Shown here: in pieces, positions 1 to 64,000 of the stretch
Numbering within the stretch: the first letter of the stretch is position 1
Layout of the letters: each line of letters begins with the position of its first letter
Assembly: GCA_010671905.1 (NCBI GenBank)
Contig: JAAHII010000001.1
Coordinates: 1,550,001 to 1,614,000, forward strand
Source: Leptolyngbya sp. SIOISBB
Lineage (GTDB): Bacteria; Cyanobacteriota; Cyanobacteriia; Phormidesmidales; Phormidesmidaceae
DNA: 64,000 bases
Direction of reading: 5' to 3'
Program-made: the position numbers and the translations under genes
Notes under the pieces: generated by a model
What the model saw: the letters and a program-made list of their open reading frames with translations, nothing else
Database searches by the model: none
What the model was told of the DNA's origin: nothing

Positions 1-1
1 T

Positions 2-688
2 CAAGATGCTGAGAATCTGGTTCTAGAAGCCGACGTCGGTCCAGGCACCGAAGCCGAGACGGCCCTGTTGTTGCTGGATAAAGCCCTGCCCGAACCTGGC
101 GAATCGTTGGCAGAGGTCCTGAGCCCCGAAACCTATGCTCTGGCAGCGCAAGCCACCGAAGAATTCGGTCTTGTCATTCAAACCTTTGAGCAGTTTGAAC
201 CCTGGTTTCTCGCGATTTCGCTGACCTCCTTGCAACTCATCTCCCTGGGGTTTACCCCCGAGTACGGCGTTGACCAATACTTTTATCGGCAAGCTGAGGC
301 AAACGCAACGCCCATTTTGTTCTTAGAAACAGTTGAGCAGCAGTTCGATTTGTTTGAGCAACTTTCGATTGAGGAGCAGCGCCTGTTTACCGAGCAAACT
401 CTAGCAGAAATGGATCTCTTTGAAGATTCCTTTAACGATATTGTGACCGCTTGGGATACTGGAGACAGCGATCGCATGGCCGAGATTCTGTTGACGGGAT
501 TTGCCGATTATCCAGAAATGCAGGCGATTTTCCTCAGCGATCGCAACCAGGATTGGGTCGATCAAATCTTGCCCTGGCTCGGTTCCGATGAAGATTACCT
601 GGTCGTGGTTGGAGCATTGCATTTGGTTGGCCCGGACAACGTGCTAGAGCTACTAGCGGCAGAGGGCTACGAAGCCGAGCAACTTTAG
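2..688 (+). CDS. TraB/GumN family protein, C-terminal part (5' end outside window)
   Basis: The reading frame is open from base 2, so the gene starts before the window; 228 residues are visible. The C-terminus reads VVVGALHLVGPDNVLELL, the typical closing motif of the TraB/GumN family (PF01963), where a conserved G-x-x-H-x-x-G sits near the end. The upstream part is rich in Glu, Leu and Phe, as in this family. GumN/TraB proteins are usually secreted or membrane-attached and resemble metalloproteases of the EreA/Tiki fold; the substrate here is unknown. An in-frame ATG at 68 is probably internal, because the residues before it continue the family-like sequence. Confidence 0.8.
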   Translation, partial: QDAENLVLEADVGPGTEAETALLLLDKALPEPGESLAEVLSPETYALAAQATEEFGLVIQTFEQFEPWFLAISLTSLQLISLGFTPEYGVDQYFYRQAEANATPILFLETVEQQFDLFEQLSIEEQRLFTEQTLAEMDLFEDSFNDIVTAWDTGDSDRMAEILLTGFADYPEMQAIFLSDRNQDWVDQILPWLGSDEDYLVVVGALHLVGPDNVLELLAAEGYEAEQL

Positions 689-713
689 AAGCGGTTAAAC
701 CGCCGTTTTGCCG

Positions 714-740
714 TCAACAAAAAGCCCGCATGATGCGGGC
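714..740 (-). terminator. Rho-independent terminator of the cysteine-rich gene
   Basis: A perfect 8-bp inverted repeat (GCCCGCAT / ATGCGGGC, 724-740) is followed on the minus strand by TTTTTGTTG. This is an intrinsic terminator for the minus-strand gene ending at 777. On the plus strand no T-run follows, so it acts mainly leftwards. Confidence 0.75.
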
Positions 741-776
741 AGCGAAAATAACCAAGACAATTAGATGACAGCCAGT

Positions 777-1016
777 TTATGCCATCAGCGGCACAAACTG
801 CTCACACGCCATCACCGGAGACTCCAGTGAGCCATTCAGGGCGCAATTTGCTTGGTTACAGAAATAGCAGTTAGCTTGACGATAACTATTGCAGCGCTGA
901 ACCGGATAATTCGCCGCTCCCGCCATCGGACAATCACGCGTCAAACAAGCTGTGCAGTTTGCCAGACCAGTAATATCTTTCAGGGCTGACACGTTTTCTA
1001 ATGTTGCTTGAGCCAT
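777..1016 (-). CDS. Small cysteine-rich protein with duplicated CX2CX4CX12C module
   Basis: This 79-residue protein has eight cysteines at positions 21, 24, 29, 42 and 50, 53, 58, 71. The two groups of four have identical spacing (CX2CX4CX12C), and both modules start with Ala-Asn-Cys, so the protein is an internal tandem duplication of about 29 residues. Two four-cysteine sites suggest two bound metals or Fe-S clusters, but no family was recognised and the spacing does not match classical 2[4Fe-4S] ferredoxin. There is no signal peptide, so it is probably cytosolic. The ATG is preceded at 8-nt spacing by AAGGAG, a strong ribosome-binding site, and a terminator lies just downstream, so this is a single-gene transcription unit. 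Confidence 0.8.
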   Translation of the reverse strand: MAQATLENVSALKDITGLANCTACLTRDCPMAGAANYPVQRCNSYRQANCYFCNQANCALNGSLESPVMACEQFVPLMA

Positions 1017-1234
1017 TATGCAATCTCCTTACGCAAGGTAACTATTTAGTCCACTGCGCTACATTTATGCGCCAATTCAGTTACCTCCTATACAGTAAGA
1101 CGATTAAGGCGGGGGTGAAAATCTGCTTTTTTCAGTAAAATCGAAACTCGTTTGCAACTAGTGATCGCTAAAAAATACTGAATCAAATCATTCACGAACT
1201 TTGAGCACATCATCATTTTTTTAGAAAGTGAATT

Positions 1235-1253
1235 ATTGGCAGTAATTGCCAAT
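1235..1253. terminator. Possible weak terminator hairpin
   Basis: Inverted repeat ATTGGCA / TGCCAAT with a 5-base loop, 22 bases beyond the stop codon of the minus-strand PH-domain gene. There is no clean T-run directly after it, so termination is only a suggestion. Confidence 0.35.
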
Positions 1254-1274
1254 TAGTTGTTGTAAATCGTTACT

Positions 1275-1673
1275 TTATGTGGCCACCGCTAGTGTGCTGA
1301 TAAAGGCATCCTGATCTTTAGGCGACACCAGAATGCTTTTACTCTGGCCATATTTAATCTCTAACCGATTGAGAGATAATGCTGGGGCAGAGAGCAGCGA
1401 TCGCGATCGCTGAACATTGTGAATTTCACTGCGGGGAATGAACCACCGAAATGGCCCAGATCGCACCTCTAAAACATCAGGCCGAATCGTGTAGTTTGTC
1501 GTCAACATTAGCCAAATGGGCAAACCTACAGCCAACACAGCCGCCACCGTAACGATCAGCATGCCCACAGTAGATCCGGCTTTGAGCACCTCAAACATCG
1601 CTATTCCCAAGACTATCGCGGAGATTACAATTACTCCGTAGTACCAGCCGTCGATCGCCGATTTAAAGCACAT
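1275..1673 (-). CDS. PH domain-containing membrane protein (bPH_4-like)
   Basis: A 132-residue protein. Residues about 10-57 form two hydrophobic membrane segments. The rest (TTNYTIRPDVLEVRSGPFRW, then IPRSEIHNVQ) matches the bacterial PH-like domain family PF06713 (bPH_4), including the segment around ILVSPKDQDAFI that ends the domain. The domain should face the cytoplasm at the membrane; its role is unknown in most bacteria. The gene is monocistronic, with ATG start at 1673, and lies between the cysteine-rich gene and ilvE on the same strand. Confidence 0.75.
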   Translation of the reverse strand: MCFKSAIDGWYYGVIVISAIVLGIAMFEVLKAGSTVGMLIVTVAAVLAVGLPIWLMLTTNYTIRPDVLEVRSGPFRWFIPRSEIHNVQRSRSLLSAPALSLNRLEIKYGQSKSILVSPKDQDAFISTLAVAT

Positions 1674-1952
1674 CTTAAATTAACGCCTCGCTATCTTCTT
1701 TCCTGAGAGCCTCTACACATTAGCTGTAACAGTTGATGAAAACGTTAATGCTGATTCCTCCGCCGCACGTTGCGCGAATGTGCTGGGGTGCAATGTTAAT
1801 GCGATCTTAACTGAATTTTAATGAGCCGAAATGACCGACGATTGTGATCGCCACAACGCCTCACATTTATCAGGAAAACGCTTCCAGCAACGTGTTGTTG
1901 ACAATCCTTATCTGTCGCTCTCTGCAGCCTCAGGCTCCACCACACCAGGCAC

Positions 1953-2870
1953 CTATGCCTCCAAAGAAATCACATCAACCCAGTCACGATATTGGGGTTC
2001 GCGGTTTTCGACGATCGCTTTCAGCAATGTCTGTAATTTTTCAGTGATGGGGCGATCGCTAGGCAATGTATAGTTCTCAATCTGCTTGACGGGCGTAATC
2101 CGAGCCGCTGTGCCACAGAGAAAGACTTCGTCAGCAATGAGTAATTCGGTGCGATCGACAGAGCGCTCAATGACCGGAATGTCTAAGTCACGAGCCACCT
2201 GAATCACACTGCTGCGGGTAATGCCTTCCAAAATGTCTTGATCAACGCCCGGGGTAATGAGTTGTCCATCACGGATTAAAAAGATGTTCATCCCGGAGGC
2301 TTCACTGACTTTCCCTTGGGAATTCAGCATGATGGCTTCGTCAAAGCCCGATTTTTTGGCTTCGGTTTTCGCTAGAGAAGAATTGATATAGCAACCGGTA
2401 ATTTTGCCCCGCAGGGGCAGGTTAAGGTCAGAAGGGCGCTGCCAAGAACTAATACGACAGGTAATGCCGTCAGGCGACAGATAATCTCCGAGTGGGAGGC
2501 CATACACTGCAAAATCATGCTCAACATCATGCACGCGAGGCGCAATACCTAAATCGGATGTGTAGACCAAAGGCCGGATGTAGAACGGTTCTGCAGGCTG
2601 ATTCTTTTTGACAAAGTCGATAATGACTGACTTGATGTGCCCCGCATCTAGGTCATATTGCAAGAAGCGGGCACTGTGACTCAGACGCTGACAGTGTCGT
2701 TCGAGTCGAAAGAGAAGAATCTGCTGCGGATTGGCGGGATCAGGCAATCCTCGCAAGCCCCCAAAGGCGCCGGTGCCGTAGTGTAGCCCATGGGTGGCAA
2801 TGGAAATAGTCGCTTCGGCGAATGGGCAAAATTTCTCTTGAAAGTAAGCAATGGGCAGGAACTGTGGCAT
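1953..2870 (-). CDS. ilvE: Branched-chain amino acid aminotransferase
   Basis: A 305-residue class IV PLP-dependent aminotransferase. It catalyses the last step of Leu, Ile and Val synthesis, transferring the amino group between glutamate and branched-chain 2-oxo acids. Visible family features are the N-terminal GLHYGTGAFGGLRG stretch, the candidate PLP lysine in GCYINSSLAKTEA, the conserved glutamate in GKVSEASGMNIFL, and the ITRSSVIQVARD and FLCGTAARITPV segments that close the active site. Length is normal for the cyanobacterial enzyme. The start MPQFLPIAYFQ at 2870 is a plain ATG. No operon partner is evident. Confidence 0.92.
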   Translation of the reverse strand: MPQFLPIAYFQEKFCPFAEATISIATHGLHYGTGAFGGLRGLPDPANPQQILLFRLERHCQRLSHSARFLQYDLDAGHIKSVIIDFVKKNQPAEPFYIRPLVYTSDLGIAPRVHDVEHDFAVYGLPLGDYLSPDGITCRISSWQRPSDLNLPLRGKITGCYINSSLAKTEAKKSGFDEAIMLNSQGKVSEASGMNIFLIRDGQLITPGVDQDILEGITRSSVIQVARDLDIPVIERSVDRTELLIADEVFLCGTAARITPVKQIENYTLPSDRPITEKLQTLLKAIVENREPQYRDWVDVISLEA

Positions 2871-3396
2871 CGGTCATTCCTAAATCTGTCAGTGGGTGAA
2901 TGTATTGTCGTAAAAAATCTGAATTTAGGGAACGCGGATGTTTGTAATCCGTAAAATACTCGCTTTGTCCTCAGATGACACAGCGGCCCATCTTTGCAAT
3001 TGCTCGATCTTGCCCTAAATCGCATCCAGGCTTGAACCCTGCGCCAGCGTGTTTTTGTAAATAGTTGCTATCGGCTGACATCGGCGCCAAGCGCCAAGCC
3101 GATCTGCGTGATGATCGAAATAAACGATACAACCTTTTTGTAACCTCGACTGCTGGCCCATGCTGCGGGGCTCTAGGTGGAAGTTCCTTTATGTCTGTAA
3201 AGCCTTTATAGAATCAGCGATTGATTCAATATCCTGTGAATTGCGATACTCAGCCATTTCACTTAGTCAAAAGACCAATTAAAGTTGCTTTAGCTACAGG
3301 GATGCGTTGATTACGGTTGTCGTTAGTGATGATTACAAGCATCAACCTTTGATCTGCCACAAAACAACCAGCACACGCAAACTCAAGATTAAAACT
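2871..3396. other. Intergenic region between ilvE and the PEP-CTERM gene
   Basis: 526 bases between divergent genes, so it must hold both promoters. I see an imperfect hairpin at 3081-3102 (TCGGC...GCCGA enclosing GGCGC-CAA-GCGCC). No coding potential or tRNA is apparent. Confidence 0.5.
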
Positions 3397-4167
3397 ATGA
3401 CTGCACACGCAATTATCCGCTCACTCAAAAAAGTTAGCTGCATTACACCGATTTTGGCTGCGTCTGCCATTGGTCTAGGCGCGATCGCCCCTGAAGCCCA
3501 AGCCACTTCTCTTGTTCCTCAGCAAGAAGGTGAAGTGAATGTTGGGTTAGGTACTTGCCTCGGTAGCGGTTGCTCTTATCTGACTCTAGATTCCATTATC
3601 CAGTCTGTGGAGAGCTTAGAGGACAGCTCTACAGGTACTAAGAGTCGCTTGTTCGTCGATCAAGCGGGTACTGACAACACTTATGGTGGTATCCAATTCC
3701 TTTCCACAGATATCGGGACCTCAGATGGTTCTGGAGACTTCTGGTTCCGTCCTGTCGCGATGGATCAGCATGGCACGACTCCTCTCGTGGAAAATGGACA
3801 GCTTGAAGTGGGGACCTTCGAATTCACCTTTAGTCAGGTGCTCGGCGACTTGACAGTGAACTGGTTTGATACTGAACGAAGTGGTGGTACTAGCTACACA
3901 GCCTTTGATGCCCAAGGTGACACGATTGCTACAGGCACGATTGCCGCAGGCTCCAATGGCAATGTCCAAGAGACCACACTCACCAACGTTAAATCGATCA
4001 TTCTTAACCTTGGTGAGCGAAAAGGACGTACTGGCGACGGCGTTAACTTCCAACTCGATTCCACGGTAGCCGTACCAGAACCTGGTCTGATGATGGGGCT
4101 AGGCGCATTTGCCTTAGCTGGTGGATTCGGACTTCGTAAGCGTCAAGGCGATCGCCCGACCGCTTAA
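3397..4167 (+). CDS. PEP-CTERM sorting domain-containing exported protein
   Basis: The start chosen is ATG 3397, because it opens a clear signal peptide (basic start, hydrophobic core, AQA cleavage-like end); an in-frame TTG at 3307 would put 30 polar residues in front. The 256-residue product ends in VPEP, a transmembrane helix and RKRQ, which is the PEP-CTERM tripartite signal recognised by the exosortase/archaeosortase system; the exosortase is not in this window. The central domain has many Gly, Thr and Asp residues and fits an extracellular beta-sandwich, and the two closely spaced cysteines (GTCLGSGC) may form a disulfide. Likely a surface or matrix protein; ligand unknown. Confidence 0.85.
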   Translation: MTAHAIIRSLKKVSCITPILAASAIGLGAIAPEAQATSLVPQQEGEVNVGLGTCLGSGCSYLTLDSIIQSVESLEDSSTGTKSRLFVDQAGTDNTYGGIQFLSTDIGTSDGSGDFWFRPVAMDQHGTTPLVENGQLEVGTFEFTFSQVLGDLTVNWFDTERSGGTSYTAFDAQGDTIATGTIAAGSNGNVQETTLTNVKSIILNLGERKGRTGDGVNFQLDSTVAVPEPGLMMGLGAFALAGGFGLRKRQGDRPTA

Positions 4168-4226
4168 CTGAACTACGTAACTACGGCAACCAACAAAGTT
4201 GCACGCTCGCATAGCCATTAATTATC

Positions 4227-4268
4227 AAAGGCTGTCGTTTCGCTTGAAGTGAGACGGCAGCTTTTTGT
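4227..4268 (+). terminator. Rho-independent terminator of the PEP-CTERM gene
   Basis: GCTGTCGTTTCGC and GTGAGACGGCAGC form a long stem allowing G-U pairs, with a short loop, followed by TTTTTGTGG. It lies about 60 bases after the stop codon at 4167. Confidence 0.7.
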
Positions 4269-4496
4269 GGCGTAATCGTGATGTGCTCAAGCGATTCGTA
4301 AAGCCTGTGGCTTGAGCATAGGCAGACAATGAAAACGCGATCCGGCAGCCATTCAGAAAGTGTGTACAAAAGAGCTACTTAGATAGCCTCAAGGCGACAG
4401 CGACATCCGAAGTCAATGGGTGTGCCATCAATGGACTTGGAAAAAACTCGCCAAGATCGCACTGGAGTTATTCATCAGACAACTCTCGCAAAGCAT

Positions 4497-5069
4497 TTAG
4501 GTCACACTGGCAACCGGCGGCTGGGGGGCGGCGGCTTGGGGCCACGGGCCGGGTGATGTGGCAGGCAAATCGACTGTAGTCTCTTCTGTTTTGTAGCGAC
4601 TGAAACCCCGTGCCTCGTAGTTTTTGTAAGCGTGTTGACTGTCTAGCGAGCAGGTATGTAGCCATACGCGTTCTGCTCCGATCGCCCAAGCTCGCTCAAT
4701 GCCACAGGTCAATAAGTGGCCACCCACTCCTTGACCAATGAACTGCGGCAGGAGGCCAAAGTACTCAATTTTGACGCTCCGATCGGGCTGGGAAATGAGT
4801 TCGCAATAGCCTGCGGGAGTCCCTGACAGATAAGCTACCCAGGTTTCGAGTTCAGGGCGATTGAGGTGGGCAAGCCACTGATCATACGTCCAAGGGAGGC
4901 GATCGCACCAGTTCCAGTGTCCCCCCACGCTGGTGTACAAAAAGCGGCTGAATTCCGGACTGGGAATTGCCGCCTGCTGCACTGTGAGGTTGGGTAACTC
5001 AGCTCGTTTAGGACGCAAATCACTAGGCGACAGCATCTCTAGGTACCAGGTAGTGAGCGGAGTTTTCAT
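4497..5069 (-). CDS. GNAT family N-acetyltransferase
   Basis: A 190-residue acetyltransferase of the GCN5-related fold. The acetyl-CoA binding motif A is visible as FIGQGVGGHLL (Q-x-x-G-x-G/A type), preceded by a beta strand (KIEYFGLLPQ) and followed by the motif B helix and VWLHTC and NYEARGF segments. The acceptor substrate cannot be told. ATG at 5069 is preferred over GTG at 5084 because it gives a family-like start. The C-terminal 20 residues are rich in Pro and Ala and lie outside the domain. The gene is 32 bases downstream of a small hypothetical gene on the same strand, perhaps co-transcribed. Confidence 0.85.
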   Translation of the reverse strand: MKTPLTTWYLEMLSPSDLRPKRAELPNLTVQQAAIPSPEFSRFLYTSVGGHWNWCDRLPWTYDQWLAHLNRPELETWVAYLSGTPAGYCELISQPDRSVKIEYFGLLPQFIGQGVGGHLLTCGIERAWAIGAERVWLHTCSLDSQHAYKNYEARGFSRYKTEETTVDLPATSPGPWPQAAAPQPPVASVT

Positions 5070-5101
5070 GGCGGGCGATCGCACTCTTACGGGTTTTAGC
5101 G

Positions 5102-5383
5102 CTATTGATAATATCGCTCATCTAGCCAGACTCGCACTTCCTGCTCTGAGTCAAAGCGGTAATGGGAACGTTCGACTGGGTCATACACCTCATAGTAGAG
5201 GCGCCCTTCATCGTCTTGCCTCGTGGTAATTCGCGGATCTTGAGATCCGGCAAAGTAGTTCACTAATGTTTGCCCCCACCGTTGCCAGCGCGATTGCGAC
5301 TCCGGCACAGCCGCTGGGCGACTGTCTTGCATCGGCTCTAAGTAGAGCAGTTCTAAACGGGCATAAAGATTGTTAGATGGCAC
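5102..5383 (-). CDS. Conserved hypothetical small protein
   Basis: A 93-residue soluble protein with no recognised domain. It is rich in Arg, Tyr, Asp and Glu, and its C-terminal half (YYEVYDPVERSHYRFDSE) has the look of a small beta-rich domain found in cyanobacterial hypothetical proteins. The start is fixed by a Shine-Dalgarno GGAGGA at 5390-5395, which lies 6 bases upstream of GTG 5383; the TTG at 5398 lies upstream of that site and is less likely. It probably shares a transcript with the acetyltransferase downstream. Confidence 0.65.
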   Translation of the reverse strand: MPSNNLYARLELLYLEPMQDSRPAAVPESQSRWQRWGQTLVNYFAGSQDPRITTRQDDEGRLYYEVYDPVERSHYRFDSEQEVRVWLDERYYQ

Positions 5384-5492
5384 GAGTCTGTCCTCCAAAT
5401 GTCAAGGTCAGCTCAAATCGATTCGGCATGAATTAAGTCTCCTTGATTTACCTCTAGCCGAACAGAGGCAATTGAGGTAGATTGTTCCGGTG

Positions 5493-5540
5493 ACAGTTCG
5501 TGTTTCTCGAACTGTTCTGGTCAAAAGGTTGATGAACTGT
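5493..5540 (+). promoter_or_regulatory. Candidate operator cluster for the MocR-type regulator
   Basis: The motif GAACTGT or its complement occurs three times: an inverted pair ACAGTTCG (5493-5500) and CGAACTGT (5508-5515) with a 7-base spacer, and a direct copy at 5534-5540. GntR/MocR regulators commonly bind repeated or inverted half-sites in their own upstream region. The location 95-145 bases before the regulator start supports autoregulation, but this is inference. Confidence 0.45.
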
Positions 5541-5550
5541 TTGGTATCCA

Positions 5551-5576
5551 TTGATTAAGGCCATACGCCTAATCAA
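5551..5576. promoter_or_regulatory. Inverted repeat upstream of the MocR gene
   Basis: TTGATTAAGGC and GCCTAATCAA are complementary apart from one bulged A, with a 5-base loop (CATAC). No T-run follows on either strand, so an operator or mRNA structure is more likely than a terminator. Confidence 0.4.
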
Positions 5577-5637
5577 GACCGTCAATGGCTAAACGCATGA
5601 AAAATTGGCCGTTGTCCATTCAATCTGAGGTGACGTG

Positions 5638-7134
5638 ATGAAACTCTCGCCGATCGCACTAGAACCGCATCAGGTGTTGTATGAGCAGGTGGCCGAGCGA
5701 CTGCAAACCCTCATTATGGAAGGCACGCTGAAAGCGGGCGATCGCTTGCCCTCGGTACGCAAGCTGCGGCAACAGCTCTCCATCAGTACCTCAACAGTGT
5801 TGGAAGCCTATCGCCTGCTAGAAGATCGGGGCCTAATCACGGCCCGTCCTCAATCCGGCTATTACGTTAAGCCAACGGCCCTCGACCTGTTGCCTGAGCC
5901 TTCACCGACAGTGCCCCCTTCCCAGGCGCATGAAATCGATATTACGCTCGCATTTCAGTTAATGATTACGCTGCAAGATTCCTCCATGGTGCAATTGGGG
6001 GCGGCATTGCCAGCAATGGAGCACTTACCTCTGAGTCAGCTCAATCGGCTGATGGGTAAAGCCTTACGGGACAATCCGACCCTGATGCATGTTTATGGCA
6101 ATCCGGTTGGCTGTGAAGAATTGCGAGACGAACTTGCCAAGCGCATGATCAATGCGAGCTGTTCAATTCCCCCTGATCAACTCGTCGTGACCAATGGTGC
6201 AGTCGAGGCGATTTATCTATGTTTGCAAGCAGTAACCCAACCCGGTGACACCGTCGCGGTGGAGTCGCCTACCTATTTCACCATGTTGGAAGCGCTCAAA
6301 AACCTACACCTCAAGGTATTGACCTTGCCGACCCACCCGCGAGAGGGCATTAGCTTGCCCCATTTAGAAACAGCTTTACAGCAAGAGGATATTAAAGCGG
6401 TGTTGTTAGTGTCGAACTTCAGCAATCCAGTGGGATGCTGCATGCAAGACGATCGCAAAAAACAGTTGATAGAGCTGCTGAATCAATATGAGGTGCCGCT
6501 AATTGAAGACGACGTGTACGGTGAGTTGTACTTTGGGCGCGCTCGTCCCAAGGCCATTAAAGCATTCGATACCGAAAATCGCGTGCTTTACTGTTCTTCT
6601 TTGAGCAAAACCCTATCGCCCGGTTTACGTCTAGGATGGTGTGCCGGAGGTCGGTATCATGCGGCTGTGACCAAGATGAAGGCAGTGGTGAATTTGGGAA
6701 CCGCGATCGCCCCACAAATGACGGCAGCCGCCTTCTTGAAAAATGGGGGCTTTGACCGTCACTTACGGCAACTACGTCGGAGCTATCAGCAACAAATGGG
6801 GCAGATGCAGCAGGCGATCGCCGATTATTTCCCCGCAGAAACTCGGGTCACGCGCCCAACTGGGGGGCACGTGCTCTGGGTCGAAATGCCAAAAGGCTTT
6901 AGCGCGATCGCCCTGTATGAAGCCGCGATCGCTCAACAGATCAGTATTGCCCCCGGCATCATCTTTTCGGCTTCTGGGCGCTGCTATCAAAATTGTTTTC
7001 GTCTAAACACGGCGATTCCTTGGTCTGCCACCCTCAACATGGCCATGCAAACGTTAGGTTACCTGGCCAAGAAGCAACTAGCAGAACAACTTCTGAGCAG
7101 TGAACAGCCCGCCAGTTTCGACCGCTCACCATAA
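5638..7134 (+). CDS. MocR/PdxR-like GntR regulator with aminotransferase domain
   Basis: A 498-residue fusion. Residues about 10-75 are a GntR-type winged helix (LYEQVAERLQTLIMEG, then GDRLPSVRKLRQQL and the recognition helix STSTVLEAYRLLEDRG). Residues about 110-480 are a fold-type I PLP aminotransferase with TNGAVEAIYLCLQ, the aspartate motif EDDVYGEL and the PLP lysine in CSSLSKTLSPGLRLGW. Such proteins act as PLP- or amino acid-sensing regulators or as 2-aminoadipate/aromatic aminotransferases; sequence alone does not decide between the two. ATG 5638 is chosen over the adjacent GTG 5635 because GAGGTGA precedes it. The upstream repeats at 5493-5576 fit autoregulation. Confidence 0.88.
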   Translation: MKLSPIALEPHQVLYEQVAERLQTLIMEGTLKAGDRLPSVRKLRQQLSISTSTVLEAYRLLEDRGLITARPQSGYYVKPTALDLLPEPSPTVPPSQAHEIDITLAFQLMITLQDSSMVQLGAALPAMEHLPLSQLNRLMGKALRDNPTLMHVYGNPVGCEELRDELAKRMINASCSIPPDQLVVTNGAVEAIYLCLQAVTQPGDTVAVESPTYFTMLEALKNLHLKVLTLPTHPREGISLPHLETALQQEDIKAVLLVSNFSNPVGCCMQDDRKKQLIELLNQYEVPLIEDDVYGELYFGRARPKAIKAFDTENRVLYCSSLSKTLSPGLRLGWCAGGRYHAAVTKMKAVVNLGTAIAPQMTAAAFLKNGGFDRHLRQLRRSYQQQMGQMQQAIADYFPAETRVTRPTGGHVLWVEMPKGFSAIALYEAAIAQQISIAPGIIFSASGRCYQNCFRLNTAIPWSATLNMAMQTLGYLAKKQLAEQLLSSEQPASFDRSP

Positions 7135-7442
7135 ACATCACGATTCACCCTCCGATCGCAATGGCCCCAATCGCTGACTTTTTAAAGCCTTCAAGACTCG
7201 ACAAGACTGGGTAAATGACGAACCGAGAAATCAGATCCGGAGCCTGCAAGTCTCTGGCAAATGGAACTTTGAGGGTTCCTAAAGCTTTTGACAACGGACT
7301 GGCTTCGTTGCCAGTATCCTTATCTTCCGAACATTTCCAGACATGTGTTAGACCGATTATCTAAACCGCAACTACCGATGCGGGCTCCCTTACCCCCAGC
7401 TATCACATCCAGATCTATAGCCCGTCTTAAGGCGCACTGATA
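7135..7442. other. Intergenic region between convergent genes
   Basis: 308 bases between the ends of two convergent genes. No good terminator hairpin with a T-run, RNA gene or ORF is seen. Confidence 0.4.
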
Positions 7443-8750
7443 TTACCTGTGCTCAGTAAATTGCAACGGTTCTGGTGCACCCAGCAGGCGTTCTTCTTGA
7501 TGTCGAACGCTATCCATCGCAATTTCCCAAGGAAAGGTAAATGACTCAAAGGAATCCGCCGAAATTAGATCGTTGTCGAGGTCGGTTACGACATCCTTCA
7601 GCATGGTGAATAGTTGGCGACGCAGGTCTGCCAGCTGCTCCAGACCTTGTGTTTGATTAATCTGATCAATCAGGTCTAGTAGTTCAATGTTGTAAACGTC
7701 GGCGCGATTCTTTTGTCGGCCCTTGAGCCAGATGCGAAACTGCCAGAGACTCGACGCCAACAACACAGAAACGGAAATCAAAAGACCAATCGGTTCGGCA
7801 TATTCGACAATGAATTCCGGCTCGTCGCGATCGTAAAATGCCTGGGCGCCTGGGTGCAGTGGCAAGCCCAAATCATTGCCCGAATTGGGCAGCCGAATTA
7901 GCGCCGCCCGAGGATAGCGACTCACCAACTCATTGCGATGGGTATAGAGAGTATCGGTAAGGGCATGAGCCACTTCATCAGGCAACTGTTCGTGAATCAC
8001 CAGCAAGGCATTCACTGCCACGACAGACAGATCTTGGGCTGGCAGGGGACGCCCGCCGTCGTAGGTCCCTTTTGGTATCGTTTGCGCTTCTAAATAGGGC
8101 AATGACAGTTGCAGGGCCTCGACCTGATCGATCGCAAGCAACTGGATCGCCTCGTTTTGCAACACCGCTTTCATCGACGGATTCCCCAGCGTCATCACGC
8201 GAAATAGGGCGTTGGCCTCGCCCGCGAGCAGGGCTTCGTAGGCCATCTCCGGGGATTGAGGCGCAACCTGAAAATCATCAGCGGTCAAACCGTAGTGGTT
8301 TACCAAAGGCCAAAACAGAGCGTAAGAACCACTCCCTGCTGGCATCAGGGCAATTTGCTGGTTTCTCAGATCAGCAACGGTTTGAATGTTGGCATCTTTG
8401 CGCACCAGCAAATGAAACATCTCGGGAAAAAGTCGGGCGATCGCTCGCACTGGCCGCTCTACCGGCGTATCACTCTGTACCAATGCCAGTTGGGCATCAT
8501 TATCCCGCAACCGCCCCATATTGTCGGCAGAGCCTTCCGTGGCGACCACTTCAATGCGAATTTGAGGATGATTTTGCTCTACAACCTCGGCAAATGCCTC
8601 GCTAAAGGCGTAGTACTCACCGGTTTGACTTCCCGAGGCCAACACCAACTCATAAACCCGACTGCGCTCCTGCCAGGCTTTGAGACCAAAGCCCAGTGCC
8701 CCGAGAACACTAACAAAAACAACGACAAAGGCAGCTCGACGATTCAGCAT
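7443..8750 (-). CDS. TAXI-family TRAP transporter solute-binding protein (orphan)
   Basis: A 435-residue protein with an N-terminal membrane anchor/signal (residues about 5-25), then the TAXI periplasmic-binding domain (LASGSQTGEYYAFSEAFA, GSADNMGRL, LALVQSD, and the conserved PAGSGSYALFWPLV segment). TAXI proteins bind small organic acids such as glutamate and deliver them to a DctQM-type permease. After the binding domain comes a second transmembrane helix (about 325-345) and a roughly 90-residue cytosolic tail, an arrangement seen in membrane-tethered cyanobacterial TAXI proteins. No permease gene is adjacent, so partner or sensory role is open. ATG 8750 is preferred over TTG 8756. Confidence 0.85.
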   Translation of the reverse strand: MLNRRAAFVVVFVSVLGALGFGLKAWQERSRVYELVLASGSQTGEYYAFSEAFAEVVEQNHPQIRIEVVATEGSADNMGRLRDNDAQLALVQSDTPVERPVRAIARLFPEMFHLLVRKDANIQTVADLRNQQIALMPAGSGSYALFWPLVNHYGLTADDFQVAPQSPEMAYEALLAGEANALFRVMTLGNPSMKAVLQNEAIQLLAIDQVEALQLSLPYLEAQTIPKGTYDGGRPLPAQDLSVVAVNALLVIHEQLPDEVAHALTDTLYTHRNELVSRYPRAALIRLPNSGNDLGLPLHPGAQAFYDRDEPEFIVEYAEPIGLLISVSVLLASSLWQFRIWLKGRQKNRADVYNIELLDLIDQINQTQGLEQLADLRRQLFTMLKDVVTDLDNDLISADSFESFTFPWEIAMDSVRHQEERLLGAPEPLQFTEHR

Positions 8751-9012
8751 AGTCAACAGACTTTTCGGGGCAGGCTATGTTGATGCTATAGCAAATAGCT
8801 GATGAGTTTTGCCTGGGCGCATCATTGCCGCTCTTACACAGCAACTTGCGGGGCTATTCTGTCGGTTTTATTAGACTCAAGTTCCATCACGATGTCGATA
8901 CATCGCCTGACGCATCGCTGCTGAGAGTCCAGTCATTGCTGATCAAGCAGGCATTCTTAGTAGATAGCAGCAGAGTGTGTGAAAGGTTTCACCATGCCTC
9001 AAACTGCACCCG

Positions 9013-9588
9013 TTGGCCCTTGAACCATTATTGACCAAATTGAATCTTGCAACTGGGTTCCAGAGACCCGGATCGCCCTGGATCATCTATAGAGGATGTG
9101 CCCCTACCCCAACCGCAAAAATCCTATCGTCGCTGGCTGGCGATCGCATTTTGCCCGCCTACTATCGGATTGCCATTCGCCCCCATCACATTGGCCCGTT
9201 TGCAGATTCTCGTAAGCCAAATTGGCATCAACCCGGAGTCTTGCCTGAGTCTGTTCACACTCTCGTTCTGGTCAACCCCACTCATACCGTAAGGGTCGTT
9301 TTAGTGAGTCTTGGACGCCATCTTCTCAAACGTTTGGATCTCAATCAAAACGCCTCTCGAAAAGCTCCCATCCAGCGCTTTTGGCTACGTCTACCCCATC
9401 CGCAACCAGACGCTTGTTGGCAAATCGGCATGATCATTCGGGTCGCGGGCGATTGGGAAATGTACTCTCCAGGCATCAAAGAAACCGGCTTCGAGCAGCT
9501 TGAAATCTGGGCAACGGCTGACGACACCCACCGCATTCCTCTGTTCAAGCGTTTTTGGCAGCACTTGCGGCGATTGAAACCATCCTGA
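9013..9588 (+). CDS. Uncharacterised ORF, possibly frame-disrupted
   Basis: An open frame of up to 191 residues with no recognised domain. The second half looks most coding-like (PHPQPDACWQIGMIIRVAGD, FEQLEIWATADD, PLFKRFWQHL). The first half is doubtful: the frame begins with TTG, and coding-like stretches occur in the two other frames (an ATG at 8994, and a frame at 9047-9292 with QKSYRRWLAIAF). Since frame breaks are common just downstream, this may be one gene broken by base-count errors, or a decayed gene. The true start is not known. Confidence 0.3.
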   Translation: MALEPLLTKLNLATGFQRPGSPWIIYRGCAPTPTAKILSSLAGDRILPAYYRIAIRPHHIGPFADSRKPNWHQPGVLPESVHTLVLVNPTHTVRVVLVSLGRHLLKRLDLNQNASRKAPIQRFWLRLPHPQPDACWQIGMIIRVAGDWEMYSPGIKETGFEQLEIWATADDTHRIPLFKRFWQHLRRLKPS

Positions 9589-9776
9589 TGACAGAAAAGA
9601 AGCATCGCAAGGCACTACGGCGAGATTCTAAGGCAAAGCGATGTGAAGGATGATGGGGACTGGCAAATCATCAGGAGATTTTTAGACTTCGACCACTTTT
9701 GGGTTATAGAAAATGAGAACGGAGATCGTTAGTGACGCCTTTTCATAGGTTTCAGCCGATGCTTCCTTAAAATGCG

Positions 9777-9921
9777 TTAATAAACTTCACTCAAATCTTG
9801 GATCTCAGCCATCCACTGAGTTGCCGCAATGTATTGACGCTCTTGCAAATCAGCCAATAGCTGATAAGCTCTGAAAAACAGAATGATAGATTCTTGAAAA
9901 CCCCTTTAATAACTGTTGCAT
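9777..9921 (-). CDS. Small 47-residue ORF, frame broken near 9897-9904
   Basis: On the minus strand an ATG at 9921 starts MQQLLKGF. Removing one base in the adjacent runs (plus-strand AAAACCCC, 9897-9904) joins it to QESIILFFRAYQLLADLQ and a C-terminus ending QDLSEVY with TAA at 9777. The joined product is 47 residues, rich in Leu, Gln and aromatic residues, and would form amphipathic helices. No family is recognised. The uncorrected frame has no standard start. It lies divergent from gpmI. Confidence 0.4.
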
Positions 9922-10017
9922 ACATAAAAATTGCTTATTTTGGAAGGGAATTGTGCCTGAAAAACTGATGGTATGATTGCCTCAGGAATTGTCTAGTTGC
10001 AGGAATTCTATAAGCCA

Positions 10018-11620
10018 ATGACTCAAGCGCCTATTTCACCTATGGTGCTCATTATCCCTCGACGGTTGGGGATATCGAGAAGACGCTGACGGTAACGCTG
10101 TGACTGTCGCAGAGACCCCTGTGATAGACAGTCTCTGGCATGCTTATCCCCATACGCTGATTCGGACTTCTGGCAAGGATGTCGGGTTGCCCGAGGGGCA
10201 GATGGGCAACTCGGAAGTGGGGCATCTCAATATTGGGGCGGGGCGCGTTGTCCCCCAAGAATTAGTCCGGATTTCTGATGCGATCGAAGATGGCAGCATT
10301 CAAGAAAATGAGTCCATTTTAGAGCTCTGTCAGGCGGTCCGCTATCGCCAAAGTAAGCTCCATTTAGTGGGCCTGTGTTCTGATGGGGGCGTCCACTCGC
10401 ATCTCAAGCATTTGTTGGGCTTGCTAGAAATGGCCAAGGCCCAAGATATTGCCGAAGTCTGCATTCATGTGATTACGGATGGGCGTGACACCAAGCCAAC
10501 TGATGGCTACCGCTCGGTACAGGCAATTCAAGACTTTACCGAAAAGCAAGACATTGGGCGCATCGTCACCTTGAGTGGTCGCTACTATGCGATGGATCGA
10601 GATCGTCGCTGGGATCGCGTCAAAAAAGCCTATGACGTGATGGTGAACGATGGCGATGGCGATGGTCGGACTGCCGTTGAAATCATGCAGGCTGCCTACG
10701 CTGCCGAAATCACGGATGAGTTTATGGAGCCGGTACGGATTGCTCCCGGTGCCGTGGAACCAGGTGACGGTGTCCTATTTTTCAACTTCCGTCCCGATCG
10801 AGCTCGACAGTTGACCCACGCCTTTGTTGATCCGGCGTTTGATGGCTTTGAGCGATCGCCCATTGAGCCATTAACATTTGCCACGATGACTCAGTACGAT
10901 TCTCAACTGCCGTCGGTCAAAGTCGCCTTCCCGCCCCAAAACCTCAATCGGATCTTGGGCGAGGTGATTGCTGACGAGGGCTTAAAGCAGTTTCGGACAG
11001 CGGAAACGGAGAAGTACGCCCACGTTACGTACTTTTTTAATGGTGGCCTAGAAGAACCCCTGGCAGGAGAGGATCGGGAGTTGATCCCGAGTCCCCAAGT
11101 GGCGACCTATGACAAAGCACCGCCGATGTCAGCGACCCAGGTAACTGATGCCGCGATCGCGGCCATTCAAAAGGGCGTCTACTCGCTGATTGTGATCAAC
11201 TACGCCAACCCCGACATGGTGGGGCACACGGGCAACTTGGATGCGACCGTGCTGGCCTTACAAACCGTTGATACTGAGGTCGGCCGTCTACTAGAAGGCA
11301 TTGGCCAGGCAGGTGGAACCGCTATCATCACGGCAGATCACGGGAATGCTGAGTATATGTGGGATGAAAATCACAAACCTTGGACAGCCCACACCACCAA
11401 TCCGGTTCCATTCATTTTGGTCGAAGGTGAAAAGCTGAAGATCCCAGGCCACGGCACGAATGTGGAGCTCCGCACTGATGGCCGCCTGTCGGATATTGCC
11501 CCCACCATCCTCAACATTCTGAATATTCCCCAACCCCAAGAGATGACTGGCCGTTCTATGTTGCTCAATGCCTCCGTTGAGTTGCAGCCGAACCGCACCC
11601 CGGTTCACGTTGGGTTGTAG
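10018..11620 (+). CDS. gpmI: 2,3-bisphosphoglycerate-independent phosphoglycerate mutase (frame broken near 10056)
   Basis: GpmI interconverts 3- and 2-phosphoglycerate in glycolysis using two Mn2+ ions and a phosphoserine. From ATG 10018 the sequence gives MTQAPISPMVLII and then leaves frame at CCC (10056-10058). With one C removed it continues as LDGWGYREDADGNAV, which contains the metal-binding Asp motif DGWG, and joins the long frame to give 533 residues, the normal size. The catalytic serine is in GQMGNSEVGHLNIGAG; metal ligands are visible in IITADHGNAEYM and in the HTTNPVPF region. An ATG-less start inside the long frame (10100) would lack DGWG and be inactive, so the break is more likely a sequence error. 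secG follows in the same direction, a common cyanobacterial pairing. Confidence 0.9.
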
Positions 11621-11735
11621 CCATCTCGCCTAGCAACTTGGGCAAACGTCCTCTGCGAGCTAGTATAAATGAGGAGAAATGCTGCTCGGGAGAACAGCTA
11701 AATTCCTGCCTGTATTTTTTTGACGCGATTATCCT

Positions 11736-11978
11736 ATGACTGTAGTTTCGATCATTAAAGTGATCTGGGCCGTATCGGCCATCGGTTTATCGGTTTTGGT
11801 GTTGCTGCATAGCCCTAAAGGCGATGGTTTGGGTGCCCTGGGCGGTCAGGCACAGCTCTTTACCAGTACCAAAAGCGCTGAAACAACCTTGAACCGGGTG
11901 ACCTGGACATTAACAGCTTTGTTCATGGGATTGACGGTGGTGTTGAGTGCAGGCTGGCTGACGCTTCCCGCTGGCTAA
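11736..11978 (+). CDS. secG: Preprotein translocase subunit SecG
   Basis: An 80-residue protein with two transmembrane helices (about 5-25 and 55-75) separated by the conserved loop HSPKGDGLGALGGQAQLF and SAETTLNRVTW, diagnostic for SecG. It is the accessory subunit of the SecYEG channel in the plasma and thylakoid membranes. It follows gpmI by 115 bases and is followed by a good terminator, so the two may form one transcription unit. Confidence 0.92.
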   Translation: MTVVSIIKVIWAVSAIGLSVLVLLHSPKGDGLGALGGQAQLFTSTKSAETTLNRVTWTLTALFMGLTVVLSAGWLTLPAG

Positions 11979-12006
11979 ACTCCTCTCATTGTTCTTGATT
12001 AAACAG

Positions 12007-12050
12007 CTGCCCTGTGAAGCTCGTGGCTTTCAGGGCAGATTTGTTTTATT
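12007..12050 (+). terminator. Rho-independent terminator after secG
   Basis: Perfect 8-bp stem CTGCCCTG (12007-12014) / CAGGGCAG (12031-12038) with a 16-base loop that can pair further, followed by the T-rich stretch ATTTGTTTTATT. Confidence 0.75.
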
Positions 12051-12291
12051 GAATAGCTATCCAGAATCGAGCCTAAATATGACCGTCCTAATTGCGTCCA
12101 AACGGGGATGATCTAGCAGTTTGCAGTTACGTGAAAACAGCCCAGATAACTGAAACTGATCGCTATTGAGATCTGCATTGCTGCATTCTGTGCTCTGACT
12201 GCCGAACTTGCGCCAGCCCCAAAAGCGCCGTTTAAATTTCCTGAGGCAAAGCCTGCTCCACATCCCTCAGCCCCTTGCTTCGGTTAGCTGC

Positions 12292-14356
12292 CTACAATGC
12301 CATCAGCACGACACAAGAACGCGCTGCGGCTAAATAGCGGTTGCTTTTCACGGCCTCTGTGGCGTCATCCACAATATCTTTAGGGGCTTTACGAGCAGTG
12401 TTGACAATGCGATACCAATGACTGTGGGCATGGGGCTGAGGCAGGGCAAATTCCAACGGTTCCCAATAAGCATTGAGCAGAACGTGTATTTCTTCTTCCA
12501 CCCTAGGATCTTGGAGGGTAAACGCCAGGCTATGGGAATGCTCGGCCCAGTCGGGCTCAAGCAGATTGACACCATGCCAGATGAGATGAGGGGCATCGAC
12601 GTGCTTTTCGGTAACCTGCAACCACTGAGTTTGTTGAAAGAGCTGTAAGTTTTGGACCAGATCGACCATGCGTTGAGTAAAGCGAAAGACTTCGCCATGG
12701 CCGTTGAAGTGATCCCAGTCAACCCAGCTGAGCACATTGTTTTGACAGTAGGCGTTATTGTTACCCTTTTGGGTGCGGCCCATTTCATCGCCCATCAACA
12801 GCATTGGCGTCCCCTGGGCAATCAGCAGAATGGTGACTAGATTTTTTAGCTGTTGGATGCGCAACTGTTGAATCTCTGGCTCCTTCGTCGGGCCTTCCAC
12901 CCCACAATTCCAGCTGAAGTTGGCATCGGTACCATCACGATTTTTTTCGGCGTTAGCGGTGTTGTGTTTCTGGTTGTAGGCCGCGACATCGTAAAGGGTG
13001 AAACCGTCATGACAGGTCACAAAGTTAATGCTGCGATTGGTTTCTCGTTGGGGATCATCCACAAAAATATCGGGGCTGCCAAGAATTCGAGAAGCTAAAG
13101 TCCCGACGGTGTTGTTATCGCCTTTGACAAAGCGACGGACATCATCTCGAAAGGGACCATTCCACTCGGCAAAGCGATCGCCAATAAAAGAGCCCACTTG
13201 GTACAGTCCGGCAGCGTCCCAGGCTTCGGCAATGAGCTTGGTCCGAGCCAAGACTGGATCAGACTCGATCGCCCAAATAATGGGAGGATCGTCAGACGGC
13301 AGCCCCGCCTTATCGCGTGACATCACCGAGGCCAGGTCAAACCGAAAGCCGTCGACATGCATCTCGGATACCCAGTAACGCAAACTATCGAGAATGAAGC
13401 GACTCACGACCGTATGGTCGGCTTTCACGGTATTGCCGCAGCCACTGTAGTTGGCATAGTGGGCGGGGTCGTCGCTGTCGAGAATGTAGTAGGTTTGATT
13501 GTCTAAACCCCGAAAGGACAACGTCGGTCCACGGTGGTCGCCTTCAGCGGTGTGGTTAAAAACCACGTCTAAGATGACTTCGATATTGGCTTTATGCAGG
13601 GCCTTGACCATGTCTCGAAATTCATTGACGGGTCCCATTGGGTCCGTCTGGGAGCTATAGGCACGGTGGGGAGCAAAAAATCCGATGGTGCTGTATCCCC
13701 AGTAATTGCTCAGGCCCAAAGGGGCATCGCGCTCATCAAATTGATGCACGGGGAGCAACTCCACGGCGGTCACCCCGAGCGACTTGAGATACGGAATTTT
13801 GGCAATGACCCCGGCAAAGGTGCCCTGCTGTTCAGGCGCTACCCCCCGAGTTGGGGTTCTTCGTAAAGCCGCCGACATGCAGTTCATAAATCACCGTCCG
13901 AGAGTAGGGAATATCGAGGGGGATATCCCCTTCCCAATCGTAGACAGCCAAGTCGACAACGACATTTCTCAGGGCATGGGGGGAGTTCTCACCGGGATAA
14001 CAGGCGGCCTGCCGGTCGTACAGAGATTGCCCCACCACAGCCCGACCATAGGGGTCGAGCAAAACTTTGGCGGGGTCAAAGCGATGGCCCCGTTCAGGAG
14101 CGTAAGGACCGGTCGCACGGTAGGCATAGACCTGCCCCGCCCGAATGCCTTTGACGAAGGCATGCCAGTAATTAAAGGAGCGATGATAGTTGGGGTGTAG
14201 ATGAATGGTGTGCTCTGGATAGGGGGCCTCTGGTGAAGCGTAGAGCAATAGGTCAATTCCAGTCGCGTGTTGGGAATAGATGCAGAAGTTGACGCCTGCC
14301 GCCTCTACGGTCGCCCCGAGCGGGTAGCTATTGCCAGGGGTAATTCTCAGTGACAT
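12292..14356 (-). CDS. glgX: Glycogen debranching enzyme GlgX / isoamylase (frame broken near 13842)
   Basis: A GH13 enzyme cleaving alpha-1,6 branches of glycogen. The N-terminal frame (from ATG 14356) holds the CBM48-like domain and ends early after VIYELHVGGFTKNPNSG; the long frame starts in the next residues (VAPEQQGTFAGVIAKIPYL). A run of six C on the plus strand (13842-13847) has one base too many; with five, the ORF is continuous at 687 residues, the family length. Catalytic regions are visible: DVVFNHTAEG, the nucleophile in DGFRFDLASVM, the acid/base in LIAEAWDAAG, and FVTCHDGFTLYD. The gene lies 9 bases after a small hypothetical gene and likely shares its transcript. Confidence 0.9.
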
Positions 14357-14365
14357 GACTGCTTC

Positions 14366-14599
14366 CTATTCAAATTCTAAAGGCCCATCGCCGAGGTAAT
14401 CTTTCATCACGGTGCGAATTAACGCCATCTCGTCTGAAGTGACTTGCCCGTCAGCCATCAGGGCAGCGCGAATCTCGGCGGCCTCAGCAGCTGAAATTTT
14501 GCCGTCAGCCATCACTCGTTCGACCAGCGATCGCAGTCTGGAGAGATGCTGCGGATCATCTGAAGGTTGGGGTGACGAACTTGGATGAGGAGAGTTCAT
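14366..14599 (-). CDS. Small hypothetical protein with two acidic helix-turn repeats
   Basis: A 77-residue protein. After a Ser/Pro-rich start there are two similar segments, VMADGKISAAEAAEIRAAL and LMADGQVTSDEMALIRTVM, i.e. a duplicated ADG-[KQ]-[IV]-[ST] unit followed by a helix. This resembles EF-hand-like or TerB-like helical repeats, but the full EF-hand calcium ligands are not present. ATG 14599 is chosen over TTG 14614 because GGAG precedes it at 9-nt spacing. It is immediately upstream of glgX, 9 bases apart, suggesting a role linked to glycogen turnover. Confidence 0.6.
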   Translation of the reverse strand: MNSPHPSSSPQPSDDPQHLSRLRSLVERVMADGKISAAEAAEIRAALMADGQVTSDEMALIRTVMKDYLGDGPLEFE

Positions 14600-14707
14600 G
14601 GCCGGTGACTCCAAGTAGATGGCCTTGAGTTCAAGATATCGATATCTAATCTTTGGCAGGAGAAATATTGCCGTAAACGCAAATCACTTAACAACTTGCT
14701 GAAGTCG

Positions 14708-15277
14708 TTAACCTGGGCAAACACTTGACCACTGTTCAATGTCGGAGCGCGCATCCAGCAGTGACGATAGCTCACCCCGATAGGTAACAAGACGACTTCT
14801 TTCGAGGGAGTTGGCCGGCACTAAGGTGATCATTTCATCAACGGTGGCAGCAGCGCAGGCCCAATCGTTGACCGCCACTGCCGCTTCTACTTGCAGTTGC
14901 AACGCTGCCAATCGCTGCTGTCGAGCAATTTCGCGGCGTTCAGCGGCGAGGTAAGATTCGACATTGGCGATCGCCCTCAGGGCATACACATCTCCCGGAC
15001 GTTCTGCCAGGGCTCGGCGAAAGTTGATGAGTGCCGTTTGATAATCACCCTGTTCAGCAGCGGCATAGCCCACCAACATGGCCTGGGTATAACGGTCTGA
15101 GGCCGCATCAGTGACGGTGGCATCGTCAGCAGGAGTGGGGTCAGCGCCAGTTTCCGTGCCTAAAGTCACCCCAGGAATACCATCCGCGATCGCCACTGGA
15201 CTCCCGACGCTCCCCCCCAGCACTAATGCCATTAGCGTCAGCGAACTGCAACTGAAAAATTTGGCAAAACGGACCAT
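14708..15277 (-). CDS. Exported TPR-like hypothetical protein
   Basis: A 189-residue protein with an N-terminal signal peptide (basic start, hydrophobic core, cleavage near VAIADG). Residues about 65-110 contain a tetratricopeptide-like unit (GYAAAEQGDYQTALINFRRA followed by LAERPGD) and the rest is helical. TPR proteins mediate protein-protein contacts; the partner is unknown. The last residues contain Cys (WSSVCPG), and a second Cys lies in NDWACAAA, so a disulfide is possible in the periplasm. Confidence 0.7.
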   Translation of the reverse strand: MVRFAKFFSCSSLTLMALVLGGSVGSPVAIADGIPGVTLGTETGADPTPADDATVTDAASDRYTQAMLVGYAAAEQGDYQTALINFRRALAERPGDVYALRAIANVESYLAAERREIARQQRLAALQLQVEAAVAVNDWACAAATVDEMITLVPANSLERSRLVTYRGELSSLLDARSDIEQWSSVCPG

Positions 15278-15437
15278 GATTGAGCCCCCCTGACTGAGCG
15301 TGGGCTATAAATTGAGTACACACGCTCACAAGGATAGCTAAGGTTGAGCGTTTCGCAGCAGTTGATTTTTTACAACGCCGCCCCCATCCCCTCAAAGATT
15401 CTGAAATAATCAAAATAATTAAGACATTTACCCCACT

Positions 15438-15604
15438 ATGACTAATTCTCCTGTCTGGACGGCGGCTGCCGAAAAACGTCTAAAGGAAATTCCTTTTTTG
15501 TGCGCCCGGCGGCCCGTAAGAAAATTGAGAAGTTCGCCCAAGCGCAAGAGCTGACTGAAATTACCGAAACGGTCTATGAAGCCGCGAAAAAACAATTTGG
15601 CTAG
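15438..15604 (+). CDS. PCP_red-domain mini-protein (protochlorophyllide reductase-like; frame broken at a T-run)
   Basis: ATG 15438 starts MTNSPVWTAAAEKRLKEIPF. A run of six T (15484-15489) then shifts the frame; with seven T it continues FVRPAARKKIEKFAQAQ and ELTEITETVYEAAKKQFG to the stop at 15604, giving 55 residues. This is the PCP_red domain (PF08369), otherwise the C-terminal domain of light-independent protochlorophyllide reductase subunit B; stand-alone copies are common in cyanobacteria. A chlorophyll-related role is inferred only from the family. The uncorrected frame stops after about 34 codons. Confidence 0.75.
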
Positions 15605-15802
15605 CGCCCCCCAGTTTTATGAGTGCCCCCGGTCAGTGTTACTGCTGACATTGGACGCAGATCATCTACTGCAATTGGGCAATCTGAGACAGATTGAATA
15701 TTCTGACACGCTGCCCTGAAGGTCTATGGTTAGGGCAACAGCAATCTGGATGATGATTGCTGATCACTGCGCCCCAATCCTTTCCATCAGCCCTCTCTAC
15801 CT

Positions 15803-17998
15803 GTGAACCAGTTCCCCCGCCGTCTTCGTCAAATCGGGCACCGCACGCAGCAATTGGTGCGCCGTAATTCTCTGCATCGAGCTTTTACGTTGCCCGTATT
15901 GGTGCAGATTTTTGTGGCCGTCGGCCTCGTCGGCTATCTATCTTTTCGGAATGGCCAGCAAGCGGTCCAGGTGTTGGCGTCACAGTTACGGAGTGAAGTA
16001 TCAGCCCGCATTCAAGGGGAACTGCAAAGCTATTTTGGGAATCCTCATGCGGTTAATCGTCTCAATGCTACGGCTTTTTCCCACGGTGACTTGGATATTG
16101 AAGGAGCGACCCAAGGCGAGCATCTGCTATTTCAACAAATGAAGATTTATCCCGAAATTGCGTTGGTGTACTGTGGCAGTGCTCAGTCGGGGGAATTTTT
16201 CGGGATTTTGCGATCACCCGACACGGGGCAGTTGCAGTTGTCCTATAGCAATTCTGATACCAACTTTGAGCGGCGGCAATACAGCTTAGACGTGCGGGGA
16301 TATCGTCAACATCTTCTCACCCAGGGCGAATCAACCTACGATTCGCGGTTGCGACCTTGGTTTCGGGCGGCAACCGCGACAGAAGGCCCCACTTGGACTG
16401 ATGTTTATGTCGCTTTCACAACGCGGTTGCCCAATGTGACGGCTAGTGTGCCAGTGTACGATCGCGATGATCGCACACTGCTGGGCGTTTGTGCCACTGA
16501 TGTCGTGCTGCCAGAGGAATTCCGCACCTTTCTCAACCAGCTTGAAATTGGGCAATCGGGGCAAGCCTTTGTGATCGATCGCCAGGGTCATCTCATCTCC
16601 AGTTCAACAGATGAGCCCTTGATGAAAATGCTGGGGCAAGTCCCCCAATTTCGTGAGGCGACTCAAAGCAATGACATTTATGTCGAAGGGGCGGCAACTT
16701 ATCTAGAAGAAAGCTTTGGATCGTTTGACAACATTCAACAAAGTCGGCAGTTGACGTTTTCAGTCAATGGTGAACGGCAGTTTCTTGAGGTGCTGCCCTT
16801 TAACGATGGGTTTGGACTTGACTGGCTGATTGTGGTGGTCGTGCCAGAGACAGAATTTATGGGCCAAATTCTGTCAAATACCCGGATGACCATTGTGCTG
16901 TGTGGGTTGGCGCTGGTGGTTGCCATGATCGTGGGCACTTGGTTATCGCGGCGTTTGACCAATCCGATTTTGCAGCTCAATGAAGCCGTCAAAAATATTG
17001 CAGAGGGACATTGGCAACAGCGGGCTACTATTCATCGCACCGATGAACTCGGTGAATTAGCCGATTCCATCAATACGATGGCCGCCCAAATTCAGCAGTC
17101 GTTCGATCGCCTCGAAGAGCAAAAACAGGCCTTTTCGCGCTTCTTTCCACCAGAGTATTTACGCTTCCTCGGCAAAGACAGTGTCGAAGAGGTCAAGCTG
17201 GGCGACCACCTCAGTGCCGAAATGACCGTGTTATTTTCCGATATTCGGGGCTTTACCCACATGGCGGAAAAAATGCGCGTCAATCGGACCTTCCGCTTCA
17301 TCAACACTTACCTGCAGCACATTTCCCCTTTGGTGAGAACTCATAACGGCTTTGTGGTGAAATTCATCGGCGATGGCATGATGGCGGTCTTTCCCTATGC
17401 GGTAGAAGATGCGCTCGATTCAGCGATCGCTCAATTCCAAGAGGTGCGTGCCTATAATCAGCAGATCAAATCAGATGCGCGCCGGCAATATCCGATCGAA
17501 ATTGGGATGGGCCTACATACTGGCTACGTGATGGCCGGCATGATTGGTGAACCCGATCGCATCCAGCCAGACGCCATCTCGGACACGGTCAACTTGGCCG
17601 CTCGCCTCGAAGGTCTATCGAAGGTCTACGGGGCCTCTCTGATTATTTCTGAGGCGGTGCGTGACCGTCTGCAGGATCCCAACCGATACCATCTCCGGTT
17701 TTTAGATCGAGTTATCGTCAAAGGCCGGACCCAATCGAGCGCTATTTACGAAGTCTTGGATGCCGAATCGGAGGAGCAACAGCGCGAGAAACTGGCTACC
17801 TTGTCTGAATTTGAAGCGGGTATCAAAGCCTATGGCGATCGCGATCTCGTGGCCGCCCGCGATCATTTCATGGCGATCCGGGCTCAACATCCCCAAGACA
17901 AGACAGCAGAGCTATACGAGGGACGCATTCAACAACTGATGGCAGAGGGGATTCCAGACAATTGGGACGGGGTCTGGGCCTTTACCCATAAGCGCTGA
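15803..17998 (+). CDS. Class III adenylate/guanylate cyclase with dCache sensor and HAMP
   Basis: A 731-residue membrane-bound cyclase. Order: TM1 (about 27-47), a roughly 300-residue extracytoplasmic dCache-like sensor (YDSRLRPWFRAA, TDVYVAF, GVCATDVVLPEEF), TM2 (about 358-380), HAMP (RRLTNPILQLNEAVKNIAEG), then the catalytic domain with metal-binding LFSDIRGFTHMAE and FIGDGMMAVFP and the SDTVNLAARLEGLSK segment, and a short C-terminal helical tail. It should make cAMP or cGMP in response to a periplasmic ligand. Start is GTG 15803. A second class III cyclase with an FHA domain lies at 24843-25818. Confidence 0.88.
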   Translation: MNQFPRRLRQIGHRTQQLVRRNSLHRAFTLPVLVQIFVAVGLVGYLSFRNGQQAVQVLASQLRSEVSARIQGELQSYFGNPHAVNRLNATAFSHGDLDIEGATQGEHLLFQQMKIYPEIALVYCGSAQSGEFFGILRSPDTGQLQLSYSNSDTNFERRQYSLDVRGYRQHLLTQGESTYDSRLRPWFRAATATEGPTWTDVYVAFTTRLPNVTASVPVYDRDDRTLLGVCATDVVLPEEFRTFLNQLEIGQSGQAFVIDRQGHLISSSTDEPLMKMLGQVPQFREATQSNDIYVEGAATYLEESFGSFDNIQQSRQLTFSVNGERQFLEVLPFNDGFGLDWLIVVVVPETEFMGQILSNTRMTIVLCGLALVVAMIVGTWLSRRLTNPILQLNEAVKNIAEGHWQQRATIHRTDELGELADSINTMAAQIQQSFDRLEEQKQAFSRFFPPEYLRFLGKDSVEEVKLGDHLSAEMTVLFSDIRGFTHMAEKMRVNRTFRFINTYLQHISPLVRTHNGFVVKFIGDGMMAVFPYAVEDALDSAIAQFQEVRAYNQQIKSDARRQYPIEIGMGLHTGYVMAGMIGEPDRIQPDAISDTVNLAARLEGLSKVYGASLIISEAVRDRLQDPNRYHLRFLDRVIVKGRTQSSAIYEVLDAESEEQQREKLATLSEFEAGIKAYGDRDLVAARDHFMAIRAQHPQDKTAELYEGRIQQLMAEGIPDNWDGVWAFTHKR

Positions 17999-17999
17999 T

Positions 18000-18296
18000 G
18001 ACAATGCTGGGAAGGCTGTTGCAAGGGCGTTAAGGTAATCGCTACAGTACTTCATCGATAGATGGCTGCTCACCGGCTGACATGCTCAGCTTCGGCATCA
18101 ATTGGATGTGGGGGAGTCACTGTGAGCCTTAGTCGATAGACAGAGTATCCCCGTACTGGCGAACCAAAGCAAGATAAGCTTTATACGAGTTTGACGCCGC
18201 CTTTTTTGCCGGGATAGAGCCGCATCTTACCGGCTGAGATCGGCCCGAAGGGAACGAAACTTGTAGGACAATGCCTATGGAACTCGGAGTGAGCCC
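18000..18296. other. Intergenic region upstream of mgtE, with a possible 31-residue minus-strand ORF
   Basis: About 300 bases. On the minus strand an ATG at 18225 begins MRLYPGKK; removing one base in a run of six T (plus strand 18202-18207) joins it to AASNSYKAYLALVRQYGDTL and a TAA at 18129, 31 residues. Whether this is a gene is uncertain. No known riboswitch fold, including the M-box, was recognised before mgtE. Confidence 0.3.
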
Positions 18297-19697
18297 TTGA
18301 CAGAGCAGAAGATTCAATCGGCATCGGTTCCAGCGACAATCTCGCGGCAGGAGTTGCGAGAACTGGTGCGATCGCAATTAGAAATGCTCCTAGAACAGCA
18401 AAACTTTCAAGGGGCGAAAGCGCTGTTAGTGCCCGTGCAGCCAGTGGATATTGCCGAAGCGATCGAAGGGCTGCCAGAGACCATGCAGGCGATCGGCTTT
18501 CGGCTGTTGTCTAAAGATGAGGCGATCGAAGTTTATGAAAATCTCGACTCTAGTGTCCAGCAAACGCTGGTCGAAGATTTCAAACGTCAGGATGTCCTGG
18601 ATATCGTCGATAAGATGTCGCCCGACGATCGCGCCCGGCTGTTTGATGAACTGCCCGCCAAAGTCGTCCGTCGTCTCCTGAGCCAAATGAGTTCTCAAGA
18701 AAGACAAGCCACGGCTCTATTGCTCGGGTACGAGGCAGATACCGCCGGGCGCATCATGACCCCGGAATATATTGCCCTCAAGGAAACCTGGAGTATATCG
18801 CGCGCCCTAGAGCACATCCGCAATCAGGCAGAGATGAGTGAGACCGTTTACTACCTCTTTGTGACGGACGCAGCACGGCGGCTCACAGGCATCCTATCGT
18901 TGCGACATCTGGTGATGGGCCAGCCTGAGCAGACCATTGGGGACATCATGACCCGTGAGGTCGTCTCGGTGCAGACCGACACCGATCAAGAAGAAGTGGC
19001 CCAACTCATCCAGCGGTATGACTTTTTGGCCGTACCCGTAGTCGATACCGAGCAGCGGCTAGTCGGCATCGTCACCGTGGATGATGTCATCGACATTCTG
19101 GAGGAGGAGGCCACAGAAGATATCTATGCCCTCGGCGGCGTCCAGTCCGGTGGCGATAACTACTTTCAAACGAATCTGCTGGTGGTAGCCCGCAAGCGGG
19201 TGGTTTGGTTGTCGGTCTTATTGCTGACCAATACCGTCACTACTTGGGTCATTCGGAGCCAGGAGGCCATCTTAGAACAGGTTGTGGTGCTAGCGGCATT
19301 CATTCCCTTACTCATTGGTACGGGGGGCAACGTGGGGGCGCAGTCTTCCACAGTCGTCATTCGCGGCATCAACACCCAAGAGATTGCCAACCGCAGTGCC
19401 TTTGCCGTGATTCGTCGCGAGGCGATCGCGGGAGCCTTTTTAGGCATCATGCTCGGGTTAGTGGTGACTGGATGGGCCTTCGTGCTGCAGGGCAGTTTGC
19501 CAGTCTCCATGGTTGTGGGCATCAGTTTGGTGGCGATCGCTATTTTGGCCTCAACGGCTGGTGCGGCTCTTCCGTTTCTGTTTAGCAGCATTGGGTTTGA
19601 TCCGGCCTTGATGTCGGCCCCCTTCATCACAACGGTGGTGGATGTCTTAGGTGTTTTGATTTATCTCAATTTGGCCCGATATATTCTCAATCTCTAG
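18297..19697 (+). CDS. mgtE: Magnesium transporter MgtE
   Basis: A 466-residue Mg2+ channel. Order: cytosolic N domain with MgtE repeats (VQPVDIAEAIEGLPE, DIVDKMSPDDRARLFDEL, LPAKVVRRLLSQMS), paired CBS domains (about 135-260; GRIMTPEYIAL, IGDIMTREVVSVQ, LVGIVTVDDVIDIL), then five transmembrane helices (about 290-466) with the pore-lining PLLIGTGGNVGAQSSTVVIRG and PFITTVVDVLGVLIYL. Cytosolic Mg2+ closes the channel through the N and CBS domains. The start is TTG 18297 with GGAGTGAG just upstream. Monocistronic. Confidence 0.93.
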   Translation: MTEQKIQSASVPATISRQELRELVRSQLEMLLEQQNFQGAKALLVPVQPVDIAEAIEGLPETMQAIGFRLLSKDEAIEVYENLDSSVQQTLVEDFKRQDVLDIVDKMSPDDRARLFDELPAKVVRRLLSQMSSQERQATALLLGYEADTAGRIMTPEYIALKETWSISRALEHIRNQAEMSETVYYLFVTDAARRLTGILSLRHLVMGQPEQTIGDIMTREVVSVQTDTDQEEVAQLIQRYDFLAVPVVDTEQRLVGIVTVDDVIDILEEEATEDIYALGGVQSGGDNYFQTNLLVVARKRVVWLSVLLLTNTVTTWVIRSQEAILEQVVVLAAFIPLLIGTGGNVGAQSSTVVIRGINTQEIANRSAFAVIRREAIAGAFLGIMLGLVVTGWAFVLQGSLPVSMVVGISLVAIAILASTAGAALPFLFSSIGFDPALMSAPFITTVVDVLGVLIYLNLARYILNL

Positions 19698-19978
19698 GGG
19701 GCGTGTTGCTCACCACACCAACTACATCCCTGTGCATCACGAAGGAGACACCGCCTCACCAACCAAGGCAGTGTTAGCTGAGATACATTTTTCGCTAAAA
19801 TTAAAACTGATGGAAAGTGTTGCTGACTTTAGAGGGGTCACCCAAGACCCATTTTCTGAAACGAAAGTTTACACTGAATTCTATGAAGAGTGCCTAATGC
19901 TAGCCATTGCCCGGTTGAGCCTAGGCTCTTCACCTATGATGACTTATTAGCAGTTTTCCAATATTGGCTGGGTTGCCT

Positions 19979-20711
19979 GTGCTTCAAAAAACTCAAGCAG
20001 GACATAAAAAATGACCTGATTGCCGGTCTTTTGGTAGTCATTCCTCTGGCGACGACGATTTGGTTGACGATCACCGTCGCTTTTTGGGTGATTGGGTTTC
20101 TGACGCGGTTTCCCAAACAGCTGAATCCCTTCACTAGCTTGCCACCACTGCTGGGAGACTTGCTCAACTTCTCCGTAGGTCTCGCGGTACCGCTCCTGGG
20201 AATTTTGCTGATTGGGCTAATGGCCCGCAACATCGCTGGGCGCTGGCTACTCGATTTAGGTGAACGAGTGGTACAGTCGATTCCGCTAGCGGGCTCTGTC
20301 TATAAAACCCTACAGCAGTTATTGCAAACTGTTTTTCAAGATTCCAAAAGTCGGTTTCGTCGCGTCATTCTGGTGGAATATCCGCGACGGGGTTTATGGG
20401 CCGTTGCTTTCGTTACAGGCACAGTCATGACCGCTGAACCCGACACGGCGACGCCGATGATTAGCGTCTTTATTCCCACCACCCCCAACCCGACAAGTGG
20501 CTGGTATGCGGTAGTGCCTGAGTCCGATGTCATCAATCTTTCCATCTCTATTGAAGATGCTTTTAAGGTGCTGCTTTCTGGCGGGATTGTTGGCCCTAAC
20601 CTGGCGGAATCAATTCCCCCCGAGCGGCTGTTAAACGCATCGAACGACACTAGCGACAAAAGTGAACTCCCTCGCCCAGTCATCAAACTCAATCAACCCG
20701 TTTTGGAATAA
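19979..20711 (+). CDS. DUF502 family membrane protein (likely frame break near 19985)
   Basis: DUF502 proteins have two or more N-terminal transmembrane helices and a cytosolic beta domain; function is unknown, with envelope roles proposed. Visible are LKQDIKNDLIAGLLVVIPLA, RNIAGRWLLDLGERVVQSIP, the VYKTLQQLLQTVFQ segment and the conserved VEYPRRGLWAVAFVTG and SVFIPTTPNPTSGWYAVV. Cyanobacterial members usually begin M-[LF]-Q-[KR]-LKQD. Here GTG CTT CAA is followed by one A too many (six A at 19985-19990); removing it gives MLQKLKQD and 243 residues. Without correction the frame begins only at GTG 19890 with an unlikely 30-residue extension. Confidence 0.8.
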
Positions 20712-20813
20712 CTTTTCTATGCTGGGTCGGAAAAGATGTAAGTTCTTCGAAAAGCTAATATCCGGCACCAATTGAAGGTACTAAATTCAGTCACCTTTCC
20801 GAGCAGTGGTTGC

Positions 20814-23192
20814 TCAAAAATGGCAGACTGATTCTGGCTGGACAGGACAAGTTTGAACATCAATGCCTGTATCGCTGCCATAAGGGTTACCTCTCAAGTT
20901 TAGAGACGTCAAATTGCTCAAACCTGACAGCGGTGAAATGTCTGCCACCTGATTTTCTTCAAGGTTAAGTTCCCTTAGAAGGTTTAGGTGAGACAAAGAA
21001 AATACATCTCGGATCTGATTAACTTCAAGATTAAGAACCCGTAAATCTGACAGGCTAGCTAGCGGCGAGACATCTGAAACTCGATTGTATCCAAGGTCGA
21101 GAGATCTTAATCCTTCTAAAGCTGAGAGTGGTGATAAATCCGAGATATCGTTATTACTAATAAACAGGTGCCTTAATTGTGTCAGGCTCGATAGTGGGGT
21201 TAAGTCAGAGATTTCGTTGTAGTCGAGATAAAGATTTTCTAAATTCTCAGAGGCAACTAGAAAAGACAAATCTGAAATATTATTTTTCTCCAAGTAAAGT
21301 CTCTTCAAATTATGCAGAGCTTTCATCGTTGAGAAATCAACTTCATCCAGAGAATTTCCTCTTAGATACAAATGTGTAAGTCCTGTTAAGCTAGACAAAT
21401 AAGATAAGTCAGAAATTTCGTTATTATCAAGACGCAAAGAGTGGAGACCTGTAAGGTTAGATAGAGGTCTAATGTCTGTTATTTGATTGTCAGTAAGATC
21501 TAAAAAAGACAGATTTCTTAAGTGAGATAGCGATGAGACATCAGTAATCCCACAATTTTCCAGATGAAGCGAACCCGATAACTTTCTCAGGGCTCTAAAT
21601 GATGAAATTCTAAGGGATGTATTATCGTTAAGGATAAGCTGCCAGATGTTCTCCAAACCACTTAAAGGAAAAACATCAATAATTTCATTGTAGTCAAGTT
21701 TGATAATCCGCAACTTCTTTAGGTCTGAAATCGGAGTGAGGTCGCCTATTTTATTATGACTTAGGTAGAGGATTTCAAGATTTTCTAGTTTTGATAGCGG
21801 CGACAAATCCGAAATGTCATTGTAATCCAGCTCTAATCTAGTTGAGCTTGTCAATCCGGATAGAGGAGTTATGTTAGAGACTTCGTTTCCTGTAAGCACT
21901 AAATATTTCAACTCTTTCAGAGTAGTCAGTGCTGAAATGTCTGAAATGTTGTTTTGTGCCAAACCAAGTCTGTTTAAGTTAGCCAGCCCTTCCAGTGGTG
22001 AAATGTCGAGAATATTATTTTCATTTAAATTCAATTCCCATAAATTCTTTACCCCCTGAAGAGGAGAAATATCAGTTAATCTGTTTTGATGAATTGATAA
22101 AACACTCAACTTAACTAAGCCTGTTAGCGCTGAAATGTCGGCAATCCGATTTGTAGATAAATCTAACTGCCTTAACTCTGAGAGATTTAATAAAGGTCTA
22201 ATGTCGGCAATTCGATTTGTGGATAAATCTAACTGCCTTAACTCTGAGAGATTCGATAAAGGTCTGATGTCCCAGATTCTATTCTTGTTTAATATTAAAT
22301 TTCTTAAATTAGATATTGTCGAAAGTGAGGAAATATCTTCAATTTGATTGTCACTTAAGGTGAGTCTAGCCAGTTGCGGCATTCCTGTCAGTTGTGGTGC
22401 TGCAGAAAACTCATTTCCACTCAGGTAGAGAGACTCTAGATTCTCTAATAATAAATGAGAAGGCCATTCAGAGATGTTGTTTTCGATGAGTCGAAGGTCT
22501 ACTAAGCCTGATAAATTCTTCAAGGGAGAAATATCTGAAATTAAATTCATATTGAGAGAAAGTATATTCAAAGCCGTCAGATTACTCAATACAGATACGT
22601 CTGATATTTTGTTGACAGAGGCCCTTAAATCAGTAAGCCCTGTCAGGTTAATTAATGGCGAAATATCGGCAATATCATTACTTGTGATGTTTAAATCAAC
22701 GAGATTTGTTAGATTCTCTAGTGGTGTAATGTCTGAAACCTCATTTCTTTCCAAATCTAATTCAGAAAGATTCGTGAGTTCTTTTAGTGGTGAGATATCT
22801 GTTACTTTATTGTCACTAAGGTCGATTTTTCTAAGGTTTTTCAAGCCAGCTAACGGCGTGATATCCCTAACAAAATTATCGTGAAGTGATAAAACTACTA
22901 GCTGCTCGAAACTAGCAAAGGGCCTAACGTCTTTAATAGTGTCATGACTAAACTCGAGCCGAGTTCGGCGAGAACTCCACCTTTCAGCCTCATCACAGTT
23001 TTCTTTGCCAGATACACGTAAAATCACTTCAACTGTAAATCTTGCGTCCGCTGATATCTGATCTTTGTTGACGCACCACTCAGCAAAGGTTTCAAACGAC
23101 TCTGAATCTTGTGAAGTTTGAGCCGGGGCAGTCACTGTGAGCAAGAAAGCGCCCAAAAATCCTAGTAAGGATATCCAAAAAAATCTTTTCAT
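20814..23192 (-). CDS. Exported leucine-rich repeat protein, internalin-like
   Basis: A 792-residue secreted protein. ATG 23192 opens a clear signal peptide (MKRFFWISLLGFLGAFLL, cleavage near APA); the longer frame from 23426 adds implausible sequence overlapping glgA. After a short cap with cysteines comes an almost uninterrupted array of about 32 LRRs of 22 residues, consensus L-x-x-L-x-L-x-x-N-x-I-x-D-I-x-P-L-x-x-L, as in internalins. The C-terminus ends with two cysteines in TCPVQPESVCHF, probably a disulfide cap. No anchor or kinase domain is present. The gene is visibly more AT-rich than its neighbours, which may reflect transfer or repeat expansion. Likely binds proteins at or outside the cell surface; partner unknown. 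Confidence 0.88.
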   Translation of the reverse strand: MKRFFWISLLGFLGAFLLTVTAPAQTSQDSESFETFAEWCVNKDQISADARFTVEVILRVSGKENCDEAERWSSRRTRLEFSHDTIKDVRPFASFEQLVVLSLHDNFVRDITPLAGLKNLRKIDLSDNKVTDISPLKELTNLSELDLERNEVSDITPLENLTNLVDLNITSNDIADISPLINLTGLTDLRASVNKISDVSVLSNLTALNILSLNMNLISDISPLKNLSGLVDLRLIENNISEWPSHLLLENLESLYLSGNEFSAAPQLTGMPQLARLTLSDNQIEDISSLSTISNLRNLILNKNRIWDIRPLSNLSELRQLDLSTNRIADIRPLLNLSELRQLDLSTNRIADISALTGLVKLSVLSIHQNRLTDISPLQGVKNLWELNLNENNILDISPLEGLANLNRLGLAQNNISDISALTTLKELKYLVLTGNEVSNITPLSGLTSSTRLELDYNDISDLSPLSKLENLEILYLSHNKIGDLTPISDLKKLRIIKLDYNEIIDVFPLSGLENIWQLILNDNTSLRISSFRALRKLSGSLHLENCGITDVSSLSHLRNLSFLDLTDNQITDIRPLSNLTGLHSLRLDNNEISDLSYLSSLTGLTHLYLRGNSLDEVDFSTMKALHNLKRLYLEKNNISDLSFLVASENLENLYLDYNEISDLTPLSSLTQLRHLFISNNDISDLSPLSALEGLRSLDLGYNRVSDVSPLASLSDLRVLNLEVNQIRDVFSLSHLNLLRELNLEENQVADISPLSGLSNLTSLNLRGNPYGSDTGIDVQTCPVQPESVCHF
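22135..22266. repeat. Two tandem 66-bp near-identical LRR units
   Basis: Two adjacent 66-base copies (22135-22200 and 22201-22266) differ at only a handful of bases and encode the repeated NLSELRQLDLSTNRIADI unit. They are far closer to each other than to other repeats in the gene, indicating recent duplication of a single three-turn LRR unit. Confidence 0.85.
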
Positions 23193-23331
23193 CTTTTCGT
23201 CTACGACTCTTGCTGAAGGATAGCTCGAATAGAACAGAATCATTCTGTAAATCTGCGTCTTGCTACTATGCAGAGATCCCCCACGCCCGTAGACTGTTGA
23301 GGAACCTAAAAACTTTCTAAAGGGCGGCAAC

Positions 23332-24784
23332 ATGCGGATTTTGTTTGTGGCGGCAGAGGCGGCACCGCTCGCAAAAGTGGGAGGCATGGGAGACGTCGTG
23401 GGGTCCCTACCCCAGGTACTGCGCAAGATGGGGCACGATGTCCGCGTTTTTATGCCCTATTACGGTTTTATGCCCGACAAGATTGAGGTTCCCCAAGAGC
23501 CCGTCTGGCAGGGGATATGCAATGTTTAACGACTTTGCAATTTACGAAACCGTGTTGCCAGACACAGATGTGCCTCTCTATCTGTTTGGTCACCCAGCGT
23601 TTGATGGCCGGAATGTGTACGGCGGTACCGATGAAGACTGGCGCTTTACCTTTTTTGCCAATGGCGCCGCTGAGTTTGCCTGGAATTATTGGAAGCCCCA
23701 AATTATTCATTGTCATGATTGGCATACCGGCATGATTCCGGTGTGGATGCACGAGACCTCTGACATTGGCACGGTTTTCACGATTCACAATCTGGCCTAC
23801 CAAGGGCCGTGGCGCTGGAAGCTGGAGCAAATGACATGGTGCCCTTGGTTTATGCAAGGGCACAACACGATGGCTGCCGCCGTGCAATACGCCGATCGCG
23901 TCAACACCGTATCGCCAACCTACGCCAAACAGATTCAAACAACCGAGTATGGTGAAGAGTTAGAAGGGCTACTGTCGTTTGTGAGTGGCAAACTCAGCGG
24001 CATCTTAAACGGGATTGATCTCGATCTCTTTGATCCCAGTACGGATCAGCAGATTGGGACGCAATTTGCGACTGAAACAGTTGAGAAGCGGCGCTTTAAT
24101 AAGATCAAAGTCCAGGAAGAAATGGGCTTGGAGGTGAATTCCAAGGCGTTTTTAGTCGGGTTAATTAGTCGCTTAGTCGAGCAAAAGGGACTCGATCTCG
24201 TGTTGCAGACCATGGATCGGTTTTTGTCTTATACCGATGCCCAGTTTGTCTTGTTGGGCACGGGCGATCGCTACTACGAAAACCAACTCTGGGAAATGGC
24301 CTCGCGTTATCGCGGCCGAGTCGCTGTGTACCTGATGTATAGCGACGGCATTGGTCGCCAGATTTATGCAGGAGCAGATGCTTTTTTGATGCCGTCGCGG
24401 TTTGAGCCCTGCGGCATTAGCCAGATGATTGCCATGCGCTACGGCTGTGTGCCGATTGTGCGCCGTACTGGGGGGTTGGTTGACACCGTATTGCACCATG
24501 ATCCAGAAGAGAAAGCCGGTACTGGCTATTGCTTCGATCGCTATGAGCCGCTAGATCTCTATACCTGTATGGTCCGGGCTTGGGAAGGCTTCCGCTATAA
24601 AGATGCCTGGCGGGGCTTGCAAACACGAGGCATGCAGCAAAACTTTAGCTGGGATAAATCAGCCGTTGAGTATGTGCGCCTCTATTCAGAAATTCTGGGT
24701 GTGGACTACCAAACTCAGTTAGACATAAAGCCTAAAGCCACTGTCCTCAAGCAGCAAGATAAGGTGTCTGACAAGGCTTCGTAA
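23332..24784 (+). CDS. glgA: Glycogen synthase GlgA (frame broken near 23511)
   Basis: ADP-glucose:glycogen glucosyltransferase, family GT5. ATG 23332 gives [20 protein letters not shown], with the ADP-glucose binding KVGGMGDV motif, and runs to PVWQG; the frame then stops at 23527. A run of four G (23511-23514) is one base too long: with three, translation continues [15 protein letters not shown] into the long frame ending at 24784, total 483 residues, the cyanobacterial length. Further motifs are [35 protein letters not shown], and the C-terminal [17 protein letters not shown] and [10 protein letters not shown]. It lies divergent from the LRR gene and 9 kb from glgX. Confidence 0.92.
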
Positions 24785-24842
24785 ACCACCTGGCTAAATT
24801 TCAATTGAGTTACAGTCGCCAACGTGGATGGCGATAGCAACA

Positions 24843-25818
24843 TCAACCCTGTTGGTGGATGAATCGATCTAGATCCGAGAAGGTCGTCGCATGTGTCACT
24901 GTTGGCGTCTCATACCCCTTTAAATTGACGGTATAGCGGTGAAAAATCGCCTCAATGTCCGGCATTTTAGTGAGGTATTCGTAGGTCGTTTCGCCCACTG
25001 CCACATCGAGACCTAGCTGCTTAGTCGACGATTCAAAGCGAAACGCGGCATTCACCGTATCGCCAATCGCCGTATAGTCAGGATGCGTGCCCGTGCCGGT
25101 GTTACCCCACCATGGCATACCCAGTATTGAGCCCCGCTCCTACCCGCAAGGGAAACGGTAGTGGAAAGCGTTTATGTAGTTGGGCAGTCATTTTCGCTAA
25201 TTCATCCATTGCTTGCAAAATGCGCAGCAATTCCTCTGGCCCAGCGCCGTCGGTGCCATGCACCCACACCGCCATGACCGCATCGCCGATATATTTATCA
25301 ACGCCACTGCCATAGCGGCTGATGATCTCACCCGCGCAGCGAAACCAGGTACCAATCGATTCTGACAAGACGGTTTCATCTAACTGTCGTGTCAGTACCG
25401 TAAAGTCCCGAATATCCACCACTAAGACTGAAATGAGACGACGCAGATGGAGGGTCGCAGTCGCGGTCATTTCTACTTCCTCGAACGAGGCATCCGCGCC
25501 TGAAAGCTTAGCTGTAGGACAAAAGAATTGGAGTTCCGTCTGCCCAAAGGTCAGGTGGTCACCATCCGCCAAGGTGACCGGCACGCTGACTCGCCGCCCG
25601 TTGATAAACGAGCCGTTGCGACTCCCTAAGTCAATCAAGTAGAACTCGCCCGTCTCCATCATTTGCACCATGGCATGGTTACGGGATATCCAGCGATCGG
25701 GCAACACTAGGTTATTGTCATCGCTGCGACCTACTGTCCAACAATTAAGCCCGACGAGAGATAACTGTCGAGTTCCAGACTCAGTATTCAGAACGACGTA
25801 GGGGCCTTGAGGTTGCAT
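24843..25818 (-). CDS. FHA-domain class III nucleotide cyclase (frame broken near 25105)
   Basis: A soluble signalling enzyme. Residues about 15-105 form an FHA phosphothreonine-binding domain (TVGRSDDNNLVLPDRWISRN, then DLGSRNGSFINGRRV). The rest is a class III cyclase: SVLVVDIRDFTVLTRQL and KYIGDAVMAVW, then GAGLNTGYAMVG where the frame ends. Plus-strand CCCC at 25105-25108 is one base too long; with CCC the sequence continues NTGTGTHPDYTAIGDTVNA to the stop at 24843, giving 324 residues. The continuation contains the conserved TAIGDTVNAAFR motif of the active site, so the uncorrected gene would be inactive. ATG 25818 is chosen over 25860 since the FHA domain follows at once. Confidence 0.85.
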
Positions 25819-26013
25819 CACGGAGTCTGGATGTTTTGAAGAACGAGCACAGCATACCAATCACATGGCCCAGAAGGCTTGATCGCCAAGTTGTGAGTGC
25901 CGGCAGAGACCAACTACTGCTATTCAAGCATGGCTTAGCCGGTCACCTTAAATCAACTATTGATGCCAAGCAACGATGAGACTAAGTAGTCACCATCTAT
26001 TTGCTCATAACCC

Positions 26014-26679
26014 TTATCGAAAATAGACTGCACTACCTAAGAACAGCAAATCAACGATTAGCGTACTCAAAACCGCACCACTGAATGCCCACCAACAAAG
26101 CTGTTTGGATCGCAAAGGTAGTATTCCCACGGTGAGCAATCCTAGCGCAATTAATACGCCCTGGCTCAAACTCACTGAGTTTTGCAGGGAGGCAGCAGTC
26201 TGCCGCAGGATAACCGGTACCCAGTCAGGATCAGCAATCATGACCTGTCGCCACATTGGCAGCAGGTTATTCCAGTAGATGTAGAGATCGGTAACGGCGG
26301 TACCAAAGAGAGATCCCAAAAAGAAATAGCTCCCGACACGACTACGGCCTTGCGCGAGCAAACCAATCACAATCGGAAATCCCAAGGCCTCGATGGGTAA
26401 ATGCCACAAGGGTTCGGCGCGCAGCCATCCCCAATACAGGGAACCCGCCAGCCAAGTCCAACTAAACCCGGTAAGCAAATCTCCCCAGAGTCGAGTTGCC
26501 GGTCGAGAACTCAGGCTAATGCCTGCCAGCAACCATCCTCCAGTCATCGTGAGACTAAGCCATGGCAGCGATCGCACCAAGGGTGCTTGAAAAAACACTG
26601 GCACCACCACGAGAAAGACTGCTGCCATCCAGACTTTTGCCCTCGTAGTCAGGAGCGCTGGGGGAATCACCAAACCCAT
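26014..26679 (-). CDS. DUF3120 domain-containing membrane protein
   Basis: A 221-residue integral membrane protein with about six hydrophobic segments, matching the cyanobacterial/plastid family DUF3120 (segments SLPWLSLTMTGGWLLAGISL, GSLYWGWLRAEPLWHLPIEA, and the FFLGSLFGTAVTDLYIYW stretch with acidic and aromatic residues in the membrane). Function is unknown. ATG at 26679; no partner gene is adjacent in the same direction. Confidence 0.85.
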   Translation of the reverse strand: MGLVIPPALLTTRAKVWMAAVFLVVVPVFFQAPLVRSLPWLSLTMTGGWLLAGISLSSRPATRLWGDLLTGFSWTWLAGSLYWGWLRAEPLWHLPIEALGFPIVIGLLAQGRSRVGSYFFLGSLFGTAVTDLYIYWNNLLPMWRQVMIADPDWVPVILRQTAASLQNSVSLSQGVLIALGLLTVGILPLRSKQLCWWAFSGAVLSTLIVDLLFLGSAVYFR

Positions 26680-27023
26680 CAGTGACTGACCACTCTGGCT
26701 AGTTGATTGTGAGGGAGGGGGAAAAAGATGACAACGACTCTCTCAGGTTGTTAACTCTTCTTAACATACCATATACTTTCGTCGAAGATATCCATTGAGA
26801 GTGGGTTTCGCTGTTGTCTTTAGGGGTTAGGCAATTCCTGAGATTCCGGGTATTCTGGCTCAGAAGCAAGACTGACTACTATGGGTGCAGATCGGTTACC
26901 GTATTGACCGATTTTTATGTTTTAGGACTGTCACACCTAGCGAGCTGGGGAGGGCTCTAAGCTCCGATCGCTCATGTTCACAAGGTTGAACTGCCTGGGT
27001 CCTGATGTTTATGGATTAGTTTA
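26680..27023. other. Intergenic region between DUF3120 gene and uppP
   Basis: 344 bases between divergent genes; both promoters must lie here. A short inverted repeat GTTAA-CTCTTC-TTAAC occurs near 26750-26765. No ORF or RNA gene is seen. Confidence 0.4.
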
Positions 27024-27905
27024 ATGATGCTATTACAGCCGGTTTTATTGGTCGCTGAAGCGAGTCAATCGCTATCTCTTATACAAGCTATTGTCATTGG
27101 TATTGTGCAGGGTCTGACTGAATTTCTGCCGATTAGCAGTACAGCCCACGTCAAAATTGTGCCGGTGGTTTTAGGTTGGGGCGACCCTGGGGTAACCTTT
27201 ACGGCCATTGTGCAGTTAGGCAGCATCGTGGCTATTGTCGGCTATTTCTGGAGCGACATTCGCCAACTTTTGGTGGGCGTAAAAGCCGCGATCGTTCGCC
27301 AAGATTGGCAAGCCCCCGATTTTCGAGTCGCGATCGGAATTCTCATTGGGACCATTCCCATCGTGGTCTTAGGGCTCCTGGTCAAGTTTGGGTTGCGCGG
27401 CACTTACGAGACATTTGCTCGCAGTTCACTTGTGATTGCGATTACGTCAATCGGACTAGCGATCTTTTTGGGCATAGCGGAAATTGTGGGCACCCGTAAG
27501 CGCGGTTATGACAAAGTGAGCCAGCGCGACGGCATCGGTATGGGACTAGCCCAGGCGTTGGCACTCATCCCTGGGGTCTCCCGTTCGGGTTCCACCATCA
27601 CAGCAGGCTTGTTCATGGGCTTGAATCGAGAAACTGCTGCCCGCTTTTCCTTACTCATGGGAATTCCCGCGATTTTGATTTCTGGGTTGGCCGAAATCAA
27701 CGAGCTGTTTGAGCCCCAAGGGTCAGTTGGGGCAACGGTGGCGATCACGGGCGTCATTGCCTCGGCGATTTCCTCCTATGTCGCAATTTACTGGCTGATT
27801 CGGTTTTTGAAGGATCACACTACCTGGATCTTTGTTTTCTATCGTATTGGCTTTGGTCTCGCGATTCTCTGGGGAATTTTGTCGGGACGACTGTCAAATA
27901 TTTGA
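27024..27905 (+). CDS. uppP: Undecaprenyl-diphosphatase UppP (BacA)
   Basis: A 293-residue membrane enzyme that dephosphorylates undecaprenyl diphosphate to recycle the lipid carrier for peptidoglycan and other envelope polymers. The active-site motifs are clear: GLTEFLPISSTAH with the catalytic Glu and His/Ser region, and PGVSRSGSTITAGLFMG with the conserved Arg. About eight transmembrane helices. ATG 27024 (or 27027). The radical-SAM gene and tolC-like gene follow in the same direction at 122- and 90-base gaps. Confidence 0.93.
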   Translation: MMLLQPVLLVAEASQSLSLIQAIVIGIVQGLTEFLPISSTAHVKIVPVVLGWGDPGVTFTAIVQLGSIVAIVGYFWSDIRQLLVGVKAAIVRQDWQAPDFRVAIGILIGTIPIVVLGLLVKFGLRGTYETFARSSLVIAITSIGLAIFLGIAEIVGTRKRGYDKVSQRDGIGMGLAQALALIPGVSRSGSTITAGLFMGLNRETAARFSLLMGIPAILISGLAEINELFEPQGSVGATVAITGVIASAISSYVAIYWLIRFLKDHTTWIFVFYRIGFGLAILWGILSGRLSNI

Positions 27906-28027
27906 GGCTTACGGCATCATGAAGGATGGTGTGTGGCTGCCCAGCCTGGCCGGTTAGCTGTTTCTCAGCAGGCCGGTGATGATGCTTAGCCAGCCCGATC
28001 GATCTTTCTGTTTTGCTGCGTGCCGCT

Positions 28028-29407
28028 ATGAGTCAGTTATCTACCCGTCCAGCGGTCATAACCCGCGTGCTGCCCAACTCGATCGCTGAAGAGTTAGGAT
28101 TTGAGCCGGGCGATCGCTTGGTGCGGATCAACGGTCAAGCCCCCCGTGACTTGATTGACTACCAATTTCTCTGTGCCGATGAAGAACTGGCCCTGGAAGT
28201 TGAAGACGCCAGCGGTATCCCCCACCAGATTGACCTGGAAAAAGACTACGACGAAGACTTAGGTCTAGAGTTTGAAACAGCTTTGTTTGATGGGCTGATC
28301 CAGTGCAACAATCGCTGTCCCTTCTGCTTTATCGATCAGCAGCCCCCCGGTAAGCGGGAAACCCTCTACCTCAAAGATGATGACTACCGTCTCAGTTTTT
28401 TGTATGGCAGCTATTTGACCCTGACGAACTTGATCCCATCCGAGTGGGAGCGCATTGCTCAAATGCGCCTGTCGCCCTTGTTCGTGTCCGTCCATGCCAC
28501 AACCCCAGAAGTGCGATCGCGCCTCCTCAAGAATCCCCGGGCGGGTGAACTGCTCCAACAACTGGCTTGGTTTCAAGCACAGCGTCTGCAAATTCATGCA
28601 CAGGTGGTGGTGTGTCCTGGCATTAATGATGGCATTCACTTGGAGCGCACGCTGCGAGATTTAGCCAAATTCCATGAGGGGGAGGTGCCAGCGGTAATTT
28701 CGGCGGCGGTCGTGCCCGTCGGACTGACCCGCTTTCGTCCCCAGGAAGATGAATTGGTGCCGGTAACGCCAGAGAAAGCGCGGGAGGTCATTGATCAGGT
28801 CACCGCGCTACAGGCTGAATTCAAGCCGCAGTTTGGCACCACTTTTGCCTGGTTAGCGGATGAATGGTTCTTGATTGCGGGGCGATCGCTGCCCACTGAA
28901 GCCGACTATGAAGACTACCCCCAACTGGGCAACGGCGTGGGCTCGATTCGGCAATTTCTGACCGCCTTTGAAACAGCGGCCAATACTTTGCCCCGCCAAC
29001 TGGCATTGCCTCAGCGGTTGACTTGGGTTGTGGGTAATGCGGTTGAACAAGCCTTTCAACCCATTCTCCAGCGGCTCAACCAAGTGGAAAATCTCACCGT
29101 TGAGATGGCAGCGATGAATAGTGACTACTGGGGACAAGCAATCACAGTAACGGGGCTACTCACGGGCCACGATTTGTTGCACCACTTGAGCGATCGCCCC
29201 CTGGGAGAAGGCATTTTACTGCCCACCGTTCTCTTGAAACCGACCGACCCCGGCAATCCACAAAAATGGCTATTTTTGGACGATCACAGCGTAGAATCTA
29301 TCAGTGACGCTTTACAGGTGCCGATTTTTCCGGTAGATGGTGTTGATGGCTTGATTCAAGGTTGCCTACAAACCCTGAACCATATCTCAGTTGAGTATTG
29401 CCATTAA
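28028..29407 (+). CDS. PDZ/radical-SAM DUF512 protein, TIGR03279 family
   Basis: A 459-residue putative iron-sulfur oxidoreductase found across cyanobacteria. The N-terminus is a PDZ-like domain (ITRVLPNSIAEELGFEPGDR). It is followed by a radical-SAM-type cluster motif CNNRCPFCFIDQ (CX3CX2C), an SPLFVSVHATTPEVRSRLL segment as in SAM enzymes, and the C-terminal DUF512 domain (GTTFAWLADEWFLIAG). Substrate unknown. ATG 28028 is used rather than TTG 28013. The gene sits between uppP and an outer-membrane TolC gene. Confidence 0.87.
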   Translation: MSQLSTRPAVITRVLPNSIAEELGFEPGDRLVRINGQAPRDLIDYQFLCADEELALEVEDASGIPHQIDLEKDYDEDLGLEFETALFDGLIQCNNRCPFCFIDQQPPGKRETLYLKDDDYRLSFLYGSYLTLTNLIPSEWERIAQMRLSPLFVSVHATTPEVRSRLLKNPRAGELLQQLAWFQAQRLQIHAQVVVCPGINDGIHLERTLRDLAKFHEGEVPAVISAAVVPVGLTRFRPQEDELVPVTPEKAREVIDQVTALQAEFKPQFGTTFAWLADEWFLIAGRSLPTEADYEDYPQLGNGVGSIRQFLTAFETAANTLPRQLALPQRLTWVVGNAVEQAFQPILQRLNQVENLTVEMAAMNSDYWGQAITVTGLLTGHDLLHHLSDRPLGEGILLPTVLLKPTDPGNPQKWLFLDDHSVESISDALQVPIFPVDGVDGLIQGCLQTLNHISVEYCH

Positions 29408-29497
29408 ACTAAACCGGTTAGTACAGTATCTTTAGCAAAACACTATAAAGTTGGACAAGGTTGGACTGTGTTGTTCCCACTCAGCCTCAAGGACTCT

Positions 29498-31339
29498 ATG
29501 CAGAAAGGTATGCTGTCACCCTGGTTTATGCGTGTTCGTCTGGGACTCGCGCTTACGCTGCCCTCTATCGGCTTACTGGGCATTGTCGCTCCTGCGATCG
29601 CGGCAGAAGAGCATCGAGATATTGAGCAGGCTGCTAGTGCAGCCAGCCGGCTGCAGCGGGCTGACAAAAGTCGCCAACAATTTAGGGTAACTGGGGCTTT
29701 AGCGACCTGGTTGGCCACCAATGAATTCAACTCTGTGCCGGTTAAGTCCCCTGCAACCAGACTGGGCATTCTCACGAGTCAAGCGCTAGACGAAGCGATG
29801 CCAGACGCAGACAATACTGGTGCAGACTCGGAATCGATGTCGGAAGACGAGGCGCCGCTTGCGGATGACGTGATGCCAGTCACTGAACCGACCGAGGATG
29901 TGGCCCCGATTCCTGAGGCCTCCCCTGCAACCGATTCCAGTGACGCTGACATTCCCATTCCGGATGAGCGAGTACTGGATGATTTGCAATTTCTTGATCC
30001 AGATCCCAATCCACTGTTGATTCAAACGGAACCGGAAGAAGTCGAAATCGTCGGCACTCAACCGTTGACCCTCGAAGAGACGATAGAACTGTCTTACCGC
30101 AACAATCCCGATTTGCAGGTGGTTTTGCTGGAACTAGAACAAAGCGAAGCCGCCTTGAGAGAAGCGCAGGCGGCAAATTTCCCAACGGTGTCGGTTAACG
30201 GCACGGTCCAAGGTCAAAATACCACCGTCACGGGTGATACTGAGCTAGTCCCGTCTCCAGGCGGCGGTTTCACTTTTGAGTCCAGTTCCTCTGAGGAACT
30301 CGGGATTTCCTACTCCACCCAGTTGGACGTGGTGTATAACGTTTACTCATCGGGACGGCGAGGCGCCACGATTGCAGCGGCTGCAGAGCAAGTCCAATTG
30401 GCTCTCCTAGAAGTCGAGCGACGACGTGAAGAGTTGCGGTTAGCGACGGCCAACGAATATTACGATCTGCAAGCCGCGATCGAGTCGATTCGAATTAGTC
30501 AAGCCTTTCTGGAAGAAGCAGAACGTAACTTGCAAGATACGTCTTTGCGGGAAGAGGTCGGTGTCGGCACCCGCTTTGACGTCTTGCGAGCAGAAGTGCA
30601 AGTTGCCAATGCCCGACAAGATTTGGTGAATTCCGAGCGGGCTCGACAAGTCGCTCAGCGGGCGCTGGCTCGCCGGCTGAATGTGCCACCGTCGCTGACC
30701 ATTACTACCGTGCCAGTCGATATTGCCGGTAGTTGGCCCCTATCGTTGGAAGAGAGCATTGTCTTGGCCTATCAAAACCGGGCCGAACTCGAACAACAGC
30801 TCACTCAGCGCGATGTCAACGAACTGTTGAGACGAGTCGAATTGTCAGCCTTAGGTCCACAAGTCGACTTGTTTGCCAATTACAACATTAGCGATTTTTT
30901 CAACCAAGACGATCGCTTTAGCGATAACTACGCTTTTGGGGCTCGCGTATCTTGGACTTTGTTTGAGGGAGGGGCAGCTCAAGCCCGGGCTAGACAACGA
31001 GAACTGGACATCGAAATTGCTGAGCGGAACTTCGAAGAAACCCGTAACACCGTTCGCCTAGGGGTGGAAAGCGCTTACTACACCCTGCAGTCTAACCAGA
31101 CCAATATCGCGACGGCACGTCTTGCGGTCACTCAAGCTCAGGAAGCATTGGATCTGGCAATTCTGCGATTTGATGCGGGCGTGGGAACGCAGCTCGATAT
31201 CTTGAACGCTCAGTCAGAACTCACAAATGCTGAGGTGAATCTGGTACAGGCGATCGTCGGGTATAACCGATCGCTAGCAGAGCTAGAGCGGGCTGTGAGC
31301 AACCTGCCAGAGTCTTATTACGAAGAGATTCCCTATTAA
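29498..31339 (+). CDS. TolC-family outer-membrane efflux protein
   Basis: A 613-residue protein: signal peptide (LGLALTLPSIGLLGIVAPAI), an acidic, Pro/Ser-rich linker of roughly 120 residues, then two OEP repeats (PF02321) with LTLEETIELSYRNNPDLQVV at the start of the first and PLSLEESIVLAYQNRAEL at the second. TolC trimers form the channel for tripartite efflux and type I secretion; in cyanobacteria the homologue also exports S-layer and glycolipid cargo. ATG 29498 has AAGGA just before it; TTG 29468 is less likely. No inner-membrane pump or adaptor is adjacent. A long hairpin follows. Confidence 0.9.
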   Translation: MQKGMLSPWFMRVRLGLALTLPSIGLLGIVAPAIAAEEHRDIEQAASAASRLQRADKSRQQFRVTGALATWLATNEFNSVPVKSPATRLGILTSQALDEAMPDADNTGADSESMSEDEAPLADDVMPVTEPTEDVAPIPEASPATDSSDADIPIPDERVLDDLQFLDPDPNPLLIQTEPEEVEIVGTQPLTLEETIELSYRNNPDLQVVLLELEQSEAALREAQAANFPTVSVNGTVQGQNTTVTGDTELVPSPGGGFTFESSSSEELGISYSTQLDVVYNVYSSGRRGATIAAAAEQVQLALLEVERRREELRLATANEYYDLQAAIESIRISQAFLEEAERNLQDTSLREEVGVGTRFDVLRAEVQVANARQDLVNSERARQVAQRALARRLNVPPSLTITTVPVDIAGSWPLSLEESIVLAYQNRAELEQQLTQRDVNELLRRVELSALGPQVDLFANYNISDFFNQDDRFSDNYAFGARVSWTLFEGGAAQARARQRELDIEIAERNFEETRNTVRLGVESAYYTLQSNQTNIATARLAVTQAQEALDLAILRFDAGVGTQLDILNAQSELTNAEVNLVQAIVGYNRSLAELERAVSNLPESYYEEIPY

Positions 31340-31380
31340 TACAGTGGATTGATAACTGTACTGAACAGGTTTCCCCATCC

Positions 31381-31411
31381 GGATGAAGCCCGCTCTGAAA
31401 TCAACAGAGCG
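31381..31411. terminator. Bidirectional terminator hairpin between convergent genes
   Basis: GGATGAAGCCCGCTCTG? pairs with CAGAGCGAGCTTCATCC? over about 12 to 17 bp with one mismatch and a 7-base loop, placed between the stop codons of the TolC gene (31339) and the response regulator (31444). Only a short AT-rich tract follows, so strength is uncertain. Confidence 0.65.
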
Positions 31412-31443
31412 AGCTTCATCCATTTATATGCGTAAAGGACAAC

Positions 31444-31812
31444 TCAACGGTTACGCAAAAGCTGCTTGACCGTTTCAACCATTTCATTAGGGCGAAAGGG
31501 CTTGGCAATGTAAGCATCGGCCCCTTGCTTCATGCCCCAATAGCGATCAAATTCCTCACCTTTAGATGAGCAAATCACGACGGGAACATCCTTCGTTTTA
31601 GGATTGGTCTTGATCCAACGGGTTAATTCATAGCCGTTCATATTCGGCATGACAATATCCAGTACCACCAAGTCAGGGGGGCTGGAATCAATTTTTTGCT
31701 GTGCCTCGGCGCCATCTTTTGCCTCCAAGATGGTCATACCAGCATTCACCAGCAAGCCTGCAATCATCTCGCGCAGGGCTGAACTATCATCTACGATCAA
31801 AACTGTGCTCAT
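31444..31812 (-). CDS. Single-domain response regulator, PilH/CheY-like
   Basis: A 122-residue receiver domain with no output domain. Acidic pocket DD (IVDDSS), phosphoacceptor Asp in LVVLDIVMPNMNGYEL, the Ser/Thr switch in VVICSSKG and the conserved Lys in AYIAKPFRP are all present. The DRYWGMKQGADAYIAKPF region resembles PilH-type regulators of cyanobacterial pilus/phototaxis systems, but no pil or che gene is adjacent, so the pathway is uncertain. Confidence 0.85.
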   Translation of the reverse strand: MSTVLIVDDSSALREMIAGLLVNAGMTILEAKDGAEAQQKIDSSPPDLVVLDIVMPNMNGYELTRWIKTNPKTKDVPVVICSSKGEEFDRYWGMKQGADAYIAKPFRPNEMVETVKQLLRNR

Positions 31813-31914
31813 GCTGTTGAACTCGCTCCGGGCACTCGCTCTCAGTGTATTATGGCCAATTCCCTTCGTTCAAGAACAAGGAACTCGGGATTCCAAGGCT
31901 AGCTAAGCATAACT

Positions 31915-33132
31915 TTACGCTTCGAGACAGTCCAGTATAAGTTTGGGGGTGAGTTTGTTTTTGAACCATACGACTGTAGCGGGTACATCGGTGGTCTTGA
32001 CCCCCGCTTTTTCGAGGTTGAGGCGTTCAGAGACAGCCAAAATCAGGTTGCTGGCTTCCGCCTTGCGCACTTGGGCAAATTTTTTGCGCAGATATTCGGG
32101 TCGCCAATAGCCAACGATTTCCAGCAGATAGGTGCGACCATCGGGATGCACAAGGCGAAAATCGGGGATCATCACGCTGCCAGGAATCGGCACCAAATCG
32201 ACCTCGCGCTCTAATTGCCAAGGGGTTTTGGAGTGGGGCCAACGGTTGGCAAAGGATTCTTCGAGCATGCTGTCATAGGGCTTGCCGGGGGGATAGTGGG
32301 AGACCAGACCGCAATCGGCATCCAGGGTAAAGCGACGTTCTTTCATTTGCTGGGTGTAGCGATCGCGCATCACCAGCGTGGCGGTTAAATGCCATTTGGT
32401 GACGTGCAAAATTGCCGGAATCAGTTTTGCCATGTCCAGCCCGTAGCGGGTGCTGGGCTTGAATAAGCTCGTTGGTCCATCCACATCAATCGTGAAGCCT
32501 TGATCCGCATCGCCCTCAATGTAGGTCATGAGCCGAAACAGCTTGAGATAGCGAAACAGCAGCTTGTACTCGCCCGGATCGTTGCGATAGGCCTGCAGTT
32601 GCACCTGCGTCGCCTTATAAAAAATGCCTTGCACCTGAGACAAGTTGTAGCGGTGCAGCAGGGCTTCTGGGGTCGGGGCTTCAAACGCTGTGAGGATATG
32701 GTTTTCCTTTAGATCAGCATAGAGTCCCTGGCGAATTTCGTCGGGCACAACATCACGCTCCAACTCTTCGCTCAGTTGATTGGCGAGGGCTTGCAGATGC
32801 CGTTGGGTCGCTGCAGAACTGGGAGTCACGCGACTTGCTAAGGCAAAGGCCCGTTCTCGTAACATGGGCGGCTCTAACGGGCTAATCGGCTCAAAGGTAC
32901 TGAAGCTCGATCGCAAAATGTGAGCCAGTCCTCGCTTAATCCGATAGTCGGTATCTTCACCTTCGAGAACTTGCAGTTGTTGATTGAGTTGCCCCTGAGT
33001 CTGCCCCTGATGGGCTTGAAACAAGTTGATCAGGTTAGTGGCGATCGCGACCCATTCGGCTTTGATGGGTAAGCGCTTGGGCTGAATTGCTTCACCCCAA
33101 TATCGATGCATGAGTAAGTCTGAGGGTAGCGT
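31915..33132 (-). CDS. DUF790 family protein, putative Bax1-like nuclease, apparent ACG start
   Basis: DUF790 proteins are related to archaeal Bax1, a nuclease partner of XPB helicase. Catalytic-type residues appear in the C-terminal half (MIPDFRLVHPDGRTYLLEIV, an E-x-K-like fold start, followed by GYWRPEYLRKK). The first ATG (33111) would start at MHRYWGE, but the seven codons before it read TLPSDLL, matching the family N-terminus M-L-P-[ST]-D-L-L-M-H-R-Y except that the first codon is ACG (33130-33132). AGGAG (plus strand CTCCT 33140-33144) lies 7 bases before it. The start is therefore placed at 33132 (405 residues); a sequence error or a rare ACG start is possible. Divergent from the Sua5-like gene. 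Confidence 0.82.
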   Translation of the reverse strand, partial: TLPSDLLMHRYWGEAIQPKRLPIKAEWVAIATNLINLFQAHQGQTQGQLNQQLQVLEGEDTDYRIKRGLAHILRSSFSTFEPISPLEPPMLRERAFALASRVTPSSAATQRHLQALANQLSEELERDVVPDEIRQGLYADLKENHILTAFEAPTPEALLHRYNLSQVQGIFYKATQVQLQAYRNDPGEYKLLFRYLKLFRLMTYIEGDADQGFTIDVDGPTSLFKPSTRYGLDMAKLIPAILHVTKWHLTATLVMRDRYTQQMKERRFTLDADCGLVSHYPPGKPYDSMLEESFANRWPHSKTPWQLEREVDLVPIPGSVMIPDFRLVHPDGRTYLLEIVGYWRPEYLRKKFAQVRKAEASNLILAVSERLNLEKAGVKTTDVPATVVWFKNKLTPKLILDCLEA

Positions 33133-33139
33133 GGGTCGG

Positions 33140-33144
33140 CTCCT
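33140..33144 (-). promoter_or_regulatory. Shine-Dalgarno site that decides the DUF790 start
   Basis: AGGAG on the minus strand, 7 bases before the ACG codon at 33132. It is 28 bases from the ATG at 33111, too far to serve it, so it supports initiation at the ACG position. Confidence 0.6.
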
Positions 33145-33281
33145 GCTTTAGCGTGATTTATCAATTACCCGGTCGATCATTGAACCCAATTAGAGTCAGG
33201 CTTGGACAGCTTCAATGATGATGGGGGCAATCAGCCTTTTAAACTATGATGTGGCCCATTGTGACAGATTGTAGAGGGTGT

Positions 33282-33899
33282 ATGCCGCAGGTTGAGTTTG
33301 CCGAATTTGTAGAACAAGTGCGGACTGGCGTCGCCCTGATCAGTTTTCCGACGGACACGGTACCGGCTCTGGCTGCCCGCCCCGATCAAAGCGATCGCAT
33401 TTACGCCACCAAGGAACGCCCCGCCGACAAACCCTTAATTCTCATGGGGGCAACCTTGGCCGATCTGCTGCCCTATGTGAGTGGTACTGACGCCGACATT
33501 GCAGTCTGGCAACAGATGGCTGAACAATATTGGCCGGGAGCCTTAACCCTGGTACTGCCTGCCAGCGATCGCCTGCCGCCACAGATGAATCCGTTGCAAA
33601 CCGGAACCATTGGTATTCGCGTTCCCAATCATGCCCTGGCGCGTCATCTGTTGGCCCATACCGGCCCCCTGGCCACTACCAGCGTCAATCGCTCTGGCCA
33701 AACCGCATTGGAGGATATGGGCGATATCGCGGCACAATTTCCGGAGTTGTTATTGCTGTCTCAAGCAGCAATCGCGGAGCTCAAAACTCAATTAGGAGAA
33801 TTTTCTCAGATCGCATCTGGGATACCCTCAACAGTGATTCGCTGGCAAAGTCAAGCTTGGCAGGTATTACGTCAAGGGTCAGTGCAAATATACGAATAG
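33282..33899 (+). CDS. L-threonylcarbamoyladenylate synthase, Sua5/YciO/YrdC family
   Basis: A 205-residue YrdC-fold enzyme that makes threonylcarbamoyl-AMP from Thr, bicarbonate and ATP for the t6A modification of tRNAs decoding ANN codons. Family segments are ISFPTDTVPALAARPD, the ATP-site IYATKERPADKPLILM motif, QYWPGALTLVLPAS and TIGIRVPNHALARHLL. ATG 33282 is preferred over the ATGs at 33246 and 33249: it is preceded by GAGGGTG and starts where the family does. A weak C-terminal extension ends at IYE. Confidence 0.9.
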   Translation: MPQVEFAEFVEQVRTGVALISFPTDTVPALAARPDQSDRIYATKERPADKPLILMGATLADLLPYVSGTDADIAVWQQMAEQYWPGALTLVLPASDRLPPQMNPLQTGTIGIRVPNHALARHLLAHTGPLATTSVNRSGQTALEDMGDIAAQFPELLLLSQAAIAELKTQLGEFSQIASGIPSTVIRWQSQAWQVLRQGSVQIYE

Positions 33900-34212
33900 T
33901 TTTGAGGACAGTCGTGTTCTAAATCAGGGGCAGCGTCGGGACTGCATCGACGTATCCCCGAATGAACGATGAGACAGACAGTCAACTCATTGGCGCCCCA
34001 ACCGCTGTCAGTGTGCAAGTAAATCTGCTCCCTGTCATCAAGATTCCAAAGTTACAAAGAAACGCTCTCCAAGGCATAACTCGGAACTGGCCACAAAGGT
34101 CATGATAGGCACTGGTCGGCAAAAATGGCAGACATCAATGCCTATCATCATCAATTCAGCGATCGCCGCTATCAACCAGATGACAACTGGCCGATGGCAA
34201 AATCAAGATTAC
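33900..34212. other. Intergenic region between convergent genes
   Basis: 313 bases between the ends of the Sua5-like gene and hemF. No clear terminator, RNA or gene was recognised; a short ORF at 34125 lies mostly within hemF and has no coding-like character. Confidence 0.4.
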
Positions 34213-35259
34213 CTAAACGGCCACGTTACCGGATAACCAATCCTGGGGCTTCAGAAAGATATCGTAAAGCTGGCGCTCAGGGGTATTGGCCTCGGGGTGA
34301 TAGCTATATTCCCAACGCACCAAAGGCGGCAGAGACATCAAGATGGACTCTGTGCGGCCATTAGTTTGTAGGCCAAAGATCGTGCCGCGATCGTAGACTA
34401 GGTTGAACTCAACATAGCGCCCGCGACGATAGAGTTGGAAATCGCGCTCGCGCTCACCATACTGCTGGTTTTTATGCTGCTCGGCGATAGGCACATAGGC
34501 GGGCAAAAAGGCCTTGCCACAATCCGTCACAAAGTTGAACAAGTCTTCCCAAGTGCGCTGGGGTAGTTCGCCGACTTGCTGACTGTACTGAGCCGCCAGG
34601 CCGCTTTCATCAGGGCCACGATAAAGTTCACCACGACCGTCTTGATAGTCAAAGAAGATACCGCCAACCCCCCGAGTTTCGTCCCGGTGCTTCAGATAGA
34701 AGTATTCATCACACCAGTGCTTAAACGCTGGATAGTAGTCAGCGTGATGGCGATCGCAGGTGTCTTTCAAGGTTTGGTGAAAGTGCTTGACATCGTCCAC
34801 CTCAGGATAATAAGGCGTGAGGTCAATGCCGCCACCAAACCACCAAACTGGCCCTGCTTCGAAATAGCGATAGTTGAGGTGAACCGTGGGAATGTAGGGA
34901 TTGTGAGGATGCAGCACCATCGACGTCCCTGTGGCATAAAAACCATGGCCGGCGGCTTCGGGGCGCTGGACCAAAATGCTGGGAGGAAGTTGTTCGCCCC
35001 AGACCTCAGAGAAATTGACGCCGCCTTGTTCAAACACGCCGCCGTTTTTAATGACACGGGAGCGGCCGCCGCCCCCCTCTGGCCGCTCCCACTGATCTTG
35101 CTGAAACTTGGCCCCACCGTCGAGGGCTTCTAACCCCGAGCAGATTTCGTCTTGAATACCCTGCATAAAGGCACTGACACGATCACGAGAATCAGCAGGC
35201 GGGGGAGCCGGTGTAGTGGTCGGCGTTTGATTACGATTGGGCGCAGAAGAAGTCGTCAT
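34213..35259 (-). CDS. hemF: Oxygen-dependent coproporphyrinogen III oxidase
   Basis: A 348-residue enzyme converting coproporphyrinogen III to protoporphyrinogen IX, with O2 as oxidant, for heme and chlorophyll. Conserved features include [28 protein letters not shown] with metal-type Asp/His residues, [20 protein letters not shown], and [16 protein letters not shown]. The first about 20 residues are a low-complexity Thr/Pro-rich extension (ATG 35259); ATG further in would also be possible, but the family typically has such an N-terminus. Length is normal. Confidence 0.94.
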
Positions 35260-35795
35260 AAAGTTAGCAATCCTAACCAGCAGATCGATATACGAGAAAA
35301 AACTAGCCGCTCTATGGTGGCAGCATTAGCGAACCAGAGCATCGCGGCTGCCAACACCTGATCGGGATGTCATACTGCAACAACACTCAAGCCTTGCCTG
35401 AGTAACTCAGTCGGATTGTGCGATCGCAAATCTTGCCAAGCACTCGACCAAACAACAGACAATCCCTTGACCCATCAGGCATTGAACGCTTTTTACCCTA
35501 ACTTGAATTAGGGACGGGTTCAGTGCTCTAAAACATTTCTCTACAATGAATACGCTGTCAGAATATTGAGAACCTTAAATATTTGAGACAAATTCTCCAA
35601 TAGCGTTGATTGATGTTTGACGATGTCAACACCCTAACTCGTACACAGCAGACTAGAAATTTGGTAGCCTCTAGCGTCAGATTTGTGCCCCAGGGCACTT
35701 GATCGAGTCGTTCAGTATCAAACCTCCTGCCTCCGTTAATCTCACAACTGCAGCGGCCCTCAAGCTTTAACTGCTATTCCAACTATTTGTTTGCC
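35260..35795. other. Intergenic region upstream of hemF and an SRPBCC gene
   Basis: 536 bases between divergent genes. It contains an inverted repeat CCCTAA-CTTGAA-TTAGGG (35496-35513). No ORF or RNA gene was recognised. Promoters for both genes should lie here. Confidence 0.45.
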
Positions 35796-36353
35796 ATGAA
35801 AGTGTTTCAGTCGTTCTGGAGAAGATTGCAGCCATCATCGTTGCAGCATAGGCCGACCAGTGAACCCAAGCGGCATCAACCAGATGCGCATCCGATATAT
35901 CGCACCTATCAGGCACTCAGTACCGCCCCAATCGAAGCGCTGTGGCAAACGCTGACCAATCTGGCAGATATATCGACCTGGCATCCCCTGATCGATAGCA
36001 CCAATGCCCCCCGAGGGTTAACGGCGAAACCGGGGCTCATTTATCGTGTCATCCCTCGCTGGTTGCCCATTCCCGTACGCATTTTTGTCGAGCGGGTTTC
36101 GCCCAACGAGTTGATCAGCATTCGGCTGTTTCCGGTACCAGGCCTAGAAGAGAGGGTCATTTATCGATTGGAATCCACCGTCTGGGGTACCCAGATTTCT
36201 TATTCGATCTGCTTGCGAGGCTGGCTGTCACCGGTCGCTTGGTCGGTATTGCGCCCCTATGCGTCGAAAATTGCTGAGGCGATCGCTCAAGCAGCGGAAG
36301 AGACGGCAACCTCTGCCTTGCCGAGTAAACAATCCGGCTTTGAAGTGTGGTGA
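35796..36353 (+). CDS. SRPBCC (START-like) family protein
   Basis: A 185-residue protein. After a basic 35-residue head it has the START/SRPBCC fold: PIEALWQTLTNLADISTWHP, a beta core (GLIYRVIPRWLPIPVRIFVE) and the long closing helix with PYASKIAEAIAQAAEE. These domains bind hydrophobic ligands or act as cyclase-like enzymes; the ligand here is unknown. ATG 35796 is preferred over TTG 35787. Confidence 0.75.
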   Translation: MKVFQSFWRRLQPSSLQHRPTSEPKRHQPDAHPIYRTYQALSTAPIEALWQTLTNLADISTWHPLIDSTNAPRGLTAKPGLIYRVIPRWLPIPVRIFVERVSPNELISIRLFPVPGLEERVIYRLESTVWGTQISYSICLRGWLSPVAWSVLRPYASKIAEAIAQAAEETATSALPSKQSGFEVW

Positions 36354-36765
36354 AAAGTGTCCGAGGGTAAAAATGTGAGTAATTAGGTAGGCGCAATTAT
36401 TGTGTAGACGGGTTTCGACTCCGCTCAACCCTCGACGTCTTATCCAGACCATCATCCAGCTGATTGAGCGGAGCCGAAATCAGCGATAGGTTTTAAGGTT
36501 GGATTAGACTCTGCTATTTAACACAGAGTCCCCTCTAGCCACAAACCAAGTTCGGAGTACAGAGTAGAGTAAGCCGGTCTGCCAGTTATGGATTTCATCG
36601 AACTGCATTGATCTCACTGGCCCAGAGCTTCTACAGCTCTCTTCCTCACCAACTATCTAGCATCCACCAAGCTAGGCACTGCACTTTGTAATCTAGGCTC
36701 CAAAACCTGGAGATTGGCTCCTGAAACTTATACTCACCCCCTAAAGTTACAGTTCCTAGGCACTG
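36354..36765. other. Intergenic region between convergent genes
   Basis: 412 bases that hold the inverted repeat at 36413-36479. Nothing else is recognised. Confidence 0.4.
36413..36479. repeat. REP/MITE-like inverted repeat (TGAGCGGAG/CTCCGCTCA type)
   Basis: Arms TTTCGACTCCGCTCAA (36413-36428) and TTGAGCGGAGCCGAAA (36464-36479) pair with one mismatch, 35 bases apart. The GAGCGnAGtCGAA core is widespread as a dispersed palindrome in bacteria including cyanobacteria. A single copy is seen here; function is unknown. Confidence 0.55.
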
Positions 36766-37950
36766 TCAAAGCATGATGTAAGAAGAATTGGAGGCGTAAT
36801 TCGGAGCAGCTAACTCGTGGTAGATGCCCTCTACCTGAGTGACGTTGGTCGTCAGGGTATAGCGTTCGAGGACCCGCTGGCGAGCTTTCTGTCCGAGCAG
36901 GCGCGTCATTTCGGGCTGATCGCGCAAGATGGGTAAGATCGTTTGGAGCTGCTGCCTGACCCGCTGGGTATCCACCACAATGCCCACACCAGCTTCCAGG
37001 ACCTCACCATCGGCCCCGGCGTCAGTGGCAATACAGGCTGTACCACAGGCCATAGCTTCTAACAAAGAAAGCGACAACCCCTCCACCATTGATGGCAAAA
37101 CAAACGCATCAGCACCCCGCAAAACATCGATGCGTCGGGCTTCGTCTTGCACAAACCCCAGCCAGTGAATTGACTCATCACTCCCGTAGAAGGCGCGGAG
37201 AGAGGTCTCTAGTGGACCATTGCCGACGATCACCAACTGACAATCAGGCCCCATATCAGCCTGTCGCCAAGCCCGTAAGAGGGCTTCAACATTTTTTTCG
37301 GGTGAGATCCGGCCCTGATAGACAAACAGTTGCCGGGCTTGCAGGGTTGACTTGATCGCCGATGGACCAGGGGAATACTTCGTCACGTCCACACCATTAG
37401 GAATCACCGCCAATGTTTCGGGCGGCACTCCCAGGCGCATCAAGATATCTCTTTGCAGTTTAGAAAACACAATGACGCGATCGCATCGGGCCAACGTGGA
37501 GGCATACATCTGGTATGTCATGTGCTGCGCGCCAGAACTCAGGGTGCGCAATTTGCGATCAAAAGCAGGATGGAAGGTTGCCACGAGGGGCACTTGCAGT
37601 TCCGCACAAATCTCTGGCAAGCGAAAATCAAGCGGGGAAAGCGTCAACGAAGCATGCACAACATCAGGACGCATTTGCCTCAGCGTTTCTACCAGCCGTT
37701 TACCAGCCCCCGGAGAGGGAATGGTCAGCATCTGAGACTTGAATAAAAACGGTAACGTAACTTCTTTAAAAGCTCGGTGCGTCAGCCCGGGTGCCCACTC
37801 AATGGGCCTATCGTCAGTTGACTTGTGATCGTTATCAAAATGTAGAAACGTCACTTGATGACCACGCTCTAGTAGCGCGTGAGTAATCTCGCGACCGTAG
37901 GTGACATTTCCACAAAACGGCGATTTTTTGCCAAGCCATGCTACGTGCAT
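36766..37950 (-). CDS. Glycosyltransferase family 4 protein
   Basis: A 394-residue GT-B glycosyltransferase. N-terminal domain: GREITHALLERGHQVTFLHF and PLVATFHPAFDRKL. C-terminal nucleotide-sugar domain: VYQGRISPEKNVEALLRAW, VIVGNGPLETSL, and the E-x7-E motif in PSMVEGLSLSLLEAMACG (general EX7E of GT4). It probably adds a sugar in lipid or polysaccharide synthesis; donor and acceptor are not known. It is the last gene of the recO-MFS-GT cluster, 62 bases after the MFS gene. Confidence 0.87.
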   Translation of the reverse strand: MHVAWLGKKSPFCGNVTYGREITHALLERGHQVTFLHFDNDHKSTDDRPIEWAPGLTHRAFKEVTLPFLFKSQMLTIPSPGAGKRLVETLRQMRPDVVHASLTLSPLDFRLPEICAELQVPLVATFHPAFDRKLRTLSSGAQHMTYQMYASTLARCDRVIVFSKLQRDILMRLGVPPETLAVIPNGVDVTKYSPGPSAIKSTLQARQLFVYQGRISPEKNVEALLRAWRQADMGPDCQLVIVGNGPLETSLRAFYGSDESIHWLGFVQDEARRIDVLRGADAFVLPSMVEGLSLSLLEAMACGTACIATDAGADGEVLEAGVGIVVDTQRVRQQLQTILPILRDQPEMTRLLGQKARQRVLERYTLTTNVTQVEGIYHELAAPNYASNSSYIML

Positions 37951-38012
37951 CTACTGGGAGAAAACCTTGATATCCGCAGAATGAGGGCGTTGACCGCAAA
38001 TCGCCCGAAACC

Positions 38013-39455
38013 TCAGGCGCGATCGCCCTCTTGCTTAGCGAGAGAAGCGTTTATCGTGCTGTCATCACCCGTATCGGCACTATACCAGGTCAACAGGCCT
38101 CCCGAAGCAACAACGACGCCCAAGATAGTTAAAACCAGAGAGAGGCCCAGCCAACTTTCGGCCAGGCTTGCCAGAGCCAATGGCAAACTCAAAGCAATGT
38201 TGACCACATTGTTTTGCAAGCCAAAAACTTTGCCGCGCATTTCCGCCGGGGTTTGTTCTTGAATGGTCGTTTGCATCGGAATGCCGATCAGGGCTGCAAA
38301 AAAGCCGAGTAACGCAATCAGCCCTAAGGTCGCCCAGAGTTGTTGCGTCGTCAAAGCCATACCGGCCAAGGTGCCGGCCATGCCGACAGAGCCGATTAAG
38401 CCCAGCGATCGCCGCGCTAAGCGCGCCCCAAACTGACCGATCAACGCCGCGCCAACGGCCATGCCGACCCCAGCTGCGGCTAATAGGAAACCAAATTGAG
38501 ATGATTTCAGCGTCGGCATCACCTCAGCTAGACGCACCGCCAGCACGGCCAAGGCGGCAAACACCGAAAACAACAGCACCAGCTGCACAATGGCATTTCT
38601 CACAACGGGCTGTTGGCCAAGATAGCGCACCCCCTCCTTGATGTCGTCCCAGGGGTGGGGGGGCTCATGCTCTGGCAACGTATCTTTGTCGGTCCGTACC
38701 AACAGTAGCAATAGGCCCGCAACCAAATATCCGACCCCGACTAAAAGGGACTTGCCCCAGCCAGCGCCGCCATCCACCGATCTCAGTAAAGTATCCGCTA
38801 AAGTCAACAGCGGCTCCCCGATCGCGAAACCGATAATCACCGACGCCATCATGGTGGTGGTGTAGAGAGAGTTGGCGGGTAACAGTTGGGGGGTTTTCAC
38901 AATCAGGGGAATCATGGCCTGTTCCGCTGGGGCGAAAAACTGCGTGAGGGTCGATACGGCAAATGTGATCCCGAGCAGCAGACCGAACCCGATGGGGATC
39001 TGACGTACGGTCCCCCAATCATGGGCGAGCCAGAGCAGTAACGGTAAGGCGATGACCAGCCCGCCGCGGAGCAGATTGGTCAGGACTAAGACCGTTTGCT
39101 TGCTCCAGCGATCAACATAGACCCCCGCGAGCGAGCCAAACAAGACTGCCGGAATGGTAAACGCGACCATCACCGCTGACACCCAGCCGCTAATGGACTG
39201 TCCCGCCGCCTGGAACTGACTGCCAATAATGGCGATCATCAAAACCAAATAAACCTTATCGGCCAGCTGCGAGAACACCTGGCCACTCCACAAAACAAGA
39301 AAGTTGCGGTTTTGCAAAACTGGCCAAAAGCCCGCTGGTTGTTCGGGGGAGAGAACCTTTTCAGAGGGAGCAGTGGCAGCAGATATTGCAGCACCCACCG
39401 GTTCTGTCGCAGTATCGTCTTCGAGGGGAGAATTCAGGTCAGACTCACGCAGCAT
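38013..39455 (-). CDS. MFS transporter, DHA3-like
   Basis: A 480-residue major facilitator with 12 hydrophobic segments and a cytoplasmic N-terminal head of about 45 residues. The DRWSKQTVLVLTNLLRGGLV loop between helices 2 and 3 matches the MFS signature of the DHA3 group, often drug or metal exporters. The substrate is unknown. Its ATG (39455) directly abuts the recO stop (TAG ATG), so translation is probably coupled. Confidence 0.86.
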   Translation of the reverse strand: MLRESDLNSPLEDDTATEPVGAAISAATAPSEKVLSPEQPAGFWPVLQNRNFLVLWSGQVFSQLADKVYLVLMIAIIGSQFQAAGQSISGWVSAVMVAFTIPAVLFGSLAGVYVDRWSKQTVLVLTNLLRGGLVIALPLLLWLAHDWGTVRQIPIGFGLLLGITFAVSTLTQFFAPAEQAMIPLIVKTPQLLPANSLYTTTMMASVIIGFAIGEPLLTLADTLLRSVDGGAGWGKSLLVGVGYLVAGLLLLLVRTDKDTLPEHEPPHPWDDIKEGVRYLGQQPVVRNAIVQLVLLFSVFAALAVLAVRLAEVMPTLKSSQFGFLLAAAGVGMAVGAALIGQFGARLARRSLGLIGSVGMAGTLAGMALTTQQLWATLGLIALLGFFAALIGIPMQTTIQEQTPAEMRGKVFGLQNNVVNIALSLPLALASLAESWLGLSLVLTILGVVVASGGLLTWYSADTGDDSTINASLAKQEGDRA

Positions 39456-40355
39456 CTATCTCGGAGCAAGGGATAACGGAAAACAAGCATCAATCAGCGT
39501 GGCTGATCGAATGGGACGATCAAAATGAAACTCGGCATATTGTCGCAGCAAGCGCTCTATGCGTTGCCAGCCTAGTAGTCGTTGTTCGGCAGTTGCCATA
39601 CCCGGCAGCGATCGCGGCGTAATTAACTCCGCCCGCCCCAACTGTTGCAACCATACCAACTCTTGAGCGGAAAGCAAGTTAATTGGCGGACTTTTGGGCG
39701 ATCGCGAAAAGCGCCTACCGCTGCCTGCCTTGACAGCGTAACGTCCCGCTGGTGTCCTTGCCCGAGGACTCGCGTTGCGTAAATTAGCCATCTGATCAAT
39801 GCTGACCACGCCCCCGGATACGGCACTAAAGCCCACCCGCCAGTCGACTTGCGCTAAATCCGGCGTAATCTCAACCTGACTCACGCAACACTGCTGTAAT
39901 TCCGGTGCAACCCCCGCTGACACTAGCAGTTGAAAAATGCCTTGACTCAAACAGGCCAAGATCTCCTCACTGTCAACCTCTTCTAACCGCTGCAACTGCT
40001 CAATCAATAGGGCAAATAACTCCCCTTGAGGTTGCCCACTCAACGCCTGACATAACACTAACTCAGCCAAATATTGGCTGGCGGTCAGCCGCGATAACTC
40101 GGCTGATAAACCGGGAAACGATCGCACCGTCTCCGCCTGCACCAGCTTGTCTAAACTCTTACCCTGCACGATGAACAGCTCATTCACCACAAATTGACTG
40201 CTGCGACCGGCTAGCCGGGACTTGTGTTTTCGGGCTCCGGGCACAATCACCCGGATCAAGCCATGCTCAATGGTCAGGACTGTCACCATGCGATCGGTCT
40301 CGCCCATAGGCATCCCTTTGAGGTTGATTCCGGTGGCTTTGTAAGAGCGGGACAT
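39456..40355 (-). CDS. recO: DNA repair protein RecO
   Basis: A 299-residue protein that loads RecA on SSB-covered DNA with RecF and RecR. The N-terminal OB-fold begins SRSYKATGINLKGMPMGETD and continues ETDRMVTVLTIEHGLIRVIV; the helical C-domain contains ELVLCQALSGQPQGELFALL. The zinc-finger cysteines expected in many RecO proteins are reduced to CC in ELQQCCVSQ, as in some cyanobacteria. ATG 40355 is chosen because the family starts there; the upstream frame to 40430 adds low-quality residues. Confidence 0.88.
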   Translation of the reverse strand: MSRSYKATGINLKGMPMGETDRMVTVLTIEHGLIRVIVPGARKHKSRLAGRSSQFVVNELFIVQGKSLDKLVQAETVRSFPGLSAELSRLTASQYLAELVLCQALSGQPQGELFALLIEQLQRLEEVDSEEILACLSQGIFQLLVSAGVAPELQQCCVSQVEITPDLAQVDWRVGFSAVSGGVVSIDQMANLRNASPRARTPAGRYAVKAGSGRRFSRSPKSPPINLLSAQELVWLQQLGRAELITPRSLPGMATAEQRLLGWQRIERLLRQYAEFHFDRPIRSATLIDACFPLSLAPR

Positions 40356-41318
40356 GGTGAAGTGGAAAGTTGGAGGGTATGAGAGTAGATGATAATAGGA
40401 AGAATAGAAATGACGATGAGACCGGGGCAAAACCGTTTCAGGATCGCCCCTCCTGGCACAGACCGAAAATCACTTCGAGACTGCCATCTCCCAGCACGAT
40501 ATGCCGAACTTGGGTAAGAGCAGATGGCGCGAGAGGCAGCCGATCCAGAAGCAGAGAGACGAATTGGCAGTAATCCGTCAAGGAGGAGCGACAGAACTGG
40601 AGCCCAGCGGCTTGAGATTAACGGAATTGCCGGATGCGATCGCCGCTCTCACCCGATTCAGGACAAACGCATACTCAAGAAGAGAGCACGTTCTCAATCA
40701 TGCCACCCCGTTTTTGTCCGACTCAGTGGTGGACATCAATCACATGCTCGACCGACTTTAGGGACTGTCACATTTAGCGACCAAATCCTTGCCCTGAAAG
40801 GGCCACAGCCCCTAGGTTCCCAATAAGATGCGGGCACGATAAGGCTCATTCCTCAAGGTTCCTAGAATTAATTGATGACGCGCACTAGCAGTCAGTGACG
40901 TCAACACCACAATGTCTAGCAGTCGATGCTCAACAAGATACGCCACTCGCGGGTCGTCGAGTGACACGAAGTGTGGCCCGTACTGAACCTGACTCAACTG
41001 TTCTGGCCCCCATCGGCTAGCCTCTCTAGACAGCTATTCTGAAATATCACCCATCAGAGAGTATGCGTTTGCCCGGGGTAACTCGCTGTCGCTACCCCCT
41101 TCGTCAAGGGTTACAAAGCCTATCTGTCGGACTTTTCCCCTTTCCAGGGGGATGCAAGGGAATCTCTAAAATGCCTTTAAACGGAGTCTGAGTTTAGGGA
41201 ATTGAGATTGTGTAGTCTGGATTACATTGAACTTCTGATGAAGAACGCATGATGCCTACATCGATCAAGGTTTTCAGGGCATGAGTGATGCTTTAAGCCT
41301 GGGAGAAGTAATGAAGTC
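40356..41318. other. 963-base region without a firm gene; holds small minus-strand ORF remnants
   Basis: On the minus strand, 40438-40617 is open and ends with VRHIVLGDGSLEVIFGLCQ but has no ATG. 40812-41054 is described separately. Plus-strand ORFs in the same stretch have no coding character. It may be a decayed locus or small genes with sequence errors. Confidence 0.35.
40812..41054 (-). pseudogene. Small ORF interrupted by an in-frame amber codon
   Basis: ATG 41054 starts MGDISE, then TAG at 41034-41036, then the same frame continues LSREASRWGPEQLSQVQYGP and HFVSLDDPRVAYLVEHRLLDIV to the stop at 40812: 80 codons in all, one of them amber. The downstream part alone would need TTG 40997. 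No domain is recognised. A CAG to TAG change, recoding, or a consensus error would explain it. Confidence 0.35.
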
Positions 41319-41996
41319 ATGCGGATTCTGCTGGTAGAAGACGATCGCCATTTATCGGCATCGCTGTCAGAAGCGTTAGAGGCGATGAGATATACGGTTG
41401 ATGTGGCTACTGATGGTGCAACCGCCTGGCAGCAAATGTTACTCCTGCCCTATGACCTCATGCTGATGGATGTCACGCTGCCCTGCATTGATGGCCTGAC
41501 GTTGTGTCAACGGATGCGATCGCACAAGATTGACTCACCCGTGTTGATGTTGACGGCCCGTGATACGAGTCAAGACAAAATTGCGGGACTTGATGCCGGT
41601 GCCGACGCCTACATGGTTAAGCCCTTTGATTTAGCCGAACTGACGGCCCAGATTCGGGCGTTACTCAGACGGGGGCAAACCAGCGCTAACAGCACCCTGC
41701 ATTGGGGGGCTTTGTACCTCAATGCCAACACGTTTGAGGTGACTTATCAGGACACCCCATTGCGACTCACGCCGAAGGAATTTGCCATCCTCGATTTGCT
41801 AATTCGGCACGGGCGCCGAGTTTTGAGTCGTCACTTTATCTTGGAATCGATCTGGCAAATGGATGATCCACCGGGTGAAGAGACCGTCAAAGCCCATCTC
41901 AAATCCCTCCGGCAGAAACTCCGGCAGGTGGGTACCCCGCGCAATTTTATTGAAACCGTTCATGGCTTAGGGTATCGGCTGATGGCGGTTGAGTAG
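41319..41996 (+). CDS. OmpR/PhoB-family response regulator
   Basis: A 225-residue regulator: receiver domain with EDD start (LLVEDDRHLS), phosphoacceptor in LMLMDVTLPCIDGLTL, Lys in AYMVKPFDLAEL; then the winged-helix DNA-binding domain (LRLTPKEFAILDLLIRHGRR, HLKSLRQKLRQVG, ETVHGLGYRLM). Its likely partner kinase is the convergent gene at 42090-43835, 94 bases from its end. ATG 41319 has GGGAGAAGTAATGAAGTC before it. Confidence 0.92.
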   Translation: MRILLVEDDRHLSASLSEALEAMRYTVDVATDGATAWQQMLLLPYDLMLMDVTLPCIDGLTLCQRMRSHKIDSPVLMLTARDTSQDKIAGLDAGADAYMVKPFDLAELTAQIRALLRRGQTSANSTLHWGALYLNANTFEVTYQDTPLRLTPKEFAILDLLIRHGRRVLSRHFILESIWQMDDPPGEETVKAHLKSLRQKLRQVGTPRNFIETVHGLGYRLMAVE

Positions 41997-42089
41997 ATAC
42001 TTTTAGGGAATGAGTTAGTCAGGGGCTGAGATCGCGCTGCCAAGTGCATCAACACTTCCACAACCCGATCTCACTCTTCCCCCGCTGCA

Positions 42090-43835
42090 TCACTCCACAT
42101 TCGGCAATCGCACTGCAATACAGGTGCCGCGATGAGGATTACTGTCAATCGTCAAGGTGCCGTGATGAATATCCACACAGGTCTTCACCACAGCCAAACC
42201 GAGTCCGACTCCTGAGGCTGTACCGACATTTTCGCCTCGATAAAACGCATCTAGAATCGCCGATCGCTCCTCAGATAAAATGCCGATGCCTTGATCAATG
42301 ACTTCAAAGCAAATCGTCGCTTTATCCCTGTCCACCACTAATTGGATCAAACTGCCTTCTGGTGAATATTTCGACGCATTCGATAATAAATTAATCAAAA
42401 TAGAATTGAGCAAGCTGGGGTCCGCAAAAACTTGAGTTTTGATGGCCCTGCCTGTGATCGCAAAGGTTTGTCCGGGCTTAAAGTGAATTTGACTAGACAA
42501 CTGCTGACAAAAAAGCTCTAAGTCGACAATTTCAGGATTAAATTCCAGCTTGCCCGCTTCGGCTCGGGTGAGCGTCAGCATGTCGCCGACCAGTTTGCCC
42601 ATTCTTTGCGCAGCCACGCGGATGCGATCGATATTGTTGGCCCGTTGCTGGGGGGATAAATGATGAATATTAGTTGCTAGCGACTGACTAGAGACCGCAA
42701 TAATACTGAGCGGTGTGCGGAGTTCGTGGGAGGCCATCGAAAACAGTCGTAGCTTCAATTCACTGAGTTCTCGGGTTCGCTGGAGTTCACTTTGCCAGCG
42801 TGAAACGTAAACCAGCACAGTCGCGGTCAGCAACAAGCCAATGATCAACGTGGCGAGGGTGCCCCACAACCAAGCGTGACTAGTCGTGGGCACAAATACA
42901 ATCTGCCACTGTCGTTGCCCTAGCTGAACTTGCTGAATACAGTCTTCTGGGACTCGACAAAGAGAACTGGTGGTGGCTGGCTGGTTAACGTTGGTTGGGG
43001 CAGCACTGAAATTCTGCGTCGCCGTGGTGTAAACCCCCAGCAATTGTTCTGCCGGCTGAGCAGTTTGATCCAGAATATAGAAATCAATGTCGTAATCTAG
43101 GTCTCTAAGCGATTCTTCAACGACATCAGCCACGCGAAAAACGCCGAGAACATAGCCGGATATCGTTTCTCGTCGGGCTGATAGAGTCGATGGGGGGGCT
43201 CGGTAAATCGGAACAAACACCAAAAACCCATACTGATTATCAGTGGTTTCTTGAACCAGTTGAACGCGTCCTGTAGCGGCGATCGCGCCCGTATCTCTGG
43301 CCCGCTCTAACGCCACGCGGCGAGTCTCATCAGACGCGAGGTCATAGCCCAACGCGGCCTCATTACTTTGAATGGGCTCTAAAAAGGTCACCGGCACATA
43401 GCGATCGCGCTCCTGGGCGGCGATGAGCTGCCCCGTGATGCTGTCACGTTCAGTAATCAAAGCCCGACTATTTTGAGTGCGGGCTTTTAATTGCTGTTCA
43501 TAGTTGGCTCGTTCACTTTGGGGCACCTGAGGCGCCCATTCCAGAGCTTGAATACCGGGATACGTACCGACTGCTCGACCGACAAATCGTCGAAATGCGA
43601 GCTCATCCACTTCATTGTCAGAGGCCTCATACAAGTCACTAATCGACAACAGCAGTTCCGTATAGCGATTGGTGGTGCGCTGCAATGCCGTCGTGAGGTT
43701 ATTCGTTTGCTTTTGAAATTCGCTTTGTCGTGAGAGTCGTTCCCAACGCTCGACCCAAGCCGTTGCGGCCAGAGTCATGCCGAGGCCTAATCCCAAAATT
43801 AATGCAGTGGGGAAATAGCGAGGAAACAGTAGCAT
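42090..43835 (-). CDS. CHASE-domain sensor histidine kinase
   Basis: A 581-residue membrane kinase. TM1 (about 8-28), an extracytoplasmic CHASE domain (RYTELLLSISDLYEASDNEV, then AFRRFVGRAVGTYPGIQALE), TM2 (about 322-345), then HisKA with phospho-His in FSMASHELRTPLSIIAVSSQ and HATPase_c (NLLSNASKYSPEGSLIQLVV, DQGIGI, ASGVGLGLAVVKTCV). CHASE domains often sense small extracellular ligands; the ligand is not known. ATG 43835 is chosen over TTG 43841. It faces the response regulator at 41319 tail to tail. Confidence 0.9.
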   Translation of the reverse strand: MLLFPRYFPTALILGLGLGMTLAATAWVERWERLSRQSEFQKQTNNLTTALQRTTNRYTELLLSISDLYEASDNEVDELAFRRFVGRAVGTYPGIQALEWAPQVPQSERANYEQQLKARTQNSRALITERDSITGQLIAAQERDRYVPVTFLEPIQSNEAALGYDLASDETRRVALERARDTGAIAATGRVQLVQETTDNQYGFLVFVPIYRAPPSTLSARRETISGYVLGVFRVADVVEESLRDLDYDIDFYILDQTAQPAEQLLGVYTTATQNFSAAPTNVNQPATTSSLCRVPEDCIQQVQLGQRQWQIVFVPTTSHAWLWGTLATLIIGLLLTATVLVYVSRWQSELQRTRELSELKLRLFSMASHELRTPLSIIAVSSQSLATNIHHLSPQQRANNIDRIRVAAQRMGKLVGDMLTLTRAEAGKLEFNPEIVDLELFCQQLSSQIHFKPGQTFAITGRAIKTQVFADPSLLNSILINLLSNASKYSPEGSLIQLVVDRDKATICFEVIDQGIGILSEERSAILDAFYRGENVGTASGVGLGLAVVKTCVDIHHGTLTIDSNPHRGTCIAVRLPNVE

Positions 43836-44205
43836 GAGCAATGGCAGATTCGATCTTCACTTGAACTGTGCATGAGCTTAGTCGAATCTTATTGAGCAAT
43901 TCTGCAGTTCTCAGTACCCGACTAACACTCCGTCGTTACCCCCACGGATTGCCGGAGGGCAAAAGTCCAGTAGTCAACTCACACAAAACGTGTAGCATCC
44001 TCCAGGAGCGGCTTTTCGCACTGATGGCAAATGCTTAGCAATCGCGATTCTTAATCGAATCGTCGGCGTCCCAATGCCATCGCTGACAAGAGCCACAATC
44101 CATAAAAAAAGCTCCAGACTACCGTCTAGAGCTTACTGAATTTTTAGCTGAAGATTTTGTCCATAGGCAAAATCAACGATTCAGGCTTGCAGGCCCATAG
44201 CCCGA
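43836..44205. other. Intergenic region between the histidine kinase and the RRM gene
   Basis: 370 bases; it holds the RRM-gene terminator at 44104-44133 and the histidine-kinase promoter. No further gene is seen. Confidence 0.4.
44104..44133 (-). terminator. Rho-independent terminator of the RRM gene
   Basis: On the minus strand AGCTCTAGAC-GGTA-GTCTGGAGCT is a 10-bp stem with one mismatch, followed by TTTTTTTATGG. Classic strong terminator about 75 bases after the stop codon. Confidence 0.85.
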
Positions 44206-44487
44206 CTAGTCGCGAGAAAAGCTGTTGCTGCGGTTGTTTCTATTTTCCCGAGGCTTGGCTTTGTTAACTCGTAAGTCACGCCCCATCCATTCAGCCCCAT
44301 CAAGAGCATCAATGGCAGCGGTCTCCTCAGCTTCGTCCCCTAATTCGACGAAACCAAACCCGCGCATACGACCGGTTTCGCGATCAACCGGGAGTTGAAT
44401 ACGCTTCACTGTGCCGTACTTGGCGAATACAGAACTCAGATCGTCTTCTGTGACGTCATAGGACAAATTGCCGATGTAAATTGACAT
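44206..44487 (-). CDS. RRM RNA-binding protein, cyanobacterial Rbp type
   Basis: A 93-residue protein with a single RNA recognition motif: RNP2 (IYIGNLSYDV) and RNP1 (RGFGFVELGDEAE) both present, followed by a short Arg/Asn/Ser-rich tail. Cyanobacterial Rbp proteins are often cold-induced and bind RNA including photosynthesis mRNAs. A strong terminator follows, so it is a single-gene unit; the long AT-rich upstream region may carry the cold-responsive 5' leader. Confidence 0.92.
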   Translation of the reverse strand: MSIYIGNLSYDVTEDDLSSVFAKYGTVKRIQLPVDRETGRMRGFGFVELGDEAEETAAIDALDGAEWMGRDLRVNKAKPRENRNNRSNSFSRD

Positions 44488-45120
44488 AAACTGTCTCCAA
44501 AATTGAACAGAACTGAGAAGGGAATTTCGGAGAGAACTGTGTCAATAGAAAAATGCAAGTGCTTTTTAATACTTGAAACAAACGCTACAACCGATACATA
44601 ACATCTTCACGCCCACACTCTAACACCTAAACGTTGCCCCCATCGTCAAACAGAAGGTTAAAGTACATTGTGACGGCTCTTGCCAATGCTTAAACCTTAG
44701 TGAGGACTGAGGTTCAGGAAAACTGGCAAGGTATTTAGGCCCCCTTTTTGCCATGCCTGACTCATCTGAGGATTGTCGGCGAGGAAAACACTAGGGAAGT
44801 ATTGCAGTTCCCTTCATTTTTCGAAGTCTTTTTTACCGACAATCTAGCGATCGCGAGCAATCAGAAAAAACATCAAAACTTGCCTGGGGCAAGCTGCCAT
44901 CAAAATCAATCTTCCCGATTTCTTCCCGATTTCTTCTCAAAAAATTGCTGGAGCAAAACGTACATTAACAGCTAACTCTAGGCAGTTTTTTATTAGCTCT
45001 CTTGAAATTGTAGCGCTTTTTACTATTTCCAAAAACGGTTTTAGAAATGTGTTGAGCGGTTCTTTGAGAGACTCCTGTACTAATGCTGTCTGTACCATTG
45101 CCCTTCATTGTTGAACTGTT
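44488..45120. other. AT-rich intergenic region between the RRM gene and the ABC operon
   Basis: 633 bases between divergent genes. It likely contains the RRM-gene 5' leader and the ABC operon promoter. A short tandem TTCCCGATT repeat lies near 44911-44936. No ORF or RNA gene is supported. Confidence 0.45.
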
Positions 45121-46809
45121 ATGAGACGCCGACGCTTACTTAAAACCAGTGTAGGATTTGCTGCGGGCATTACTTTGGCGGGTGGCCTAAAAGCTTGTAG
45201 CAGCGATGATTCTGCTTCGACCCCTGATGCTGCCCCAGCAGAAACTGCAGAAGGTGCCGCTGAGTCATCCGATGCCACCCTGACGGTGGTGCAAGGCGGT
45301 GGTTTTCCCAACAGTTTAGACTTGCACCGCGTGGGTACCAACCGTCCCGCCTATGGGGTTTCTTGGGTGATTTACGATCGCCTCATGACCTTTGGCAAAA
45401 AGACGCTGGACGATGGCTCCATTTCCTATGACTACACTGTGCTAGAGCCGGAACTGGCCGAGAGTTGGGAGATCGCTGAAGACGGCATGTCCGTCACCTT
45501 CACCCTGCGCTCCGATGCTACTTTCCACGATGGCACCCCCGTCACCGCCAATGATGTGAAATGGTCCTTCGATCGCGCCGTTTCCATCGGCGGCTTCCCC
45601 AGTTTTCAAATGAAGGCCGGTGCCCTTGAAAGCCCCGATCAATTTGAAGTAGTGGACGATCAGACCTTCCTAGTCAAGTTCTTGCGTCAAGACAAACTCA
45701 CCATGATGGATATGGCAGTGCCCATTCCGGTCATAATCAACGCCAAGCTGGTCGAACCCCACCTCACCGAAGAAGACCCCTGGGGTGCGGAATGGCTCAA
45801 CAATAATGATGCTGGCAGCGGTGCCTACACGATCAAAGAGTACAAGCCTAATGAACGCATCGTTTTAGAGCGGTTTGAGGACTGGAAATCAGGCCCCATG
45901 CCCCAGATCCAAGAGGTGATTTTGCTGAACGTGCCCGAAGCAGGGAACCGTCGCGCCCTACTAGAGAAAGGGGATATCGATGTCAACTTCACCGTGTCGG
46001 AAAAAGATCAGACGGAACTGGACGCTACGGGCAATTTCACCGTAATCTCGACCCCAATTGAGAACTGCCTGTACTCCGTCGATATGCACTCTAATCCCCA
46101 GCTAAACGGCGAGGATAATCCCTTTGGCGATGTGAAAGTGCGACAGGCCGTGTCCTACGCGATTCCCTATGACGCCATTATGGATACCGCTCTGTATGGT
46201 CAGGCCGTTCCCATGTATGGCGGTCAGGCCAAGCCGGATACGATTGCGTGGCCCCAGCCCAGCCCCTACACCACCGACATGGAGAAGGCCAAAGCCCTTC
46301 TGGCAGAATCCAGTTACCCCGACGGATTTGAAACGACCCTCGCCTTCAACATGGGCACTCAAGAATGGGCCGAACCCACTGTCGTTCTCATTCAAGAAGC
46401 GCTGGCCGAACTGGGCATCACGGCCAATATCGAAAAAGTCCCCGGTGCCAACTTCCGTTCCGTCTTGGTCGAAAAGAGTCGGCCCATGATCATCAATAAC
46501 TTTGGCGGCTGGCTCAACTATCCGGATTACTTCTTCTTCTACGCCTACCACGGGCAAGATGCCACCTTTAACGGTAGCTCCTACAAAAATCCGGAGATGG
46601 ATACCAAGATTGAAGCAGCCCTGGCGTCGGAACCGGGCAATAAAGAGTACGACGACAATGTCAAAGGCTTTATTGAAATGGCCTGGCAAGAGGCACCCCG
46701 CGCGCCACTGGTGCAGCCTCAGCTCGGGGTCGCCATGCAGCCCAACATCTCGGGTTACCAGTACTGGTTCCATCGGCAGTTGGATTTCCGGCAGTTGGAA
46801 AAGGCGTAG
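45121..46809 (+). CDS. Peptide/oligopeptide ABC transporter substrate-binding protein
   Basis: A 562-residue family 5 (SBP_bac_5) binding protein. N-terminus RRRRLLKTSVGF suggests Tat export, and AGGLKAC gives a lipobox for acylation. The family pattern is clear: TFHDGTPVTANDVKWSFDRA, ENCLYSVDMHSNPQL, VRQAVSYAIPYDAIM, FGGWLNYPDYFFFYAY. Such proteins bind peptides, nickel or opines. It is the first gene of an operon with two permeases, two ATPases and an amidohydrolase, so the cargo may be a compound that the amidohydrolase then cleaves. Confidence 0.92.
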   Translation: MRRRRLLKTSVGFAAGITLAGGLKACSSDDSASTPDAAPAETAEGAAESSDATLTVVQGGGFPNSLDLHRVGTNRPAYGVSWVIYDRLMTFGKKTLDDGSISYDYTVLEPELAESWEIAEDGMSVTFTLRSDATFHDGTPVTANDVKWSFDRAVSIGGFPSFQMKAGALESPDQFEVVDDQTFLVKFLRQDKLTMMDMAVPIPVIINAKLVEPHLTEEDPWGAEWLNNNDAGSGAYTIKEYKPNERIVLERFEDWKSGPMPQIQEVILLNVPEAGNRRALLEKGDIDVNFTVSEKDQTELDATGNFTVISTPIENCLYSVDMHSNPQLNGEDNPFGDVKVRQAVSYAIPYDAIMDTALYGQAVPMYGGQAKPDTIAWPQPSPYTTDMEKAKALLAESSYPDGFETTLAFNMGTQEWAEPTVVLIQEALAELGITANIEKVPGANFRSVLVEKSRPMIINNFGGWLNYPDYFFFYAYHGQDATFNGSSYKNPEMDTKIEAALASEPGNKEYDDNVKGFIEMAWQEAPRAPLVQPQLGVAMQPNISGYQYWFHRQLDFRQLEKA

Positions 46810-47040
46810 CGCGCTTGAGAGGCTTGGGGGGCTTTGGGTGCAGGGGAGCGTGAGGGGCTAGGGAGCTGAAGGGGAAATGGGGCTTAAGAAGTGTGAAAGT
46901 CGTTCATCCTTCTAACCGCAACTTGTTCTCCCCATCGCCCTTTCTCCCTTTCTCCCCTGCTCCTGAGATCCTCATCTCCCCATCTCCCTTTCTTCCCATT
47001 CCCCACTTACATTCCGCCATCCACTAGCCCCCTGCACAAC
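46810..47040 (+). repeat. Strand-biased spacer between binding protein and first permease
   Basis: The first part is G/A-rich (for example TGCAGGGGAGCGTGAGGGGC) and the second part is C/T-rich (CTCCCCATCTCCCTTTC). The halves are imperfect complements and could fold into one long hairpin. The same design recurs in the other operon spacers. Confidence 0.5.
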
Positions 47041-48066
47041 ATGGCCCATTCCACCGGAAAAATTATTGGTCAACGCGTTCTCGGTGCGATTCCTAGCGTC
47101 ATCGGTGTCGTGATTGTGACGTTTTTGCTGACCCGGGCGTTGCCGGGGGATCCGGCGGCGTTTTTTGCAGGGCCAGCAGCGACGGCTGAGGCCATCGATG
47201 AAGTGCGCGCCACGCTAGGACTCGATAAAACCCTGCCCGAACAGTTTTTCCTGTATCTCGGTGATTTGGTGCGGGGAGATTTGGGGATGTCGCTGACCAC
47301 GGGGCAATCCGTCGTGTATGACTTGGCAACTCGGTTACCGGCTTCGCTGGAATTGACGTTGGCAGGGTTAGTGTTGGCGATCGCCCTCGCCCTACCCCTC
47401 GGCATCCTCGCCGCAACGAAGCCCAACTCCTGGATTGACCACGGCGTCCGTCTACTGGCTACTGCTGGGGTTTCTCTCCCCACCTTCTTCACCGGGTTGT
47501 TTCTCATCTACACCCTGTATTACCAGCTGGGTTGGGCGCCCGCACCGCTGGGTCGCTTGGATATTCTCTACAGCGCCCCTCCCCAGGTAACGGGGTTGTA
47601 TCTCATTGACAGCTTGCTAGCAGGGGACTTGGAACTGTTTTGGGCAGCGGCCTCGCAGCTCTTTTTGCCCGCTGTTACGCTGGGTCTCTTTGCCTTAGCG
47701 CCGCTCGCTCGGGTGACCCGTGCTTCCATGCTGGGCATGCTTTCTAGCGATTTCATCCGCACGGCTCGGGCCAGTGGCTTACCCCCTCGGCAAGTCCTCT
47801 TCGGCTATGCCTTCCGCAATGCCATGCTGCCGGTGATCACGACTCTCGGCGTGGTGTTTTCCTTTCTCCTAGGGGCCAACATCCTCGTTGAGAAAGTGTT
47901 TGCCTGGCCGGGAATTGGATCTTATGCCGTCGAAGCGCTGGTCGCCTCGGACTATGCCCCCATCCAGGGATTCATTCTCACCATGGCCTTGCTTTATGTG
48001 GTGCTGAATTTGTTGATTGATTTGCTATACGTCGTGATTGATCCGCGCGCGGGAGTTGAAGCATGA
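47041..48066 (+). CDS. ABC transporter permease, DppB/OppB type
   Basis: A 341-residue inner membrane permease with six transmembrane helices; the first is followed by the DppB-type periplasmic loop. Conserved sites: the ATPase coupling helix segment FIRTARASGLPPRQVLFGYA and RNAMLPVITTLGVVFSFLLG. It overlaps the next permease gene by 4 bases (ATGA), which fits translational coupling. Confidence 0.93.
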   Translation: MAHSTGKIIGQRVLGAIPSVIGVVIVTFLLTRALPGDPAAFFAGPAATAEAIDEVRATLGLDKTLPEQFFLYLGDLVRGDLGMSLTTGQSVVYDLATRLPASLELTLAGLVLAIALALPLGILAATKPNSWIDHGVRLLATAGVSLPTFFTGLFLIYTLYYQLGWAPAPLGRLDILYSAPPQVTGLYLIDSLLAGDLELFWAAASQLFLPAVTLGLFALAPLARVTRASMLGMLSSDFIRTARASGLPPRQVLFGYAFRNAMLPVITTLGVVFSFLLGANILVEKVFAWPGIGSYAVEALVASDYAPIQGFILTMALLYVVLNLLIDLLYVVIDPRAGVEA

Positions 48067-48911
48067 CCTCAAGTACCTTCCAACACACCCGATACGTCAT
48101 CAGCGAAAACCTGATCACCTTTGGAGCCTTTGGGCTGTTTTTGGTGTTTGTACTGTTCGCGATTTTTGGCGAGGCGATCGCCCCTTACGATCCGCTCGCG
48201 AGCAATGCGGCTGTTGCCCTACAGCCCCCCTCTGCTGCTCATTGGTTTGGCACTGATGAACTGGGGCGCGATATTCTCAGTCGGGTCATCGTCGCCACGC
48301 GCTTGGATTTAGGCATCGCTGTGGTGGCGGTGTTCCTCTCGTTTATCGTCGGTAGCCTGTTGGGCACTTGCGCAGGATACTTTGGCGGCTGGAGCGATCG
48401 CATCATTTCCCGCTGTATTGATACGTTAATGGCCTTCCCCCTGTTTGTGTTGGCGATGGGTCTCGTCGCCGCCTTGGGAAATACCGTCACCAACATCATC
48501 TACGCGACTGCCATCATTAACCTGCCTCTTTACACCCGTGTCGTTCGCTCTGAGGTGCTAGTGCGGCGAGAAGCCGGTTTTGTCGAAGCCGCCCGATTAA
48601 CCGGCAACAGTGAATGGCGCATTATGGTTCGCCACCTGTTCCCAAACGTCTTGCCCGTGATGATGGTGCACATTTCTTTGAATATGGGCTGGGCCATTCT
48701 CAACGCCGCTGGCCTTTCCTTCATTGGTCTCGGGGTACAGCCGCCGACCGCTGAGTGGGGCATTATGGTCGCCGAAGGCGCCACCTACATTGTGTCAGGC
48801 GAATGGTGGTTGGCTTTGTTCCCAGGCACAGTGCTAATGCTGGCGGTCTTCTGTTTTAACCTGCTCGGTGATGGATTACGCGATCTGATCGACCCGAGAA
48901 TGCGTACTTAG
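48063..48911 (+). CDS. ABC transporter permease, DppC/OppC type
   Basis: A 282-residue partner permease with the DppC N-terminal helix, APYDPLASN, a large loop containing HWFGTDELGRDILSRVI, and the coupling motif FVEAARLTGNSEWRIMVRHL. The ATG overlaps the DppB-like stop. Confidence 0.93.
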   Translation: MTSSTFQHTRYVISENLITFGAFGLFLVFVLFAIFGEAIAPYDPLASNAAVALQPPSAAHWFGTDELGRDILSRVIVATRLDLGIAVVAVFLSFIVGSLLGTCAGYFGGWSDRIISRCIDTLMAFPLFVLAMGLVAALGNTVTNIIYATAIINLPLYTRVVRSEVLVRREAGFVEAARLTGNSEWRIMVRHLFPNVLPVMMVHISLNMGWAILNAAGLSFIGLGVQPPTAEWGIMVAEGATYIVSGEWWLALFPGTVLMLAVFCFNLLGDGLRDLIDPRMRT

Positions 48912-49063
48912 TAGAAGGTGCAGGAGATAGGGAGATGGGGAGATGGGGAGCAGGAGTCTGCGTAACGCTTGTCAAAGCCCTCATGCCCTCAAAGCCCCTC
49001 AGCCCCTTAAGCCCCTCATCTCCCCTTTCCCCTATGCCCCTTAAGCCCCTCTGCCCAAGTCGC
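48912..49063 (+). repeat. Strand-biased spacer after the second permease
   Basis: GGGAGATGGGGAGATGGGGAGC-like tandem G/A repeats are followed by repeated CCCCTTAAGCCCCTC units. It resembles the other spacers of this operon. Confidence 0.5.
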
Positions 49064-49435
49064 TCATATCAACCAAGGAGATGGATTATGGATGATTTTT
49101 ACTAGCTTGCCGAGAATGCGATCGTAATTACGAGACAAGTCTTGTCCCAGTTCCTGATTAAGATAGCCACACCGCACTGCAAAGTTGATCCAGGTTTGGG
49201 TTTCTGCCGCTTCTGCTTCTGAATCACTCAGCTTGGCAATAAATGCCGCCCGATATCGCCGCTTACGCCAAGCCTCCGCTAAATTTGCACACACCGATCG
49301 CGACGATCGCCGCATCTGATCCGTCAGAGAATACCGCTCCTCCACCGGGAACCGCTTACTCAACTGAAAAATCTGCATCGCCATTTCAAACGCCAGCTTG
49401 TAGACCTCCAATTCCTCATGCCCCCTGATTGCCAT
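49064..49435 (-). CDS. Four-helix bundle protein (23S rRNA-intervening-sequence family)
   Basis: A 123-residue protein antisense to the ABC operon, between the permease and ATPase genes. It starts MAIRGHEELEVYKLAFEMAM and continues with SLTDQMRRSSRSVCANLAEA and FIAKLSDSEAEAAETQTWIN, the pattern of the S23/IVP four-helix bundle family (PF05635). Function is unknown; copies occur as scattered insertions, including in rRNA genes. ATG 49435 is chosen; the longer frame to 49558 only translates the C-rich spacer. Confidence 0.85.
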   Translation of the reverse strand: MAIRGHEELEVYKLAFEMAMQIFQLSKRFPVEERYSLTDQMRRSSRSVCANLAEAWRKRRYRAAFIAKLSDSEAEAAETQTWINFAVRCGYLNQELGQDLSRNYDRILGKLVKIIHNPSPWLI

Positions 49436-49556
49436 AAAGCTCTGTCCGCCCAGCAACGCAACTGCCCATAATTCTGCCCAATTCACCCCCAGCTCTTCCT
49501 GCCCCCTAGCTCCCCTGCCCCTCTCTTGCCCCTTTGGCCCTCCGCCCTTTCCAAAC

Positions 49557-50591
49557 ATGACGCTTCATCAGTCTGCTTTACCAGTAACACCTCCAACTGA
49601 CACTGTTCCTTCGCAGCTATTGAGTGTCGAAAATCTCAACGTCGAGTTTCGGACCCGTTCTGGGGTCGTGAAAGCCTTAGAAGCCGTCAGCTTTGGAATC
49701 AAGCCGGGCGAGACTGTCGGCATTGTGGGAGAAAGTGGCTCGGGTAAGTCTGTAACGGCATTCACCCTAATGGGCGTGCTGGATCGAGCAGGCAAAGTGA
49801 CGGGTGGGAAGGCCCTCTTTCAGAGCGATCTCGTCGCCGTCAATCTGCTGAAAGAACCGGAATCCTCGTTGCGGCAGTTGCGCGGCAAAGAACTGTCGAT
49901 GATCTTTCAGAACCCTCGTACCGCGCTGAATCCTATTCGAAAGGTGGGCAAGCAGATTACGGATGTCCTACGTTGTCACACTGACTTGTCGGGCGGTGAC
50001 CTACGCGATCGCGCCATTGAGATGCTGGCCAGCGTTCGCATACCTGACCCCGACCAGCGCTACGATGCCTACCCTTATGAACTCTCGGGGGGTCTCTGTC
50101 AGCGCATCATGATCGCGATCGCGCTGGCCTGCTCTCCCAAACTACTCATTGCTGACGAACCGACCACCGGGCTAGATGTCACTACCCAAGCCACAGTGAT
50201 GAACCTCATCAAAGATTTAGCTACCCAGCAACAAATGGCCGCCATTCTGATTACCCATGACCTGGCGCTAGCGTCGGAATACTGCGATCACATCGTCGTT
50301 ATGCACGCTGGTCACGTGGTGGAAGCAGCTGCCACCCACAACCTGTTTCAAACACCCCGACATCCCTACACCGCCAAACTTATCGCTGCCACCCCCGAAC
50401 CCCACAAAGCCTTTCAAGACTTGATTCCGATTGCGGGCAACCTCCCTGATCTCAAAGCCACCAACATTCCCCCCTGCCGATTTAGTCAACGGTGCGATCG
50501 CTACGAATCCGCCCTTTGCGACCAAGCCCCTCTGACTCGCCAACAACTGTCGTCAGAACATCATGTTGCTTGTTGGAAACCATTGGAATGA
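49557..50591 (+). CDS. ABC transporter ATP-binding protein, DppD/OppD type
   Basis: A 344-residue ATPase. Walker A GESGSGKS, signature LSGGLCQRIMIAIALA, Walker B LLIADEPTTGLD, switch His in ILITHDLALASEY. The C-terminus has the oligopeptide-transporter extension with Cys residues (PPCRFSQRCDRYESALCDQ), which can hold an Fe-S cluster in some DppD proteins. Pairs with the second ATPase at 50813. Confidence 0.93.
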   Translation: MTLHQSALPVTPPTDTVPSQLLSVENLNVEFRTRSGVVKALEAVSFGIKPGETVGIVGESGSGKSVTAFTLMGVLDRAGKVTGGKALFQSDLVAVNLLKEPESSLRQLRGKELSMIFQNPRTALNPIRKVGKQITDVLRCHTDLSGGDLRDRAIEMLASVRIPDPDQRYDAYPYELSGGLCQRIMIAIALACSPKLLIADEPTTGLDVTTQATVMNLIKDLATQQQMAAILITHDLALASEYCDHIVVMHAGHVVEAAATHNLFQTPRHPYTAKLIAATPEPHKAFQDLIPIAGNLPDLKATNIPPCRFSQRCDRYESALCDQAPLTRQQLSSEHHVACWKPLE

Positions 50592-50812
50592 GTTAAGGAG
50601 CAGGGGAGCAGGGGAGCGGAGGAGCGGAGGAGAATAGACACGTTTCATATTTCCAAATTGCCAATCTCCATCACCCCAACGCTCCCTCGCCCCCAAAGCC
50701 CCCTTACCCCCAAAAGCCACACAAGTCACCCTGCTCCTCAAGCCCCCAAGCTCCTCAAGCCCCCAAGCTCCCCAAGCTCCCTAAAGCTCCCTTGCCCCCC
50801 TCCCAACCTCCC
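50592..50812 (+). repeat. Strand-biased spacer between the two ATPase genes
   Basis: GGAGCAGG-type 8-base tandem units near 50601-50632 are followed by long C/T-rich AAGCCCCCAAGCTCC repeats up to the next start. Same design as the other operon spacers. Confidence 0.6.
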
Positions 50813-51796
50813 ATGACCTCCCTTACCAAACCCCCACCTCAAACAGACACCCTGCTCCAAGTCCACGACCTTTGCAAAACCTTTCCCGTCGGCAAAAATG
50901 CAAATCTGCACGCTGTAGACCACATCTCCTTCCACATTCGACCGGGTGAGAGTGTGGGGCTCGTTGGCGAATCGGGTTGTGGTAAATCCACCCTAATCCG
51001 CCTGATCACGCGCTTGCTCAACGTCACCTCCGGCACTATCCAGTTCGAAGACACCATTTTGAGTACCGTCGACGTTCGACAATTTCCTAAAAGTCCTCAC
51101 CGCAAAGGGATTCAGTTGGTCTTCCAAGACCCAACCGATAGCTTGAATCCTCGGTTTACTGCCTATGACACCATCACCGAACCCATCAAACGGCTAGAAG
51201 GCTGGCGCGATAAGGCTAAATTGCAAGCCCGCGCGACTGAACTCGCCGATCTCGTCGGCCTACCCCAAGAACTTCTGAGCCGGTTTCCCCATCAACTCTC
51301 CGGTGGTCAGAAAGCGCGAGTGGGTATTGCCCGTGCGATCGCCCTCAATCCAAAGTTATTAGTTCTGGACGAACCGACCTCAGCCCTAGATGTCTCAGTC
51401 CAAGCCGTCATCTTGCATCTCCTCGCGGATCTCAAAGAACGTCTGGGCATGAGCTACCTTTTTGTCTCCCATGATTTGAATGTGGTGCGGCTACTGTGCG
51501 ATCGCATTCTGGTCATGTATCTCGGCAAAATTATCGAAGCGGGTCCCGTCGAGCAAGTCTTCAATCATCCCCGCCATCCCTACACTGAAGCTCTCATCTC
51601 CGCCATCCCCAGCTTTGAAGCCAAACCTCACCCCATCCCCCTCACTGGCGAACCTCGCAGCCCCATCAATCCTGCCCCCAACGTCTGCCGTCTCTATGGT
51701 CGCTGTCCCAAAGGCGAAGAAACCTGTCAACAAGTCATGCCAGACCTGGAAGAAATTGCCCCGGATCACTGGGCAGCCTGTCACTTTCATAACTGA
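50813..51796 (+). CDS. ABC transporter ATP-binding protein, DppF/OppF type
   Basis: A 327-residue ATPase. Walker A GESGCGKST, Q-loop LVFQDPTDSLNPRF, signature LSGGQKARVGIARAIAL, Walker B LLVLDEPTSALDVSVQ, His in YLFVSHDLNVVRLL, and the C-terminal Cys cluster CRLYGRCPKGEETC. ATG 50813 is chosen over an upstream TTG. Confidence 0.93.
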   Translation: MTSLTKPPPQTDTLLQVHDLCKTFPVGKNANLHAVDHISFHIRPGESVGLVGESGCGKSTLIRLITRLLNVTSGTIQFEDTILSTVDVRQFPKSPHRKGIQLVFQDPTDSLNPRFTAYDTITEPIKRLEGWRDKAKLQARATELADLVGLPQELLSRFPHQLSGGQKARVGIARAIALNPKLLVLDEPTSALDVSVQAVILHLLADLKERLGMSYLFVSHDLNVVRLLCDRILVMYLGKIIEAGPVEQVFNHPRHPYTEALISAIPSFEAKPHPIPLTGEPRSPINPAPNVCRLYGRCPKGEETCQQVMPDLEEIAPDHWAACHFHN

Positions 51797-52003
51797 CTCA
51801 AAATGCAAGGGGACGGAGGAGCAGGGGAGCAGAAGCAGTGAATCGATCCGCGAGGACAAGTTTGTCAAAATCCGTCTCCATTCTAAAATCTCCCAGAGCC
51901 CCTCAATCCTCCATGCCCCAAAGCCTCTACGCTTCACTGCCGTTCTTCCCCAAAGCTCCTTACGCTCTCAAAGCTCCCCCCAGCCTCCAAAATCCTAAAA
52001 CCC
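51797..52003 (+). repeat. Strand-biased spacer before the amidohydrolase
   Basis: A G/A-rich half (GGACGGAGGAGCAGGGGAGC) is followed by a C/T-rich half with AAGCTCC and AAGCCTC repeats. Same design as the other operon spacers. Confidence 0.5.
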
Positions 52004-53230
52004 ATGACCCCGATGCAAACCTACGACCTCGTTCTCACCGGTGGACACGTCATCGATCCGAGCCAATCCCTGGATGGCCAGTATGATGTCGCTATTCGGG
52101 ATGGCAAAATTGCCGCGATCGCAGCCGAGCTACCACTCCACATCACTAAAGCAACTCATTCTGTGGCCGGACAAATTGTCTGCCCCGGTTTCATCGATCT
52201 CCATGTCCATGTTTACGAGTGGGTCACCGATTTTGGACTCTGGCCCGATGATGTCGGTGTCAATGCCGGTGTGACCACGGTGGTCGATCAGGGCAGTTGT
52301 GGACCGCTCACCTTTTTAGGCTTCCAAGCCAATATCGTGCGTCCAGCTCAAACCGACGTGCGCTGTTTCCCCTCAGTCAACCTCGCCGGAGCGCTCAAGG
52401 GCGGCATGGGCACACCAGCTTTGCACAGCCCTGACATGGTTGATCTAGCAGCATTGTTAAAGCTCGCCCGAGAAAATCCTGAAACGGTTCGCGGCTTCAA
52501 AGTCCATGGTGAATCTGGCGCCTTATCCCGCTGGGGTACTCAGGTCATTGAGTTAGCCAGACAGGCAGCGGATGCCGCCCAACTTCCCCTCTATGTCCAC
52601 ACCGGCGAGCTTTTCGCCGTGGTTGAGGAAAATCGCCCTGCCCCAGACCAGGTGATTGACTATGTTTTGCCCCATTTGAAATCGGGTGATTTGTTGGCGC
52701 ATTGCTATAGTTGCCGCCCCGATGGCCTGATGGGAGATCGCTCCGATCCTTCGCCAGCATTAGTTGCAGCTATTCAAGCAGGTGTCCGTCTCGATTTAGG
52801 CCATGGCATTAATTTTAGTTTTGCGATCGCTCGCCGCATGATGGCGCAGGGACTGTTGCCGTACACCATCAGTAGCGATGTCCACGGCGATTTTGCCACC
52901 CCCCATAACGATGCCACCCTGGACTACAGCCTGTGTGGAGCCTTGTCGAAGTTAGTTGCTCTGGGTATGGATTTAAAGGCTGCGATCGCGGCGGTTACCC
53001 TCCATCCCGCCACCGTCTTACAAGCTGAAAAGGACTTGGGAACGCTCAAAGTAGGGACCCCAGCCGACATCACAATTTTGGCGAAAACCGATGCGCCCTG
53101 GATTTGCCGCGATGCCCAAGGAGAATCACTAATCGCCCCGCAAAAATTCATTCCTGCTTGGGTGGTGAAGTCAGGACAGTTGTTGCAACCCCATCGTCGC
53201 CTCCTGCGGGATCTCGTCATGGCCAGCTAA
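52004..53230 (+). CDS. Amidohydrolase/deacetylase family metallohydrolase
   Basis: A 408-residue TIM-barrel metal-dependent hydrolase (EF_0837/AHA_3915 type). Metal ligands: DLHVHVYEW, the candidate carboxylated Lys in GFKVHGESG, LYVHTGELF, LAHCYSC and ISSDVHGDF. The flanking beta-sandwich begins YDLVLTGGHVIDPSQSLDG and closes with ADITILAK. Members cleave cyclic amides or N-acyl groups; the substrate here is unknown. As the last gene of the transporter operon it may process the imported compound. Confidence 0.88.
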   Translation: MTPMQTYDLVLTGGHVIDPSQSLDGQYDVAIRDGKIAAIAAELPLHITKATHSVAGQIVCPGFIDLHVHVYEWVTDFGLWPDDVGVNAGVTTVVDQGSCGPLTFLGFQANIVRPAQTDVRCFPSVNLAGALKGGMGTPALHSPDMVDLAALLKLARENPETVRGFKVHGESGALSRWGTQVIELARQAADAAQLPLYVHTGELFAVVEENRPAPDQVIDYVLPHLKSGDLLAHCYSCRPDGLMGDRSDPSPALVAAIQAGVRLDLGHGINFSFAIARRMMAQGLLPYTISSDVHGDFATPHNDATLDYSLCGALSKLVALGMDLKAAIAAVTLHPATVLQAEKDLGTLKVGTPADITILAKTDAPWICRDAQGESLIAPQKFIPAWVVKSGQLLQPHRRLLRDLVMAS

Positions 53231-53400
53231 TACCAGATCTCTGTTCTGGAGCTACACATGCCGAAGGTGGCAGGGTAGCAGGGTGAAAGGGGGTGAGGGA
53301 ATGAAATCTGTAGCCGTGTCTTAAAAAAGCTGCGATATGAAGTGGCTCCCAGAGACCGAACAACTTGAGACAAAACCTCTACTTCAGTAACACAGAGAGT

Positions 53401-54252
53401 CTAATTGATGAACTCCTGTGGTCCAGAGTAGCCCGATAGCTCGGCCAAAGATTCTAAAGACTGCACCCCGGCATAAGTTTCACCATTAATCTCCCAGGTC
53501 GGGTAACTTTCTACACCAGCGGCTCGACAAGCCTGAGGTTGAGGGTCGATACCTTCGATATCACATTCAACATAGGTCACGTAATCAAACGCCTGTTGAC
53601 CAAACAGCGTCTGTTGGGCATGGCAATGGGGACACCACCAAGCGCCGTATTTCGTTGCTCCGATCGCCGTTAGATGCTGCGCCAGGGCAATTTCTGCTTC
53701 TCCAGATTCCGTAGTGACCGCTTGGGGAGCGTTGCCGGTCGCAAACGTATCCGGATTGCCCGCATAAGCGAACATGCCCGTGGTGACTAAGCCCGTCACC
53801 ATCACCACACAGATGCCTGGCAAGAGCAACTGCCCCATGTCTTCCCAACGGTTGCCGACGAGCGTTAATCCCAACAGGGCCATGCTGATAACGGCAGATA
53901 GCACACAGGGTACACAGGGTTCTCGCAGGACCCCAAACATGACGTACAGCAAGTAGCTACTCACCATCACCATGGCGGTACTGCCGATAAATAGACCTAA
54001 CCAGGTGGGGGGCTCTAAGGATTTGTTTTTCGTCAACACTGGGCCTAGGGCCAAGATGCCCATCAGGCCATAGGCGATCGCGCCCAGTAGAGGCAAAGAC
54101 AACCCCGCCAACGTGACATAAGCGCTGCCTGATAGTGCACTATTCCCTTTCGCTAGACAGCCAATGGACAACATTAAGCCCGCGGCGGCAGCCCCGCCAA
54201 TCAAGTAGCGAGAGTTGCGATGCATCCAAGTGGTGGGTTTTCTGCGTGCCAT
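53401..54252 (-). CDS. VKOR-thioredoxin fusion, lacking the usual loop cysteines
   Basis: A 283-residue membrane protein: four to five transmembrane helices of the VKOR family (LSLPLLGAIAYGLMGILAL, SSYLLYVMFGVLREPC), the quinone-site CXXC at 113-116 (CVPC), a fifth helix, then a periplasmic/lumenal thioredoxin-like domain with WWCPHC (207-210) and cis-Pro in ESYPTW. In typical cyanobacterial VKOR fusions two loop cysteines shuttle electrons between these sites; here the loop (GCLAKGNSALSGSAYVTLAG) keeps at most one Cys (32) in a shortened stretch. Oxidative folding is the family role; this copy may be altered or inactive in relay. Confidence 0.82.
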   Translation of the reverse strand: MARRKPTTWMHRNSRYLIGGAAAAGLMLSIGCLAKGNSALSGSAYVTLAGLSLPLLGAIAYGLMGILALGPVLTKNKSLEPPTWLGLFIGSTAMVMVSSYLLYVMFGVLREPCVPCVLSAVISMALLGLTLVGNRWEDMGQLLLPGICVVMVTGLVTTGMFAYAGNPDTFATGNAPQAVTTESGEAEIALAQHLTAIGATKYGAWWCPHCHAQQTLFGQQAFDYVTYVECDIEGIDPQPQACRAAGVESYPTWEINGETYAGVQSLESLAELSGYSGPQEFIN

Positions 54253-54314
54253 AGTTTTTGAGTAATTGAGTATTGATGAACAGATCTAAAGCGGACTGGG
54301 CCGAATTGCTGACC

Positions 54315-55211
54315 CTAGCTGTCGTTAATAGCGTGAGCTAACGCCTGCAATTCTGGGATGGGCAAGGCTGCCACCAGGGCATAGAGATGGTGGTCATCGC
54401 GCCAGAGCACGAGCCCCGTACCATCCGATTGTTGGAGGGTGATCATGGCCGATGCCAATTCCGGCAGGGACTGATCGCTAACCTGGAGCTGATAGGCCGA
54501 AACCGTTTGGTCTGCCGAGAGCTGATAGGTAAGCCTTAGTCCTGAGGTCTCGCCAAACTGGCATTTGCTGGCCCCTAGTAGCTGACCTTGAGGCAGTAGA
54601 GGTAGGGCTGCCACTGTGGTGGCAAACTCAGGCACTTGACTGGGAATGTCACTCGCCTGACGGATCACAAAATCGACTGGCCCATCCGGATTATCAAGAG
54701 ACTTCTGATGGTCTTGCAGGATGTCGTCGAGGCCAGCCCAAGTCTGGGCCACGCTTATTTGATCAGGTGTTTGCTCAGATTGAGCCTGTTGGAAACGCAT
54801 TTGACCATTCAGGCGTACCGCGACCAAACCGCAGACAATAGCAAAGCCTGCAGCGACACTGCCCATCACCCAGCGGCGCTGCGATCGCGGCTGGAATACT
54901 TTTGCAGGTGTGGTTTCCTGCTTGCCAAACTCTGTGACACCTAACGCGATTGGATCGGTCGTCAAGTTTGCTTGCAATTCCGCCTCGGCTCTGGTCAAAA
55001 GCTGCGATCGCACGCCGGTATCCACTTCGACCTCCGCCAAGCCGTAGGGCATGACGGCCAGCGCTTCCTGCAGGGTCACGACCTCTTGACCGAGTTCTGG
55101 CAATTCCGCCAACAATGCCTGGAATAATTCGGCTTCGTCAGAATCTAAATCTCCCAGCACATAACCCGCAGCTAATTCTTGGATCTCTTGCGGAGACAAC
55201 GACATCGTCAT
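54315..55211 (-). CDS. Anti-sigma factor, RskA-like
   Basis: A 298-residue single-pass membrane protein. N-terminal zinc-less anti-sigma domain (SPQEIQELAAGYVLGDLDSD), one transmembrane helix at about 111-130 (WVMGSVAAGFAIVCGLVAV), and the extracytoplasmic RskA C-domain with CQFGETSG and LYALVAALP. It should sequester the sigma factor encoded just upstream: its ATG overlaps the sigma stop by 4 bases (ATGA at 55208-55211). Confidence 0.85.
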   Translation of the reverse strand: MTMSLSPQEIQELAAGYVLGDLDSDEAELFQALLAELPELGQEVVTLQEALAVMPYGLAEVEVDTGVRSQLLTRAEAELQANLTTDPIALGVTEFGKQETTPAKVFQPRSQRRWVMGSVAAGFAIVCGLVAVRLNGQMRFQQAQSEQTPDQISVAQTWAGLDDILQDHQKSLDNPDGPVDFVIRQASDIPSQVPEFATTVAALPLLPQGQLLGASKCQFGETSGLRLTYQLSADQTVSAYQLQVSDQSLPELASAMITLQQSDGTGLVLWRDDHHLYALVAALPIPELQALAHAINDS

Positions 55212-55768
55212 GACAGATCCTCCTGCAGCGTGCTGAGTTGTTGGCGGAGCTGCAGTAGCCCTCGCCGCGCCCAGCTTTTGACGGTTCCTAGCGGCACCTC
55301 TAGTTGCTCAGCAATGTCGCTATGAGAGAGTCCCTCGTAGTAACTCATTTCTAAAACCTGCCGCTGCTGTGGCTTGAGAGCGAATAAGGCGCGCTTAACT
55401 AGGGCTCGGTTTTCTGCCTGGGTGAGGTGTTTCATCGGTGTTGTTAGGTCCACAGCAGACTGATGACGGTGCCAATGATGCTGATACTTTTGCCGAGTCG
55501 ATTGAGCTCTCAATCGATCGATGACGCGCGATCGCGTCAGGGTCGTTAAATAGCTCGCGAGGGAGCCGCGGCTCGGGTTGTACGTACGAGTCCGCATCAA
55601 GCTTAAAAACACTTCTTGGGTCAGGTCTTCAGCCTCTGCGACCTGACCTAACCCTTTGAGGGCAAGACTATAAACCAAGCGACCATAGCGGTCATACAGA
55701 CTTCCCATAGCCGCCAAGTCGCCCTGCCATAGCCGGGTCACCAGCACACTATCGGCTTGCTGCTCCAT
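55208..55768 (-). CDS. ECF (group 4) RNA polymerase sigma factor
   Basis: A 186-residue sigma-70 family factor with region 2 (SLYDRYGRLVYSLALKGLG, EAEDLTQEVFLSLMR, the DNA-binding TTLTRSRVIDRLRAQS) and region 4 (LKPQQRQVLEMSYYEGLSHS, then DIAEQLEVPLGTVKSWARRG). ATG 55768 is preferred over the TTG 55813. Coupled with the membrane anti-sigma factor downstream; expected to respond to envelope stress. No target promoter can be named. Confidence 0.9.
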   Translation of the reverse strand: MEQQADSVLVTRLWQGDLAAMGSLYDRYGRLVYSLALKGLGQVAEAEDLTQEVFLSLMRTRTYNPSRGSLASYLTTLTRSRVIDRLRAQSTRQKYQHHWHRHQSAVDLTTPMKHLTQAENRALVKRALFALKPQQRQVLEMSYYEGLSHSDIAEQLEVPLGTVKSWARRGLLQLRQQLSTLQEDLS

Positions 55769-56222
55769 CACACTAATCTCACCGAATCTCTGAATCACAG
55801 CCCTACGGGTCAAAATTCATTAGGTATACGTTTGCCAATCGCGATCGGATGCAGTGTCAAAAGATTTTTTCAATTTCCATAGCCGCAGTGCTATTGAGGT
55901 TGCGGCATGAGAGACAGATGCTGGATAACGCTGCTGCCGGTCAAGCTAAGTCAAGTGATAGGCTCAGCATGGAGAATTATTGTCGACAAATCTGAACTCA
56001 TCAAGGCACTCAATCAGGTTTTGAGAAAGACACTACTGGCTAATAAAGTTACGGTTTTTCAAAATGCTGGGTGCATTAGAAGAAATTGCATAGAGTGTAT
56101 TGAACAACCTCAAATACCTTTGCCCTTAATGACCGATGGGACTGCAGTTGGTTCGATTTCACACGATAGGCCAATGCGGGTAATTGAGCACGTCTAACAC
56201 TGCCCAAAATAGGAACAGCACC
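55769..56222. other. Intergenic region upstream of the sigma factor and YecH-like gene
   Basis: 454 bases between divergent genes. An ATG-started plus ORF at 55907 (96 codons) has no family look and may be spurious. No RNA gene was recognised. Confidence 0.35.
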
Positions 56223-56465
56223 ATGTCAAACCGAATCCATGGACACGACGTGATGAGAATGATGTTAGACAATGGCCAGTCTTACACCAAAGACACGCTA
56301 CGCACGGCAATTGTCGATCGCTTTGGGCAAGAAACTCGGTTCTATACGTGCTCGGCTGAAAACATGACATCGGGTGAGTTGGTTGAGTTCCTGGCAGAAC
56401 GGGGTAAGTTCATCGAAACGGGTGCCGGATTCACCACCGCTGCCGAAAAAATCTGTGATCATTGA
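56223..56465 (+). CDS. YecH-like metal-binding protein (DUF2492)
   Basis: An 80-residue protein matching the YecH family (PF10678): NRIHGHDVMRMMLDNGQSYT, FGQETRFYTCSAENMTSGEL, VEFLAERGKF and the C-terminal CDH. Two His, one internal Cys and the C-terminal Cys-Asp-His could bind a metal. ATG 56223 has AGGA 8 to 10 bases before it; the frame from 56184 has no better start. The family is mostly proteobacterial, so its presence here may be transfer. Confidence 0.78.
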   Translation: MSNRIHGHDVMRMMLDNGQSYTKDTLRTAIVDRFGQETRFYTCSAENMTSGELVEFLAERGKFIETGAGFTTAAEKICDH

Positions 56466-56825
56466 TAGCCCCGCACCTTGATTGATGGAGTAGAAGGCTG
56501 CCATGCCAATTCTCCGTTCCGCCATTCTCCTAGAAAATTTAATTGGTTGAGCACCGACGTTCGGACCGATGTGTAGACATTACGATCCATCCCCTGATTG
56601 GCAGAGCTAAAGCCCTCGTCAAACGAATGACGCTTGCTAGATCTGGCATGGATACCGCTGTGTACTACTAATCGGCAACGGAGACAAAGGCGTCTGCTCC
56701 CACCCGTCCAATGGTCTGGTTTTTGCTTAGGGTAAGACCCTGTTACGGAAAATGGATAACGGGAAGGATCAATCCAAGTTTTGGGAACGTTGAAGAACAA
56801 GTCGTCTTGCGCCAAAACTCAGCAT
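56466..56825. other. Intergenic region before the giant kinase
   Basis: 360 bases. No gene or clear terminator is seen; it should carry the promoter of the hybrid kinase. Confidence 0.4.
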
Positions 56826-59800
56826 ATGGCCAGCATTGCCAGCCCGGTCTTATCCACACAGTTGCCCAACTACACCTTCGTCGAGACAATTTATCAAAGC
56901 ACTCGAACGATTGTCTACCGAGCGCTGAACAAGGCTACCCAAGAGCCTGTGGTGATTAAAGTTTTAGCTCAGGAGCATCCGAGCGTCACCGAACTGCTGC
57001 AGTTCAGCAACCAATATACGGTAGCTAGAGATTTACCAATTGCTGGCGTGATCCGTCCCCTCAGCCTGGAGCCTTATGGCAATGGCTATGCGCTGGTGAT
57101 GGAAGCCTTTGAGGGGGCTGATTTAAGACAATATATTCAGCAAAACACTTTAAGTATTGGTGACATTTTAAGCATCGGTATTCAGCTAGCGGATATTCTC
57201 CACGAGCTGCATCAACATCAGGTGCTTCACAAAGACATCAAGCCCGCCAACATTCTGATTCATCCCAAGTCAAAGCAGATCAAGCTGATTGATTTCGGTA
57301 TCGCCTCATTGCTGCCTAAAGAAACCCAAGCGATCCAAAGCCCCCAAAGTCTGGAAGGTACTTTGGCCTATATCGCCCCAGAACAAACCGGACGCATGAA
57401 TCGAGCGATCGACTATCGAACCGATTTCTATGCTTTTGGGGTCACCCTATACGAACTGTTGACGGGGCAACTACCTTTTATCAATGACGATCCACTGGGA
57501 TTGATTCATTGCCATATGGCGCAACTACCTACCGCTGTCGATCAAGTCAATCCGGCGGTGCCCGCCCCAGTAGCCGCGATTGTCGCCAAGCTGATGGCGA
57601 AGAATGCGGAAGACCGCTATCAGAGTGCCTTAGGCCTGAAAACCGATCTGGAACGGTGTTTGACCGAGTGGGAAAAGCAGGGTCACATTAGTGACTTTGC
57701 TTTAGGCGAGCGGGATTTAAGCGATCGCTTCCTGATTCCTGAAAAACTCTACGGTCGCGAACCAGAAGTGCAGGCCCTGCTCGATGTCTTTGAGCGAGTG
57801 GCTCAGGGTCACCGTGAACTGATGCTAGTGGCGGGCTTTTCCGGCATCGGTAAAACCGCCGTCATCAACGAAGTCCACAAACCCATCGTCAAAAATCGCG
57901 GTTACTTCATCAAAGGCAAATTCGACCAATTCAATCGCAACATTCCCTTCTCCGCCTTCGTGCAAGCCTTCCGTCACTTGATGGGGCAGATTCTCAGCGA
58001 ATCGAACACCGCATTAGACCAGTGGGAAACCCAAATCCTGGCAGCTGTCGGCCCCAACGGACAAGTGCTAATCGATGTCATTCCCGAACTGGAACGGGTC
58101 ATTGGCGAACAACCGGCCGTCCCGGAACTCTCCGGTAGCGCCGCGCAGAATCGCTTTAACCTGCTGTTTGAGCAATTCATTGCCGTCTTCACCACCCCAG
58201 AACATCCACTGGTGATCTTTCTCGACGACTTGCAATGGGCCGACTCCGCTTCGCTTAACTTGATGAAAGTGCTCATGGGCGATCGCGAGCGAGGCTATTT
58301 ACTACTGCTGGGGGCCTACCGCGATAACGAAGTCTTTCCCACCCATCCGCTGATGTTGAGTTTGGCCGACTTGGCGAAGCAAAAAGCGACCATTTCTACC
58401 ATTACTCTGGCACCCTTATCGATACCTCACATCAATCAACTCGTCGCCGAAACGCTCAGTTGCCCCGTGGAGACCGCTCAACCCTTGACGGAGTTGGTGT
58501 ATCAAAAGACTCAAGGCAATCCCTTCTTCAGCACCCAATTCTTGACCGGTTTGCATGAAGACGAATTAATTACGTTTAATCCCAGTTTGGGTGATTGGGA
58601 ATGTGATTTAGTCAAGGTGCTCGATGCGGCCCTGACGGATGACGTCGTGGAGTTCATGGCAGGTCGGTTGCAGAAATTGCCCGCAGGGACGCAAGCCGTA
58701 TTGAAGCTTGCGGCTTGTATTGGCAACCAGTTTGATCTAAAAACGTTAGCCATCGTGCGAGAAAAGCCTTGGGAAGAAGTAGCGAGTGAGCTTTGGATTG
58801 CCCTGCAAGAAGGGATAATTTCACCGATTAGCGAAGCGTACAAGTTCTTTCAAGATGAGCTGAGCTCGACGGAAGCCGATCCAACTGCGGTCAATTATCG
58901 TTTCCTGCACGACCGCATTCAACAGGCAGCTTATTCGCTAATTCCTGAAGAACAAAAAAAGGCGAACCATTATTACATTGGACAACTCCTGCTAAAGGGA
59001 AATTCTCAAGCACAAGAGGAAAATATTTTTGATATTGTTAACAACCTAAATAAGGGAATTAGCATAATAGACGATTATCAACAGCATCAAGAACTAGTAA
59101 GCCTTAATCTTATAGCTGGCCAAAAAGCAAAGCAGTCTGCGGCTTATTCTGAATCTGCCTCCTATTTCGAACAGGCAATTGAGTTGCTCGGAGAGAAAGG
59201 ATGGCGTGATCAATACACTATTATTCTAGAAGTCTATTCAGAGTTAATCGATGTTCAATTTTTAAGAGGTGAGTTTCAAGTTGTTGATGCAATTTATACT
59301 CAAACCTTAGAGCAGCTTAAGACTCATGTTGATGCCATTGCTATTTATCGCGCACAGATTTCTAGCTATCACGCTCAAGGGAAAATAATAGAAGCATTGG
59401 AGTTAGGAATCGATCTCCTCAATTCTCTAGATCTGGAAATCTGCATCGAAACAGGTGCAGCCGCAATCGAGCGAAAGTTTAAGCAAACCCTGTTAGATTT
59501 TAGTACCAAAAGCATTCGTGACTTCGTTGAATTACATCAATCGAAAGAACAATGGCTTCTAGGCGTACAAGATCTGCTTAGCTTAATGATTGGCTGTGCT
59601 TACAAGGCCAGACCAGAGCTTTTATCTCCCATTATTTGCGAACAGGTTTCTTTATTGATGCGTTACGGAAACATTCCCGCATCGGCATCAATTTACGCTA
59701 ACTATGGATTCTTACTTTGTAATACTAAAGAGTTTGAGTGGGGCTACTTTGCGGGAGAGGTAGCATTAGCTGTAATGGAATCATTGCCAGCCAAGCAGTT

Positions 59801-62800
59801 TGAGGCCCGGGCAATTAACATAATTTATACCTATCTCAAACCCTGGAAAAATCATCTCAGAGACTCACTTAGCCATTTAAAAAAGAATGTATCGATTGGC
59901 TTAGAGTCTGGAGACCTAGAATATGCTGCTTACAGCATTAATAATTATTGTAAGTTTATCTACCATGCAGGAATCAACCTAGAAACAGTTAATCAGGAGA
60001 TGAAAATATATTGCGATGTACTAAAAGCGTATCGACAAGAACCGATGCTAATTTGGACGCAGATTTTTCATCAGACTGTTGCTAATTTAATGGGAAATAA
60101 TGATTTTCCTTGGGAAATCGAAGGAGATTCTTTCAAAGAAAGTGAACATCTTCTATATTGGCAAGAAAACAACATAAGACACTTCAGCGCACCACTCTAT
60201 ATCAACAAATTGGTATTGAGCTTTATATTTAATAAGACTACTTTAGCGGTAGATTACGCAGCAATTGCGAGTCAAGACATTGATGGGTTCAGAGAATATC
60301 AGCTCCCATTTTTATATGCGTACCGAGCATTATCTCATCTAGCATTGGTGGAGCAATATTCCCTAAAGGCGAAGCAAGAATGTCTTAAGCAAGTGGTAAC
60401 CGATATAGAAAAGTTAGAGGGCTTTGCGAGCAAAGCTCCCATGAACTTTCAGCATTACGTCGATTTGATCAAGGCGGAGAAATGTCGAGTGTTGGGAGAA
60501 AAAAATGAGGCTATAGAGTTATACGATCACGCCATCGCCAGAGCCAAAGAAAACGCATACATTCAAGAAGAAGCGCTAGCAAATGAACTGGCTGCCAAGT
60601 TCTACCTCAATTGGGGAAGAGAAAAAGTGGCGGCTGTTTACATGCAAGATGCCTACTACTGCTATACCCACTGGGGGGCCAAAGCGAAAGTAGCGGATTT
60701 AGAAACCCGCTATCCAGAGTTGTTGCGCCCCATCTTGGCAGCGCCAGCAACATCTAACGATGTGTTGACTACACTGGTGACCCTTGCTGCACCGACGATA
60801 TCAGTTCATCCTGAAACTTGCTCTCAGATCAGTACGAACAGCCTTAATCAAACTCTGGATTTTGCCAGTGTTCTGAAAGCCTCTCAAGCGATCTCTAGCA
60901 CGATTCAGCTGGATGATTTACTGAGCCAATTTATTCAAATCATGCTGACCAATTCTGGGAGCGATCGCTGTGCCTTGCTGCTGCCCGATGAAGCTGGGAT
61001 CTGGCAAGTTCGAGCCATGGCCACTCCGCAAGAGACACATCTGGGTACAGAGCCGCTAGATAACAACCCTCATGTACCAGTCAAACTGATTCAATACGTT
61101 AAAAATACTCAAGAAGCTTTGGTGATTGATGATCTAGAGACTGACATGCCTGTCGTTGATGACTATCTCAGACACCACCAACCCAGTAGTGTGTTGTGTT
61201 TGCCAATCCTTAATCAAGGCCGTTGTATTGGGGTTTTGTATCTCAGCAATCAACTCACTAGTGGTGTGTTTACAAATGAACGTATTCTAGTCCTTAACTT
61301 TCTCTGTATCCAGGCGTCTATTTCTCTAGAAAACGCTCGACTCTACACTAAAACTCAAGAAGATCAACGACGGCTAGCCACCCTGATGAGTAACCTGCCT
61401 GGGATGGCCTACTTGGCAGGCAACGATAGGCATTGGACGATGTATTTTGCGAGCGAAGGTTGTTTCGAACTTACGGGCTATACCTCAGACGAGCTCACCA
61501 ATAATCGTGTCACTGACTTTGGCAGCATCATTCATCCCGATGATATTGAGGCGACCTGTCTTGAAATCGAAGCCGCGATCGCTGCCCAACGACCCTATCA
61601 AGTGGTATATCGTATTCGGACTAAGCAAGGCGAAGAAAAGTGGCTCTGGGAACAGGGACAGGCCATGTGGGATGACAACGGTCATCCCACATGGCTGGAA
61701 GGGCTAATTATTGACATCAGCGATCGCAAAGCTGCTGAGGAGGCCTCTCAGCAATTCCAAAAGCGACTAGAATTTCTGATCGATCAAGCGCCCATGGGCA
61801 TGGTTGAGTGGAATCCTGATTTTGAAATTATCGGTTGGAACACAGCAGCGGAGAAAATTTTTGGCTATTCAGCTACTGAAATGCTTGGACAGCAGGGTAT
61901 GCAATTTATTCCCGAGTCTGTACGTCCTTGGGTAGCTGAGCTCAGAACCAAATTACGAGAACAAAGAGGAGGCACTTTCAGTCTCAATGAGAACCTTCGA
62001 AAAGACGGTACTACCATTATCTGTGAATGGGTTAATACAGTGCTACGAGACGCTGACAAAAATTTCATTGGCGTATTTTCAATGGTGCAGGACGTGAGCG
62101 AGCGCGAAAGCGCCAAGGCGGCGATCACCCAAAAGTCTCAGACTCTAAAACAAACACTCGCAAAGCTACAGCAAACCCAATTGCAAATGATTCAGAGTGA
62201 AAAAATGGCAGTCTTAGGCAATTTAGTTGCTGGTGTGGCTCATGAAGTCAATAATCCCATTGGGTTTCTCAACGGTAGTATCCAAAATGCTGAAGACTAT
62301 GTACAAGACCTATTTGAGTATTTGGAAACTTATCAGGAGCTACAACCGCCCAATGATCAAGTTCAGGAAAGTGCTGAAGAGGTCGACTTAGACTTTTTGC
62401 GAGAAGACTTGCCCAAGTTGCTGAACTCAATGAAAGGGGCAACTGATCGCATCAAGGGCATCAGCACTAGTCTCCGCACCTTTTCCCGTGCTGATACAGA
62501 AAATAAGGTCACAGCCAATCTGCATGAAGGGCTCGACAGCACCCTGCTGATTTTGAAATATCGATTGAAAGCAAACCAGCAACGTCCAGCTATTGAGGTT
62601 GAACAACATTATGGTGAATTACCCGAGATCGAGTGCTTTCCGGGTCAACTCAATCAGGTCTTCATGAATATTCTGGCCAATGCTATTGATATGTTTGATG
62701 AGGCGGCCCAGAAAAACACTTTTGAAGAAATGAGAAAAAACCCTCAAAAAATTACGATTAAGACTGCGATACTGATCGAAAAAAATGTTGTCAAGATCCG

Positions 62801-63008
62801 CATTGCTGACAATGGTGAAGGTATGTCAGATGAAATAAAGTCCAAAATATTTAACAGCTCATTTACGACTAAAGAAGTAGGCAAAGGCACTGGTTTAGGG
62901 CTGGCAATCGCTCAACAAATCATCGAAGAAACACATGAAGGTACTCTCACAGTGGAGTCTAAGGTGGGGCAGGGAACTGAATTTTGCATCTACTTACCTG
63001 CCAGCTAA
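56826..63008 (+). CDS. Giant hybrid Ser/Thr kinase-AAA-GAF-PAS-histidine kinase
   Basis: A 2060-residue signalling protein. Order: Ser/Thr kinase (about 1-290; catalytic VLHKDIKPANILIHP, DFG motif in LIDFGIASLLP, APE in IAPEQTG); AAA-16-type ATPase (about 310-600; Walker A in GFSGIGKTA, Walker B in VIFLDDLQWAD); a long helical TPR-like middle (600-1340); GAF (1345-1508; HHQPSSVLCLPILNQGRCIG); two PAS (about 1517-1640 and 1645-1762); HisKA with phospho-His in AGVAHEVNNPIGFLNGS (about 1806); HATPase_c to the end (DNGEGMSDEIKSKIFNSSFT, GKGTGLGLAIAQQI). ATG 56826 is chosen because the kinase domain follows directly. Such hybrids are common in filamentous cyanobacteria; no stimulus is known. The middle region (about 58960-60700) is visibly more AT-rich than the rest. 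Confidence 0.9.
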   Translation: MASIASPVLSTQLPNYTFVETIYQSTRTIVYRALNKATQEPVVIKVLAQEHPSVTELLQFSNQYTVARDLPIAGVIRPLSLEPYGNGYALVMEAFEGADLRQYIQQNTLSIGDILSIGIQLADILHELHQHQVLHKDIKPANILIHPKSKQIKLIDFGIASLLPKETQAIQSPQSLEGTLAYIAPEQTGRMNRAIDYRTDFYAFGVTLYELLTGQLPFINDDPLGLIHCHMAQLPTAVDQVNPAVPAPVAAIVAKLMAKNAEDRYQSALGLKTDLERCLTEWEKQGHISDFALGERDLSDRFLIPEKLYGREPEVQALLDVFERVAQGHRELMLVAGFSGIGKTAVINEVHKPIVKNRGYFIKGKFDQFNRNIPFSAFVQAFRHLMGQILSESNTALDQWETQILAAVGPNGQVLIDVIPELERVIGEQPAVPELSGSAAQNRFNLLFEQFIAVFTTPEHPLVIFLDDLQWADSASLNLMKVLMGDRERGYLLLLGAYRDNEVFPTHPLMLSLADLAKQKATISTITLAPLSIPHINQLVAETLSCPVETAQPLTELVYQKTQGNPFFSTQFLTGLHEDELITFNPSLGDWECDLVKVLDAALTDDVVEFMAGRLQKLPAGTQAVLKLAACIGNQFDLKTLAIVREKPWEEVASELWIALQEGIISPISEAYKFFQDELSSTEADPTAVNYRFLHDRIQQAAYSLIPEEQKKANHYYIGQLLLKGNSQAQEENIFDIVNNLNKGISIIDDYQQHQELVSLNLIAGQKAKQSAAYSESASYFEQAIELLGEKGWRDQYTIILEVYSELIDVQFLRGEFQVVDAIYTQTLEQLKTHVDAIAIYRAQISSYHAQGKIIEALELGIDLLNSLDLEICIETGAAAIERKFKQTLLDFSTKSIRDFVELHQSKEQWLLGVQDLLSLMIGCAYKARPELLSPIICEQVSLLMRYGNIPASASIYANYGFLLCNTKEFEWGYFAGEVALAVMESLPAKQFEARAINIIYTYLKPWKNHLRDSLSHLKKNVSIGLESGDLEYAAYSINNYCKFIYHAGINLETVNQEMKIYCDVLKAYRQEPMLIWTQIFHQTVANLMGNNDFPWEIEGDSFKESEHLLYWQENNIRHFSAPLYINKLVLSFIFNKTTLAVDYAAIASQDIDGFREYQLPFLYAYRALSHLALVEQYSLKAKQECLKQVVTDIEKLEGFASKAPMNFQHYVDLIKAEKCRVLGEKNEAIELYDHAIARAKENAYIQEEALANELAAKFYLNWGREKVAAVYMQDAYYCYTHWGAKAKVADLETRYPELLRPILAAPATSNDVLTTLVTLAAPTISVHPETCSQISTNSLNQTLDFASVLKASQAISSTIQLDDLLSQFIQIMLTNSGSDRCALLLPDEAGIWQVRAMATPQETHLGTEPLDNNPHVPVKLIQYVKNTQEALVIDDLETDMPVVDDYLRHHQPSSVLCLPILNQGRCIGVLYLSNQLTSGVFTNERILVLNFLCIQASISLENARLYTKTQEDQRRLATLMSNLPGMAYLAGNDRHWTMYFASEGCFELTGYTSDELTNNRVTDFGSIIHPDDIEATCLEIEAAIAAQRPYQVVYRIRTKQGEEKWLWEQGQAMWDDNGHPTWLEGLIIDISDRKAAEEASQQFQKRLEFLIDQAPMGMVEWNPDFEIIGWNTAAEKIFGYSATEMLGQQGMQFIPESVRPWVAELRTKLREQRGGTFSLNENLRKDGTTIICEWVNTVLRDADKNFIGVFSMVQDVSERESAKAAITQKSQTLKQTLAKLQQTQLQMIQSEKMAVLGNLVAGVAHEVNNPIGFLNGSIQNAEDYVQDLFEYLETYQELQPPNDQVQESAEEVDLDFLREDLPKLLNSMKGATDRIKGISTSLRTFSRADTENKVTANLHEGLDSTLLILKYRLKANQQRPAIEVEQHYGELPEIECFPGQLNQVFMNILANAIDMFDEAAQKNTFEEMRKNPQKITIKTAILIEKNVVKIRIADNGEGMSDEIKSKIFNSSFTTKEVGKGTGLGLAIAQQIIEETHEGTLTVESKVGQGTEFCIYLPAS

Positions 63009-63442
63009 AAATAAGTCAAAAAGGGTCAGCCTCGGTTTTCTTGAGAATAACAGCAATGATCTAAATCAAAATGCGAGCTCACCCAGTTTTGAGAACCTTA
63101 ACGGCACAGTAAACTAAGCCTCAAGTGTAGGACATGACCAGCATTACCGAGCTAATACTCGGTGGCATCAGTCTCGATACCAATCCCTCTCATCTCCCAA
63201 GCTTGGGAGAGGGATTTAGGGTGAGGACGAATGGGTAGTAAATTTACGCCAAGCGGTATTAGTTTAACCTCGACAAGATGCAAAAGATTGAATGGGGATA
63301 CCACGCCGCAAATTTATGGGCGATCGCTCACCGCGACGGTAGAAACTACGCTTGATCGGGTGGTATCACGGAGCCCAAAAGCGTTTAGCACATAGGCGAT
63401 TTGGGCACATTGTATACCAAGTTCTCCCGCTTAAATATCACT
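63009..63442. other. Intergenic region between the two hybrid kinases
   Basis: 434 bases. It contains the palindrome CTCCCAAGCTTGGGAG (63194-63209) inside CCCTCT...GAGGG, a repeat type frequent in cyanobacterial intergenic DNA. No gene is seen; it may carry the second kinase promoter. Confidence 0.5.
63194..63209. repeat. Perfect 16-bp palindrome in a dispersed-repeat context
   Basis: CTCCCAAG directly followed by its complement CTTGGGAG, flanked by CCCTCT and AGGG and by GGATTTAGGGTGAGGAC, a combination that recurs in cyanobacterial genomes as intergenic repeat DNA. Confidence 0.6.
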
Positions 63443-64000
63443 ATGAATAGCTCTACGACCTTGGCTAAACCGCTCCAACTGCCTGGTTATACGCTGAGCG
63501 AGACCCTTTACCAGGGTAATCGCACAACGGTTTATCGAGCACTGGCCGCCTCTACGCAGCAACCAGTGGTGATCAAAGTACTGTCTGAGGAATACCCAAG
63601 CTTTGCCGAATTGGTACAGTTTCGTAATCAGTACACAATTGCTAAAAATCTATCCATTGTCGGCATCGTACATCCCCTTAACCTAGAGCCTTATGGCAGC
63701 GGCTACGCCCTGGTGATGGAAGACTTTGCGGGTATTGCTCTGAGCCAGTATCTTCAGCAGAGTTCTCCCAGTTGCACCGAAACTCTTGGCATTGCCCTAC
63801 AGCTAGCCGGCATTCTTCACGAGCTGCATCAACATCGAGTTATCCACAAAGACATTAAACCTGCCAATATCTTGATTCACCCTGAATCGAAACAGGTCAA
63901 ACTGATCGACTTCAGCATTGCGTCCCTGCTGCCGAAAGAGACTCAGGTACTCCAAAATCCTCAGAGTTTGGAAGGAACGTTGGCTTATTTAGCGCCCGAA
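63443..64000 (+). CDS. Second Ser/Thr kinase of the giant-hybrid type, N-terminal part (3' end outside window)
   Basis: 186 residues are visible before the window ends. It is a clear tandem paralogue of the gene at 56826: PGYTLSETLYQGNRTTVYRA, GYALVMEDFAGIALSQYLQQ, catalytic RVIHKDIKPANILIHPESKQ, and a LEGTLAYLAPE end. The expected DFG is DFS (LIDFSIASLLP), so the Mg2+-coordinating loop has Ser in place of Gly. Whether AAA, GAF, PAS and histidine kinase parts follow cannot be seen. ATG 63443. Confidence 0.85.
   Translation, partial: MNSSTTLAKPLQLPGYTLSETLYQGNRTTVYRALAASTQQPVVIKVLSEEYPSFAELVQFRNQYTIAKNLSIVGIVHPLNLEPYGSGYALVMEDFAGIALSQYLQQSSPSCTETLGIALQLAGILHELHQHRVIHKDIKPANILIHPESKQVKLIDFSIASLLPKETQVLQNPQSLEGTLAYLAPE

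Follow-up and report, generated by a model that had tools for sequence, protein, structure and literature searches.

We asked how a VKOR–thioredoxin (Trx) fusion might pass electrons to quinone when the loop that normally carries two relay cysteines holds only one. The protein in question is encoded in a 64,000-nucleotide stretch of the genome of Leptolyngbya sp. SIOISBB (hereafter the window; G000:C1:1550001-1614000, from a genome of 8.3 Mb assembled as two contigs), from an ATG at 54252 to a stop codon at 53401-53403 on the minus strand, which also carries all the operon features described below. An earlier note, made from the letters alone, had called the 283-residue product of positions 53401-54252 a VKOR-thioredoxin fusion, and its open reading frame, strand and coordinates are right, as are both parts of the name. 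Pfam matches PF07884 (VKOR) to residues 41-130 at 56.2 bits against a cut-off of 27.5, and no other Pfam family matches at E 0.001; the single NCBIfam match is weak and lies far below its cut-off. Residues 7-276 align with the Synechococcus VKOR at E 1.6e-39, the Trx half falling on its Trx domain, and the named records among the closest proteins of the protein search are cyanobacterial.

The fold agrees with the profile. An AlphaFold2 model built on 59 aligned sequences (mean pLDDT 84.9) has helices at residues 9-35, 53-74, 77-109, 114-133 and 140-165 in addition to a Trx domain. Because the model matches the Synechococcus VKOR, we regard the five helices as transmembrane (TM) helices, and the Trx domain that follows them (residues ~185-273) as extracytoplasmic. 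The best solved matches listed are the Synechococcus VKOR entries 3kp9, 4nv2, 4nv5 and 4nv6 (Z 19.4-21.0, 36-38% identity); the human and fugu VKOR entries score Z 12.3-13.2. Over the whole model the rmsd to the Synechococcus entries is high (7.8-8.3 over 244-249 residues), which we take as a different placing of the Trx domain in the model, since that domain alone fits 3kp8 at 1.3 A over 93 residues (Z 16.8). The half-relay protein, as we call it here, is thus a VKOR family member by profile, above the curated cut-off, and by fold, with the four-helix bundle of solved VKORs. It has the fused Trx domain with CPHC after TM5 that is typical of the canonical form (C207, C210; 53623..53634, invariant in the 9-row clade alignment), and the conserved VKOR serine is present as S43 (codon 54124..54126; S62 in Synechococcus, S57 in human), a position that is Ser in 115 of 116 VKOR–Trx rows and a gap in one. 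We do not file it as a canonical four-cysteine VKOR–Trx oxidase, because the second loop cysteine, a defining feature of that type, is absent, although it may function like one.

This absence became apparent between TM1 and TM2. The loop of ordinary cyanobacterial VKORs typically reads C-x4-C...S-x-Y, and the window protein reads C32-LAKG-N37-SALSG-S43-AY, with C32 as the lone cysteine of the segment. The loop survey took in every VKOR–Trx ORF with two CXXC motifs from the loci that our searches had yielded, a non-random sample with a cyanobacterial focus (one canonical row, L102, is from a record titled Tatlockia). Among 116 distinct ORFs, 105 have both cysteines, nine have Cys followed by Asn (6) or Ser (3), and two are cut or broken at this point. 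The second relay position (C56 in Synechococcus, N37 here, codon 54142..54144) is therefore N or S in 9/9 full clade rows and Cys in 105/105 canonical rows, and no other loss of a loop cysteine was found among the latter. A partial member (L159, from genome G011, residues 1-40) also has C32 followed by N37, which brings the count to ten of the ten clade members that span the site. The loop is shortened as well: the distance between the N-terminal Trp and the invariant Ser is 34 residues in all nine clade rows with an N-terminus, against 44-54 in canonical rows (88 of the 105 could be measured), and the shortening of about 12 residues is fixed in the nine clade rows measured.

Is C32 a remnant of the pair or a new residue? 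In the alignment with ordinary cyanobacterial VKORs, which the earlier note had proposed as a check, and against an HMM of the 105 ordinary proteins, C32 (codon 54157..54159; invariant in the nine clade rows and in partial L159) falls in the register of Synechococcus C50, the first relay cysteine, with Gly at +4, Ser at +11 and Tyr at +13, and the second relay position is N or S. A 12-residue gap precedes C32 in the HMM alignment, where the posterior is low. The model places C32 near the end of the single helix 9-35, with a mean pLDDT of 67 for residues 31-40. It is likely, from this register, that C32 is the heir of the first relay cysteine, shifted down to the membrane surface; an alternative of uncertain standing is an ungapped TM1, which would make C32 a new residue within the helix. 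Other candidates for compensation fail, as C148 is Cys in only 2/9 clade rows and C230 and C242 are invariant in a 59-row alignment that includes the ordinary forms. With C32, C113/C116 (CVPC) and C207/C210 (CPHC), these complete the cysteines of the protein, and nothing stands in for the second relay cysteine. The shortened helix 1-2 loop with C32 only, described in the earlier note, is thus borne out, being about 12 residues short with Asn at the second position. The phrase "without the loop-cysteine pair" probably goes too far: the second cysteine is absent, but by sequence C32 lies in the first-Cys register, so that the pair is likely halved rather than wholly missing. The note was also correct that the two-cysteine relay is broken, so the usual route from Trx through the loop pair to the CXXC cannot run as described.

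We then considered whether the loop could be an artefact, that is, a sequencing error, a chimera or a decaying gene. The assembly does hold errors or pseudogenes, as seen in the ordinary VKOR–Trx paralogue of the window genome (L004:2658-3581, minus strand, at G000:C1 ~2052157-2053080), which has both loop cysteines and is split over different frames, with breaks near G and C runs (error or pseudogene); should the gene truly be broken, the half-relay protein would be the one complete VKOR of this strain. Nevertheless, this explanation has practically no chance of being right, as it is refuted by ten further genomes, a single open frame and a low dN/dS. The possible mis-read in 54120-54190 that the earlier note had allowed for is excluded by independent genomes sharing the loop. 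Nine of the ten further genomes carry the protein at 72-79% identity to that of the window in the search (71-77% within the clade alignment) and one as a fragment, giving 11 members in total. The nine loop-covering rows are from the window genome, Leptolyngbya sp. PCC 7375, Adonisia turfae, Leptolyngbya sp. Heron Island J, Leptothoe kymatousa and four MAGs (Cyanothece sp. SIO2G6 and three others). The first 42 residues of the Leptolyngbya cf. ectocarpi LEGE 11479 member are absent from its contig, and the G011 member (L159:3328-3447) is the contig-end fragment of residues 1-40. Searched against 63 genomes of the family, the window protein scores 418-495 bits with the other members, 60 with the G011 fragment and 256 with the next full-length protein. 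Across 388 genomes of the class, a clade profile, built mostly from the members themselves and scored on at most six candidates per genome, gave 519-619 in at least ten genomes; the other matches listed reach at most 310.5, and the G011 fragment is not among the matches listed.

The members are unevenly spread, with one of the six genomes of the window genus (the protein was not found in the five others), 8/8 genomes of genus g6, one of two in g5 (the fragment) and one genome of another family. This patchy distribution points to transfer or to losses on several occasions. In three sister genomes (G001, G002 and G005) synteny holds for the genes ahead of the operon, and the sequence after it differs; a clean empty site was not found in the sister genomes compared. 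Among the plasmid records searched, 24 have matches, all below 60% identity and 14 covering most of the query, and no close clade member was found. On one side of the operon, window positions 47041-53230 hold genes of a peptide-type ABC transporter and, after them, one for an amidohydrolase; three sister genomes show synteny for the amidohydrolase gene and the ABC gene next to it. On the other side, a DUF2492 (PF10678) protein at 56184-56465 adjoins the operon and is matched in 2/6 genomes of the genus, including that of the window. A 2075-residue ORF at 56781-63008 looks by eye like a fusion of Ser/Thr-kinase, ATPase, GAF/PAS and histidine-kinase parts.

The half-relay protein usually has an ordinary paralogue for company. 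Fetched from nine clade genomes, this paralogue has both loop cysteines and the CXXC in 9/9, and G011 also has an ordinary VKOR (L028), so that all ten other member genomes possess one. In eight genomes with both forms (28 pairs each), the VKOR half has a mean dN/dS of 0.081 in the half-relay form vs 0.073 in the ordinary one, and the Trx half has 0.050 vs 0.045; these values are rough, as dS is near saturation and the finite pairs number 24 and 24 for the VKOR halves and 17 and 6 for the Trx halves. Judged by these ratios, the half-relay form, at a dN/dS of about 0.08, is under purifying selection and not decaying. The half-relay state is that of a conserved subfamily rather than a one-off.

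A second departure lies at the quinone site, CVPC (C113, C116; 53905..53916), at the start of TM4. The earlier note had considered both this CXXC and the CPHC intact, which is true of the cysteines of the two motifs but not of the residues between the CXXC cysteines, which are not the usual ones. The clade has CVPC (seven rows), CIPC (two) or CVSC (one), that is C[VI][PS]C in 10/10 rows, with both cysteines kept in each. The residue ahead of the second cysteine is aromatic in 105/105 other VKORs (Y in 101, F in 4). Moreover, a proline found in 105/105 ordinary rows is Ser52 in 10/10 clade rows. With the CXXC remodelled and the relay halved, the electron path would therefore be altered at both ends.

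The genomic context of the gene suggests how such an enzyme might be controlled. An ECF sigma factor gene (55208..55813) and a gene for a putative anti-sigma factor (54315..55211) lie on the same strand and overlap by 4 bases, and the VKOR gene begins 62 bases on. The sigma factor is above cut-off for Sigma70_r2 (PF04542), Sigma70_r4_2 (PF08281) and Sigma70_ECF (PF07638), with no region-3 family among the ten families listed at E 0.1, and judging by the alignments its true start is likely the conserved ATG near 55768. The order sigma–anti-sigma–VKOR is found in nine of the ten clade loci with upstream DNA. In the exception, G011, a tyrosinase-like gene (by eye) lies upstream of the VKOR fragment, and the sigma/anti-sigma pair is on another contig with no Trx after it; we count this fragment without sigma linkage against a sigma-controlled reading. 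Of 189 loci that match VKOR or Trx (not deduplicated), 38 also have a sigma and an anti-sigma gene, and all 38 belong to the clade or to genus g8.

A promoter-like motif, TGCATCC-N16-CGTATA, precedes the sigma gene (55825..55853 in the window) in 9/9 clade loci, in each as a strict copy with a spacer of 16 no more than 170 bases upstream of the aligned sigma start. The strict motif has one match in the whole window genome, at 55825-55853, and the reversed-pattern control none. When the strict pattern was allowed a spacer of 15-17, 18 genomes gave 17 matches, 11 of them upstream of the operon's sigma gene and 6 elsewhere (reversed pattern, 0); the strict motif is present in 2/8 non-member genomes. 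Two copies with at most one mismatch, 105 to 125 bases apart, occur in five of the nine loci (L046, L047, L048, L051 and L053). Both are strict in L046 and L047; in L048 and L051 the strict copy lies further up, and the one closest to the gene carries a single mismatch. Outside the clade, a looser motif is found near the sigma gene in two of 12 sigma/anti-sigma loci, L155 (g8) and L245. We presume from this pattern that the motif is the autoregulated ECF promoter of the operon.

The anti-sigma factor (298 residues) could be the point at which thiol chemistry meets the sigma factor. It has no Pfam match at E 0.1, and its assignment is inferred from a model of low confidence (pLDDT 58.5), whose layout comprises N-terminal helices resembling a sigma-binding part, one presumed TM helix and an extracytoplasmic domain like the C-terminal domain of RseB/MucB. 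Residues 4-58 match the cytoplasmic part of MucA in its AlgU-bound form (6in7; rmsd 3.0 over 55) at a modest Z of 6.6, and residues 192-297 match RseB (2v42; rmsd 2.6 over 94) at an also modest Z of 9.4; the top six structure matches are all RseB or MucB. Its sole invariant extracytoplasmic cysteine, C217 (codon 54561..54563), is conserved in 9/9 clade anti-sigmas and in 11/11 rows of a further alignment (8 clade, 3 others). One could imagine that the operon is a quinone-redox sensor, in which quinone would set the state of C113–C116, the half relay would hold or release Trx, and Trx would alter C217 and so free the sigma factor. The linkage in nine of ten loci and the single invariant cysteine speak for this scheme, as does the uniqueness of the strict motif in the window genome, which would make the VKOR a direct part of the sigma circuit. 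On the other hand, a counterpart of C217 exists in 9/9 distant anti-sigma homologues without adjoining Trx or VKOR (neighbours judged by eye from same-strand ORFs in flanks of ~1.5 kb). The cysteine therefore predates the VKOR association and did not arise as a VKOR target; as a VKOR-specific adaptation, C217 is ruled out. We consider such a sensor unlikely. The fuller version of it, in which the half-relay, CXXC-remodelled VKOR acts as a regulator that reports (plasto)quinone redox state through its tethered Trx to the anti-sigma cysteine, within a self-contained autoregulated ECF operon that is its own sole strict-motif target in the window genome, we likewise judge unlikely. Distant cyanobacterial sigma/anti-sigma pairs that share the sensor-type domain and have a single conserved extracytoplasmic cysteine are found at L239-L243 and L245-L248.

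Genus g8, a sister group, shows the same operon with a different ending. In two of its genomes (G047 and G048) the third gene, behind sigma and anti-sigma, encodes a Trx-only lipoprotein (lipobox by eye; L155:3077-3583 and L156:3671-4148, both minus strand). Its identity to the window Trx is 63% (117 residues) for L155 and 52% (162 residues) for L156. The anti-sigma gene of L156 is split between frames, and no such anti-sigma was found in G046, the most complete g8 genome. In a Trx-domain tree of 65 rows and 109 columns, the clade and the g8 lipoproteins form sister groups (90/80, unstarred). Together they join ordinary f11-family VKORs (99/88, starred), well away from the common Trx lipoproteins, so that the g8 protein derives from the lineage of VKOR-fused Trx domains. 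Going by these sequences, the constant element of the operon is the Trx domain, with either the half-relay VKOR or a lipid anchor as its membrane part. The window genome also has a separate Trx-like lipoprotein with CPHC (L007; G000:C1:4112223-4112591), and Trx-only matches like it are listed for many family genomes, perhaps as soluble VKOR partners.

This difference raises the possibility that the VKOR half of the clade protein is mainly a membrane anchor. Trx would then be the working part, with the anti-sigma factor or other envelope proteins as its targets, and the ordinary VKOR paralogue would re-oxidise or reduce it in trans. The g8 operon, with its sister Trx, fits this possibility, and because its third gene is Trx-only, the VKOR half would be dispensable for the role of the g8 operon, which counts against the reading that we prefer below. 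The intact ordinary VKOR of the nine clade genomes fetched, and of G011, would provide the partner in trans. However, a mere anchor should drift, and here neither the CXXC cysteines nor Ser43 vary, while constraint on the VKOR half is about that seen in the ordinary paralogues; in addition, no ordinary VKOR that could serve the lipoprotein was found in G048 (87% complete). Overall we find an anchor role doubtful, though not negligible.

The retained CXXC cysteines, Ser43 and CPHC, together with a constraint like that of the ordinary paralogues, count instead for a working one-cysteine enzyme. We therefore propose, tentatively and at somewhat less than an even chance, that the half-relay protein is a sigma-controlled, still quinone-linked VKOR–Trx paralogue with a one-cysteine relay, a duplicate that has become specialised and has an ECF sigma factor of its own. 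The sigma factor would induce the enzyme, and electrons would still flow from thiols to (plasto)quinone through its single relay cysteine. In this scenario quinone oxidises C113–C116, C32 attacks the resulting disulfide, C207 of Trx takes C32 into a mixed disulfide and C210 resolves it, yielding oxidised Trx. Since C210 alone can resolve the C32–C207 bond, the transfer should be gated, or slower than in the ordinary enzyme. In the cell the protein would probably oxidise a few envelope thiols, or adjust their redox state, when the condition sensed by the sigma factor arises, and C217 of the anti-sigma factor is a candidate partner.

Several published results bear on this proposal; here and below, papers given by PMC number are cited from excerpts. 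In the textbook route, electrons pass from Trx C209/C212 to the loop pair C50/C56, then to C130/C133 and quinone (PMC3800646). In the sequence of the Synechococcus protein that was crystallised (3kp9), residue 56 is Ser, and its structure is reported to contain a C50–C209 disulfide (PMC4555152), which indicates that a bond between the first relay cysteine and Trx is structurally possible. The clade thus naturally has the relay-cysteine set of 3kp9, if C50 and Ser56 in the one correspond to C32 and N/S in the other. Studies of ordinary VKORs point both ways. Any single conserved-cysteine mutation abolished the activity of Arabidopsis VKOR in E. coli (PMC4400859), and human C43 and C51 were required in some studies (PMC4555152); both results speak against a relay of one cysteine in ordinary VKORs. 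Counting in its favour, VKOR with a single cysteine mutated gave a partial rescue of the mutant in Arabidopsis plants (PMC4400859), as do reports that the human loop cysteines can be dispensed with (PMC5732223). Alternatively, as the earlier note had suggested, the shortened loop might let C207 of Trx reach C113 directly, so that no relay is needed. The 12-residue shortening fixed in the clade would suit a direct transfer of this kind, and the loop cysteines of human VKOR are reported to be dispensable in cell assays (PMC5732223). Yet the invariance of C32 is unexpected if this residue has no role; being invariant and readable as the surviving first relay cysteine, it makes a one-cysteine relay as natural, and direct transfer appears to us very unlikely.

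These findings matter for the relay itself, because the requirement for the human loop pair is disputed (PMC5732223 vs PMC4555152) and the clade offers a direct test of the role of the second relay cysteine. It amounts to a natural experiment, with a conserved half-relay enzyme under its own sigma factor and, in most of the cells concerned, an ordinary paralogue alongside. It also suggests that quinone-coupled thiol chemistry may be connected to an ECF circuit. In the literature searched, mostly titles and the starts of abstracts with few subscription journals, we recognised no description of a VKOR that lacks the loop pair or is encoded next to a sigma factor. A review states that all VKOR homologues have the loop cysteine pair (PMC3800646), and a large phylogeny of 2015 found Cys43, Cys51, Ser57, Cys132 and Cys135 fully conserved (PMC4555120). 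That phylogeny was preceded by a manual culling of sequences that lacked the known conserved residues (PMC4555120), so half-relay proteins may have been seen and set aside.

Among the known systems, the Synechococcus VKOR shares with the window protein its fold, domain order, CXXC cysteines, Ser and Trx CPHC. The wild-type Synechococcus enzyme has two loop cysteines, C50 and C56 (PMC4555152), whereas the clade has C32 and N/S; the clade also differs in lacking the CXXC aromatic, in its sigma operon and in a loop about 12 residues shorter than that of most relatives. Arabidopsis LTO1/AtVKOR is likewise a VKOR–Trx fusion, located in thylakoid membranes, where it forms disulfides (PMC3800646). 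Unlike the clade, its loop has a Cx6C pair (PMC3800646), and its conserved cysteines are needed in E. coli and less strictly in the plant (PMC4400859). Human VKORC1 differs in having both loop cysteines, no Trx fusion and vitamin K epoxide as substrate; structures of its C43S form exist (6wv4 and 6wv5). Finally, the anti-sigma factor, as modelled, resembles the RseA–RseB and MucA–MucB systems in combining a MucA-like cytoplasmic part with an RseB/MucB-like C-terminal domain, and would differ from them in carrying both parts in one chain, together with one invariant cysteine.
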